Below, piece after piece: positions 1 through 45,821 of a stretch of DNA of 45,821 nt. Position 1 is the first letter of the stretch. The number at the start of each line of letters is the position of its first letter. The notes under the pieces were generated by a model. The model did no database searches. It saw only the letters and a program-made list of their open reading frames with translations, and was not told the origin of the DNA. This stretch comes from Gammaproteobacteria bacterium (GTDB lineage Bacteria; Pseudomonadota; Gammaproteobacteria; SG8-11), in the NCBI GenBank assembly GCA_024641505.1, contig JAHECY010000023.1:1-45821 (forward strand), read 5' to 3'. The translations under genes were made by a program, and so were the position numbers.

Positions 1-2
1 GT

Positions 3-188
3 CCGGTATCCCTCTATGTCTATTGTGAAGACGTGGATACCGTTCACGAGCGCGCCAATGCCAACGGCTTGCAGGTGCTGGAGCAACCTCAAAACATGTT
101 CTGGGGGGACCGGGTGGCGAAATTCAAGGACAGTAATGGTCATCTTTGGAGTTTTGCCACGCGTTTGGCCGATGCCGCCCGTATGTAA
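3..188 (+). CDS. VOC-family (glyoxalase/bleomycin-resistance fold) protein, C-terminal part
   Basis: The gene enters from the left edge, so only the last 61 codons are seen. The frame beginning at base 3 reads without interruption to TAA at 186-188. It contains WGDRVAKFKDSNGHLWSFAT, the typical last beta strand of VOC proteins of the PhnB/glyoxalase type, with the metal-site region near the end. Such proteins are small cytoplasmic metal-dependent enzymes or drug/antibiotic-binding proteins; the substrate cannot be told from this fragment. The start and N-terminal half lie outside the window. A hairpin follows about 50 bases downstream. Confidence 0.75.
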   Translation, partial: PVSLYVYCEDVDTVHERANANGLQVLEQPQNMFWGDRVAKFKDSNGHLWSFATRLADAARM

Positions 189-238
189 TTCGTTTTGTTC
201 TTGAGTCCTTCCCGCTAATACCGGACACTGTAGTCGAT

Positions 239-272
239 CCGGCCTCGCGTGTCATGAGTTACGCGGGGCCGG
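239..272 (+). terminator. GC-rich hairpin downstream of the VOC gene
   Basis: CCGGCCTCGCGT (239-250) pairs with ACGCGGGGCCGG (261-272), a 12-bp stem with one G-T pair, around a 10-base loop. There is no T tract after it, so it may be a weak or Rho-assisted terminator or a transcript-stabilising structure. Confidence 0.4.
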
Positions 273-399
273 TCTGATGCCGTGCCATCAGGTGCTTGCT
301 GTACACCGAGGTTTTTCCCGCGCATATGTATGAATTTTCGCGGAGCGTTAATGGTTCCTGATACGCGCCTTACCGCATCTGCCTACGGATACGATAGTC

Positions 400-1296
400 A
401 TGCCCGAGATCAAATCCCGGCGTACCACGCCGCCACGCATACGGTTTATACGTCTTGCCATGGGAGTCTTATCCTGGGTAGCTCCCGGGTTGGCGGTTGC
501 CTGGCTGTATCGCTTGTGGTTTTTTGCGCCTCGTTTTCCCGAGCCCGCCCGGGAGGCGCGTTATCGGCAAAGCGCGCGCCAGGAATTGCTGGAACACGAT
601 CCCGGGCCGGTGAGCGTCTCGGTGTGGGGCGAAGGTCCGGCGGTTCTGTTAATTCACGGTTGGAGTGGTCGCGGTATGCAGTTGGGAGCCATGGTGGCGC
701 CCCTGGTGGACCGGGGCTATCGTGTCATCACCTTCGATGCGCCGGGTCATGGGCGCAGCCCCGGACGTGGCACCAATGCTTTTATGGTACGCGATATCGT
801 GCTGCGGTTGGCGCAGCGTTACGGAGCGTTTCACTGCATTGTCGGCCATTCCTTTGGCGCCTTGTGCACGGTGATGGCCCTGGCGCGGGGCGTGCCGGCG
901 ACCAGGGTGGTCACCATCGGTTCGCCTACCCAGTTGCCGTGGTTGCTGGATAGATTCTTCCGCTACCTGCGCGTTCCGGACGCGGTGGTGACGGGGTTTC
1001 AGCGTCGGGCGGAGCGCGAGTTCGGCGCCGACGTCTGGCAGCAGGCTTCGGCCGATCATCTGGCGCAGCAGTTGTCGGTGCCGGCATTGATCATTCACGA
1101 TCGGGATGACCGTGAAGTGGCGTGTCATCAAAGTGAGATTCTGGCGCGCGCCTGGTCCGGTTCACGGCTATTGATTACGGAAGGTCTGGGGCATCGCCGT
1201 ATCTTGCGAGATCCCGGAGTGATTACCGCGATCAGTGATTTTGTGACAGCGCAGGAGCCACCGGACCCGTTGCCAATCACAGACACAAAAAGCTGA
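400..1296 (+). CDS. Alpha/beta hydrolase with N-terminal membrane segment
   Basis: A 298-residue protein with a complete alpha/beta-hydrolase core. Residues about 15-42 are hydrophobic and may anchor it in the inner membrane. HGWSG at about 86-90 is the oxyanion-hole region, GHSFG at 149-153 gives the nucleophile Ser151, Asp236 or Asp237 in HDRDD is the likely acid, and His265 in EGLGHRR is the likely catalytic base. This shows an intact serine hydrolase or esterase, but the substrate is unknown. The ATG at 400 has no clear ribosome-binding site. An overlapping ORF starting at 282 in another frame is a shadow. A minisatellite starts 6 bases after the stop codon. Confidence 0.85.
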   Translation: MPEIKSRRTTPPRIRFIRLAMGVLSWVAPGLAVAWLYRLWFFAPRFPEPAREARYRQSARQELLEHDPGPVSVSVWGEGPAVLLIHGWSGRGMQLGAMVAPLVDRGYRVITFDAPGHGRSPGRGTNAFMVRDIVLRLAQRYGAFHCIVGHSFGALCTVMALARGVPATRVVTIGSPTQLPWLLDRFFRYLRVPDAVVTGFQRRAEREFGADVWQQASADHLAQQLSVPALIIHDRDDREVACHQSEILARAWSGSRLLITEGLGHRRILRDPGVITAISDFVTAQEPPDPLPITDTKS

Positions 1297-1301
1297 ATCA
1301 C

Positions 1302-1413
1302 GCCAAGACGCCAGGACGCCAGGACGCCAAGACGCCAAGACGCCAAGTACGCCAAGTACGCCAAGTACGCCAAGTACGCCAAGTACGCCAAGTACGCCAA
1401 GTACGCCAAGTAC
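1302..1413. repeat. Minisatellite: 5 x 8-mer GCCARGAC followed by 8 x 9-mer GCCAAGTAC
   Basis: Five near-identical 8-base units (GCCAAGAC or GCCAGGAC, 1302-1341) pass directly into eight perfect 9-base units (GCCAAGTAC, 1342-1413). The 9-mers are identical, which points to recent expansion by slippage or recombination; the 8-mers vary at one position. The array sits just after the hydrolase stop codon and about 100 bases from the 3' end of the convergent MAPEG gene, so it disrupts nothing. On the minus strand the 9-mer reads as repeated YLA or VLG codons, which explains spurious ORFs there. Confidence 0.97.
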
Positions 1414-1510
1414 GCTCAGGCAACGCGTTAAATATTTCCTGGAAAAGCGTGCTCTTACTTCGCGTGTGTGGCGCCGTGGTGCGACAAATAATGTTGATGA
1501 TGGATCATCG

Positions 1511-1918
1511 TCAGCCAAACAGCAGCGTCACCGCCAGAGTCATCTGCGCGGCAAACCCCACCATGAAGGCCGCTACCCGTAACAGCGGAACCGCGAAGGT
1601 GAACACCAGGTAGTGCGTCAAACGTGCCCAGAAATAGATGGCGCAGGCCAGGGTCGTGGTCGACGTGCTGATGCCTTGTACTTGCAGAGCCAACACCAGC
1701 GGTGCGAAGATCACCAGGTTTTCCACCGCGTTCAGGTGCGCCTTCTGCATGCGATCGGCCCAGGCGGCTCGGGCGCCGGGTTCGGGGAAGCGAAATAGAA
1801 TGGCGGTAATCGGCCCCAATTCGACCATGCGATTCAGGATATAGGGTATCCAGAACAGAGAGGTCATTAATACCGTGGCGACCAGCCAGAACATTTCTGG
1901 ATTGAGAGCATGATTCAT
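1511..1918 (-). CDS. MAPEG family membrane protein
   Basis: A 135-residue membrane protein of the MAPEG family (membrane-associated proteins in eicosanoid and glutathione metabolism). Four hydrophobic segments are visible, at about 9-30, 62-80, 86-105 and 112-132. The family signature region RMQKAHLNAVENLVIFAP and the later FWARLTHYLVF with Arg and His are present. Bacterial members are often of unknown substrate, sometimes glutathione transferase-like. The start at 1918 is preferred over an ATG two codons upstream because GGGAGG (about 1926-1931) is well spaced from 1918 and too close to 1924. Its ATG overlaps the TGA of a short upstream ORF (ATGA), suggesting translational coupling if that ORF is real. 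Confidence 0.85.
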   Translation of the reverse strand: MNHALNPEMFWLVATVLMTSLFWIPYILNRMVELGPITAILFRFPEPGARAAWADRMQKAHLNAVENLVIFAPLVLALQVQGISTSTTTLACAIYFWARLTHYLVFTFAVPLLRVAAFMVGFAAQMTLAVTLLFG

Positions 1919-2076
1919 GCGCATGCCTCCCGGGTGGGTTCCGGTGCCGCGTTGCCCGGTATCACCCGCCGGTGGTTGCGCGCATTACCGGCGCAGTCGC
2001 AGGTTGCGAGGGCGTAAAACGCCGTCGACAAGTCTTCGGCCCATGGGCCGCCGTCGATGGTTTCCATTAGTATCAT
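1915..2076 (-). CDS. Possible small ORF coupled to the MAPEG gene
   Basis: About 53 codons, ending with TGA that overlaps the MAPEG start by four bases. The product would be hydrophilic with a CDC motif and a basic C-terminal half. I do not recognise a family. The start is uncertain: ATG at 2076 or 2067, or an upstream codon at 2205, and none has a strong ribosome-binding site. The only support is the ATGA overlap and open frame; it may be simply leader sequence of the MAPEG transcript. Confidence 0.25.
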   Translation of the reverse strand: MILMETIDGGPWAEDLSTAFYALATCDCAGNARNHRRVIPGNAAPEPTREACA

Positions 2077-2205
2077 AACCCTATGCTCCGGAATTATCGT
2101 CAATTGAAGTTTGTAATTACTGCTGCCGTACCAGGGCCGTGTTATTGAACTTGACGCAGCGCTCAACCATGAGGCTACTCTAACGGGCATCAATTGGATA
2201 CGCAA

Positions 2206-3225
2206 CTATTGCGATGGGGGTTTGAGGGTGTCATCAACCCACTGCCGACCGAAGCGTTGCTGGAGTTTGGGCAGGGGGTAGTCGGCATATTGTTGATGAA
2301 AAGCGCGTAACTGCTGCTCTGCCTGGGGCAGCTTGCGCGCTTGCAGCAGTGCTTCAATACGCCGCAACCAGTCGTCGATGACAGCCGTGCGGGCGTCGAG
2401 GTCAGCGGCGCCAGTCGCGGGAGACATCGGCGTGGGTCGGTCCGGCGCGGATTCCCGGGCGAATTTCCGCGTCATGGAGGCAGCGGGCTCGGGTTCTGGC
2501 TCCCGCTCCGCCGACGCGGACCTGTCGCTTTGCGCCGAAAATTCAGTAATGGCGTCGTGCTCGGCAGTAGCGGCTTTTTGCTTCACCTCGCTCCGTTGCA
2601 GCGCCGAGCGGCCGTCGAGCGGGATGATCGCCTGGGGCTGCGGTATTGGTCCAGGGGCGGCGGTCGCCGCCGCGGGCGCGGTGCTCATCCGTTCTTCGAT
2701 GACGCCTTGGCTAAGCACGCTCGCTCGGGAACGGTCAGCGTTTGCGGTTTTGCCCTCCACGCTCAGCTTCGGCCCGGGTTGCGCCTGATAATCGGCAACG
2801 GCATCGTCGCGCACCGCACGCCGACGCAGTTCTTGCTTGACTACCGCATCGGTTGCCATGACAGCCGTGTCAGCCTTAGTCGCCGGCGCAGCTATTTCCA
2901 GTGCCAGCTCCGGTTCCGGTGTCGCGGGTTGTGGTGTGGCCGTCCGCTCCGGTGCCGGTGCGGAGGTCAGCGCTGTCGGGGTTTCCCGTTGCAGTTGCAG
3001 GATCACGCCCACTGCCAGCACCAGCAGCGCGGCGCTGGCCAGAGACGTGCCCCACCGGTGCCAGAATCGCGGCTTGCTGTCGATGGCAGCCGCCAATTCG
3101 CGACGCGCCGCCGCCCGGATTGCGGCATCCAGGGGTGCCGGGGGTTCCGCGGTCGGGGCCGCCCGGTACAGACGTGACAGGTCGTCGCTATTGTCGGCAG
3201 GTGTTTTGGAAATGTGGTCGCTCAT
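2206..3225 (-). CDS. Putative anti-sigma factor, single-pass membrane protein
   Basis: A 339-residue protein whose ATG overlaps the TGA of the ECF sigma gene by four bases, the usual arrangement for a cognate anti-sigma factor. Residues 1-55 are cytosolic in a model with one transmembrane segment at about 60-81 (a run of Ala, Leu and Val after RFWHRWG). The periplasmic part is long, rich in Ala, Pro, Glu and Gln and probably disordered, and ends in a helical, Leu- and Gln-rich domain (about 285-335). No zinc-binding HxxxCxxC motif is visible, so it is not a classical ZAS protein. The role is inferred from context; the sensed signal is unknown. Confidence 0.7.
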   Translation of the reverse strand: MSDHISKTPADNSDDLSRLYRAAPTAEPPAPLDAAIRAAARRELAAAIDSKPRFWHRWGTSLASAALLVLAVGVILQLQRETPTALTSAPAPERTATPQPATPEPELALEIAAPATKADTAVMATDAVVKQELRRRAVRDDAVADYQAQPGPKLSVEGKTANADRSRASVLSQGVIEERMSTAPAAATAAPGPIPQPQAIIPLDGRSALQRSEVKQKAATAEHDAITEFSAQSDRSASAEREPEPEPAASMTRKFARESAPDRPTPMSPATGAADLDARTAVIDDWLRRIEALLQARKLPQAEQQLRAFHQQYADYPLPKLQQRFGRQWVDDTLKPPSQ

Positions 3226-3782
3226 GTCAGAAATTCCCGCAGGCCGGTACGCAGCTTGGCAATAGCGTAGCGTAGTCTGCTTTTCACCGCCTCCACATTC
3301 TCGGTGGACAACGCGGCGATTTCCTGCAGGCTCAGTCCCGCTTCCTCTTTCAGTAAAAAGACATCGCGTTGTGCGTCAGGCAAATCCCGCACCAGTTCCA
3401 GCAGGCGCGCCAGGCAACTGTGATTATGCACCAGATCCGCCACGTCCAGCTGTTGCGCATCGGGCAGCTCGTCGGTGTCGGCAGGATCATGTGTTGCCAA
3501 CTGCGGTCGGCGGCGCTGGCTGCGAAAATGATCCAACGCGCGATTGCGCGCGATCTGAAACAAATAGGTGCGAAAGGAGGCGCTTGCCTGGTAACGGCTG
3601 CGCGCCTGAATCAGACGTAACCACACGTCCTGATAAATTTCTTCCGCGGTCTGGTCGTGCGCCAGCAAGCGCGTGAGATAGCGATAGAGGGGGCCTTTGT
3701 GCCTCTGGTAGAGGATATCAAAAGCCCCCGCGTCACCCTGCTGGTAGCGTAGCATCAGATGTTCATCGCTTTCGTCACGCAC
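3222..3782 (-). CDS. ECF-type RNA polymerase sigma factor
   Basis: A 186-residue sigma-70 family protein with region 2 (about 8-85, including DILYQRHKGPLYRYLTRLL and the helix TAEEIYQDVWLRL) and region 4 (about 125-180, with LPDAQRDVFLLKEEAGLSLQ and a helix-turn-helix ending ESVKSRL-like). There is no region 1.1 or 3, as expected for ECF factors. The start is GTG at 3782 with an AAAGGG ribosome-binding site; no nearer ATG keeps region 2 intact. It lies 16 bases after the vWA lipoprotein gene and overlaps the anti-sigma-like gene, so the three genes are likely one operon with vWA first. Confidence 0.92.
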   Translation of the reverse strand: MRDESDEHLMLRYQQGDAGAFDILYQRHKGPLYRYLTRLLAHDQTAEEIYQDVWLRLIQARSRYQASASFRTYLFQIARNRALDHFRSQRRRPQLATHDPADTDELPDAQQLDVADLVHNHSCLARLLELVRDLPDAQRDVFLLKEEAGLSLQEIAALSTENVEAVKSRLRYAIAKLRTGLREFLT

Positions 3783-3798
3783 GCAACGCCCTTTGTTT

Positions 3799-5592
3799 CT
3801 ATTCCCTTTGGGAAGTGGCGACCGGCTCGCCGGCCAGAGTACGGGTGAGATTCACCAGTTTGACGAATTCACTGCGGTACCCGAAACGATCCTCACCACG
3901 GGCTGGTCGCGCCAATTCTAGCACATCGGTATAGGAATACCCGCCACTGTAAGTGCCACCGCGCAGCAGTTGGCCGAAAGCGGCGACACTGGCGGCGAAG
4001 CGGAAGTTATCGCTGGTATGGCGCAACGTGTCACGCATATCGCTGTTACTGATACTGCGGCTGTGCAGCTTGCTGTCGGTGGCGCCGGGCAATTTGTAGC
4101 GAAGTTTCACGAATGCCAGTTCCGAATCATTGTTGCCGGTGGGTTCCGGCGCGGTGCCATAACGCAGAGCGTCGATGCGGGTGCCGGTGCCGCCGCTGAG
4201 GGCGATTTCATAAAGCGCGGTGACGCTGTGGCCGGCGCCGATATCGCCGGCATCGACCTTGTCGTTATTGAAATCTTCGCGCTTGAGCATGCGGTTTTCG
4301 TAACCGATCAGACGATATTCCGCGACCAGGCGGGGGTTGAACTCAATCTGGATTTTCACGTCGCTGGCGATGGTTTGCAGGGTCGCCGACATTTGCTCCA
4401 CCAGTACTTTATGGGCTTCGTTCAAAGTATCGATGTAAGCGTAATTGCCGTTGCCGGTATCCGCCAGTTGCTCCATCAATTGATCGTTATAGTTACCGCT
4501 GCCGAAACCCAGGGTGGTGAGGGTGATGCCGGTTTGACGTTGCGCCGCCACCAGATCTTTCAGCGCCTCGAAATTTACGGTGCCCACATTGAAATCACCG
4601 TCAGTCGCCAACAACACCCGGTTGATGCCATTGGTGATAAAGGCCTGGCGCGCCATCTGGTAGGCGAGTCGAATACCGGCGGCGCCGTTAGTGGAGCCCC
4701 CGGCGGTAAGTTGTTCCAGGGCGCGTTCAATTTTCAGGCGCTGGTTGCCGGCGGTGGGTTCCAGTACCACGCCGGAAGCGCCGGCATAGACCACCAGGGA
4801 TACCCGATCCTGTGCCCGTAACTGCCGGCTCAGCATTTTGAGCGAAGTCTTCAGCAATCCCAGTTTGTCAGGAGATTGCATGGAACCGGAGACATCCACC
4901 AGAAACACCAGGTTGGTGGCCGGCAGTTCCTGGTTCGGGTCGTGATAGCCCTTGATGCCGATATGCAGCAAGCGGGTGTTCGGGTTCCAGGGCGTGACCG
5001 CCAGTTCGGTGATGACACTGAACGGTACGGATCGGTCGGTCGACGCCGGATAGTCGTAGTCGAAGTAATTGATTAATTCTTCCACGCGGACCGCGTCCTT
5101 GGGTGGCAAGGTGCCCGCGGTCAACAGGCGACGCACATTGCTGTAGCTGCCGGTATCCACGTCGATGGAAAATGTGGAGACCGGATGCTCCGCCGTACGA
5201 CGCACGGCATTTTCTTGCACATGGGCGTAATTTTCCCGGTCCATCGGCGCGTCGGGATAATACACGTAACTTTCGGTGGCAATGCCGGGGGCGAACGCCA
5301 TGCCGGCGCGGTCACGGGACTCCATGAGGGGCAGCGCCTTAGCGCGAGGTGCCGGCGCCGGGGTGGTGGTGTCGGTTTTGCGTTTTTCCTCTTTTACCAA
5401 CAGGTGCTCCGCGGTGGTGACGGGTGCGGCGGGGGTCGCCACGGGCTGGTCCGTCGGTGTCGGTGCGTCATGTAGGGTAATCGGTGCCGGCAAGGGTTTC
5501 GGGGATTTATCCGCATGTTCGGTCTGGGTGGTGCAAGCCGTAGCGATGGCCAGACCGATCAAGGTGATACTGGTTATTAGCATACGATTCAT
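3799..5592 (-). CDS. vWA domain lipoprotein with DUF3520 (YfbK-like)
   Basis: A 597-residue exported protein. The N-terminus has a signal sequence ending in ATAC, consistent with lipidation at Cys20. A Pro/Thr-rich linker follows to about residue 90. The von Willebrand factor A domain begins near 228 with a complete MIDAS motif DVSGS (233-237), and the C-terminal quarter carries the DUF3520 pattern (GGTYSGGYSYTDVLELA and following), as in E. coli YfbK. It probably binds a protein partner through a divalent metal at the outer or inner membrane. Being the first gene of an operon with an ECF sigma factor suggests a role in sensing or responding to envelope state; that is inference. The neighbour on the other side is divergent. 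Confidence 0.9.
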   Translation of the reverse strand: MNRMLITSITLIGLAIATACTTQTEHADKSPKPLPAPITLHDAPTPTDQPVATPAAPVTTAEHLLVKEEKRKTDTTTPAPAPRAKALPLMESRDRAGMAFAPGIATESYVYYPDAPMDRENYAHVQENAVRRTAEHPVSTFSIDVDTGSYSNVRRLLTAGTLPPKDAVRVEELINYFDYDYPASTDRSVPFSVITELAVTPWNPNTRLLHIGIKGYHDPNQELPATNLVFLVDVSGSMQSPDKLGLLKTSLKMLSRQLRAQDRVSLVVYAGASGVVLEPTAGNQRLKIERALEQLTAGGSTNGAAGIRLAYQMARQAFITNGINRVLLATDGDFNVGTVNFEALKDLVAAQRQTGITLTTLGFGSGNYNDQLMEQLADTGNGNYAYIDTLNEAHKVLVEQMSATLQTIASDVKIQIEFNPRLVAEYRLIGYENRMLKREDFNNDKVDAGDIGAGHSVTALYEIALSGGTGTRIDALRYGTAPEPTGNNDSELAFVKLRYKLPGATDSKLHSRSISNSDMRDTLRHTSDNFRFAASVAAFGQLLRGGTYSGGYSYTDVLELARPARGEDRFGYRSEFVKLVNLTRTLAGEPVATSQRE

Positions 5593-5694
5593 GGTGCTTC
5601 TCCTGGTGATTCGAGTGTGACTACCCTGTTAAACGCCGCGCCGTGGAAAAGGGGTTAAACTGGAGAGAAGTTATTTCGCAAAGGTAAATACGCC

Positions 5695-6072
5695 ATGGCT
5701 CAGATCCCCGAACACTTCGACGATCTCTATACCGAAAAAACCTTCTGGCAGAAACTCAAGGATTACGCCAAGGCGGCGGGTCGGGAGGTGGTGGAGAAGA
5801 CGTTATTGTTGTTCTATGCGGCGCAGCGACCGGAAGTTCCGGTGTGGGCGAAGACGGTAATCTACGGCGCCTTGGGATACTTTATTTTGCCAGCGGACAC
5901 CATTCCCGATTTCACGCCGCTGGTGGGATACAGTGACGATCTGGGCGCGATTACCCTGGCCCTGGCCACCGTGGCGGCCTACATCAATGACGAGGTCCGG
6001 GCCAAGGCTCGGGATAAGTTACGCAGCTGGTTTGGCGATTCTCAGGAAGACGCCGTGGCCGGTCGAGAATAA
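5695..6072 (+). CDS. YkvA family protein (DUF1232)
   Basis: A 125-residue protein with the DUF1232 core at about 55-95: WAKTVIYGALGYFILPADTI followed by PDFTPLVGYSDD, which is diagnostic of the YkvA family. The central hydrophobic helix may associate with the membrane. The molecular function of the family is not established. AAAGG precedes the ATG. It is divergent from the vWA gene (102 bases between starts), and its last 31 bases overlap the 3' end of the convergent methyltransferase gene. Confidence 0.88.
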   Translation: MAQIPEHFDDLYTEKTFWQKLKDYAKAAGREVVEKTLLLFYAAQRPEVPVWAKTVIYGALGYFILPADTIPDFTPLVGYSDDLGAITLALATVAAYINDEVRAKARDKLRSWFGDSQEDAVAGRE

Positions 6073-6698
6073 ACCTGGCTCAACCAGATAAAGGTATGGT
6101 TCTGATAGGTCTTGTCAAATCCCGCGGCACGTACCCACTGCTCCACTTGCTCCGGATCGTGTACATAGGGTCTGAAATCCGAACCGATCAATTTCATGAC
6201 GATGCTGCCTATTTTTACCGCGCTACGCATGAGCCAGGTGTTGCGCGGATAGGTCAAGGCATAGACCCGTTGGGTGGCGGCCAGGGACCGATGGACCAGG
6301 CCATCGACATCGGGATAACAGCAGATCACCTTATCCATCAGGGTAATGTCCGCCGGTGCGATATTATCCATGAGCATGAAGTCACCGACGTGGTAGTCAG
6401 TACGCGTGTCCAAGCCCCGGTCCGAGGCCCAGGCCCGCGCTTCGTCGATCATGGTTGGGGCCAGATCCACGCCCACGGCGCTGCTGGCGCCCTGGTCCAG
6501 CAAATGCATATGCAATTGACCAACGCCACAACCAATTTCCAGTAGAGTAGTGTCTTTAAATCCCGCTTGCTGAATGCCGGCCAGCATTTGTTGTTGGCAA
6601 TCTTCAAAACCCTTGCGCGTGAAGCGGCGGCGGTAGGATCCGGCGAAACGCGAAAAAAATTTTCCGGCGGAACGGGCATGGGGACTGCAGCACTGCAT
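6042..6698 (-). CDS. Class I SAM-dependent methyltransferase
   Basis: About 218 residues with a standard Rossmann-fold methyltransferase: motif I LEIGCGVGQLH binds SAM, followed by the acidic VGVDLAP strand, a YHVGDF motif and the post-motif region around VICCYPDVD. The pattern resembles Mg-protoporphyrin O-methyltransferase-like proteins, but no pigment genes are nearby and the substrate is unknown. I place the start at the ATG 6698, since residues upstream of it (to 6767) look non-conserved and have no ribosome-binding site; the upstream start is possible. The last 31 bases overlap the convergent DUF1232 gene. Confidence 0.85.
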   Translation of the reverse strand: MQCCSPHARSAGKFFSRFAGSYRRRFTRKGFEDCQQQMLAGIQQAGFKDTTLLEIGCGVGQLHMHLLDQGASSAVGVDLAPTMIDEARAWASDRGLDTRTDYHVGDFMLMDNIAPADITLMDKVICCYPDVDGLVHRSLAATQRVYALTYPRNTWLMRSAVKIGSIVMKLIGSDFRPYVHDPEQVEQWVRAAGFDKTYQNHTFIWLSQVYSRPATASS

Positions 6699-6855
6699 GG
6701 GGATTCTCACTCTGGTTAAAAACTGAGGGTATTCTACCTCGGAGCGACCGTTGGGTACACTCCTCATGCCATGGTGGAGAATCGCTCGCGATGGCCGATA
6801 GACTTTAATAGTGCCTTACCTGGCCATCAATTTATGCCAATACCCGGGAGATCGC

Positions 6856-7836
6856 ATGCACAAAGTACTGTTGTCGAATGTTAGCTGCGATGGTTGGTTT
6901 CGTGACGCGGCCACTTCAAGTTTCTGGATTCGTATCTATACTTCGTTGCTGGTGCCCCATGATAAATTTGTAGTTAGCCTGCAAAGTGCCATAAAGGAGC
7001 TGGCGCTTGAACAACCGGTGGCCATCAGTTACGGCGTGCAGGAAGGTATCAACGTTCCGCACTTTCAGCACTATATGTATGCCGGCAAGAATGGCATGAC
7101 GGTGCTTGAGTTTGCCTCGGAACAGCGGGCACTGAAAAAATCCAATTTCGTGTTCATCGCCACTCCGATGGCGATCGATGGCAAACCGGGCAACCCACTG
7201 CGCACGCGGCACCGCCTGGATGTGGCGGCAAGCGTGATGCGCCTGCATGCCGGTGTGAATTTTATGCGTGATATCGTGTTCGAGGGCGAGGTCACGGCGC
7301 TGGATGACAAATTCGTGGCGCCCGGCGAAGAAATCAAGATGCCGCAAACGCCGGAAGGCCCGTTTATCAATGAAAAAAATTGGGGACATATCGGTGAGAT
7401 CGCCAAATCCCTGACCGCTTTGTCGGAGGAAAGCCGCCGGCGCATCGAGTTGGCCTTGGAATATTTTGACAAGGCGCAGCAACAGGAAGATGCCATGTTC
7501 TATTACTGGACGGCCCTGGAGATGCTGTGTGGTGGTCGGGATAAGACGATACGGCTTAAACTCAAGGAATGTTACGAGCTGGATAATGTCGATGTTGTGG
7601 ATCGCGCCACGGGTTTCGGATTCATTTCCCAGTGGCGTCACGGATTTTTCAATCAGGGCCTGCGGCCCAGTTTGAGTTCGGATGTGCGGCGCTACATCCA
7701 GTTGCTGTTTCTGGATCTGTTGCGTCACGAATTGCACTTGCCCTGGGTCGGTTATCTGGCGGCGATTCAGCAGGCTCCGGGTTATAATCTGGAGGATATC
7801 GGCCTCGCGGATAATCGCGTCAGCGCGCAGCGATAA
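6856..7836 (+). CDS. Hypothetical protein, possibly with a HEPN-like C-terminal helical domain
   Basis: About 326 residues, no signal peptide or membrane segment. The N-terminal half is mixed alpha/beta and unrecognised. The C-terminal part (about 200-310) is helical, with the pattern ALEYFDKAQQQEDAMFYYW, then TALEMLCGG and an RHGFFNQ stretch; this order resembles Apea-like HEPN domains, but the RxxxxH motif is not clean. The assignment is tentative. The ATG at 6856 is preferred over a GTG at 6811 because GGGAG lies six to eight bases upstream. The next gene follows 14 bases later and is likely co-transcribed. Confidence 0.7.
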   Translation: MHKVLLSNVSCDGWFRDAATSSFWIRIYTSLLVPHDKFVVSLQSAIKELALEQPVAISYGVQEGINVPHFQHYMYAGKNGMTVLEFASEQRALKKSNFVFIATPMAIDGKPGNPLRTRHRLDVAASVMRLHAGVNFMRDIVFEGEVTALDDKFVAPGEEIKMPQTPEGPFINEKNWGHIGEIAKSLTALSEESRRRIELALEYFDKAQQQEDAMFYYWTALEMLCGGRDKTIRLKLKECYELDNVDVVDRATGFGFISQWRHGFFNQGLRPSLSSDVRRYIQLLFLDLLRHELHLPWVGYLAAIQQAPGYNLEDIGLADNRVSAQR

Positions 7837-7850
7837 CGACTAACACGCTT

Positions 7851-8261
7851 ATGACATCCCGAGCAATCAGATTGGTGAAACAGGTGCTGGATGAATTGGT
7901 GGACGGCCGGTTCATCGAGAACCGTTCGGGTGTCACGGTACCCGCGTCGTCTCCGGGCGGATTTGATGCTACCTTCAGTGAAAATTTCCACGAGTACACT
8001 GTGCGCCTGGGCGACTGGGAATGTCACTTCATCAGATCCAATCTTGATGATGCCGTGAATTGTTTTAGTTATGCATTGACCCATCCTACCCGTGTGAAAA
8101 TTTTCTCCCGTCATGGTGTGCGCTATAAGTGGCAGCTGCAATTCCGTGAAGGTGGCGAATGGCGCAATTACACTGCCTGCCAGAAATTCGCATACCCCTA
8201 TCTTGGCAAGTTGACCCTGGAGTATCAGGAAAATCGACCGTTGGAAGAGCTGGCGGCTTGA
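7851..8261 (+). CDS. Hypothetical protein, 136 aa
   Basis: Follows the previous gene by 14 bases in the same direction. The product is soluble, with alternating strand-like segments (HEYTVRLGDWECHFIRS, YKWQLQFREGGEW) and a final LEELAA helix. I do not recognise a family. The codon pattern matches the neighbours, and the tight spacing supports a real gene. Its function may be linked to the preceding unknown protein. A long antisense ORF covering 7782-8486 is judged to be a shadow. Confidence 0.6.
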   Translation: MTSRAIRLVKQVLDELVDGRFIENRSGVTVPASSPGGFDATFSENFHEYTVRLGDWECHFIRSNLDDAVNCFSYALTHPTRVKIFSRHGVRYKWQLQFREGGEWRNYTACQKFAYPYLGKLTLEYQENRPLEELAA

Positions 8262-8660
8262 TTCCCCGCACCTGTCATGTGGCGTCGCGATCGCGGGATA
8301 TTGGCACGCCGAGTAGGGTAACTTCTCTGGAATACTCAGGATTACTGGCGGGTTTTTTGACCGGCGAAGGTGGGTATGGCCCGGTATGAGGGATATGGGT
8401 GTAGTGATAGTGCGGAAATTCACGGTGGAGCTATCCGGCATCAGGATCAGCATCGTCATCCCTCCGATTTTTTTGCATAGGGTCACTGGAATTTAAGCCA
8501 CCGCTCGGCACATCGAGGTAAACTTGTCCACGGTTCTGCGCGTTACCGCACAGACGTTACGTCCCATATCAAGTTATAAATCAGGTGATTAAAGGCGTAT
8601 CACGGGCGTATCGCGGATCGAGCGCCATCAACATGGATTTTTGGTGTAGTATTCTCACGC
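8262..8660. other. Intergenic region, nothing assigned
   Basis: About 400 bases between the unknown two-gene unit and the CapA-like gene. It contains a short CGCGATCGCG palindrome near 8287-8296. No gene, RNA or clear promoter could be supported. It must hold the promoter of the CapA-like gene if that gene is transcribed alone. Confidence 0.5.
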
Positions 8661-9881
8661 ATGACAACACATAGTATTCATTTCACATTCCCGTATCGCG
8701 CGCTGATTTCAATATATCTGGTCCTTGTGGGCGTTGGTTGCAGTAGCGCGCCACCAAAACCCGCTCCCGCGCCAACTCCTCCGGCGGTTACCCATCAGGC
8801 GCCACCAGTCGCGCCTGAACCACCGTCGGTGGTGGCGCCTGAGATTACCTCTCCGTTCCCTGAGGTGCCGCCGCAACCGAGCCGTAAGCTGCACATCGGT
8901 GCCGTCGGGGATGTGATGTTGGGGACCGATTTTCCCGAGAACTGGCTCGCGGATGACGATGGAGCCTCGATTCTGACGCAAGTCGTGCCGATATTGCGGC
9001 AGCCGGATATTACCTTCATCAACCTGGAAGGGACCCTGATGGACGGCGGCGAGCCGGTCAAGCAATGCCCCAATCCCAAGACCTGTTATCTGTTCCGCAC
9101 GCCGCAGCGCTACGTGAAGTATCTGGTGGAGGCCGGTGTCGATGTGGCGAGCCTGGCCAATAACCACGCCCGGGATTTTGGCGAGACCGGCCGCAGCAAT
9201 ACCATGCAGGTGTTGAACGACGCGGGTATCCGGCACTCGGGATTGGAAGGCGATGTGGCCAGCTGGGAGGTCAATGGTCTGCGCGTGGCGCTGATCGCCT
9301 ACTCGCCCTTCGCCAACTCCCACGATTTTCTCGACCTGCCCAAGGCGCAGGAAACCGTGCGTGATTTAGCCGCAAGTCATGACATCGTCATCGTTTCCAT
9401 GCACGCCGGTGCCGAGGGCGAGGAATTTACCCACGTGACCTTCGAGCGCGAAGTTTTTCATGGCGAAAACCGCGGTGATGCGTATGCTTTCGCCCATGCC
9501 GTGATCGATGCGGGCGCGGATCTGGTGATCGGTCATGGCCCCCATGTGGTGCGCGCCCTGGAGCTGTACAAAGACCGGCTGATCGCTTACAGCCTCGGCA
9601 ACTTCGCCACGTATTTCGGCATCAGTGTCACCGGCAAGAAAGGTTATGCGCCGATTTTGCTGGTGGATCTGGATGCCCAGGGACGCTTTATCGAGGGACG
9701 CATCGTGTCCACGATTCAACGTCGGCCCGTGGGTCCGGTGATCGATTATCAGCACCGTGTCGCCAAGGAAATGGCGGAACTGACGCGCGCGGATTTTCCC
9801 AATACACCGTTAAGCATTGGTGCCTTTGGCAGCATCCTGCGCCTGGACCAACCGCAACCCGTGGTTTCTTCCGTAAAATAA
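8661..9881 (+). CDS. CapA family (poly-gamma-glutamate synthesis-like) lipoprotein
   Basis: A 406-residue protein with an N-terminal signal and lipobox LVGVGC (lipid-modified Cys27), then a Pro/Ala-rich spacer to about residue 74. The PGA_cap metallophosphatase-like domain follows, with GAVGDVMLGTD (about 80-90), NLEGTL, SLANNHARDFGETG, SMHAGAE and GHGPHV, all conserved metal-ligand positions of the family. In Bacillus CapA takes part in poly-gamma-glutamate capsule synthesis, but stand-alone members such as this, without capBC neighbours, probably act on other envelope substrates. The ATG lacks an obvious ribosome-binding site. Confidence 0.88.
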   Translation: MTTHSIHFTFPYRALISIYLVLVGVGCSSAPPKPAPAPTPPAVTHQAPPVAPEPPSVVAPEITSPFPEVPPQPSRKLHIGAVGDVMLGTDFPENWLADDDGASILTQVVPILRQPDITFINLEGTLMDGGEPVKQCPNPKTCYLFRTPQRYVKYLVEAGVDVASLANNHARDFGETGRSNTMQVLNDAGIRHSGLEGDVASWEVNGLRVALIAYSPFANSHDFLDLPKAQETVRDLAASHDIVIVSMHAGAEGEEFTHVTFEREVFHGENRGDAYAFAHAVIDAGADLVIGHGPHVVRALELYKDRLIAYSLGNFATYFGISVTGKKGYAPILLVDLDAQGRFIEGRIVSTIQRRPVGPVIDYQHRVAKEMAELTRADFPNTPLSIGAFGSILRLDQPQPVVSSVK

Positions 9882-9956
9882 TCCGCGAAACGGCCTGCGT
9901 CGATAATCGCGAGCGCTTGCCGGCGCGTCGACTCGCCGCCACGCGCTCGTTTCCGA

Positions 9957-10805
9957 TTATAAAAACCTCAAGATGTGCTCCGAAAATTCCGGCGTTCTCA
10001 AGTAACCAAAAGACTTGTGTGCATTGTCAGGGTAATCGTTGCACACCATGACGTCCTTGACTTTTATCGAGGCACTGTTGCGTTCATATTCATCGCGAAG
10101 ATGGCTGTCGATGCACACAAAATCCTCTGGATCTGAAAAATTAAGCCAGCTTCTGGTGATGCAGGAAGGAGTGCGCAATTTTCGGTTATGCGATTCGATG
10201 ATGTTCCCTTTGACCGGTGTCAATCCCAGCGGAGAACCCATGGTCACAAAATGTTCCACTGTCAGTCCCTTAAGATCCTGGGAGCGTCCGATTTCCCGTA
10301 ACACGTCGTAGGCCACGATCGTGCCCATTGAATGAGATACCAGAAATATTTCATCATCGCGTCGTGCCACCAAGATATCTTTAAGTGTCTTCTTGATGCG
10401 CTCCCGTATGTTTTTGTCCGTGTAGTACTGGCCGAGATCCTTCAGCGTTTGTTGTGCCACGGTCTTTGCCAAAGACGAAAATACCTGGCTGTGTTCTTCC
10501 AGCCAGTCCGCCGGCGTATCGAGCCATGAGCCAAGTCCGGCTCTGATACGGCTTAAAGTGCCATGGCTGTAACGCTTGAGTTGGCCTCGCTTTGCTTCCT
10601 TGTACGGTTCCTTGTTGTCGGCATCTGACAGCGGCTGATCAAAACAAATGTCTGCGTAGTACGCCATTTCGAAAGCAATGTTTCCCAGATCTTCGTTCAG
10701 ATTCTTGGACAGGCCCTCTGCGATAGCGGTTTTCCACCAATCGCATAAAGTTTCCTTTTTTGGTTTGTTGGCGCGCCCATGAATGGCAATAATTACTTTG
10801 GTCAT
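9957..10805 (-). CDS. Alpha/beta hydrolase, lipase-like
   Basis: A 282-residue protein with the lipase-type nucleophile elbow SHSMG (about 157-161, after DDEIFLV) and an N-terminal VIIAIHGR strand-loop that supplies the oxyanion hole. The C-terminal His is likely in DNAHKSFGYL and the acid probably in the preceding segment. There is no signal peptide, so the enzyme is probably cytosolic. An AAGGAGG ribosome-binding site lies seven bases before the ATG, an unusually strong signal for this window. The sequence is lower in G+C than its neighbours, which suggests transfer. The gene is convergent with the CapA-like gene. The substrate is unknown. Confidence 0.8.
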   Translation of the reverse strand: MTKVIIAIHGRANKPKKETLCDWWKTAIAEGLSKNLNEDLGNIAFEMAYYADICFDQPLSDADNKEPYKEAKRGQLKRYSHGTLSRIRAGLGSWLDTPADWLEEHSQVFSSLAKTVAQQTLKDLGQYYTDKNIRERIKKTLKDILVARRDDEIFLVSHSMGTIVAYDVLREIGRSQDLKGLTVEHFVTMGSPLGLTPVKGNIIESHNRKLRTPSCITRSWLNFSDPEDFVCIDSHLRDEYERNSASIKVKDVMVCNDYPDNAHKSFGYLRTPEFSEHILRFL

Positions 10806-11512
10806 CGTTGTGCCTCCTTTGCTGATGGTGTTAACAACGTAATCCCGTTGCTGTGCTGACTCGATGGTGATTGTTGTCGCGGGGGTTACGGTTCATCGAG
10901 TTCCACTAACTTGTCATCTCGCGGGACAGATTCTTCCCCGGGTATAGTGTTTATCCCGACGCTAAATGCCACCGCCCATGATGTCTCTGGTGTGAATCAA
11001 AACGAATGCAGGGCGGCGTAATGCAGCGCGACGGTACGACGTTGGTCGGTGGCGCTTTATCTTCAGCGCTACTTAAAATCTAATCCATTTTTCTGCGAAA
11101 GCAACCCGAGTTGATGCCAACTATTACCGTTTTTAAATTTCGGCGGCGCTCTCAGCGTAAAATTCGCAGCCCATGATACCGCTCATAACAACCTACAATT
11201 TAATGTTGTAATCCCGGACAAATAGGCCTGATCACGTTAGGTGCAATCGAGCAAGAAACTGAGCCATGGCGCGACGTCAACAGTAAGATTGCGTCATCTT
11301 TAATTCCATACCCGGTGACATGTCGGTTATCGAAACGGAAATCGCTGCCTCAGCGAGCCTGGCCCAATGTTAAGAAGCCCACAGAATCCGGTAAGTGACC
11401 GGTAAGGTTCGGGTAATGGGCGAGTAATCTTCGGGGTGTTAACTACTCCTCAAGGGCGAAGCAAAAAACTTCACCAACAAATTACAAAATTTCCGTGAGA
11501 GGAGTAACAGCC
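10806..11512. other. Long intergenic region upstream of the small membrane protein gene
   Basis: About 700 bases without a credible ORF on either strand. I see a short direct repeat CCGGTAAG at 11388-11395 and 11399-11406, and a small GAAG/CTTC hairpin near 11456-11471. No known riboswitch or RNA gene could be recognised by eye. The length is unusual for this compact region, so it may hold a regulatory RNA or a decayed gene. Confidence 0.4.
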
Positions 11513-12046
11513 ATGACATACACAATTCATAATACCAACAGCCAAAACCTGAATCGCAGCCAACGCGCCAGCCGCATGCTTGTTGCGGTCTCCTTGCTGG
11601 GTGTTACCATCAGCGCGCCCGCAGGTGCTCTGGGTGGCTTGGCGGTGTTACCGCTGGTGGCCATTTATCCCCTGATTACCGCCGTGTTGGGTTGGGATCC
11701 GATCTTTGAGATGTTCGGTTGGGGAGCTGGTGATATCGCCGATGGCAAGTTAGGGCACGCCAGCCACGTTGAGTTGGCGCTGACCGGTATCGTGTTAATC
11801 GGAGGCGTGCTGGTCGCGCCGGAAGCGGCCGCTGCCGGTTTTTCCGTATTGGCACTGGCCGGAATCTTTCCCCTGGTTAGCGCCTTGATCGGCGCGGACC
11901 TGCTGCAACCCATGGTTGCTGGCACCCGGCGCGAGTTCCCGGAAGTGCGCTACGAAACCCGGCCGGGTATTGCTGACAGCACTGCGGTGGTCAGCGCCGC
12001 AATCAATGACATCCGCGCACCCGGTCACGGTCGCCGCGCTGCTTAA
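11513..12046 (+). CDS. Small membrane protein, DUF2892 (YgaP-like) pattern
   Basis: A 177-residue protein with about four hydrophobic segments. Two internal repeats are visible: LAVLPLVAIYPLITAVLGWD and a later LALAGIFPLVSALIGAD, each resembling the YgaP-type DUF2892 membrane hairpin with a PL-[IT]-[AT] pattern. The C-terminal 45 residues are hydrophilic. The ATG at 11513 follows GAGAGGAGTAACAGCC, a good ribosome-binding site, and is preferred over the start at 11495. The gene stands alone with a strong terminator 50 bases after the stop. No function can be inferred beyond membrane location. Confidence 0.7.
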   Translation: MTYTIHNTNSQNLNRSQRASRMLVAVSLLGVTISAPAGALGGLAVLPLVAIYPLITAVLGWDPIFEMFGWGAGDIADGKLGHASHVELALTGIVLIGGVLVAPEAAAAGFSVLALAGIFPLVSALIGADLLQPMVAGTRREFPEVRYETRPGIADSTAVVSAAINDIRAPGHGRRAA

Positions 12047-12095
12047 CGATTCCCCTTAAAACAGCCCGCCAGGATGGCAGGCTGCGCACCCTCTG

Positions 12096-12127
12096 AACGC
12101 AGTCAACCGCTGGCTGCGTTTTTTTTT
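12096..12127 (+). terminator. Rho-independent terminator
   Basis: AACGCAGTCA (12096-12105) pairs with TGGCTGCGTT (12111-12120), a 10-bp stem with one T-G pair and a 5-base loop, followed at once by a run of T residues to 12127. This is the clearest intrinsic terminator in the window and ends the small membrane protein gene. Confidence 0.9.
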
Positions 12128-12511
12128 GTGATGATGTCGCATGCCGGCAACCTCAATCCATAACGCTCGAATTCAACAACTGTAAGCAACGCACAAACCC
12201 CGCAAATATTATTGAGTAGCAAATTTATCTCCGGTTTTCCATGTGTGATATAACACGAATATTTTTCCGGGCGCTGTTCAGAATGCGTAATCATCCGGTG
12301 AAACCGTTACGCGCTTGGTGCGATTAGTTTGAGGCTTAATGCAGCATTAAAGTGTCAGCATGGCGCCATAGTGGTGGTGACGACATCCCTGCTTTGAGGC
12401 CTGTGGTTGTCACTGAGAATTATCAGGGTGTTTACCTGAGAATGTTGTTGGCCGAACGATAAAAAAATGTGCTAGCGTAGCTGCTACCATATAACCAAGA
12501 ATTCATTGCCG
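12128..12511. other. Intergenic region before the multicopper oxidase gene
   Basis: About 380 bases. An antisense ORF of 63 codons (12103-12294) overlaps the terminator and has no ribosome-binding site; I treat it as chance. No promoter could be assigned with confidence. Confidence 0.4.
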
Positions 12512-13471
12512 ATGGACAGACGCAGTTTTCTTAAGACGGGTTGTTATGGTGTCACCCTGTTTACCACCGCGGGCTTGATTCCGCCCTTGCCACGGCGAGC
12601 TGTCGCGGCGAGTTTGAGCTTTGCAATCACCGCCGAAGCCGTGGTGAGAACGTTGATTGATGGATCGGTGCTGAGCGCATGGCAGTTCACCGGCGGGGTC
12701 AACGGCGCGGGACCGGGTGCCCTGGGTGCGGGCCTGGTGGTGCGCAGCGGTGACATTATCAGTGTTGCGCTTACCAACGTCTTGGCGCAAGCCATTAATG
12801 TCACTATTCCCGGTGTCCTGGAAAACACGCCGGCCTGTCCGCCGGGTGCCACGCAAATTTACCAGTTCACCGCGCCGGCGGCGGGCAGTTACTATGTCTG
12901 CGACGCTCTGCCGGGCGACATCGGTCGAGCCATGGGACTGTTCGCGCCGCTGATCGTAATGCCCGCGGACGGTGGCAACCGTCTGAACGCCGGCGGCGCC
13001 CTGTTCGACAAGCAATATACCCTGGTGCTCCATGAAGCGGACGATCGTTTAAACGCGGCGATCGTCGCCGGCCAGGCCTATGCCATGGCAGACTATGAAC
13101 CAAATTATTTCTTCATCAATGGCCTGAGTTATCCTGATACGTCCGCCCGCGCGGATACCGCAATTGCGATGACGGTCGGCCAGACGATTGCGCTGCGCAT
13201 TATCAATCCTGGACTGATATACAACCCTCTGCACTTTCATGGCTACCATGTGCAAGTGATAAGTCGCAACCGAAGTCTGGAGACGGCCGTGGTCGACAAA
13301 GACACAGTGTCGATGTGTTATTGCCTGTTACCCAAAGTGGCGTGTTTCCTCTGCACAGTCATTGCCTGCCTGCGGGCGTCGGGGTTGCCGGCCTCGACCG
13401 ACGCCAGCACCCGCCCCGGCTCCCGCACCGATCCCTGGCGCCGCACGTACTTTCACCTATTTGGGATTTAA
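12512..13471 (+). CDS. Multicopper oxidase, N-terminal fragment (Tat-exported)
   Basis: As it stands, the first frame encodes about 319 residues. MDRRSFLKTG at the start is a twin-arginine signal. A cupredoxin-like domain at about 40-155 lacks the usual HxHG ligands. A second domain contains NPLHFHGYHVQVI, a type 2/3 copper-ligand motif of the last-domain kind. After about residue 265 the reading turns into unrelated Cys- and Arg-rich sequence to the stop at 13471, which marks the frame change. ATG 12512 is preferred over a TTG at 12506 because it begins the Tat motif directly. Confidence 0.6.
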   Translation: MDRRSFLKTGCYGVTLFTTAGLIPPLPRRAVAASLSFAITAEAVVRTLIDGSVLSAWQFTGGVNGAGPGALGAGLVVRSGDIISVALTNVLAQAINVTIPGVLENTPACPPGATQIYQFTAPAAGSYYVCDALPGDIGRAMGLFAPLIVMPADGGNRLNAGGALFDKQYTLVLHEADDRLNAAIVAGQAYAMADYEPNYFFINGLSYPDTSARADTAIAMTVGQTIALRIINPGLIYNPLHFHGYHVQVISRNRSLETAVVDKDTVSMCYCLLPKVACFLCTVIACLRASGLPASTDASTRPGSRTDPWRRTYFHLFGI

Positions 13472-14372
13472 CAGCGCGGCCTTGGGTGTCTCCATGGCGG
13501 CAGCCCAAACCCTGGCCAACGGCACCAGCTTGCGGGTGTGGTCTTTTGGTGGTGGTTTCAATGGCGACCGGGCGGTTCCGGCGCCGGTGATCGAGTTGAT
13601 CGAGGGTCAATCGGCGGCTATTACCTTGAATTCCATGATGCCCCATAGCATCCATCCCCATGGGTTGGACGTGAACCAGGCGAATGATGGTGTGCCTACA
13701 ACTTCTGGTTTTGTCGGCATGGCCATGCCCATGATGGGTAATTTTGGCAGAGTGGCCGGTTTGCCCAGCCTGGGTTCCTCGTACACCTACAGTTTCGTGG
13801 CGCCCCACGCGGGTACCTATATGTATCACTGTCATGGGGATACCGTATTGCACCAGGAGATGGGCATGGTGGGCACTATCGTCGTGCGTCCTGCCGATGG
13901 CAGTACCGATCGTGTCTGGACCGGCGGGCCACAGTTTTCCCGGGAACATATCTGGCATTTACATACCTTCGACACCACCTGGCATACCCAGACTCTCAGT
14001 GGTGCGGGCACGGTGCGTTATCGCCCTGACGTGTTTATGATCAATGGACGCCAAAGTGTCGCCGCGACCGCTGACAGTGCCACCGCCATCAGAGGCATGG
14101 CAGATGACGTGGTTTTGATACGCCTGGTGAATACCGGGTATCTGCCTGCGGTGGTGTCTCTGGGCGGTTTGACCTTTCAAGTGATTGCCAGTGACGGTCG
14201 TCCATTGCGCGCCACCCCGATGGTCACGCAATGGCAGGTTGCTGCCGGTGAACGCTATGATATCTTGTTGACCCTGACGGCGGGAACTCTCCGTGAGGCC
14301 CAGGTGGATTACTATAATATTCGCGGAACTGCCGTTCTGGGCAGCGCCACTACCATGATCCAGGCCAGCTGA
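13362..14372 (+). CDS. Multicopper oxidase, C-terminal fragment
   Basis: The third frame opens near 13362 but has no credible start of its own (the first ATG in frame is at 13494, inside a domain), which supports its origin as the 3' part of one gene. After a PAPAPAP linker come two cupredoxin domains. The first has SIHPHGLDVNQ and YHCHGDTVLHQEMGM, containing type 2/3 His ligands and the type 1 His-Cys-His...His...Met set. The last domain (from FSREHIWHLH) lacks obvious copper ligands. An HPHG domain after an HFHG/HSHC domain is a permuted order compared with classical laccases. Confidence 0.65.
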   Translation: MPACGRRGCRPRPTPAPAPAPAPIPGAARTFTYLGFNSAALGVSMAAAQTLANGTSLRVWSFGGGFNGDRAVPAPVIELIEGQSAAITLNSMMPHSIHPHGLDVNQANDGVPTTSGFVGMAMPMMGNFGRVAGLPSLGSSYTYSFVAPHAGTYMYHCHGDTVLHQEMGMVGTIVVRPADGSTDRVWTGGPQFSREHIWHLHTFDTTWHTQTLSGAGTVRYRPDVFMINGRQSVAATADSATAIRGMADDVVLIRLVNTGYLPAVVSLGGLTFQVIASDGRPLRATPMVTQWQVAAGERYDILLTLTAGTLREAQVDYYNIRGTAVLGSATTMIQAS

Positions 14373-14607
14373 TACGGTTGCTGGCGTCGATTGTGCATAT
14401 CCCTCCACCGGCAGGGTGGCCGCCGGAAAAGTGCATGTCATGATTGATATTTTGGCCCGCAGCAATATTTCCAGCCTGGATTGCATATCTACCTGCCCTT
14501 TATCCTTGTTAGAATGAATTGTCGAATCGTTCTTGGGTGTCAATAAGTCGCTCTGTCATGCCAAGGATTACCGACTCATAATTCCAGATTTACAAACCGA
14601 GCCCAGG

Positions 14608-15192
14608 ATGATTGAAATCAGAATCCATGGCCGCGGCGGACAGGGCAATGTGGTAGCCGCCTACATTCTCGCCACGGCAGCAATTGAACAGGGTTTTCAC
14701 GCGCAAGCCTTTCCGAGCTTTGGCGCGGAACGGCGCGGCGCACCGGTGGCGGCGTTCGTGCGCATCGCGCGCGAGCCGGTGTTGCGCCGTTCCCAGGTGT
14801 TACATCCGCATTTTCTGATCGTGCAGGACCGTGCCTTGTTGCAGGTGCCGGAAGTCACCGTGGGCTTGAGTGCCGGGGGAGGTATTCTGGTCAATAGCAG
14901 CAAACCGTCGGCGCAGTTGTCGGCGCTGCTGGGGCTGGATGTCGTCGCCCTGCCCGCGGCGCAGATCGCGCTCAAACATCTGGGACGTCCCCTGCCGAAT
15001 ACCGCACTGTTGGCGGCGTTTGCCGCGCTCACCGGAATCGTCGACGGTGGCGCCCTGGAACAGGCGTTACGCTTACGACTGCATGGCAAAGGCGAAAAAG
15101 TGTTGCAGGCGAATCTGGAACTGATGCGTGAAGTGAACGCCAGTGTGCCCGCGGGTCAATGGTATCGGGAGGAGTATGCGGCAAACGCTTGA
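14608..15192 (+). CDS. 2-oxoacid:acceptor oxidoreductase, gamma subunit
   Basis: A 194-residue protein of the pyruvate/2-ketoisovalerate ferredoxin oxidoreductase gamma family. HGRGGQGNVVAA at about 7-18 and the FPSFGAERRGAPVAAFVRI block are the family signatures. It forms part of a thiamine-diphosphate enzyme that decarboxylates a 2-oxoacid oxidatively to its acyl-CoA, or works in reverse. The start at ATG 14608 is chosen because conservation begins there; the open frame extends upstream to 14533 without conserved sequence. It overlaps the alpha-subunit gene by 17 bases, and four genes in a row make up the complex. Confidence 0.9.
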   Translation: MIEIRIHGRGGQGNVVAAYILATAAIEQGFHAQAFPSFGAERRGAPVAAFVRIAREPVLRRSQVLHPHFLIVQDRALLQVPEVTVGLSAGGGILVNSSKPSAQLSALLGLDVVALPAAQIALKHLGRPLPNTALLAAFAALTGIVDGGALEQALRLRLHGKGEKVLQANLELMREVNASVPAGQWYREEYAANA

Positions 15193-16348
15193 AGGTTCCC
15201 AGGCCATAGCTAAAACCGTCGCCCTGTGCCGACCGCAGGTGGTGGCGGCATATCCCATTACACCCCAGACCCATATCGTGGAAAATATTTCCAAGCTGGT
15301 CGCCGACGGCGCCCTGCAGTGTGAACTGGTGAGTGTGGAAAGCGAATTTTCCGCCGCCTCGGTGGTGTTGGGCGCGGCGGCCGCCGGTGCCCGCGCCTAT
15401 ACCGCCAGCGCATCACAGGGTATCTTGTTGATGAGCGAAGTGTTGTTTAACATCGCTGGCCTGCGTATTCCTCTGGTGTTGACCTGCGCCAATCGCGCGG
15501 TGGGCGCGCCGTTGTCGATCTGGAACGATCAACAGGATTCCATGGCGGTGCGTGATGCCGGCTGGATTCAATTGTATTGCGCCGATAACCAAGAGGCTGT
15601 GGACACTACGGTGCAGGCGTTCCGCATTGCCGAGCAATGTGAGCTGCCGGTGATGGTGTGTGTCGACGGCTTTACTCTTACTCATACGCTGGAACCCATT
15701 GACGTGCCGGATCAGGATCTGGTCGATCAGTATTTACCGCCCTACCACTTTGCGCGCGCGTTGCAGCCGCGACAACCCTTGTCGTTGGGGACTCTGGTGG
15801 CGCCGGATTACTACGCGGAAGCGCGGCACAGCCACCATCAGGCGATGCTGCATGCCAAGGCGTTGATTGCGCAATGTGACCGCCAATGGCAGGAATTGAG
15901 CGGCAGGGCCAGCGGCGGTCTGTTCGAAGTGCATGGCGCTTCCGATGCGCGTATCGGTATTCTGGCCTTGGGGTCCATCGTTGGCACTTTGCTCGATGCG
16001 CATGCGGCCCATGTGCAGCGTGACGATGTGCAAATCATCAAATTGCGCAGTTTGCGTCCATTCCCTGGTGCTGAATTGGCGGTTGCATTGTCCGGCTTGT
16101 CGGATCTGGTGGTAGTGGAACGGGCGCTGTCGCCCGGCGGCGGCGGCATTGTTGGCGTGGAAATACGCAGCGCGTTTCATTATCACGGCGTCAATGTGCG
16201 CGTGCACAATGTGGCGGTGGGTTTGGGAGGGCGCGATGTGCCGCTGTCCACCCTGGATCGCATTCTCGATCTGGTGGCGCATGGTAGCGCCGAAGAATTT
16301 CAAATCTTGGATGTACAGCTGGACAAGCTACCGCCGGAAGACCGCTAA
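15176..16348 (+). CDS. 2-oxoacid:acceptor oxidoreductase, alpha subunit
   Basis: A 390-residue protein with the PorA signature AYPITPQTHIVE near the N-terminus, a VESEFSAASVVLGAAAAGAR block, and the CoA-/interface-domain II with LRPFPGAEL and RALSPGGGG towards the end. It pairs with the beta subunit to form the thiamine diphosphate site. The start at 15176 is set by GGGAGGAG directly upstream, inside the end of the gamma gene. The substrate (pyruvate, 2-oxoglutarate, phenylglyoxylate or a branched oxoacid) cannot be told by eye. Confidence 0.92.
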   Translation: MRQTLEGSQAIAKTVALCRPQVVAAYPITPQTHIVENISKLVADGALQCELVSVESEFSAASVVLGAAAAGARAYTASASQGILLMSEVLFNIAGLRIPLVLTCANRAVGAPLSIWNDQQDSMAVRDAGWIQLYCADNQEAVDTTVQAFRIAEQCELPVMVCVDGFTLTHTLEPIDVPDQDLVDQYLPPYHFARALQPRQPLSLGTLVAPDYYAEARHSHHQAMLHAKALIAQCDRQWQELSGRASGGLFEVHGASDARIGILALGSIVGTLLDAHAAHVQRDDVQIIKLRSLRPFPGAELAVALSGLSDLVVVERALSPGGGGIVGVEIRSAFHYHGVNVRVHNVAVGLGGRDVPLSTLDRILDLVAHGSAEEFQILDVQLDKLPPEDR

Positions 16349-16362
16349 CCAGGAGCCTGTCG

Positions 16363-17352
16363 ATGACCGAGTCAATCATTAACTTTTATGAATTGCGACG
16401 CAAACAACCGCGTTTTCAAGGGATCGATGCCGGACATCGTGCCTGCCTCGGTTGCGGTGAGGCACTGGCGGCGCGTCTGGTGCTGGAATCCACGGGTCCG
16501 GATGTGATCGTCGCCAATGCCACCGGTTGCCTGGAAGTGTTCACCACGCCGTGGCCGGAATCCGCCTGGCGCGTACCCTGGTTGCATTCACTGTTCGAAA
16601 ACGCCGCCGCGGTGGCGGCAGGCATCGAGGCGGCATTGAAAGCCCAGGGGCGGCAGTCCAAGGTGTTGGCATTCGGCGGTGACGGCGCCACGTTTGACAT
16701 TGGGTTTCAGGCCCTGTCCGGTATGTTGGAGCGTGGTCACAATGTGCTGTATGTATGCTTTGATAATGAAGCCTACATGAATACCGGCATTCAGCGGTCC
16801 AGCTCCACGCCCCATGCCGCCGCCACCACCACGTCTCCCGCCGGCAAGCAACGCATGGGCAAGCGCCATCTGAAAAAGGATATCGTGTCGATTATCGCGG
16901 CCCATCACATTCCGTACGCGGCAACCGCGTCGGTGGCGTTTCCATCCGATTTGCGCAAGAAGGTGCGCCGCGCCATGGCGATTGATGGCGCGACCTTTCT
17001 GCAAATTCACTGCCCCTGTCCCCTGGGCTGGGGACATGAGAGTGAAGAAAGCATCGCGGTGGCGCGGTTGGCGGTGCAGACAGGCCTGTTTCCCATGATC
17101 GAGCTGGAACGGGGAGAACTCACCGGCGCCATGCCCATTCGCGAGCAAAAGCCGGTGGTGGACTATCTCAAGCCTCAGGCGCGGTTCCGGCATTTATTTG
17201 CCGATGACGCGCGTGCACGCGAAGAGCTGGAACATTTGCAGGCGTTGGCGGATCACAATATCGAGATCTACAAACTGCTGGGCAGCGGTGTCGACGCGTT
17301 GGACAGTGAAGGCGCGGATACCGTGCGCCGTGGCGGTAATCGATGGGGCTGA
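16363..17352 (+). CDS. 2-oxoacid:acceptor oxidoreductase, beta subunit (TPP-binding)
   Basis: A 329-residue protein that carries the thiamine diphosphate/Mg site: GDGATFDIGF (GDG at 106-108) followed about 28 residues later by DNEAYMNTG, the GDG...N motif. HRACLGCGEA near the N-terminus has Cys28 and Cys31 and, with later cysteines (Cys56; CPCPLGWG), could ligate the [4Fe-4S] cluster as in PorB proteins. The AGGAG ribosome-binding site lies 8 bases before ATG. It is separated from the alpha gene by 14 bases and from the flavoprotein gene by 15. Confidence 0.92.
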   Translation: MTESIINFYELRRKQPRFQGIDAGHRACLGCGEALAARLVLESTGPDVIVANATGCLEVFTTPWPESAWRVPWLHSLFENAAAVAAGIEAALKAQGRQSKVLAFGGDGATFDIGFQALSGMLERGHNVLYVCFDNEAYMNTGIQRSSSTPHAAATTTSPAGKQRMGKRHLKKDIVSIIAAHHIPYAATASVAFPSDLRKKVRRAMAIDGATFLQIHCPCPLGWGHESEESIAVARLAVQTGLFPMIELERGELTGAMPIREQKPVVDYLKPQARFRHLFADDARAREELEHLQALADHNIEIYKLLGSGVDALDSEGADTVRRGGNRWG

Positions 17353-17367
17353 TGCGAGGGTAATGAC

Positions 17368-19062
17368 ATGAGCGACGTGAAATATACTCGTGGCGGCTGC
17401 GCCCGGCCCGCGACGTCCCTGCAGTTTCATACCGGCAGTTGGCGTGTGCAGCGACCGGTCCATCGACATGGCGCCGCGCCGTGTCATGTGGCCTGCCCGG
17501 CGGGGGAAAATCCCCAGGCATATCTGGCGCGTATCGAGGAAGGGGATGAGCAGGCGGCTTGGCGTGAATTGGTCACGATCAATCCTCTGCCGGCGATTAC
17601 CGGACGGGTTTGTCCGCACTTCTGCGAGAGTGCCTGTAATCGCGCGACTTACGACAGTGCCATCTCGATTCATGGCGTAGAGCGGTATTTGGGAGACAAG
17701 GCGCTGGCGCATGATTGGCATTATGCGGTGCCGGCGCGCGCCGTCGGCGCCGCGCGCGTGGCGATCGTCGGCGCCGGCCCGGCAGGCCTTGCCGCCGCTT
17801 ACCACCTGACGTTACTGGGCTATCAGGCGGTGATGTTCGAGGCGAATCCCGAACCGGGAGGTACGCTGCGCGGAGCCATTCCGGAATATCGTTTGCCACG
17901 TGGCGTGTTGCAGGTGGAAATGCAACGGGTGCTGGACATTGGTATCGAATTTCGCGCCAACACGCGCCTCGGGCGCGATGTTTCGCTGGAAGAGTTGCGG
18001 CAGAGCCATGCCGCCGTGTTTCTTGGACCCGGTACCCAACGTGCGCGCTACTGGCATGTGGACGGTATCGTGCAACGGGATTTACATCAGGCTCTGGACT
18101 TGCTGAAGGCGTGGAACACCGTGGGCAAATTGTCCATGCCCGCCAGTGTCGCCGTGGTCGGCGCCGGTAACACGGCGCTTGATACCGCTCGTATTTTACG
18201 CCGCGCCGGGGTTGCGTCGGTGCATTTGGTGGCGCACAAAGCGCTGCCGGAGCAGGCAGCGAGCGGCGACGATGTGATGCCGGTGCATCCCCGGGAGATC
18301 GCCCAGGCGCTGGAGGAAGGCGTGCAAATTCATCCACATCGGGGAATTCGGCGCTTGCTGCTGCGCGGCGAGCGCGTGGTGGGCGTGGAAATGGTGCACA
18401 TGAAGAAATTGCGCGGCGCCGATGGCGTGTACGCGCGCGTGGCTTTTGAAGGTACGGAAACCGTGTTGCATGTGGAGCAGGTGATTCCGGCTATCGGTCA
18501 GACCGTGGACGGCGTGGGTTTTGACGCCCTGGTGGCGGACAACGGGTTCGTCAGCGTTAATGCGCAAGGCGCTGTCACCGCCGGCTATCAGGGTGTGTTC
18601 GCGGGCGGGGATGCGATCGGCAAGGGTGGCACGGTCACGCGTGCGATAGGCGACGGCCGGCGCGCGGCGGCAGCGATTCACGGTTTTCTGCAGGGCCGGG
18701 AGTGGGCGGCGTCGGTGCTGGCCCCGGTCACGTTCGCGCAATTGAATGTCAACTATTTTGAGCCTGCGCCGCGCCCGGAAGATCCGGTGCTGGCGCTCAA
18801 GAAGCGTATTGGTGAAAAAGAAGTGGTGGGCGGCATCGAACAACAGGCGGTGCTGCAGGAGGCGCAGCGTTGTTTTTCCTGCGGCAACTGTTTCGCCTGT
18901 GATAACTGCTGGACTCTGTGTCCGGATACGGCGGTTCTCAAGACTCAGGAACTGGCCGCCGACGGTGCGCATTATGTGTTCGACTATGATTATTGCAAAG
19001 GTTGCGGGATCTGCGCGCAGGAATGCCCGTGCGGCTTTATCGCCATGGAGGCGGAATTGTGA
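17368..19062 (+). CDS. GltD-like FAD/NAD(P) oxidoreductase fused to a 2x[4Fe-4S] ferredoxin (PorD-like) domain
   Basis: A 564-residue fusion. Residues 1-120 form the Fe-S N-terminal domain of glutamate synthase small-subunit type (Cys39, 43, 82, 86, 90). FAD binding follows at VAIVGAGPAG (131-140) and NAD(P) binding at VAVVGAGNTA (261-270), with a second FAD contact in GVFAGGDAIGKGGTVTRAIG. The last 65 residues are a ferredoxin of PorD type, with CFSCGNCFACDNCWTLCP and CKGCGICAQECP. It likely passes electrons from the oxoacid oxidoreductase to or from NAD(P)H, so the complex may not need a soluble ferredoxin, as in PadEFGHI-type phenylglyoxylate oxidoreductase; this is inference from domain order. 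Confidence 0.9.
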   Translation: MSDVKYTRGGCARPATSLQFHTGSWRVQRPVHRHGAAPCHVACPAGENPQAYLARIEEGDEQAAWRELVTINPLPAITGRVCPHFCESACNRATYDSAISIHGVERYLGDKALAHDWHYAVPARAVGAARVAIVGAGPAGLAAAYHLTLLGYQAVMFEANPEPGGTLRGAIPEYRLPRGVLQVEMQRVLDIGIEFRANTRLGRDVSLEELRQSHAAVFLGPGTQRARYWHVDGIVQRDLHQALDLLKAWNTVGKLSMPASVAVVGAGNTALDTARILRRAGVASVHLVAHKALPEQAASGDDVMPVHPREIAQALEEGVQIHPHRGIRRLLLRGERVVGVEMVHMKKLRGADGVYARVAFEGTETVLHVEQVIPAIGQTVDGVGFDALVADNGFVSVNAQGAVTAGYQGVFAGGDAIGKGGTVTRAIGDGRRAAAAIHGFLQGREWAASVLAPVTFAQLNVNYFEPAPRPEDPVLALKKRIGEKEVVGGIEQQAVLQEAQRCFSCGNCFACDNCWTLCPDTAVLKTQELAADGAHYVFDYDYCKGCGICAQECPCGFIAMEAEL

Positions 19063-19063
19063 A

Positions 19064-19080
19064 GCCTGCCATCGGCAGGC
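19064..19080 (+). terminator. Short GC hairpin after the oxidoreductase operon
   Basis: GCCTGCC ATC GGCAGGC is a perfect 7-bp stem starting one base after the stop region of the flavoprotein gene. No T tract follows, so it is a weak terminator or an mRNA-stabilising element; read-through to the phosphotransferase gene 30 bases on is possible. Confidence 0.4.
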
Positions 19081-19111
19081 GTTAACCGCGAAGGAATGAA
19101 GGGAAGATTTC

Positions 19112-20590
19112 ATGTTTGAGATCGTAGAGACCGGCAGCAAGGTCCGTAAATCGGAGTATCAACAGCAACTGCCGGAAATCCGCACGCAGTTATTGCAGGT
19201 ACAGGCGGAGTTGCGGGCCGCGAATGTGCCGGTGATTATTATCGTGTCGGGGGTCGAGGGCGCCGGCAAAGGTGCGCTGGTGAGCAGGCTGAACGAGTGG
19301 ATGGATACCCGGGGTATTGAGACACACGCTTTTTGGAATGAAAGCGATGAGGAACGGGAGCGCCCGTATTTCTGGCGCTTTTGGCGCCAGTTGCCGCCGC
19401 GCGGCGGCATGGGTGTGTTCTTTGGCTCGTGGTATACGCGCATTATCGTCGACCGTGTGTTCGACCGGCTGGACAGCCGACAGTTGGAAAATCGCGTGCG
19501 GCAGGTGGAGGAAATGGAGCGCATGCTCAGTGATGACGGCGCCTTGATCCTTAAATTCTGGATGCATCTTACCGTGGCGGACCAACAGAAGGTATTTCAC
19601 AAGGATAAGTTGGACGGTGTGCACGCGAACAGCATGCGCAAGCGGTTTGCCGATCACTATGATGAGTTCCAGCGGGTATCCGCCCAGGTGATTCGGCAGA
19701 CCGACTCCGGTCAATGTCCCTGGCGCATGGTGGAGGCCGCGGATCGCCGCTACCGCGAGTTGACCGTGGCCCGCGCCATCATCGAGGCTGCGCGCACGCG
19801 TCTGAATCTGCAATCGGCGACGGTCGTTCAGGCCGCGCGTGCTGTGGCGACGCCGATTTCGGATGCGGGCCGGATTTCCGTGCTGGAGCGCGTGGATCTG
19901 ACCAGCAACCTCGACGCCGAATCCTACAAAAAGAAACTGAAGAAATACCAGACACGGCTGCACGATCTCGCCTGGGAGGCTTTTCACCAGAAACGCAGTA
20001 TGGTCGCCTTATTCGAAGGCTGGGATGCAGCCGGTAAGGGTAGCGCCATTCGCCGGGTGACCACTGCGGTTGATGCGCGTCTGTATCGCGTCATTCCGTT
20101 TGCCGCGCCCACCGATGAGGAGAAAGCGCATCATTATTTGTGGCGTTTCTGGCGCCAGATTCCGCGCGCGGGTTACATCTCGCTCTATGACCGCTCCTGG
20201 TACGGTCGAGTGCTGGTGGAGCGCGTGGAGGGTTTTGCGCACCCCACGGCATGGAACCAGGCCTATCAGGAAATCAACGATTTTGAATCGCAGCTGCAAG
20301 AACACGGTATTGTCGTCGTCAAGTTCTGGCTGCATATTGACGCTGACGAGCAATTGCGGCGGTTCCAGGAACGCGAGCAGACGCCATGGAAACAGTACAA
20401 GATCACCGCGGAGGACTACCGCAATCGGGAAAAGTGGCGTGACTATGATCTTGCCGTCAACGAGATGGTGGCGCGCACCAGTACCGGCGTTGCGCCCTGG
20501 ACACTGGTGCCGGGAAACTGCAAAAAATATGCGCGTGTGGAGATCCTGAAAACCCTGTGCAAGAACCTGTCAGCTGCACTTGAACCGTAG
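19112..20590 (+). CDS. pap: Polyphosphate:AMP phosphotransferase (two-domain PPK2)
   Basis: A 492-residue enzyme with two PPK2 domains in tandem, the class II arrangement known from Acinetobacter and Pseudomonas, which transfers phosphate from polyphosphate to AMP to make ADP. Each half has a Walker A (GVEGAGKG at 47-54; GWDAAGKG at 303-310) and a matching WRFWRQ...GSWYTR or DRSWYGR block. In the second, the Walker A, DRSWYGR and EREQTPWKQYKIT are the most canonical, as expected for the catalytic half. A GAAGGGAAG ribosome-binding site precedes ATG. The stop codon lies inside the left arm of an inverted repeat. Confidence 0.93.
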   Translation: MFEIVETGSKVRKSEYQQQLPEIRTQLLQVQAELRAANVPVIIIVSGVEGAGKGALVSRLNEWMDTRGIETHAFWNESDEERERPYFWRFWRQLPPRGGMGVFFGSWYTRIIVDRVFDRLDSRQLENRVRQVEEMERMLSDDGALILKFWMHLTVADQQKVFHKDKLDGVHANSMRKRFADHYDEFQRVSAQVIRQTDSGQCPWRMVEAADRRYRELTVARAIIEAARTRLNLQSATVVQAARAVATPISDAGRISVLERVDLTSNLDAESYKKKLKKYQTRLHDLAWEAFHQKRSMVALFEGWDAAGKGSAIRRVTTAVDARLYRVIPFAAPTDEEKAHHYLWRFWRQIPRAGYISLYDRSWYGRVLVERVEGFAHPTAWNQAYQEINDFESQLQEHGIVVVKFWLHIDADEQLRRFQEREQTPWKQYKITAEDYRNREKWRDYDLAVNEMVARTSTGVAPWTLVPGNCKKYARVEILKTLCKNLSAALEP

Positions 20591-20686
20591 GGTGCGTATT
20601 ACGCACCGTATTTTTATCCGAACGCAGAATTGTTAGAGTAACCACTCTACCGCTAATTAAAGCACGGTGCGTAATACGCACCCTAC
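20587..20686. repeat. Perfect 23-bp inverted repeat pair (REPIN-like), arms each palindromic
   Basis: The left arm (20587-20609) and right arm (20664-20686) are exact reverse complements over 23 bases, beginning GTAGGGTGCG. Each arm is itself a near-perfect hairpin around GGTGCGTA-T-TACGCACC. Between them lies a small TAGAGT-AACC-ACTCTA hairpin. The left arm covers the TAG stop codon of the phosphotransferase gene. Sequences of this GGTGCGT...ACGCACC type are common dispersed elements in proteobacteria. It may also act as a bidirectional terminator. Confidence 0.93.
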
Positions 20687-20720
20687 ATTCCGTGACAGCC
20701 CCGGCTCAGGCGAAGAAATA

Positions 20721-21035
20721 TTATTTCTGTGTCTGGCGCAGCGCGTTGACGATATCCGCCAACGCCGGCACGCCACGATTGCCGCTGTCGGCGTTCTGGT
20801 AGATTCTGCAACACACCGCGCTGTCGGTGGCGCGCACCCCGGAAACGTCCCGACCCTCGACCAGGATCGTGGGGGAGCCAAAGTGGCGTGCATAGTCCGG
20901 AGTGGCGGGGTCGTTACTTTCCCATTCCCGCCACTGTGGCGTGACACCGGCCTCGTTAAAGGCCTTCGCCAATTGGTCTCGCGCCGCTTGAATGTTGGGG
21001 CAGGTTTTTTCGTAGATCAATTCGACTTGGGTCAT
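20721..21035 (-). CDS. Thioredoxin-fold small protein in the merR operon
   Basis: A 104-residue protein beginning VELIYEKTCPNIQAARDQL, a thioredoxin-like strand, a single-Cys CPN active-site-like turn and helix; the cis-Pro-like GSPTILVEG and C-terminal GVPALADIVNAL fit the fold. Further cysteines occur in VCCRIYQ. Similar small proteins are found beside mercury-resistance genes, but no enzyme activity is established. It starts three bases after the merR stop codon with a GGAG ribosome-binding site inside merR, so the two are co-transcribed. Confidence 0.75.
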   Translation of the reverse strand: MTQVELIYEKTCPNIQAARDQLAKAFNEAGVTPQWREWESNDPATPDYARHFGSPTILVEGRDVSGVRATDSAVCCRIYQNADSGNRGVPALADIVNALRQTQK

Positions 21036-21038
21036 GGG

Positions 21039-21446
21039 TTACTCCGTCTCATCTTCCAGGGCGTCTAAAATTGGGCACTCGCTTACCGGACCCGTGCCGG
21101 TACACTGCGCCGCCAACTGCTGCAATGCTTTTTTCATGCGCTGCAACTCTATAAGTTTTTGCTCAATTTCCGTTACTTTGGCCGCCGCCTTGCTTTGAAT
21201 ATCCTGGCAGGTCACGCCGGTTTGCATGCGTAGACTGAGCAGTTCCTTGATGTCTTTCAGGGTGAAGCCCACTTCTTTCGCGCGCTGAATGAAGCGAATA
21301 CGCTTGATGGCGGAAAGTGCATACAGGCGGTAACCGGCTGCGCTGCGCGGCGGCACCATAATCAAGCCCTCCCGTTCGTAGAAACGGATGGTTTCCACGC
21401 CTACCTGGGTGTGCTTGGCTAATTGGCCTATAGTGAGTGTGGTCAT
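21039..21446 (-). CDS. merR: MerR-type Hg(II)-responsive transcriptional regulator
   Basis: A 135-residue MerR-family protein: winged helix at 1-70 (LTIGQLAKHTQVGVETIRFY) and a long dimerisation helix. Its three cysteines (Cys80, Cys115, Cys124) have exactly the spacing, 35 and 9 residues, of the Hg(II)-binding Cys82/117/126 of Tn501 MerR, each shifted by two. That strongly supports mercury sensing over copper or zinc. The start at 21446 is chosen since AAGG is correctly spaced; two upstream in-frame ATGs are too close to it. It is autoregulated from a MerR-type promoter, and it lacks a divergent mer operon; merTP lie some 21 kb away. Confidence 0.88.
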   Translation of the reverse strand: MTTLTIGQLAKHTQVGVETIRFYEREGLIMVPPRSAAGYRLYALSAIKRIRFIQRAKEVGFTLKDIKELLSLRMQTGVTCQDIQSKAAAKVTEIEQKLIELQRMKKALQQLAAQCTGTGPVSECPILDALEDETE

Positions 21447-21466
21447 GTGCATTACCTTCTGGCGCA

Positions 21467-21497
21467 CTATAAACAACGTACTATACTACAGGGTCAA
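21467..21497 (-). promoter_or_regulatory. MerR-type promoter and operator of merR
   Basis: On the minus strand TTGACC (-35, plus-strand 21492-21497) and TTATAG (-10, 21467-21472) are separated by 19 bases, the long spacer typical of MerR-activated promoters. The spacer holds a dyad GTA-n6-TAC. The -10 lies about 20 bases before the merR start. The merT promoter at 42947 has the same spacing and shares GTA...GTAC at the same positions. Confidence 0.85.
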
Positions 21498-21522
21498 GCG
21501 CAGGAGAGGTCAAAGAGAGGGA

Positions 21523-21592
21523 GGGGTCAGATTTTGCCCTGCAATACCGTGTCTGCAACTAGACAAGTTATGGCAGGGCAAAACCTGACCCC
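21523..21592. repeat. Palindromic dispersed element, copy 1 (GGGGTCAG...CTGACCCC)
   Basis: GGGGTCAGATTTTGCCCTGC (21523-21542) is matched by GCAGGGCAAAACCTGACCCC (21573-21592), a 20-bp inverted repeat with a single mismatch and a 30-base loop. It sits between the merR promoter and the end of narI. A related element, with the same outer eight bases, is at 34045-34114. Elements of this type resemble the REP-like palindromes associated with Y1/RAYT transposases in proteobacteria. Confidence 0.88.
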
Positions 21593-21599
21593 GTGTTAA

Positions 21600-22295
21600 T
21601 TAACGGGCCAGAACTCGCTTGAGACGTACTATCTGGTAGGCGCGTCCCAGGTATTGCACCGGAACCGACCATACATGCACCAGCCGGGTAAACGGGAACA
21701 GCAGGAAAATGGTCATGCCCATCACCACATGTACCTTGAACGCCAGGTGCACGCCGGCGATGGCGGCCGGTACCGGACTGAAGGTAACGATGCTTTGCGC
21801 CCAGGTAGTAAGCGCGATCATGGTGGCGGGGTCGTTGTGACCGGCATGGCCCCAGGACACGGGAATGGTGGACAGACCCAGCAGCAAGGTGGCCATGATC
21901 CAGCCCAGGATAAAGATGTCCCGGAGCCGGCTGGTGGCGCGGATACGCCGGTTATACAGACGCCGCAGCCACAACATGATGCCGCCGGTGAGGCATGTCA
22001 ATCCAAAAATGATGCCCAGGATCATCGCCATGTACTGGTGCGCGAGATCGGTAATGCCCGCCGCCAGCACCCAGCTGTGGGGTGTCAACAAGCCGCCCAG
22101 ATGACCGAAGAAAATGCAGATGATGCCGATGTGAAACATATTGCTCGCGACGCGCATGTATTTCTTCGACAGCAACTGACTGGAATCGCTTTTCCAAGTG
22201 TATTGCTCTCGGTCAAAACGCAGCCAGTTGCCCAGAATGAATACCGTGCCGGCAAGGTAAGGGTAAACACCAAAAAAGAAGTCATGCAAGTTCAT
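21600..22295 (-). CDS. narI: Respiratory nitrate reductase, gamma subunit (cytochrome b)
   Basis: A 231-residue membrane protein with five hydrophobic helices, the NarI arrangement. Histidines that ligate the two b-type hemes lie in the helix 2 region (MFHIGIICIFFGHLGG) and in the last helix pair (GVHLAFKVHVVMGM). It takes electrons from quinol at the periplasmic face and passes them to NarH. ATG 22295 is preferred over 22334 because GAGGAG lies a few bases before it. It is the last gene of the operon; a palindromic element starts eight bases after its stop. Confidence 0.95.
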   Translation of the reverse strand: MNLHDFFFGVYPYLAGTVFILGNWLRFDREQYTWKSDSSQLLSKKYMRVASNMFHIGIICIFFGHLGGLLTPHSWVLAAGITDLAHQYMAMILGIIFGLTCLTGGIMLWLRRLYNRRIRATSRLRDIFILGWIMATLLLGLSTIPVSWGHAGHNDPATMIALTTWAQSIVTFSPVPAAIAGVHLAFKVHVVMGMTIFLLFPFTRLVHVWSVPVQYLGRAYQIVRLKRVLAR

Positions 22296-22305
22296 GGAAG
22301 TCTCC

Positions 22306-22824
22306 TCATGCGGCCCGTGGGGCCAGTTGACCACGGCGCTCGATCATGCGTAACAGTGCGGCATAGGGGCTGCGTGCCTGTTCCAGGTTGCCCGCCAGTA
22401 CGGTTAGCACCTTAAGGGCGTCGGCGAGAAATACCCGGGCCTGAAAGTCGTCCAGCGTCGAAACGTATTCCAATATCAATGGCAGATAGTCCGGCAACTC
22501 GCGATCATCCGCTTGCAGGCCGTTGGCTCTGTAATGTTCCCCCAAATCGATGAGCGCCGGTCCCCGACCCCGGTCATCGCCGAACAGGTGATGGGTCAGG
22601 TGCAGGCTGTGTTCCGCCTGCATGTCGAAGGTCTGCACATAGGCCGCCTGCAGGTCCACCGGGCTTTGGGATTGCATCCAGTCCAGCAGGCCCAGCAGCG
22701 CTTGTTTTTCCTCCAAGGTTACCGCGGCATGATCGGTGACGTACTGTTGTAACTCCGGCAGGTGCGTCAGCAGCTCCCGGTCCGGGTAGTCGAGCAAACG
22801 CGCCAAAAGTAAATAATCTCGCAT
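22306..22824 (-). CDS. narJ: Nitrate reductase molybdenum cofactor assembly chaperone
   Basis: A 172-residue TorD/NarJ-family protein. It opens RDYLLLARLLDYPDRELL, and LTHHLFGDDRGRGPALIDLG is the conserved core around residue 80-100. NarJ binds NarG and helps insert the molybdenum cofactor and iron-sulfur cluster FS0. E. coli NarJ is about 236 residues, so this version lacks much of the C-terminal extension but retains the core; that may be normal for the lineage. The gene is tightly packed between narH and narI, and AAGGAGAG precedes ATG. Confidence 0.9.
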   Translation of the reverse strand: MRDYLLLARLLDYPDRELLTHLPELQQYVTDHAAVTLEEKQALLGLLDWMQSQSPVDLQAAYVQTFDMQAEHSLHLTHHLFGDDRGRGPALIDLGEHYRANGLQADDRELPDYLPLILEYVSTLDDFQARVFLADALKVLTVLAGNLEQARSPYAALLRMIERRGQLAPRAA

Positions 22825-22835
22825 GACCGCTCTCC

Positions 22836-24389
22836 TTATACTTTGTCTTTTCGCCGCGGGGGCGGCACGAATTCCACCGGTACCGTGGTGCGGGAGCGGC
22901 GTACCGGAAACAGCGAAACGCCATCGCCACCGGGTGACGTGGTGTTGCCCGGCGAAAATCCCATTTGGCCTTGAAAGGCGTAATAGTCTTCCTGGTGATA
23001 CTCTTCCTTGGCCGTGGGAATGACAAACCGGTCTTCGTAATTGGCGATGGCCAGGTAGCGGTACATTTCTTCCGCTTGCGCCACAGTAATGCCGGCGGCC
23101 TCCAATGCTACGGTGTCGATCTTGTTTTCCACGTGTTTGCTGCGTTGGTAGCTGCGCATTGCCAGTAACCGCCGCAGCGCCTTGATGATGGGCGCTTCGT
23201 CACCGGCGGTCAGCAGGTTCGCCAGGTATTGCGCCGGCATGCGCAGGGCTTCCGCTTTCGGTATCGCACCATCGGCTTCCGTGGGCAGCTTGCCCTGATC
23301 GATTTGGGTCTGCACCGGTGACAGCGGCGGCACGTACCACATCATGGGCAGCGTCCGGAACTCGGGGTGCAAGGGAAACGCGATTTTCCATTCCATGGCC
23401 ATCTTCCACACTGGGGACTTTTGCGCGGCGATGATCCAGTGATCCGGAATGCCCGCATCCTTGGCTTCGGCGATGACTTCCGGAGCGTTGGGGTCCAGAA
23501 AGATATTCATCTGGGCGTTATACAGACCCTGCTCGTCGACCGCGGCGGCGTCGCTGATGCGGTCCGCGTCATAGAGAATCACGCCCATGTAACGAATGCG
23601 GCCGACGCAGGATTCGGCGCATACCGTGGGCATGCCGGATTCGATGCGCGGATAACAGCCGATGCATTTTTCCGATTTTCCCGATTCCCAGTTGTAATAA
23701 ACTTTCTTGTACGGGCAGCCGCTGACACACATGCGCCAGCCGCGGCATTTTTCCTGGTCGACGAGCACGATGCCGTCTTCCGCGCGCTTGTAGATCGACC
23801 CCGAGGGGCAGGAAGCAACACAGGCGGGATTCAGGCAATGATTGCACAGACGCGGCAGATACATGTGAAAGGTATTTTGAAACTCCTTGTACATTTCTTT
23901 TTCGATACCGTTGAAATTGCTGTCCTTGCTGCGTTTGGAGAACTCTCCCGCCAAGTCGTCTTCCCAGTTGGGACCCCAGTGAATTTTGTCCATCTGGCTG
24001 CCGTCGATGGCGGAGCGGGGCCGCGCCGTGGGTGTGGCTTCCGACAGCGGGGCGTGCTGCAAACGGCTGTAGTCCATTTCAAAAGGTTCGTAATAATCGT
24101 CGATTTCCGGCATGTTGGGATTGGCGAATATGTTGAGCAGCTTGGAGGTGCGACCACCGGCTTTCAGTTCCAGCTTGCCGTTTTCCCGGGTCCAGCCGCC
24201 CTTCCACTTGGCCTGGTTTTCCCATTGCTTGGGATAGCCGATGCCGGGTTTGGATTCCACGTTGTTGAACCAGACGTATTCCACGCCCTTGCGGTTGGTC
24301 CACACGTTCTTGCAAGTGACCGAACAGGTGTGGCAGCCAATACACTTGTCCAGGTTCAGGACCATGGCGATTTGTGCACGGATTTTCAT
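22836..24389 (-). CDS. narH: Respiratory nitrate reductase, beta subunit (iron-sulfur)
   Basis: A 517-residue subunit. Residues Cys16, 19, 22 and 26 of the first cluster motif (CIGCHTCSVTCKNVW) are at the same positions as in E. coli NarH. The later group CNHCLNPACVASCP, CRGWRMCVSGCP (Trp in the [3Fe-4S]-type motif) and CIGCYPRIESG supply the other clusters, giving three [4Fe-4S] and one [3Fe-4S]. It carries electrons from NarI hemes to NarG. GAGGAG precedes ATG; 26 bases separate it from narG. Confidence 0.97.
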   Translation of the reverse strand: MKIRAQIAMVLNLDKCIGCHTCSVTCKNVWTNRKGVEYVWFNNVESKPGIGYPKQWENQAKWKGGWTRENGKLELKAGGRTSKLLNIFANPNMPEIDDYYEPFEMDYSRLQHAPLSEATPTARPRSAIDGSQMDKIHWGPNWEDDLAGEFSKRSKDSNFNGIEKEMYKEFQNTFHMYLPRLCNHCLNPACVASCPSGSIYKRAEDGIVLVDQEKCRGWRMCVSGCPYKKVYYNWESGKSEKCIGCYPRIESGMPTVCAESCVGRIRYMGVILYDADRISDAAAVDEQGLYNAQMNIFLDPNAPEVIAEAKDAGIPDHWIIAAQKSPVWKMAMEWKIAFPLHPEFRTLPMMWYVPPLSPVQTQIDQGKLPTEADGAIPKAEALRMPAQYLANLLTAGDEAPIIKALRRLLAMRSYQRSKHVENKIDTVALEAAGITVAQAEEMYRYLAIANYEDRFVIPTAKEEYHQEDYYAFQGQMGFSPGNTTSPGGDGVSLFPVRRSRTTVPVEFVPPPRRKDKV

Positions 24390-24415
24390 TGATGTCTCCT
24401 CGAATGCCGCAATGT

Positions 24416-27400
24416 TCAGTTTTTAATGCCGGGTGGATTGGGTTCACTTTCACGTTCCGGGGTCAGCTCCCGTTCCAGCCAGTCCACGTCCTTGTCCTCG
24501 ATCTTGTGAATGATCACATGCTCATCGCGCTGCGAGCCCACCGTGCCGTAGTAGTTGAAGCCGTAGGAAAGTTGCGCGTAGCCGCCGATCATGTGGGTGG
24601 GCTTGACCACCACCCGGGTGACGCTGTTGAGAATGCCGCCGCGTTTGCCGGTGGTGTTGGACCCCGGTACATTGACGTTCTTCTCCTGGGCGTGATACAT
24701 CATGGCCATGCCGTTGGGTACCCGCTGGCTGACCACGACCCGTGCTACCGTGGCGCCGTTGGCATTGACCGCTTCCACCCAGTCGTTGTCGGCAATGCCG
24801 CCGCGCGCCGCGTCCTCTTCGGAAATCCACATATAAGGCCCGCCTCGGAACAGGCTGAGCATGCGCATATTGTCCTGGTAGGTGGAGTGAATGCCCCACT
24901 TGGAATGAGGGGTGATCCAGTTAAGCACCAGATAGGGTTTGTTTTTGATGCTTGCCGGGACGTCGTAATGGGATTTGAGGTCCACCGGCGGTTTGTACAC
25001 ACACAGGCCTTCACCAAAATCCAGCATCCATTCGTGATCCTGATAATACTGCGCGCGCCCGGTCAGGGTGCGAAACGGGATATGCTCGTGAATGTTGGTG
25101 TAGCAGGCGTTGTAACTGACTTCCTCGGACTCGATGCCGGACCAGGTGGGCGCGGAGATGATCTTGCGCGGTTGCGCCACGATATCATGAAACCTGATTT
25201 TCTCGTCGTGACGACCCCGGAACAAGTGGCTGTGATCGATCCCGGTTTTTTTGGTCAGCGCTTCCCACGCTTTGCGCGCCACTTCGCCGTTGGTTTCCGG
25301 CGCCATCTGCAATACCGCGTCACACACCTCGATGTCCTCGGCCAGGGAAGGCATGCCTAGCGAGATTCCGGGCTCGGTAATAGTGTGGTTGAGCTCCTTC
25401 AATTGCTCGTATTCTTTTTCCGTATTCCAGTCCAGGCCCTTGACGTTATTGCCCAGCTTGTTCATGAGTGGACCCAGGGCGATGAACTTGCGATAGGTGT
25501 CGGCGAAGTTGCGTTCCACGACTTTGAAGATCGGTAAAGTTTTACCGGGAATCGGTTCGCACTCGCCGCGTTTCCAGTCCTTGACGCCGTAGGGTTGCGC
25601 CATGGCCGTGGGCGTGTCGTGCTGCATCGGCAGTGCAACCACATCTTTGCGTGTGCCAAGATGTTTTTCCGCCAATACCGAGAAACTACGCGCGATGTTT
25701 TTAAAGATCTGCCAGTCGGACTTTGCTTCCCATGCGGGGTTAACCGCCTCGGTGAGGGGATGAATGAATGGATGCATATCCGTGGTATTGAGGTCGTTCT
25801 TCTCATACCAGGTGGCGGTGGGCAGTACGATATCTGAATAGGCGCCGGTGGAGTTGAGGCGGAAATTGATATCCACCATCAGATCCAATTTGCCGGTGGG
25901 TGCTTTTTCATGCCACTTGATTTCCTTGCTGTTGACGCCCTCGACGCCTTCGCACAGCACGCCGTTCTGGGCCCCCAGCAGGTGTTTGAGAAAGTACTCA
26001 TGTCCTTTGGCGGAACACCCGATCAGGTTGGCGCGCCACACGAACAGGTTGCGCGGAAAGTTTTCCGGGGCGTCGACATCTTCCGCGGCGAAGGCGAGCT
26101 TGCCGCTTTTCAGTTGCTCGACCATATATTTTGAAATGCCGGCTTCATCCTTGGCGCCCTGGGCGCCGGCGGCGTCAACGATGTCCATGGGATTCTTATT
26201 AAAGTGCGGCGCAGACGGTAACCATCCCAGGCGTTGCGCCACGACATTATAATCCGCCAGCATGTAGCCGCGGTATGCCGCTTTCGCGGTGGGTGCGAGC
26301 AGGGCATCCGCGTCGACACGCTCATAGCGCCACTGATCGGTGTGAAAATACCAGTAGGTGGTGCTGTTCATGTGACGCGGCGGCCGTTGCCAGTCCAGGG
26401 CAAAAGCGATCGGCAGCCAACCGGCCTGGGGACGCAGTTTTTCCTGGCCGACATAATGCGCCCAACCGCCACCGCTCTGGCCGACACAACCGCACATGTG
26501 CAGCAGGTTCATGATTGCGCGGTAATGCATGTCATTGTGATACCAGTGATTGATGGCGGCACCCAGTATCACCATGGATTTACCGCGGGTCTTGGACGCG
26601 TTATCGGCGAATTCATGACCGGTGCGTATCAGGTCGGCGCGTTTGACGCCGGTGACTTTTTCCGCCCACGCGGGTGTGTAGGCGACACGCGCGTCGTCAT
26701 AATCCTTGGCCAGATCGTCGCCCAGGCCGCGGTCGATGCCGTACTGGGCGATCAGTAAATCAAACACCGTCGCCACCAGCACCTCACCGTTGACGGTTTT
26801 CACTTTACGTACCGGTACTTTACGCTTCAGTATCGGATCTTCCCCGACCCCATAGTGAGGGAAGGCGATATCAACGACGCTGTCGTGATCCTTGATCGTG
26901 GTTAATTGAGCATCGATATCCTGCTGCGACACCGCGTCCTTCGGTAGCAGGTTCCATTTGCCATCCTCGCCCCAGCGAAAACCCAGCGAACCGTTAGGGC
27001 AGACGACGCGTTTGCCTTTGGCGTCATAGACCAAAGTTTTCCAGTCCGGATTATTGGTTTGTTGGCACTTGTCGCTGAGATCCGCGGCACGCAGGAAACG
27101 ACCGGTGCGATAAGCGCCGCTCTTGTCGGTTTCAAGCATCACCAGCATGGGCATATCCGTATATTTTTTCGCGTACTCGGTAAAGTAAGGTTCCTGGGTA
27201 TTGACGTGAAACTCTTTCAGCGCCACATGGCCCATGGCCATGAAGGCGGCGGCATCGGTGCCCTGCTTCACCGGCATCCACAGGTCGGCGAACTTGACGT
27301 ATTCCGCGTAATCCGGCGCCATGGACACGATTTTGGTGCCCTTGTAGCGGGTTTCGATGGCGAAGTGGGCGTCCGGGGTGCGGGTCATCGGTAGGTTGGC

Positions 27401-28162
27401 GCCACAGATAATGATATATGTAGAATTGAACCAGTCGGCGGCCTCGGGCACATCGGTTTGTTCGCCCCATACCTGGGGTGAGGCCGGCGGCAAATCGCAA
27501 TACCAATCGTAGAAGCTGCCGCAAGCGCCACCGATCAGCGATAAATAACGGGAGCCGGCGGCGTAGCTGATCATGGACATGGCGGGAATCGGCGAGAAGC
27601 CGAATATCCGGTCCGGGCCATGGGTCTTGGCGGTATAGACATTGGCGGCGGCGATGATTTCATTGACTTCATCCCAGTCGGCGCGGATGAAACCACCGAG
27701 ACCGCGCACCGCGGTGTAGCGAATCCGTTTGTTTGGGTCCTGTTGGATCGCGCCCCAGGCTTCTACCGGGTCCTTGCCCGCAGCCCGTTCCGTCCGGTAC
27801 AGTTCCAGCAAGCGACCGCGGATCAGGGGATATTTCACCCGGTGCGGGCTGTAGAGATACCAGGAAAAACTCGCGCCACGCTGGCATCCCCGCGGTTCGT
27901 GATTGGGCATATCCGGTCGGGTACGTGGATAATCCGTTTGTTGCATTTCAAAGGCGACCAGGCCGTTTTTCACGTGAATTTTCCAGCTGCAACCTCCGGT
28001 GCAATTCACGCCGTGGGTGGAACGCACCACCTTGTCGAAACGCCAGCGATTGCGGTAAGCGTCTTCCCACGAGCGGTCTTCATTGGTGACGATGCCGTGC
28101 CCCTTGGAAAAGGGTTCCTTCACCTTCTGAAAGAATTTCAAGCGATCGAGAAAATTGCTCAT
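24416..28162 (-). CDS. narG: Respiratory nitrate reductase, alpha subunit (molybdenum catalytic)
   Basis: A 1248-residue membrane-bound NarG, full length for the family. His50, Cys54, Cys58 and Cys93 ligate the FS0 cluster and Asp223 ligates molybdenum; all occupy the same positions as in E. coli NarG. No twin-arginine signal is seen; the enzyme faces the cytoplasm, so nitrate must be imported. It reduces nitrate to nitrite with electrons from quinol via NarI and NarH. AAGGAG precedes ATG. The gene is preceded by narK2 and a small hairpin. Confidence 0.97.
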   Translation of the reverse strand: MSNFLDRLKFFQKVKEPFSKGHGIVTNEDRSWEDAYRNRWRFDKVVRSTHGVNCTGGCSWKIHVKNGLVAFEMQQTDYPRTRPDMPNHEPRGCQRGASFSWYLYSPHRVKYPLIRGRLLELYRTERAAGKDPVEAWGAIQQDPNKRIRYTAVRGLGGFIRADWDEVNEIIAAANVYTAKTHGPDRIFGFSPIPAMSMISYAAGSRYLSLIGGACGSFYDWYCDLPPASPQVWGEQTDVPEAADWFNSTYIIICGANLPMTRTPDAHFAIETRYKGTKIVSMAPDYAEYVKFADLWMPVKQGTDAAAFMAMGHVALKEFHVNTQEPYFTEYAKKYTDMPMLVMLETDKSGAYRTGRFLRAADLSDKCQQTNNPDWKTLVYDAKGKRVVCPNGSLGFRWGEDGKWNLLPKDAVSQQDIDAQLTTIKDHDSVVDIAFPHYGVGEDPILKRKVPVRKVKTVNGEVLVATVFDLLIAQYGIDRGLGDDLAKDYDDARVAYTPAWAEKVTGVKRADLIRTGHEFADNASKTRGKSMVILGAAINHWYHNDMHYRAIMNLLHMCGCVGQSGGGWAHYVGQEKLRPQAGWLPIAFALDWQRPPRHMNSTTYWYFHTDQWRYERVDADALLAPTAKAAYRGYMLADYNVVAQRLGWLPSAPHFNKNPMDIVDAAGAQGAKDEAGISKYMVEQLKSGKLAFAAEDVDAPENFPRNLFVWRANLIGCSAKGHEYFLKHLLGAQNGVLCEGVEGVNSKEIKWHEKAPTGKLDLMVDINFRLNSTGAYSDIVLPTATWYEKNDLNTTDMHPFIHPLTEAVNPAWEAKSDWQIFKNIARSFSVLAEKHLGTRKDVVALPMQHDTPTAMAQPYGVKDWKRGECEPIPGKTLPIFKVVERNFADTYRKFIALGPLMNKLGNNVKGLDWNTEKEYEQLKELNHTITEPGISLGMPSLAEDIEVCDAVLQMAPETNGEVARKAWEALTKKTGIDHSHLFRGRHDEKIRFHDIVAQPRKIISAPTWSGIESEEVSYNACYTNIHEHIPFRTLTGRAQYYQDHEWMLDFGEGLCVYKPPVDLKSHYDVPASIKNKPYLVLNWITPHSKWGIHSTYQDNMRMLSLFRGGPYMWISEEDAARGGIADNDWVEAVNANGATVARVVVSQRVPNGMAMMYHAQEKNVNVPGSNTTGKRGGILNSVTRVVVKPTHMIGGYAQLSYGFNYYGTVGSQRDEHVIIHKIEDKDVDWLERELTPERESEPNPPGIKN

Positions 28163-28202
28163 GAATGTTTCTCCTTGATATAGCCGTTGCCGGTAGAACC
28201 GG

Positions 28203-28221
28203 ACGGGCGTCTCGCGCCCGT
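28203..28221 (-). terminator. Hairpin between narK2 and narG
   Basis: ACGGGCG (28203-28209) pairs with CGCCCGT (28215-28221) around a five-base loop. There is no T tract. It could reduce read-through from narK2 into narG or mark an RNA processing site that sets different levels of transporter and enzyme. Confidence 0.4.
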
Positions 28222-28243
28222 GGGTCCGTTCGGGATCATAAGT

Positions 28244-29848
28244 TCAGGGATTCTTGATTTCCGCCTTGGGGCCCAGGTAGTACCAGAAATTGAGCAGCAG
28301 GCAGACAAAATAGAAAATGGCGATGCCATACATGGCGTATTCCGGTGTTGTGGCCTTTATTTGTTCGCCGAATACTTTGGGAATGATGAACGCGCCATAG
28401 GCGGCCACCGCGGAGGTCCAGCCCAGCACCGGACCGGCCTGTTCCTTGGGGAACACCATGGCGATGGTGCGAAAGGTGGAGCCGTTACCGATACCGCTGG
28501 CGGCGAACAGCGCCAGGAACAGCAGGAAGAACGGTACGAAATATTCTTCCGGCGTCGCCGAGCCATAGGCCGCTTTCATGTAGTAGCCCGCGCCCAATGC
28601 GGAGGCCACCATGATCACGGTGATAAACTGCGTCACCTTGGCGCCGCCCACCTTGTCGGAAATCCAGCCGCCCACCGGCCGGATCAAGGCGCCGATGAAC
28701 GGACCCATCCAGGCATACATCAATGCGGAAGGACCGTTGGGATTGAGCGTGGTGTGAGTCATGGCGCCATCGACCAGCACATGTTGAAATCCGAAAATTA
28801 CCTTGATCGCCAGGGCGAATGCGGCGGAGTAGCCGATAAAGCTGCCGAAGGTCATGGTGTAGATGACGCTCATCACCCAAGTGTGTTTGTTGCCGAAAAT
28901 CTTGAACTGGCGTTGCAGATTGGGTTTGATCTCACCGGGTAACAGTTTCAACATGTACACGGTAGCGGTGATTACGCTGGGCAGAATGATCCACTTGCAC
29001 CAGTCCGGCAAGCCCAGCCCCGTCGGCGCCGGCAGAATCAGGTACAAGCCCGCGGCGGCGGCGATAAAACCGATGATCAACATGCCGGTGATTTTGGCCA
29101 TGGAATTCAGCGCACTGCCGATATGCGGTGAAACTTCTTGGGTGCGGATATTGTTCATGCCGAACCAGCCGGCGAAGGCCAGAGGAATGAGGAATACCAG
29201 CCAGATGAAACCGGCATTCTGGATGTAGGTTTCGCTGCCGGCGGGAATCTTGCCGATCAGGGTGCCGGAAGCGCTCACCAGCGTCAGGGAGGTGCCACCG
29301 AACATGCCGACGGTCATCACCAGCGGCACCAGGATCTGCATGGTGGTGACGCCGAAGTTGCCCAGGCCGGCGTTTAAACCCAGCGCCAGACCTTGCATGC
29401 GTTTGGGGAAAAAGAAGCTGATATTGGACATGGATGAGGCGAAGTTACCGCCGCCGAAGCCGGAAAAGAACGCCAGTAACTGAAAGATCCACAGGGGCGT
29501 GTCTTTATCCTGTAAAGCGATCCCCGTTCCAATGGCCGGGATCATCAGCAAGGCCGTGGTGAAGAACACGGTATTGCGTCCACCGGCGATGCGGATAAAA
29601 AAGCTGGAGGGGATGCGCAGGGTGGCGCCGGTCAGGCCGGCGATGGAGGCTAAGGTAAACAGCTCCGCCTGAGTGAAGGGGAAGCCCAGGTTGAGCATTT
29701 GCACGGTAATGATGCCCCAGTACAGCCAGACGGCGAAGCCGCACAACAAGCTGGGGATCGAGATCCAGAGGTTCCGGTTCGCGGTTTTTTTGCCGGTCTT
29801 ATCCCAAAACTCCGCATTCTCTACATCCCATTCTTTGATATCAGCCAT
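28244..29848 (-). CDS. narK: NarK2-type nitrate/nitrite transporter (MFS)
   Basis: A 534-residue major facilitator family protein with about 12-14 transmembrane helices. Conserved Arg and the Gly-rich nitrate-signature stretches are visible (GFGGGNFASSMSNISFFFP and NAGLGNFGV). It has a hydrophilic N-terminus (ADIKEWDVENAEFWDK) and is longer than the second transporter. NarK2-type proteins exchange nitrate for nitrite. Two different NarK types in one operon is the arrangement seen in several denitrifying proteobacteria. GAGG precedes ATG 29848; the spacing to the other transporter is 49 bases. Confidence 0.93.
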   Translation of the reverse strand: MADIKEWDVENAEFWDKTGKKTANRNLWISIPSLLCGFAVWLYWGIITVQMLNLGFPFTQAELFTLASIAGLTGATLRIPSSFFIRIAGGRNTVFFTTALLMIPAIGTGIALQDKDTPLWIFQLLAFFSGFGGGNFASSMSNISFFFPKRMQGLALGLNAGLGNFGVTTMQILVPLVMTVGMFGGTSLTLVSASGTLIGKIPAGSETYIQNAGFIWLVFLIPLAFAGWFGMNNIRTQEVSPHIGSALNSMAKITGMLIIGFIAAAAGLYLILPAPTGLGLPDWCKWIILPSVITATVYMLKLLPGEIKPNLQRQFKIFGNKHTWVMSVIYTMTFGSFIGYSAAFALAIKVIFGFQHVLVDGAMTHTTLNPNGPSALMYAWMGPFIGALIRPVGGWISDKVGGAKVTQFITVIMVASALGAGYYMKAAYGSATPEEYFVPFFLLFLALFAASGIGNGSTFRTIAMVFPKEQAGPVLGWTSAVAAYGAFIIPKVFGEQIKATTPEYAMYGIAIFYFVCLLLNFWYYLGPKAEIKNP

Positions 29849-29897
29849 GTCGGCGTCCTCTTGTCAGATTTACGTATGCAACCTGTGGTTCAATTGA

Positions 29898-31163
29898 TCA
29901 AGGTGCGGTATCGATCGGGTAAAATTGCTTGATACGGGTCTTGTCCTTTTCGCGTTCACCGGAGTATTGCATCCACATCAGAGACACCAGGGTGACGCCG
30001 AACAACAACATGAAAGCGGTGCTGCTGACCCCGGTCATGTCCAGCAGGGCGCCAAACATGATGGGCAGCACGAAACCTCCCATGCCCCCCACCAGGCCGA
30101 CGATGCCGGACATGACGCCGATATTTTCCGGGTATTCATCGGACAGGTACTTGAATACCGAGGCTTTGCCGAAGCCCCAGGCAATGCCAACCACGAATAG
30201 CAGGGCCGTGAACATGTATTCATTGACTCCCAGGTGCATGGAGAAGGTGTTGCCATCGATTTTGGTGATCACCAATTCCGTTTGCGGGTAGGACATGAAG
30301 AACAGGCAAGTCATCGATACCCACATCACCGACCAGGTGACGCGGTGGGCGCCGAATTTGTCGGATAACCAGCCGCCGAGGGCGCGGATCAAGCCGGACG
30401 GCAACACGAAAATTGCCGCCAGTAACGCCGCTTCTTGAATGCCATGGCCGTAAGTGCCCATGTAATACTTGGTCATCCAGAGTGACAGCGCCACGAAGCC
30501 GCCGAATACCAGGGAATAGTATTGGCAGTACTTCCATACCGTGGGATCCCGCAGTGCTTTGACCTGGTCCCAGATGGTGATGGAAGATTCCACATGATGT
30601 TCAGTGTCGGTATAAGTGAAAAACCAGAACAGGATTACCACAACCGTCATGGCGATGGCGTAGATCACCGGCACCATCTCCCAGCCCCAGGCGACGACGA
30701 TGGAGGGTGCCACGAATTTAGTGACCGCGGCCCCCGCGTTGCCCGCCCCGAATATGCCCATGGCAAATCCTTGACGTTTCTTGGTGAACCAGCGGGCGGT
30801 ATAGGCGATGCCGACGGAAAAAGAGGCGCCGGCGGCCCCCACGAACAGACCCAGGACCAGAAATTGCCAATAGGCCGTGGCCAGCGAGATCAGAAACAAG
30901 GGGGCGATGATGGAAAGCATCAGGATGAAATAGACGATGCGGCCGCCGAACTTGTCAGTCATCATGCCCAGAGGCAGGCGCAGCAAGGAACCCGTGAGGA
31001 TGGGGGTGGCCGCCAGCAGGCCGAATTCGGTGTCGGACAGCTGCAAGCCGGTTTTAATCGGAATACCAATGACGGAAAACATCACCCAGACGGCGAAGCA
31101 GGCGGTAAAGCCCACGGTATTCATGGTGAGGACCGATAACTGCTTTGCGCGGTGACTGGGCAT
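29898..31163 (-). CDS. narK: NarK1-type nitrate/nitrite transporter (MFS)
   Basis: A 421-residue 12-helix major facilitator protein with the nitrate-porter sequence pattern (GAAGASFSVGIAYTARWF and GNAGAAVTKF). NarK1-type proteins are thought to be nitrate/proton symporters that supply NarG before nitrite accumulates. Its role is inferred from family and operon. CAGGAG precedes ATG at 31163. It is the first gene of the narK1K2GHJI transcription unit, divergent from the narXL pair; the shared upstream region contains a NarL-type site. Confidence 0.93.
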   Translation of the reverse strand: MPSHRAKQLSVLTMNTVGFTACFAVWVMFSVIGIPIKTGLQLSDTEFGLLAATPILTGSLLRLPLGMMTDKFGGRIVYFILMLSIIAPLFLISLATAYWQFLVLGLFVGAAGASFSVGIAYTARWFTKKRQGFAMGIFGAGNAGAAVTKFVAPSIVVAWGWEMVPVIYAIAMTVVVILFWFFTYTDTEHHVESSITIWDQVKALRDPTVWKYCQYYSLVFGGFVALSLWMTKYYMGTYGHGIQEAALLAAIFVLPSGLIRALGGWLSDKFGAHRVTWSVMWVSMTCLFFMSYPQTELVITKIDGNTFSMHLGVNEYMFTALLFVVGIAWGFGKASVFKYLSDEYPENIGVMSGIVGLVGGMGGFVLPIMFGALLDMTGVSSTAFMLLFGVTLVSLMWMQYSGEREKDKTRIKQFYPIDTAP

Positions 31164-31209
31164 AGGGCTGCTCCTGGAGTTCCGATAATGTCTTTCGTAG
31201 TCTCGGTCT

Positions 31210-31284
31210 ACTATAGTTAGTATTTACCCAGGGGAGTGCTCGCGACATGGATCAGGCGGCGGCTGTCATACCTCCAACGAGGTA
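31210..31284 (-). promoter_or_regulatory. Nitrate-regulated promoter region: NarL 7-2-7 site and candidate -10
   Basis: TACCTCC-AA-CGAGGTA at 31269-31284 is two inverted heptamers two bases apart, close to the NarL/NarP consensus TACYYMT-N2-AKRRGTA. On the minus strand a TATAGT -10 (plus 31210-31215) lies about 55 bases downstream, before narK1. An FNR half-site-like CTGAT (plus ATCAG, 31251-31255) is present but its partner half is poor, so I do not claim FNR control. Confidence 0.65.
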
Positions 31285-31462
31285 TTGGGGTAGCAATAAC
31301 TAAGTCTTTGACTGGTAAGATTATTTTCTTGGAAGTAAGATGAGGTTACCGAACGCTGGCGGGGCGTTTGAGTTTTTGGTGGTATACCTGAAGATTGCTC
31401 CGCTAGCGGCCCGCTAATCGCCGGTGGTTCGTGGCTGAACTCGTTATGGATTGAAGTTGCCT

Positions 31463-33370
31463 ATGTTCAAAATGTTGAACCAATCCTTATTCCTGCGCCT
31501 GGGTTTGTCCATGGCCTTGATAATTACGCTGGCGTTCTTGGGCATGCTGAGTACGGTGTTCGTGGCGGAAATATCGGAAGGGCAAGCCGCGGCGATCAAT
31601 CTGGCCGGATCGTTGCGCATGCAGGCCTATCGCCTGGTAAGTCGGCTGGCGCTGGATCCGGACATGGTGTACGCGCAGCGGGTGCAACTGGTGGATACCC
31701 TGTTGCTGGAGTTCGAACAGCGGTTGCAGGATGCGCGGCTCACCGGCATTGTAATCAAAATCGATGACGTACGACTGGCTGCGGCGTATCAAACGGTGAT
31801 GCGGCAGTGGCAGACAAATTACCTCCCCTTGGTGAAGCAACGTCTTAGTTTACTGGGCCACGGTACGACCGCGGCCATTGTGGATGCCGCTGATTATTTG
31901 CGCCAAACCGATGCGTTCGTGGCATCTATCGATACCATGGTGAAGGCGTTGGAAGTCAGTGCCGAGGACAATATCCACCGCATCCGCTTGATCCAGATTA
32001 TCGGATTGTTTCTCACGCTGCTGGTGGCGTTTATCACTTTGTACCGACTGAATAGCAAGGTGTTGGCGCCGCTTCGGGACTTATCCCATTGCGCCAAAGC
32101 CGTGCGCGCTGGAGATTTCCGGGTACGCGCGGCGTTTGTATCGGAGGATGAGCTCGGTCAGCTGAGTTACGCCTTTAACACCATGGCCGCCGATCTGTCC
32201 GTTATGTACCAGGGGCTGGAGTCGCGGGTGCGCGCCAAGACGGCTGATCTGGAACGCAGCAATCGTTCCCTGGAGCTGCTCTACCGGACCACTCGGCGTT
32301 TGAGCGAAGCGCCATTGACCGACGATGTCTACCGGGACTTGCTGCAGGATATCTATGAAGTGATCGGTGTCGGTCCCGGCAGTATTTGTCTGGGGGAATC
32401 CGGCGAAGAGCATGCCTTCAAGTTGGCGAGTACCCGTGGCCAGCTGCCGCCGGGAAGTGTCGATATTTGTAATCCGCCGGAATGCGAGGCATGTTTTGCC
32501 GGTGGTGCCACCCATAGCGTGATCAAATCTTTATCGGTACCGGCGGTAATCCCCGTATTGTCGGTGCCAATCAAGGATATGGAGAAACAATACGGCGTGC
32601 TGTTGCTGGAAACGCCAACTCAGGGTCATTTGGAAGCCTGGCAACAGATACTGCTGGAAACGGTCGCCAGCCATATCGCCATGGCATTAAAGATGGCGCA
32701 ACGCAGTTCCCAGGTGCGCATGCTCGCCTTGCTTGAGGAGCGTGGCGTGATTGCCCGTGAATTGCATGATTCTCTGGCGCAATCCCTTGCTTACTTGAAA
32801 ATACAGGTAAGTCGTCTGAATGCGAATTTGAGTACCGATGTCGGCGGCGGGACCCTCAAGCAGATCGTTGACGAACTGCGCGAGGGGCTTAACAGCGCTT
32901 ACCGGCAATTGCGCGAACTGCTTACCACGTTTCGGCTGCGCATGGATGATGCGGGTCTGGGCAGCGCTTTGAATTCCACCGTGGAAGAATTCCGTCAGCG
33001 CGGGACCACGCGCATAGTCTTGGAGAATCACTTGGGGAGCTGCAAGTTGGGGCCGAACGCGGAAATCAATGTTATCCAGGTGGTGCGGGAAGCCTTGGCC
33101 AATGTGGTGCAGCATGCGCGCGCCAGCAAGTCGGTGGTGGCCCTGCATTGTGATGTCAACGGTCGCGTGTCCATCGCCATTGACGATGATGGCGTTGGCA
33201 TCGGGGAAAACACCAACCGCTATCAGCACTATGGCTTGACCATCATGCGGGAACGCGCGCATGCGGTAGGTGGAGAATTGCAGATTTCGACCTCGGCGCT
33301 TGGCGGTACCCGGATATATTTTTACTTCAATCTCAATGTGAGGCGACCGTTCCAGCAGGTCGCGTCATAA
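31463..33370 (+). CDS. narX: NarX-like nitrate/nitrite sensor histidine kinase
   Basis: About 635 residues. A transmembrane helix at about 12-35, a periplasmic sensor domain with the P-box-like NLAGSLRMQAYRLVSR, a second transmembrane helix at about 178-196, a HAMP domain to about 255, a GAF-like central region with Cys-rich CNPPECEACF, and a HisKA_3 kinase with ELHDSLAQSLAYLK (phosphorylated His near 435) and DDDGVGIG ATP-lid. This order matches NarX/NarQ. It phosphorylates the NarL-like protein encoded 18 bases downstream. The start is taken at ATG 31463; a TTG at 31451 and an ATG at 31472 are alternatives, and no strong ribosome-binding site decides. Confidence 0.92.
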   Translation: MFKMLNQSLFLRLGLSMALIITLAFLGMLSTVFVAEISEGQAAAINLAGSLRMQAYRLVSRLALDPDMVYAQRVQLVDTLLLEFEQRLQDARLTGIVIKIDDVRLAAAYQTVMRQWQTNYLPLVKQRLSLLGHGTTAAIVDAADYLRQTDAFVASIDTMVKALEVSAEDNIHRIRLIQIIGLFLTLLVAFITLYRLNSKVLAPLRDLSHCAKAVRAGDFRVRAAFVSEDELGQLSYAFNTMAADLSVMYQGLESRVRAKTADLERSNRSLELLYRTTRRLSEAPLTDDVYRDLLQDIYEVIGVGPGSICLGESGEEHAFKLASTRGQLPPGSVDICNPPECEACFAGGATHSVIKSLSVPAVIPVLSVPIKDMEKQYGVLLLETPTQGHLEAWQQILLETVASHIAMALKMAQRSSQVRMLALLEERGVIARELHDSLAQSLAYLKIQVSRLNANLSTDVGGGTLKQIVDELREGLNSAYRQLRELLTTFRLRMDDAGLGSALNSTVEEFRQRGTTRIVLENHLGSCKLGPNAEINVIQVVREALANVVQHARASKSVVALHCDVNGRVSIAIDDDGVGIGENTNRYQHYGLTIMRERAHAVGGELQISTSALGGTRIYFYFNLNVRRPFQQVAS

Positions 33371-33388
33371 CACAGGAGCAACTGTGAA

Positions 33389-34042
33389 ATGCAGGAACAC
33401 ACTTGTACCGTGCTTGCCATCGACGACCATCCCTTGTTCCGCAAAGGGCTGGCTGATTTGATCGCAATGGAACACAGTTTGAGTCTTGTGGCGGAAGCGG
33501 CGGATGGTGCCACCGGTTTCGAGTTGGCATGTCAGCTGCAGCCGGACTTGATCATGCTTGATCTCAATATGAAAGGGGTGGATGGCATGGAGACGTTGAA
33601 GTTGCTTAAGGATGCCGATGTGGACTCGCGGGTCATAATGTTAACGGTATCGGATGCCGAACAGGATGTGGTGAGTGCGCTGCGCGCCGGTGCTGACGGT
33701 TACTTATTAAAGGACATGGAGCCGGAGGATACCCTGCACTATTTACGGCAGGCGTCCCAGGGGCGCATGGTGATCAGCGAGCGGCTCACCGGGCTGCTCG
33801 CCCATGCGTTGCGCAATGAACAAAAAGCCCCGGAAAACCTCCGTGCCGCCGGCTTGACCGAGCGTGAAGAGCAGATTCTGCAACTGATCGCTCAAGGATT
33901 GAGTAATAAACTTATCGGCCGACGGCTGGAAATTTCCGAAGGTACCGTCAAGGTGCATGTGAAGCACTTGCTTAAAAAACTGAACCTCCATTCACGAGTC
34001 GAGGCGGCGGTGTGGGTGGTCAATAATGCGCAAAAAGAATAA
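33389..34042 (+). CDS. narL: NarL-family response regulator
   Basis: A 217-residue response regulator. The receiver has the acidic pair Asp12/Asp13, phosphoacceptor Asp58 in IMLDLNMKG and Lys108 in GYLLKDM. A LuxR/NarL-type helix-turn-helix follows at about 150-210 (LTEREEQILQLIAQGLSNKL). It is expected to bind 7-2-7 sites such as the one upstream of narK1 and activate the nar operon when nitrate is sensed by NarX. The ATG has AGGAG about ten bases upstream. A palindromic element begins two bases after the stop. Confidence 0.94.
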   Translation: MQEHTCTVLAIDDHPLFRKGLADLIAMEHSLSLVAEAADGATGFELACQLQPDLIMLDLNMKGVDGMETLKLLKDADVDSRVIMLTVSDAEQDVVSALRAGADGYLLKDMEPEDTLHYLRQASQGRMVISERLTGLLAHALRNEQKAPENLRAAGLTEREEQILQLIAQGLSNKLIGRRLEISEGTVKVHVKHLLKKLNLHSRVEAAVWVVNNAQKE

Positions 34043-34044
34043 AT

Positions 34045-34114
34045 GGGGTCAGACCTTTTTTTGGTAATATTTATCCTGGTTGCAGACAAAATATTGCAAG
34101 GAAGGCCTGACCCC
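34045..34114. repeat. Palindromic dispersed element, copy 2 (GGGGTCAG...CTGACCCC)
   Basis: GGGGTCAGACCTT (34045-34057) and AAGGCCTGACCCC (34102-34114) are reverse complements with one mismatch; the loop is AT-rich with further AATATT symmetry. The outer eight bases are identical with those of the element at 21523-21592, while the loops differ. It lies between narL and the convergent DsrE-family gene and may act as a terminator for both. Confidence 0.85.
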
Positions 34115-34119
34115 GTTTC

Positions 34120-34689
34120 TCAGGAGATGAAATAGGCGGTGCGCGCTTTGAGCGCCACTTCATACATGGCCGCTACTCCGCATATATCCACCGGAACTTT
34201 CCATTCGTCCGCGTGAAATCCCATCAGACCCAGCGAGGGTGCGCATATTTGAAAGCGCACATCGCTTTCCACGGCCAATTGCATCAGTTCCTCCAGCGAT
34301 GCCATTTCGCCTTTCATCATGTAGTTGAAGAATTTGCGTCCGATGCCGCCGAATGACATTTTTGACGGTGCCAGGGCCTCGCTGTTACCCGGCAGCATCA
34401 AATTGATCAGCTTGTGAGTCAATTTCTTGCCCTTGAGCTTGCGCCCCTTTTTGATCACGCTGCATCCCCAGAAGGTGAAAAACATCGTGACTTCCATACC
34501 CATGGCGGTGGCGCCGGTCGCCATCATGAATGCCGCCATCGCCTTGTCAAAATCTCCGGAAAGCAAAATAATGGAAACCTTGTTGTCAGGCACGCGGCTT
34601 TTCAGCTGCGTGATTTCCGCTTCGAGCATGGACATGCGCGCGGCAAGATCGGTGGGGTTGGCGACGACGAGTTCAGAGATAACGGACAT
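34120..34689 (-). CDS. DsrE/DsrF-like (DsrE2-type) sulfur-carrier family protein
   Basis: A 189-residue protein of the DsrE/DrsH-like family: VSIILLSGDFDKAMAAFMMA, VTMFFTFWGC with a conserved Cys, and ICAPSLGLMGF with a second conserved Cys. Such proteins bind and carry sulfur (persulfide) in sulfur trafficking, often with TusA or rhodanese, neither of which is seen here. A short coiled N-terminal helix (MSMLEAEITQLKS) may mediate oligomers. The start is ATG 34689 with CAGGAG upstream; the frame open to 34842 is non-conserved. It is divergent from a MarR regulator 152 bases away, which probably controls it. Confidence 0.85.
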   Translation of the reverse strand: MSVISELVVANPTDLAARMSMLEAEITQLKSRVPDNKVSIILLSGDFDKAMAAFMMATGATAMGMEVTMFFTFWGCSVIKKGRKLKGKKLTHKLINLMLPGNSEALAPSKMSFGGIGRKFFNYMMKGEMASLEELMQLAVESDVRFQICAPSLGLMGFHADEWKVPVDICGVAAMYEVALKARTAYFIS

Positions 34690-34841
34690 AAAGACTCCTG
34701 CTTGGGTTGGTGATGATGCGGGTGTGTACGGCTTGCTGGAACCGTTCTGCTGCCGCGGCAAATCGGAAAAAAGAAAGCAGGAAGCGTTTGTTGCGAACCG
34801 TATCCAGGGTAAACCGGGATCCGTCGATTGCGGGTGATGCA

Positions 34842-35246
34842 ATGGAAGCCTTGGATGTCATATGGTTGCTTAAGGCTTCCCAGGATCTGGAACGCAGCGT
34901 GACCGTGGCGCTGATGTATGCAGGATTGCGTGTGCCGCAATATCGACTGTTGACGGTGCTGGCGCAGTCCGAGCAGGTAACGGTTACCGATATCAGTAAA
35001 GCACTGAAAATTACCCGCGCGACGGCCAGCGTCATGGTCAACGATTTGATTAAGATGCATATTGTCGCGACGCTGGATAATCCCCAGGACCGTCGATCAT
35101 TTTATCTGCGACTCACCGAGCGCGGTCAGAATAAGCTGCACGTTGCGCGCAAGGACCTGGCGGTCATGACGACGCAGCTGGAAAGTCGTTGTCCGCCGGA
35201 AATGATCAAGGCGTTGAATGAATTTTCGCGAATGAAAACCCCATAG
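34842..35246 (+). CDS. MarR family transcriptional regulator
   Basis: About 134 residues. The winged helix at about 35-100 has VTVTDISKALKITRATASVMVNDL as recognition region and DNPQDRRSFYLRLTERG as wing, diagnostic of MarR. The ATG at 34842 is chosen because it begins the first MarR helix; the upstream extension to 34707 lies in the shared intergenic region and is Arg- and Ala-rich. It is divergent from the DsrE-family gene, the usual layout of a repressor and its target. A ligand or redox signal is not known. No conserved Cys pair is visible. Confidence 0.85.
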   Translation: MEALDVIWLLKASQDLERSVTVALMYAGLRVPQYRLLTVLAQSEQVTVTDISKALKITRATASVMVNDLIKMHIVATLDNPQDRRSFYLRLTERGQNKLHVARKDLAVMTTQLESRCPPEMIKALNEFSRMKTP

Positions 35247-35366
35247 TGTCCACCACAATGTGACTGCAGCGTGTCGGGGGGTGCCGCGTCCGGGCGATTA
35301 ACAATTACCGCGTCGCGCCGATAACCTGGTTGCAAACGCCGTTTGCACGCAAACCCGGTGTCGACG

Positions 35367-36527
35367 ATGAAGAAAAAAAAGCCGCTTTATCAATCAGCTA
35401 TGCTGGCTCCCGAAGATGATGCCCGGCTGGCGGAATTGCTGGCGTCAATCGAGCGCCAGAGCGAGAGCTTTTTGGGTTACCCCTGCACCCGGGACTTTGA
35501 TTACTCACCCTTGTTTCCCTTTCTGTACTACCCGCTTAACAATGTCGGGGATCCGTATGTCGAAACTACGTTCCGTTTGAATACCCACGAAATTGAGCGC
35601 GAGGTGCTGAGCTATTTTCAGCGTTTCACGCACGCGCCGGTGGCGGACACCTGGGGCTATATGACCAACGGCGGTACCGAAGGCAATATGTATGGAATCT
35701 ACCTGGCACGGGAGTTGTTGCCGGAAGGGGTGGTGTACTATTCCGAGGACACGCACTACAGTGTGGCGAAGATTCTGCGGGTGTTGCACGCGCGCAATAT
35801 CATGATCAAAAGCTTGGATAACGGTGAGATCGATTATCTGGATCTCAAGGAGACCATGCGCGTGCATCGCGATGTGCCGCCGATTATCTTTGCTAATATT
35901 GGTACCACCATGAAAGGCGCGGTCGACGATGTGCAACGGATCAGGAATATCATCAAGGAATTGGCGATTCCGTCCTGTTACATTCACGCCGACGCGGCGC
36001 TTAGCGGTATGATTCTGCCGTTCGTCGATGACCCGCAGCCATTTGATTTCGCATCGGGTATCGACAGTATCTCCATCAGCGGCCATAAAATGATCGGTTC
36101 TCCCGTGCCTTGTGGTGTGGTTATCGCGCGTAAAGCCAATGTGGAACGTATAGCCCGTTCCATCGAGTATGTCGGAACATTGGATACCACGTTATCCGGT
36201 TCACGCAATGCGATTACGCCGTTGTTCATGTGGTACGCCCTGCACGCCCAGGGCGAGCAGGGATTTCGCGCCATCATCAAGCGTTGCCTGGAGGTGGCGG
36301 ACTATGCCATCGAGGCTTTTGCCCAAGACGGCATCAAGGCGTGGCGCAATAAAAACTCCATCACCGTGGTGTTTCCCCGGCCCCACGCAGAGATCCTCAA
36401 ACGCTGGCAGTTGGCGGTGCACCAGGATGTGGCGCATCTTATTGCCATGCCCCATGTGGAGCAACGGCACATTCAAGCGTTGTTGACGGATATCCGAAAA
36501 TTTTCCGGAGGGCATGCCGCCATATGA
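35367..36527 (+). CDS. Histidine decarboxylase (PLP-dependent)
   Basis: A 386-residue group II decarboxylase of the bacterial histidine decarboxylase family. TNGGTEGNMYG binds the PLP phosphate region, HADAALSG supplies Asp209 for the pyridine nitrogen, and ISGHKMIGSP contains the PLP-binding Lys241. It would convert histidine to histamine, although some family members act on related amino acids or feed siderophore pathways. The start at ATG 35367 is based on the MKKKKPLY sequence; no clear ribosome-binding site is seen and a GTG nine bases upstream is possible. Its end overlaps the ACT-domain gene by four bases, coupling their translation. Confidence 0.85.
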   Translation: MKKKKPLYQSAMLAPEDDARLAELLASIERQSESFLGYPCTRDFDYSPLFPFLYYPLNNVGDPYVETTFRLNTHEIEREVLSYFQRFTHAPVADTWGYMTNGGTEGNMYGIYLARELLPEGVVYYSEDTHYSVAKILRVLHARNIMIKSLDNGEIDYLDLKETMRVHRDVPPIIFANIGTTMKGAVDDVQRIRNIIKELAIPSCYIHADAALSGMILPFVDDPQPFDFASGIDSISISGHKMIGSPVPCGVVIARKANVERIARSIEYVGTLDTTLSGSRNAITPLFMWYALHAQGEQGFRAIIKRCLEVADYAIEAFAQDGIKAWRNKNSITVVFPRPHAEILKRWQLAVHQDVAHLIAMPHVEQRHIQALLTDIRKFSGGHAAI

Positions 36528-36919
36528 AACAGATCACCGTCATTTCCGGCAATCGGCCGGGCATCATTGCGACCATCACCGAAGCGCTGGCCGGCGAAGG
36601 TATCAATATTGAGAACATCGATGCCGAGACCTTCGATGACACCGCGGTGACCATCGTATCGGTGGATCAATATGATCTGGCGCTGAAGGTGCTGCAGAAT
36701 ATCCCGGATCTCAAAGCGATCACCGAAGACGCGATTGTCATTCGCATCAAAGATGAGCCGGGCGCCCTGGCGCGTATCGCCCGGCGCTTCTCCGACGCGG
36801 GCATCAATCTGCGCAGCTTGCGATTTTTGCAGAGGGACAACGATTTCGGGCTGGTGGCGATATCCACGGAACGTACCCAGGAGGCGATGGCTCTGGTGCA
36901 GGATGTGTTGGTGGCTTGA
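36524..36919 (+). CDS. Double ACT-domain protein coupled to histidine decarboxylase
   Basis: A 131-residue protein composed of two ACT domains (VISGNRPGIIATITEALAGE at the start and RIKDEPGALARIARRFSDAG from about 73), the small-molecule (amino acid) binding fold used for allosteric control. There is no attached enzyme domain. The ATGA overlap with the decarboxylase gene suggests it senses histidine or histamine and regulates that enzyme, perhaps by direct contact; this is inference. No ribosome-binding site other than inside the preceding gene is needed. Confidence 0.88.
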   Translation: MKQITVISGNRPGIIATITEALAGEGINIENIDAETFDDTAVTIVSVDQYDLALKVLQNIPDLKAITEDAIVIRIKDEPGALARIARRFSDAGINLRSLRFLQRDNDFGLVAISTERTQEAMALVQDVLVA

Positions 36920-37472
36920 ACTTGATCCCTGAAAGAAAAATTTGTGTTGGTCTTTGAGCGGGCTTAACGCCATATCCTCGCCGAACGCAACTGCCTATCC
37001 TTTCCGTCGGAAATCCTTGCTTCAGCAAAGTTTGCACTTGCCCTAAAGTATCGTTTTGCGGATTCAACAACCCGCTATTGTCGCCAACCACAAGCAAAAC
37101 CAACGCTGTGCGTTGGTTGGCGCTAATCGTGATCTGCAGCTCAGCCAAAGAGTTTTCATACATGCGGTAGCCAAAAGCCGAGCCACTGTCAGGTTTATAT
37201 TGCTTGCGCAGATATGTATGAAAGCGGTGCGCCATACTATTCCAATGTCATTGAGTAGTTGATGTTGGATATGCGTTTAAGCCTGCCTATTGAATATATA
37301 CAGACGATTATTGGCTTGATATCATGTAAAAAGCGCATACAATCCGTTCAAGTCCGCGGTTTCGTCAATGCTCGATTTAGGAAAAGAAAAAGCTACCCCA
37401 AGTCGATTATTGACGAAACTGCGGGTTAACAAATGTCGGTGGGCAGAAGTGATAACAGTTTGCAGGTGAATC
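36920..37472. other. AT-richer intergenic region
   Basis: About 550 bases without a gene I can support. G+C falls from about 37260 onward. A minus-strand frame at 36804-37235 is open for 143 codons but overlaps the ACT gene and matches no family I know; it may be a decayed gene. A strong inverted repeat lies at 37354-37424. Confidence 0.45.
37354..37424. repeat. Imperfect inverted repeat, 16 bp arms with extension
   Basis: CCGCGGTTTCGTCAAT (37354-37369) and ATTGACGAAACTGCGG (37409-37424) are reverse complements except one base. Symmetry continues inward for about 12 bases with mismatches (CTCGATTTAGG against CCCAAGTCGAT). The total folded length is about 70 bases. It could be a MITE-like remnant, a structured RNA or a terminal repeat at the edge of the AT-rich segment. 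Confidence 0.8.
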
Positions 37473-37676
37473 ATGAATAGCAAAGTAAAGATTATGCCTC
37501 TTTTATGGTTTTTTCTTCTGCCTTCTATTGCGATTTCATCAACTAGTGACTGCTCCGACATAATTAGCTTAACAACGAGTATTAATGGTTGCTTGGTTTC
37601 ATGCTCTTCTGGAGACTATGCGCACGTGTCGGTTAAACAAAATGACGAAAGCGAAGTGGATTATTTTTGTTTATGA
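37473..37676 (+). CDS. Small exported protein, AT-rich, possibly truncated
   Basis: A 67-codon ORF with a good signal peptide (MNSKVKIMPLLWFFLLPSIA, cleavage near SSTS) and five cysteines in the short mature part. GCAGGTGAA lies a proper distance before ATG. Base composition and codon use (many AT-ending codons) differ from the rest of the window, suggesting a recent arrival. Reading continues as coding-like sequence in other frames to about 37853 (KIETKDGIYKWDLNNEKMPD before TGA at 37851-37853), so this may be the front of a longer frameshifted gene. No family recognised. Confidence 0.45.
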   Translation: MNSKVKIMPLLWFFLLPSIAISSTSDCSDIISLTTSINGCLVSCSSGDYAHVSVKQNDESEVDYFCL

Positions 37677-37862
37677 AGAAGCATGTATCCTCGCAAAACA
37701 TCGCGACCGATTGCCTGAAATAAAATATCAAGAGGTCGAGCGTTACTTTTTTCAAGGGGCCGGATACTATATCCGACAAATATAATCCTGAAAATTGAAA
37801 CAAAAGATGGAATTTATAAATGGGACTTGAATAATGAAAAAATGCCAGACTGAAGGGGCTAA

Positions 37863-37997
37863 TTTGTCACCTACCCGGCTCATGGACCACAATCGCCCCA
37901 ATTTACGGACTTGGCAGCCGGGTGCCAAGACGTAGTAGCCACGGCTGCTGACGATCCCGCGCCGCCTCTGGAGCAGATCATCGATCTGGCGGTATAA
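37863..37997 (+). pseudogene. Remnant of a gene 3' end
   Basis: A 44-codon stretch open from just after a stop at 37860-37862 to TAA at 37995-37997 reads like a real protein tail (FTDLAAGCQDVVATAADD, then PAPPLEQIIDLAV) with the higher G+C of the surrounding chromosome. It has no start and follows at once after the AT-rich block. The simplest explanation is that an insertion of AT-rich DNA, or a deletion, removed the body of an older gene. Confidence 0.35.
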
Positions 37998-38083
37998 TAC
38001 GTATTTCTCGGCAATTGATGCTATATAGAAATGTGAATAATCAACATACCCAATATAATTCTTTGTAACTTGGGAGGGGAAGG

Positions 38084-38929
38084 ATGATACGGCAAACGAG
38101 TGCCAAACGTTGTGCGGCGGTCTTGGTGTTATTCGGTGGGCTTATCCTGATTGCCGATGCCTCGGCCGAAGACGTTGCCTTTGAAGAGGCCACGATTACC
38201 CCGCTACCGGCCACTATTCCCGATCGAGTCCGAACCATCGTACTCTCCGTTCCCGCGCCCGTCACGCCCGCTGACAGCAGCGACATATCGGATACACCGA
38301 TACGCGTAGTAACCAGTTGTAAACGCGAACCCTTTGTCAGGTACCAACAAGACTCTCGTGCCGGCATCGACAAAGCCTGGCAGGATACGCAGGACGGCCG
38401 TTACGGCTATGGATTCAGCGATCAATTGGAATACAAGAAATGGCAGGATGTACACAGTGATCTGTTTGCATCCGTGGCAGTCGCCTGTGAGGTGCTGAGC
38501 ACCTGCGCGCAGCGGGCCGGCGACAAGGCGAAAAAAGCCTGCGTCCGGGAAGCGCGGAGTTTTACCGGCTGGCAGCACACCGGTCAACAGTTCCTGGAGA
38601 GGGTTAAATCCATGGAAACGGGCATGGCACCCAGCCTGTGTGCCGTCACCCCCGCCTTTACCGATCTTAGTGATTGTTTCAGTCGCCTGGCGGAACGTAT
38701 TGACGACGTCTGCCGTAACAAGCGATGCCAGGAAGTCAGCCAGTGCTGGCGCAGCGTAGCGTTTCTCGACCAGGCCATTCACCAAGCGGAATCCGCCTGT
38801 GGTTTCGCGGGTCAGGACCTGAGCATGTGTCGAGGCTTTGTTGAAGCCACCGGCCGTCGCGAAGCCAAATTCGCGCAGTGTCAGAGCGAATACAAATCAG
38901 CGAAAATAGGTAATTTCCCGGTACTGTAG
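38084..38929 (+). CDS. Hypothetical secreted cysteine-rich protein
   Basis: A 281-residue protein with a signal peptide (hydrophobic AVLVLFGGLILIADASA, cleavage near ASAEDV). The mature part contains about a dozen cysteines, spaced in pairs that suggest several disulfides in the periplasm (VACEVLSTC, VCRNKRCQEVSQC, SACGFAGQDLSMC). Otherwise it is helical and charged. I do not recognise the family. GGGAGGGGAAGG directly precedes the ATG, a very strong ribosome-binding site though close. The gene stands alone; no terminator was recognised. Confidence 0.7.
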   Translation: MIRQTSAKRCAAVLVLFGGLILIADASAEDVAFEEATITPLPATIPDRVRTIVLSVPAPVTPADSSDISDTPIRVVTSCKREPFVRYQQDSRAGIDKAWQDTQDGRYGYGFSDQLEYKKWQDVHSDLFASVAVACEVLSTCAQRAGDKAKKACVREARSFTGWQHTGQQFLERVKSMETGMAPSLCAVTPAFTDLSDCFSRLAERIDDVCRNKRCQEVSQCWRSVAFLDQAIHQAESACGFAGQDLSMCRGFVEATGRREAKFAQCQSEYKSAKIGNFPVL

Positions 38930-39189
38930 TTATTCGAGCGGCAGCGCCAGGACTACAATAGGTTGCGCCTGGCACCATTTCGATCTCGGAATAGCGTACC
39001 GAGCTTTACTGTCGCGTTACGTAGGTTCGGCTCGGATTTCTATCTGGCCCATTGTCGGTTCTATGGCGTCAGCACCTCGATAAACAAAGCCGAATAAAGC
39101 TAACTGCCATCCTTATTTCCGGACCCGGAGCTTCTACGCCGTGCGCGAGTTGATGTAACTCATTCGAGACTGACCCTGTTGTATTTGTG

Positions 39190-39972
39190 CTAGTGTCTCG
39201 ACTCGGTTCCGCGCGCTGCTGGTGCCGGCTCGCTCAAATGCAATTTACGGTAAAATAATTCATAACTCATGGCATAACAAATTTGCGCAAGTGCAGGATT
39301 GAAGCGATAGCCTTCGTCGCGCATAAAGGCATGCTCCGCATTGAATTCATGCCAGGTAAAATTGCTACCTAAATCAATCAAACGACGGTAAATCATATCA
39401 CGCCCCGCTTGCGGCACATGCGGATCTTGGCGCCCCCAAATCATCAACAGCTCGCCTTTGATTTCGTTGGCGCGATCCAAGCTGTTATCTTGCATGCCTT
39501 GACCCAAGCCACGTTTGTGAATATCGGTTGCGTAAAAACAGACTGCGGCAAGGATTTCCGGATTCATCGCACAACGAAAACTCAAATGCCCACCAATACA
39601 GAAGCCGATACACCCTAAGCGACCGGTACATTCGGGTAACGCTGTTAAATAATCGATCGCGGCACGCGCATCACTATCATAAGAACCAAGTTCTTTCTCA
39701 ATTTTATAGCGATTACCTTTATCGGTCCCTTCCTGGGTGTAAGGCAGCGGAGTATCCATAGGTTCGAACTCATGAAAAATTTCGGGTACGACTACAATGT
39801 AGCCATGGCCAGCCATAAAACGTGCGGAACGCTGTATCGGGCCCGTGATTTGAAATATTTCTGAAAACAAGACCAAGCCCGGATATTTGCCCGGTGCGGC
39901 GGGTCGAAAGACCTGTGCGCGCATCATTCCGGCCGCTGTAGACAAATCAACAAGGCTTTCCTTAATGACCAT
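39190..39972 (-). CDS. Dienelactone hydrolase family protein
   Basis: About 260 residues. The DLH triad is present: Cys125 in GFCIGGH (nucleophile), Asp in GRQDPHVPQAG and His in NAEHAFMRDEGYR, with LFSEIFQITG carrying the Glu that interacts with the Cys. Members hydrolyse dienelactones in chloroaromatic breakdown, but most chromosomal ones act on unknown esters; no catechol-pathway genes are nearby. The start is ATG 39972 with GGGGGTG upstream; a GTG three codons earlier is less likely. Base composition is lower in G+C than neighbours, hinting at transfer. Confidence 0.88.
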   Translation of the reverse strand: MVIKESLVDLSTAAGMMRAQVFRPAAPGKYPGLVLFSEIFQITGPIQRSARFMAGHGYIVVVPEIFHEFEPMDTPLPYTQEGTDKGNRYKIEKELGSYDSDARAAIDYLTALPECTGRLGCIGFCIGGHLSFRCAMNPEILAAVCFYATDIHKRGLGQGMQDNSLDRANEIKGELLMIWGRQDPHVPQAGRDMIYRRLIDLGSNFTWHEFNAEHAFMRDEGYRFNPALAQICYAMSYELFYRKLHLSEPAPAARGTESRH

Positions 39973-40530
39973 TTTGTACACCCCCGTAATACGAACAATG
40001 TTTGGATATGATTATCTCGGTTCAATTCCGCAAGCATCATCAGCGGTTGTTTTCAGCCCAACGAGATTGGGTAGTGCGAAACACAATAAAAATGGCCGGT
40101 AAAGAGTGATATGCCGGTCGAGCAACAATCCGACAAAGCGATGCCAGGTTCCTTCAGAAAATATACTAACCCATGAGGCCACCATACCGCATTTCTTAAA
40201 TTGAAGCGTATGCCTGATAGTATCTTGACCTATGGCCCGGATCTTTGAATGCCTGCTATGGGTCGGTACCCATCAAAATATATACACGATTATATAATAA
40301 AACTTCTAACAGCAGAAAGGAGAAACGACCATGTACAATCTTACGCAAACCTAGAATTAGCTAACACCCTTGAATTGAAGGAAATTAGTCGGGTCGATAT
40401 CCTTGGCATGCAAGGCGCCGATAAGGTGCTGGAACACATAACGCCTTGGCTACCAGTACAGTGTGGAATCGGCCAATTGCGGCGCTGGCCGGCGCGACCT
40501 TAGATTATACCGCGTTCTGACCCCGGTTTT
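39973..40530. other. Intergenic region
   Basis: About 560 bases with low coding signal. A frame at 40249-40503 has 84 codons but no ribosome-binding site for its start and no recognisable family. AAAGGAGAAACGACC precedes an ATG at about 40331 that runs only seven codons before TAG, possibly a leader peptide or a broken start. A single CTGACCCC at 40517-40524 matches one arm end of the palindromic elements. Confidence 0.4.
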
Positions 40531-41475
40531 TTACCGATTCACATCGACTAGGGTACCGGCTCGCCACCAGCGTATTCCGCTTTGCCTGGAGGCGGAAAAC
40601 CATACCTGCTTTGCCCTACCGACAATATCTACCAGGGGTACGGTGCCGAATATGCGTGAGTCTTGAGCGGCGTTTCGGTTGTCACCCAGTACATAGACCT
40701 GGCCGTTGGGTACCGTGAAGCTTGCATCTTCCCGGGTAGCGTCGTTTTGCCATATCACGTTGTACCCACCTTTATTGCTTCGCTCCCGCCAGGCGGTGTG
40801 GTTTGTCAGCAGTGGGTTTAATTCCTGGTTGCCGAGATCAGTTACCTCCGCGCCGCGGATGGAGACACCATTGACTTGAATGTCCGTGCCCTTTATCCTG
40901 ACTTCGTCCCCCGGCAAACCGATAATGCGCTTGATATACAACGCCGTACGATTGTTGGGTGACACCAGGATCGCCAGGTCACCGCGTTGCAGTTGTATTT
41001 TACATCCCAGGCAGTTAACCCGCTTATCTGCAAATAAAAAGTCTCCCTGAAATACCGTCGGTAGCATGCTTTGGGACGGAATATAGAACGATTCGACCAA
41101 GTGTCCCCGGGTATAATTTAACAGTCCGCTGAAAATGAAAAAATAACCGATGATAAAAACCGTGATATAGACGTATGGTTGATTAAATTCCTTCGGCATG
41201 TAATTTGCGCCGATGCGTTTGGCCGTACGATAGGCATCAACAATGGCATATAGATACAGACCCAAAGCAAGAGCCACAAACACCATCATTACCAACCACA
41301 TGGCGGAGTCAGGTCCGTGCAAAGCCAGCCAGGCGGATGCCGGCGTAGTGGCTCCCAGGCCCAGAAACAGTAATAGTCCTTTGGTGGCCTGCCCCGTGTA
41401 GAGCTGACCGAGACCGGGCATTACCATGGAGGCAACCAGGGACAACAGGGGGTTGCGTGATATCGTTTCATTCAT
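40531..41475 (-). CDS. lepB: Signal peptidase I with extended N-terminal membrane domain
   Basis: A 314-residue S26 peptidase. Ser136 in IPSQSMLPT is the nucleophile and Lys182 in YIKRIIGLPGD the general base; GDNRNAAQDSR is the box E motif. It removes signal peptides on the outer face of the inner membrane. Before the catalytic domain there are about four hydrophobic segments in residues 10-120 (PGLGQLYTGQATKG and others), more than the two of E. coli LepB; this resembles the small TM-repeat membrane proteins fused to some signal peptidases. A CxxC pair (Cys155, Cys158) is present. It follows an ECF sigma/anti-sigma pair in one direction. Confidence 0.92.
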   Translation of the reverse strand: MNETISRNPLLSLVASMVMPGLGQLYTGQATKGLLLFLGLGATTPASAWLALHGPDSAMWLVMMVFVALALGLYLYAIVDAYRTAKRIGANYMPKEFNQPYVYITVFIIGYFFIFSGLLNYTRGHLVESFYIPSQSMLPTVFQGDFLFADKRVNCLGCKIQLQRGDLAILVSPNNRTALYIKRIIGLPGDEVRIKGTDIQVNGVSIRGAEVTDLGNQELNPLLTNHTAWRERSNKGGYNVIWQNDATREDASFTVPNGQVYVLGDNRNAAQDSRIFGTVPLVDIVGRAKQVWFSASRQSGIRWWRAGTLVDVNR

Positions 41476-41549
41476 GTTTCACTCACCTCTATTTCATGAT
41501 GCTTGTTAACTTATACCGTCGAAGGCAATGTTCGGTTCCCGATCGATAG

Positions 41550-41939
41550 TTACAGCGCTGCTGCCATGGACGTGATGAAAAGTCCCAGAAAAAATCGCAC
41601 GATATGGCCGACACCAAGAGCAACGCCCAGGCCAAGCAATAAAGCTTGCAGCAAAGGTGAGCGGGAAAATACGGTAAGTAGCCGGTCGTTGATCAGGTCG
41701 CCACCGTGTCGTGGGTACGGTGATAATGCAGGCAGTTGCGCCATCACCCGGTCAGCAAAGCCCGCAGGCACCCGGCTCTCGATTGAATGTGCCAGCAAAC
41801 CGTCAAGGCGTATGAACTCACTTCGCACCGCCTGACAATGTTCACATCCGTCGACATGGGCAAGTTGCGGGCCGCTTAATTTCAGGTTGACGGCAATGGC
41901 CTGTTGAATGTCATCACATTGGGTGTCGGTCTGGTTCAT
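41550..41939 (-). CDS. Zinc-finger-type anti-sigma factor
   Basis: A 129-residue protein. HVDGCEHC in the N-terminal part (residues 28-35) is the HxxxCxxC motif of zinc-associated anti-sigma (ZAS) factors, which hold the ECF factor at the membrane and often release it on redox or envelope stress. One or two hydrophobic segments near the C-terminus (SPLLQALLLGLGVALGVG and FFLGLFITSMAAAL) anchor it. Its ATG overlaps the sigma gene stop by four bases, typical of a cognate pair. lepB lies 74 bases downstream, so the three are likely co-transcribed. Confidence 0.85.
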   Translation of the reverse strand: MNQTDTQCDDIQQAIAVNLKLSGPQLAHVDGCEHCQAVRSEFIRLDGLLAHSIESRVPAGFADRVMAQLPALSPYPRHGGDLINDRLLTVFSRSPLLQALLLGLGVALGVGHIVRFFLGLFITSMAAAL

Positions 41940-42493
41940 GGTTGTGCCTCAAAAGTTTTGGACAACAGATCCGCTAGCATCTGTTTGCCGCGAAAGATCC
42001 GGGATTTAACCGTGCCCACGGAACATTGTTCGATCTCCGCGATCTCCGTCAGCTTCAGCTCTTCAATTTGGGATAACAGTAATGTCGTGCGAAAGGGTTC
42101 AGCGACTCGCTGCACTGCATCGAGCACAAGTTGGCGAGTCTGTTCTGCTTCAAGCAGGGCCGGGGGTGAAAGCACCGGGCTTTCCAGGTCCATGGCTGAT
42201 TCGATTGCTACCAGTGGATGTCGATATTCGCTGCGGGCCAGCTCGTTGATGGCCAGGCGCTTGGCAATGACAAACAACCAGGTAACAAAACTGGCGCCTT
42301 TTTCCTGCTGGTAGCTGGCCAGATTCTGGTAAGCCCTAAGCAAGGTTTCCTGCGCAATCTCTTCGGTTCGGCCCGATGGCAGATGGAAACCATTAAGGAA
42401 TTTGAACAAAGGCTTTTGAAACCGCAATATCAACATCCGGAATGCCTGCGTATTGCCTCCCAGCGCCTGTCTAACTAGAAAATAATCATCCAT
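41936..42493 (-). CDS. ECF-type RNA polymerase sigma factor
   Basis: A 185-residue sigma factor with region 2 (about 5-75: MLILRFQKPLFKFLNGF, EEIAQETLLRAY, ASFVTWLFVIAKRLAINEL) and region 4 (about 125-178: VAEPFRTTLLLSQIEELKLT then a helix-turn-helix QCSVGTVKSRIFRG). No other regions. It has weak similarity in layout to the RpoE type and is followed by its anti-sigma factor and signal peptidase, which recalls the rpoE-rse...lepB neighbourhood of E. coli. The ATG at 42493 has only a weak ribosome-binding site. It probably controls its own operon. Confidence 0.92.
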   Translation of the reverse strand: MDDYFLVRQALGGNTQAFRMLILRFQKPLFKFLNGFHLPSGRTEEIAQETLLRAYQNLASYQQEKGASFVTWLFVIAKRLAINELARSEYRHPLVAIESAMDLESPVLSPPALLEAEQTRQLVLDAVQRVAEPFRTTLLLSQIEELKLTEIAEIEQCSVGTVKSRIFRGKQMLADLLSKTFEAQP

Positions 42494-42521
42494 TTTTTAT
42501 CTTTTCATGACCGCTTTTTTC

Positions 42522-42551
42522 GTTATACAGGTGGTAGTGTCACAAGGTTCC
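42522..42551 (-). promoter_or_regulatory. Candidate ECF-type promoter of the sigma/anti-sigma/lepB operon
   Basis: On the minus strand GGAACC (plus 42546-42551) lies 18 bases upstream of TATAAC (plus 42522-42527), about 30 bases before the sigma gene start. GGAAC is the usual -35 core of ECF promoters, but the -10 is not the usual GTCTAA/TCTGA, so autoregulation is only suggested. Confidence 0.3.
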
Positions 42552-42946
42552 CGAGACCTTTGCCAAAAGATATATTTCTGTAAGATAAAAATGCCGAATT
42601 CCGGTCCATAGATCTCTCCTGACAACATGTCAGTACTATAGAGTGGCATACAGGTAAAAGTTTGATGTATCGCTTAACGGGAATCATATATTAAACGGCT
42701 GGACGCTGCGGTGAGTGACGGAGAATTGTGTCACTTATGCTTGCCGAGCCAGGATGCTTGGCGTGGAAGTATACGTGCCCGCCACAGGACCGCGTCTATT
42801 TGGTAAAAAACACTACAATGAAACCACTAAAGCTTATGGGTGGTGCTTTTAGATTTCATATCCAAAGCTCGATCAATTAAATTGCCTATTCCTTACAATT
42901 GCTCCAAGTTGGAGATCTCGACATTTATTTCGCATGCGAAATTATC
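42552..42946. other. Intergenic region between the divergent sigma and mer units
   Basis: About 395 bases without a supported gene. It contains the regions upstream of the candidate ECF promoter and of the merT promoter. No further feature recognised. Confidence 0.45.
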
Positions 42947-42977
42947 TTGACCCCGTATGCTGGTACAGGCTTTAGTG
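42947..42977 (+). promoter_or_regulatory. MerR-type promoter and operator of merT-merP
   Basis: TTGACC (42947-42952) and TTAGTG (42972-42977) are separated by 19 bases, with the dyad CCGTA-n6-TACAGG in the spacer, as in mercury-resistance operators. GTA and GTAC occupy the same positions as in the promoter of merR at 21467-21497. Its -10 lies about 32 bases before the merT start. Confidence 0.85.
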
Positions 42978-43009
42978 TATGGTCCTGGTTACCACGCACA
43001 GGCAAGTTC

Positions 43010-43438
43010 ATGATAAATAACGATTCCCCTCATGTGGCGCCAACGGCGGTCATGCCGCTCGAAGAACAAGCGCCCCAAGCCCCCAAGACACAGGGGAAGG
43101 CCACGCTGTCGCTGATCGGCGGCATTTTTGCTGGTATCACCGCCTCCGCTTGCTGCGCCGGACCGCTGGTATTGCTGGTGCTGGGGGTCAGCGGCTCCTG
43201 GATCAGCAACCTGGCATTGCTGGACCCCTTGCGGCCGGTGTTCATGATCCTGGCGGTGGGATTTCTCGGTATCGCCTATCGGCGTATCTACGTGGCGCCC
43301 AAGGCTTGTGCGCTGGATGCCCCTTGTGCCGGTGCCGACGTCAGCCGTAGACAGAAGCGTCTGTTCTGGCTGGTAACCGTGCTGGTGTTGGCGGCCGTCA
43401 CCTTTCCCTGGTACGGTCCTCTGGTGCTGGACAGTTAG
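43010..43438 (+). CDS. merT: Mercuric transport protein
   Basis: A 142-residue inner-membrane protein with three hydrophobic segments. Cys48-Cys49 in SACCAGPL (first helix) and Cys100/Cys106 in KACALDAPC (cytoplasmic loop) are the Hg(II)-relay pairs of MerT. It takes Hg(II) from MerP into the cytoplasm, where MerA would reduce it. No merA is in the window. The start is ATG 43010; the open frame to 42899 crosses the promoter and is non-conserved. The long hydrophilic N-terminus (about 30 residues with repeated Pro, Gln and Lys) is unusual for MerT. Confidence 0.92.
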   Translation: MINNDSPHVAPTAVMPLEEQAPQAPKTQGKATLSLIGGIFAGITASACCAGPLVLLVLGVSGSWISNLALLDPLRPVFMILAVGFLGIAYRRIYVAPKACALDAPCAGADVSRRQKRLFWLVTVLVLAAVTFPWYGPLVLDS

Positions 43439-43565
43439 TTTTTATTTAGAGAGAAGCAACCTGCGGGTTGGCGGACTGGACGTTGTGGTGCCGTATACTT
43501 TGGTCCGGGCGCGAGTTGAGATTGTTAGGTAAATATGAGTATGGCTATTGTTGCGAGGTTGAATT

Positions 43566-43871
43566 ATGTGGATGTTGACTAAACTGTCGGTACTGGTTCT
43601 GGCGCTGGTTTTGGGTACGGCGAGCGTATTTGCCGGTGAACTGAAAACGATTACTTTGGACGTGGACAACATGACTTGCGGCATGTGTCCGATTACCGTC
43701 AAGAAAGCACTAAAGCAGCTGGACGGCGTCAAGGATGTGGAAGCCAAGTATGAAGGTGACGGTAAAGGTTGGGCGAAAGTCACCTATGATACCGAGAGTG
43801 TGACCATCGATGCGTTGACCTTTGCCACCGAGGAAGCGGGCTATCCTTCCCGGGTGCCGCAGCCGCAGTAA
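43566..43871 (+). CDS. merP: Periplasmic mercuric-ion-binding protein
   Basis: A 101-residue protein with a signal peptide (cleavage near VFAGEL) and one heavy-metal-associated domain; MTCGMCP carries the Hg-binding Cys38 and Cys41. MerP captures periplasmic Hg(II) and hands it to MerT. A GAGG ribosome-binding site lies seven bases before ATG 43566. It lies 127 bases after merT, longer than in classical mer operons, but no promoter or terminator between them is evident, so co-transcription is likely. Confidence 0.93.
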   Translation: MWMLTKLSVLVLALVLGTASVFAGELKTITLDVDNMTCGMCPITVKKALKQLDGVKDVEAKYEGDGKGWAKVTYDTESVTIDALTFATEEAGYPSRVPQPQ

Positions 43872-43925
43872 GCGCGGACCGGTAGTGGGTGCGGCGCGCC
43901 AGGGAAGGTGCGCGATCACGCGCGC

Positions 43926-45587
43926 CTAGTAATCCAATTGATCGTAGTCCAATAGTAAGTAGTGTCCCGCCTGACGACGCACGGTGTCGCCGTCATCACT
44001 GACAATCAACAACCGTTCTTTGCCCTCGACGGTTATGGTGCTGATGCCTTCGGCCTTGCCCAGGTCCGATACGCCGGCGATGTCGACCGCGCGCGCTGCA
44101 TGGGTAGGTTCGCCATCCCAGAACCAGAGCCGAAACGGCACTTTGATCGCGGATGCTCTGCCGCTGATGATGAGATACCCGCCCAGTTTCGGAATGTAAC
44201 GCAGCGCACGAATGCCGCCCTGTTGCAGGTCCAGGGTGATCAAGTCCTTGGCGAATCGCATGGGGGCGTCTTGCGAAAATACCGCTTCGGGATTCTCCAA
44301 TACGGCGATCAGCGCTTTATCCTCACCTTCGGTCAGCGGGCTACGCAAGCCGATCAGCAGCTGTGTTTGCAGCGCGTTCAAGGCCAGTCCCTCGATATTG
44401 AAGCCGTTGCCGCGTTTGACATTCTTTTGCGCGATCGCCGGTAGCAGCGCCGGGTAGGCGGCCGCCAGTTGCGGTAACAAGCTGGTTTGTGACGCCAGGT
44501 CGGTGATGCGGCCGCCGTCCAGACGCAGGCGCAAGAACTGGAAACGCGCGGCGTCGCTTGCGCCATTGCCTGTCGGGCGGGAGTGGGAAGTGATGACATA
44601 GATATTGCCCCGGCGGTCGCCATCGATGGCTTCCAGGTCGCTAACGGTGCCGATGTCCAGTGGCTGTGGCGCGCCGGCTTTGGCTGCCGGTTGGATCACC
44701 GGCGTGGCGGCGCTGGCCTGGCCATTGCTGAATGTCGCGATCTTCAGGGGCGTGCCCGCTTCATCCTCGATAAGCAATACTTTGTTATCCGCCAATGCCA
44801 ACACCCCTGAGGGTTCGTAGATGTCCTGAAATTGCGTCAACTCATGCCTGGATGGCGCACTGGCGGCGAGTTCGAAGATTTTGGTATCCTGTTTGGCCCA
44901 GCCGTGGACGCCGATAAAAAGGCTTAACGTCACTCCCAGCCCCACCATGAAAACATTATAAGACCAGCGCAACAGGCGGAACTTGCGCGCCAGAATCACT
45001 CCCATGCCATAGTTATGCGTCACCATGTGATGATACAGGCGATCGCGATCCTGCAATACGTCATTGATGACTTCCAGATACTCGTCCTGAGTCAAATTAT
45101 GAAAGTGCAGAAACAGGAACGGATTGGCCTGGTCCTGGCGAAAATGTTCCGTGGTGGGCTGCCAGGAAAAATCCACGCGCGGCCGTGCCACCAGAATAGC
45201 GAACACCATGGCGCCAAAACTGGTGATCGCCAGGGCGACCATGGGGATCACGTAAACAAAGGATGCGGAAAAGAACACCGACAAACCGCCGGTGGCGATC
45301 ATCACCGACAGAATCAGGCCATTGACGGAAATCAACATGTTCGCTTTGTTATCCGCCAACGCATTCATGTCCAGGTTGGTGCGGTAGGCGCTGCGTAACA
45401 TGGTTTCCACGCCGCGCTTGGAACCGATCGTGGAGTCCCGATCGCCGGTCTTCTTCTTCGATTTTGCTTCAGGGTCAACGGGGCTGTCAGGCGGGGGTGT
45501 CGGCAATGGGTCCGTAAGCTTCAGGGCGACGCCCGTGGTGTCGGCAGGGGTAAACTTTGGGTACTTCACGTGCTTTTTTTCTTTCAT
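43926..45587 (-). CDS. PycTM-like (DUF5706) transmembrane protein fused to a DUF3616 domain
   Basis: A 553-residue fusion. Residues 1-60 are Pro- and Lys-rich and probably disordered. Residues about 64-230 match the DUF5706/PycTM pattern: YRTNLDMNALADNKANMLIS, then transmembrane helices at about 83-103, 108-133 and 208-229, with a cytosolic segment (140-205) including NLTQDEYLEVINDVLQDRD. From about 245 the protein matches DUF3616, a predicted beta-propeller-like domain, with SDLEAIDGDRRGNIYVITSH, NGFNIEGLAL, LLIGLRSPLTEGEDKALI and GYLIISGRAS. Three helices with N-in put DUF3616 outside the cytoplasm. PycTM proteins are effectors of cyclic-nucleotide (Pycsar) anti-phage defence; no cyclase is seen here, so function is open. 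GGAG precedes ATG. Confidence 0.75.
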   Translation of the reverse strand: MKEKKHVKYPKFTPADTTGVALKLTDPLPTPPPDSPVDPEAKSKKKTGDRDSTIGSKRGVETMLRSAYRTNLDMNALADNKANMLISVNGLILSVMIATGGLSVFFSASFVYVIPMVALAITSFGAMVFAILVARPRVDFSWQPTTEHFRQDQANPFLFLHFHNLTQDEYLEVINDVLQDRDRLYHHMVTHNYGMGVILARKFRLLRWSYNVFMVGLGVTLSLFIGVHGWAKQDTKIFELAASAPSRHELTQFQDIYEPSGVLALADNKVLLIEDEAGTPLKIATFSNGQASAATPVIQPAAKAGAPQPLDIGTVSDLEAIDGDRRGNIYVITSHSRPTGNGASDAARFQFLRLRLDGGRITDLASQTSLLPQLAAAYPALLPAIAQKNVKRGNGFNIEGLALNALQTQLLIGLRSPLTEGEDKALIAVLENPEAVFSQDAPMRFAKDLITLDLQQGGIRALRYIPKLGGYLIISGRASAIKVPFRLWFWDGEPTHAARAVDIAGVSDLGKAEGISTITVEGKERLLIVSDDGDTVRRQAGHYLLLDYDQLDY

Positions 45588-45821
45588 GCCACTCCACCTG
45601 ACCGGAGGTTGAGGATGTCCGGTACGCGACCCATGATGCTTGCCCGCACTTCCGGATCGGCGGGACTACCAGGGTTATCGGCGCTATGAGTGGAAAATAT
45701 AAAAACCAGGGAAGGTTTTCGACCCACCCCGACCCCAAGTCATAGAGCGTCGGTGGTTCCGTCTTAGGAAGCCGGTACTTTGCTGGACTGGGGGGTTCGT
45801 AAGAATATGGTGGCTACGGGT
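45588..45821. other. Right-end non-coding sequence
   Basis: About 230 bases upstream of the PycTM-DUF3616 gene with no supported gene on either strand. It should hold the promoter of that gene. Nothing recognised. Confidence 0.4.

Follow-up and report, generated by a model that had tools for sequence, protein, structure and literature searches.

The coding region at positions 12512-14372 of the window, the whole 45,821-nucleotide stretch of gammaproteobacterial DNA that was analysed, is a damaged copy of two adjacent genes, here named A and B, that have been run together by deletions or gaps. In relatives where both genes are intact, the two products carry complementary copper ligands, and the ligands for a trinuclear cluster (TNC) are absent as a full set from either chain alone. 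We infer that this intact locus quite probably encodes an obligately heteromeric two-domain multicopper oxidase (MCO).

Direct reading of the frames across this plus-strand region gives the order 2, 1, 3: the ATG at 12512 opens frame 2, which runs to about 13308, LLPVTQSGVFPLHSHCLPA is carried by frame 1, and an open frame 3 spans 13362-14372. Pfam recognized multicopper oxidase domains in two of the three pieces, those of frames 2 and 3, and none in that of frame 1. The two frame changes around HSHC described in the sequence-only reading of this DNA are real, and its copper motifs HFHG, HSHC, HPHG and HCH are all present. According to the frames and an alignment with an intact relative, gene A extends from 12512 to a first gap at 13308, and comprises a Tat-type N-terminus (MDRRSFL), a first cupredoxin domain (D1; Pfam Cu-oxidase_3 match at 12698-12964) with the multicopper oxidase fold, and the start of the second domain (D2) with HFHG (13232-13243). 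The claim that this first cupredoxin lacks ligands holds as well, as scored in the ligand columns of the intact A proteins of relatives and judged by eye in the window. The remainder of A D2 lies in frame 1 at 13309-13373, with HSHC at 13354-13365, while the remnant of gene B in frame 3 (13374-14372) contains a Pro-Ala linker, a D1 with the T1 site and half of the trinuclear site, a D2 (Pfam Cu-oxidase match at 13992-14282) that has no copper ligands by the columns of its relatives, and the stop.

Copper sites are named from their motifs, following established knowledge. HFHG and HSH form a T2/T3-only half-site, because the residues NPL precede HFHG, so that there is no T1 His, and HSH is its pair. 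The T1-bearing half-site of the window consists of HSIHPHG (13644-13664), with a T1 His and a T2/T3 His, paired with HCHxxxxxHxxxGM, here HCHGDTVLHQEMGM (13827-13868), which supplies successively a T3 His, the T1 Cys, a T3 His, the T1 His and the T1 Met. Five residues, rather than the four first reported, separate HCH from the T1 His.

An alignment of the DNA with an intact homologue gave the number of missing bases. In a genome of the same genus (UBA6920; locus L024, identical with L009), A and B are two intact adjacent genes. Counted from its ATG, A encodes 313 aa and starts with a twin-arginine signal; B encodes 422 aa, has a Pro-Ala linker and an N-terminus that looks RR/lipobox-like, both signals being assigned by eye. 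Compared with L024, the window has 22 bases fewer at 13308/13309, where the frame is lost, 296 bases fewer at 13373/13374, where the C-terminal end of A, the DNA between the genes and the N-terminal start of B, including its signal, are missing, and 45 bases fewer, in frame, at 13438/13439 within the Pro-Ala linker. With two frame-disrupting gaps, the window pair as written is not intact and cannot make an A-B complex. Near the break there is an 11-nt direct repeat (13317 and 13358); the second gap junction itself carries an inverted repeat of 12 nt with 92% complementarity (13371-13382 and 13398-13409).

The sequence-only reading offered deletions close to the Pro-Ala repeat and an assembly error as alternatives. 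Both fit the three gaps, and both fit the assembly search, in which the missing bases had no close second copy: the matches were the window itself, other cupredoxin genes (26-39% identity) and weak Pro-Ala similarity. We give about an even chance to a recent real loss, in which two deletions made the pair a pseudogene in the window's lineage: the gaps begin at 13308, 13373 and 13438 and the second takes away the A end and the B signal, dN/dS is slightly raised, and other B-A(-C) sets in the same genome, described below, might make the window pair dispensable. The pairwise dN/dS between the window and L024 is about 0.19 for A and about 0.12 for B, with dS near saturation, and it is 0.03-0.08 in two other pairs of relatives. 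What speaks against a real loss is that invariant sites show no excess change: at sites invariant in the other members, window A, scored on its first piece only from 12515, departs at 6 of 67 and L024 A at 10 of 67, and B departs at 2 of 68 in both the window and L024. On this ground decay by substitutions was rejected, mild relaxation being still compatible with the dN/dS values, and the break would therefore be either recent or an artefact. A sequence or assembly error, in which the living cell has intact A and B and the gaps are artefacts, is given somewhat less than an even chance and would be compatible with the heteromeric enzyme. Both frame-breaking gaps fall within 66 bases, yet the invariant sites depart no more than in L024, and the assembly is fragmented into 222 contigs; however, it holds no second version of the missing stretch, and dN/dS exceeds that of the two comparison pairs, though with the saturation just mentioned.

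The separation of A from B was surveyed among relatives. The B part has matches at E <= 1e-20 in 12 of 184 genomes, its own included. A scan of genome contigs gave 242 relatives, and since the best 80 were kept, the loci are not a random sample. From 161 ORFs found, 139 were aligned and 22 left out, namely the ORFs of L009-L013, L015, L016 and L020-L023, which were regarded as duplicate or incomplete loci, and the three-domain oxidase of L032. Ligand columns were read against a one-gene relative (L047), and classes A and B were defined by a complete half-site, with the state of the other half as the test. The 139 aligned ORFs of these best 80 of 242 relatives comprise 58 B proteins, 52 A proteins, 28 one-gene proteins with both halves (27 Firmicutes records and one from Saprospirales) and one fragment; all eight D1 ligands are present in the 58 B proteins with at most one of the four D2 His, and all four D2 His are present in the 52 A proteins with no more than three of the eight D1 positions, the Cys never among them. 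Four B proteins (L026, L036, L039 and L040) are truncated before D2, and D1 is missing from the A protein of L091 and partly from that of L032; the domains concerned being absent, ligand loss is unscorable in these. Each of A and B has two cupredoxin domains of multicopper oxidase type in Pfam, in agreement with the fold alignment. A chain carrying T1 in D1 and TNC half-sites in both D1 and D2 is found in the 28 one-gene relatives, while the split genes provide this arrangement only as a pair.

In the same best 80 of 242 relatives, A adjoins B on one strand in 52 of the 56 B-bearing loci, in the order A-B in 46 and B-A in six. The four loci having B without A (L025, L038, L040 and L099) all begin at contig ends, as does the fragment, L044. 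One locus counted as A-B, L026 (200-3002), is in fact B-A-B, and L025 (2-2196) has two tandem B genes at its contig end; both could be relevant to the stoichiometry of the subunits. The A and B proteins examined gave no NCBIfam match above a model's cut-off, four pattern-matching stretches on viral contigs encode no relative that would indicate a phage origin, and in 654 plasmid records the best place of each was less than 60% identical, with 28-34% among the 20 matches listed.

Among solved structures, the best sequence relatives of A and B are the type C two-domain MCOs 3g5w from Nitrosomonas europaea and 2zwn, a metagenomic laccase, which resemble the pair in having T1 in D1, TNC half-sites in D1 and D2, and the HCHxxxxxH spacing. 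Two-domain oxidases are described as trimers in which the TNC is shared between protomers (PMC13151041), and in type C one gene holds both half-sites and forms a homotrimer (PMC13151041, PMC3192119), whereas here the half-sites belong to two gene products. The multi-subunit Mnx complex (MnxEFG) is likewise a bacterial multicopper oxidase, but MnxG is described as the operon's sole MCO gene, with partners unlike characterised proteins (PMC5622069), whereas A and B are homologous halves. Heterodimeric fungal laccase-like enzymes also have two different chains; however, the small partner, of unknown function, raises stability and activity (PMC10741624) and is not a copper half-site. Ceruloplasmin and the other six-domain blue proteins are single six-domain chains, whereas here there are two domains per gene and two genes, and six cupredoxin domains in one chain were not found. 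A heteromeric two-domain oxidase with a split trinuclear site was not found in the open-licence PMC literature, to which the search was confined.

For structure prediction, A and B of L031 were folded as one chain, the two intervening stops being read as Gly, with an alignment of 37 rows of which 15 were A-B read-throughs. The linked AlphaFold model has a pLDDT of 88.8 and a pTM of 0.88, and its residues 1-636 align by VIA-align with ceruloplasmin chain residues 1-697 (Z 25.7, 4.2 A, 507 residues), which points to four cupredoxin domains in a ring-like order; the Foldseek alignment to ceruloplasmin is looser (TMq about 0.6, rmsd 7.5-8.7 A). Residues 1-697 are presumably ceruloplasmin domains 1-4, and with these limits A-D2 would face B-D1. 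This contact may owe something to the linker of the one-chain model and to what AlphaFold has learned of ceruloplasmin. The B half of the model matches 2zwn at Z 29.1 and 2.0 A. A model in the reverse order B-A (L028) is weak, with a pLDDT of 71, a pTM of 0.67, B D1 largely below 70 and 15 alignment rows including few B; its residues 6-647 align end to end with the Thermus three-domain laccase 2xu9 (Z 25.0, 3.2 A, 379 residues), and, going by the ranges, B-D1 would correspond to laccase D1 and A-D2 to laccase D3, which is once more the contact that bears the copper. That ceruloplasmin is not among the 50 matches listed for the B-A model proves nothing.

Based on these findings, we propose that the T1 copper, which accepts the electrons, would lie in B D1 together with half of the TNC, that A D2 would supply the other half through HxHG and HxH, and that A D1 and B D2 would have kept the cupredoxin fold and lost their copper. 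A-D2 and B-D1 may contact each other like neighbouring protomers in the homotrimeric two-domain enzymes, and O2 would be reduced at this interface. That A and B instead work apart, B as a T1-only electron carrier or with some other partner and A as a copper-free or accessory protein, seems unlikely to us: the T1 site is complete in B alone, but all TNC half-site His are kept in A and B across wide divergence, which a T1-only carrier or an accessory protein would not need, and the adjacency of the two genes in the best 80 of 242 relatives and the joining of the halves in the fold prediction also speak against it. The single multicopper oxidase with permuted domains proposed in the sequence-only reading is hardly credible, since, although in the window A and B overlap and can be read with hardly a break, the intact relatives carry no single open frame with all domains and instead have A and B, at 52 loci, in separate adjacent frames with a stop between, mostly as A-B and sometimes as B-A. 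The window being two genes, nothing is permuted, and the supposed last-domain-type motif preceding a first-domain-type motif is the T2/T3-only half-site of a separate gene followed by the T1-bearing half-site of the next.

The heteromeric enzyme, to which we return, would have arisen through duplication of a one-gene type C ancestor followed by complementary ligand loss, as heuristics and trees suggest. In a FastTree phylogeny of the 132 cores, out of 139, that were long enough, rooted on the Saprospirales one-gene protein, the A clade (48/48, support 0.998) and the B clade (52/52, support 0.987) are each monophyletic; the A+B grouping has a support of 0.86, which becomes 0.29 with the backbone unresolved when the trios described below are added. 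A one-gene Firmicutes group (0.78) takes in the split pair of two Paenibacillus species, and two independent splits, in the proteobacterial-type lineage and in Paenibacillus, are apparently the simplest reading of this tree, with a support that falls to 0.62 with the trios. The Paenibacillus split pairs are in B-A order (L069, 62-2917; L070, 5842-8715). The A protein of L070 has extra domains including a C-terminal cupredoxin, and the one-gene L047 protein also has a C-terminal cupredoxin. Distances within A and within B are correlated (r = 0.91, 46 pairs, 0/2000 permutations), as joint inheritance alone would also produce. Such a heteromer, its trinuclear site divided between two chains, would offer a clear example from nature of how duplication with complementary degeneration can lock two proteins together, apparently on two occasions, and if it is true, annotators count one enzyme as two or three.

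In the best 80 of 242 relatives, a crude pattern test detected a Tat-type motif in 45 of 50 non-Firmicute A proteins, the five without it including those of L032 and L091, which begin at contig ends, and a crude hydrophobic N-terminus cut-off was passed by three of 50 B proteins (L019, L039 and L061); the RR/lipobox-like start of L024 B falls below that cut-off. With Tat signals on A and mostly none on B, B would probably be exported in folded form, bound to A and by means of A's Tat signal. In many members of the A-B family the two chains would thus seem to assemble first and pass through the Tat route afterwards. The neighbours of A-B pairs vary among loci. Copper P-type ATPase or Cus/Czc-type efflux genes, as candidates picked by eye, occur near four of the 17 loci listed (L029, 1277-3715; L094, 6962-11481; L097, 6976-11460; L088, 9629-10903), and we therefore propose, as a guess, copper handling for that part of the family, with Cu(I) as the possible substrate where such genes adjoin.

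The window's genome has further sets of this kind, B-A-C on contigs C181 (L105, 1174-5133) and C22 (L106, 3-11093), a B-A pair on the short contig C11 (L109, 3-2985) and a C fragment on C171 (L107, 1-4662). In such trios, all eight B proteins have the D1 site only, all eight A proteins have HPxHxHG/A and WHSH, the latter recognized by motif and not in the same alignment column, and all eight C proteins have neither motif, one of them being truncated before D2. The trio B has matches at E <= 1e-40 in six of 184 genomes, its own included. The copper-free C of C22 forms the beginning of a protein of 2686 aa, in which bacterial Ig-like, SdrD_B-like and ASH-type domains were recognized.

Sideroxydans lithotrophicus ES-1 is described as having three tandem MCO genes (PMC5566968), and another source reports higher expression of this three-gene cluster on magnetite and describes Slit_1816-1818 as two proteins with MCO motifs and a larger third one without them, with adhesin-like domains (PMC12016527). 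Compared by description, this resembles the B-A-C sets here, with two motif-bearing proteins and a larger motif-free one, but a shared site is not proposed in the accessible part of PMC12016527. By analogy, we propose that Slit_1816-1818 may also be parts of one enzyme, and the split-site idea offers a direct test for this unexplained cupredoxin cluster. Tentatively, at a little under even odds, we extend the proposal to a wide class of bacterial MCOs whose one active site would be shared among two-domain parts, each from its own gene and two or three in number, wherein homotrimeric ancestors would have become obligate heteromers by complementary copper-site loss at least twice, in the proteobacterial-type lineage and in Paenibacillus, and wherein the copper-free trio C, which can be fused to a giant adhesin-like protein, would complete a ceruloplasmin-like ring and anchor the one catalytic site to the cell surface, perhaps to oxidise solid iron minerals. 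The window's genome (G000) also encodes, on the minus strand of contig C111 (L104, 2738-3871), a 378-aa protein with HTIHWHG and HAMHSHG that looks like an ordinary one-gene two-domain oxidase.
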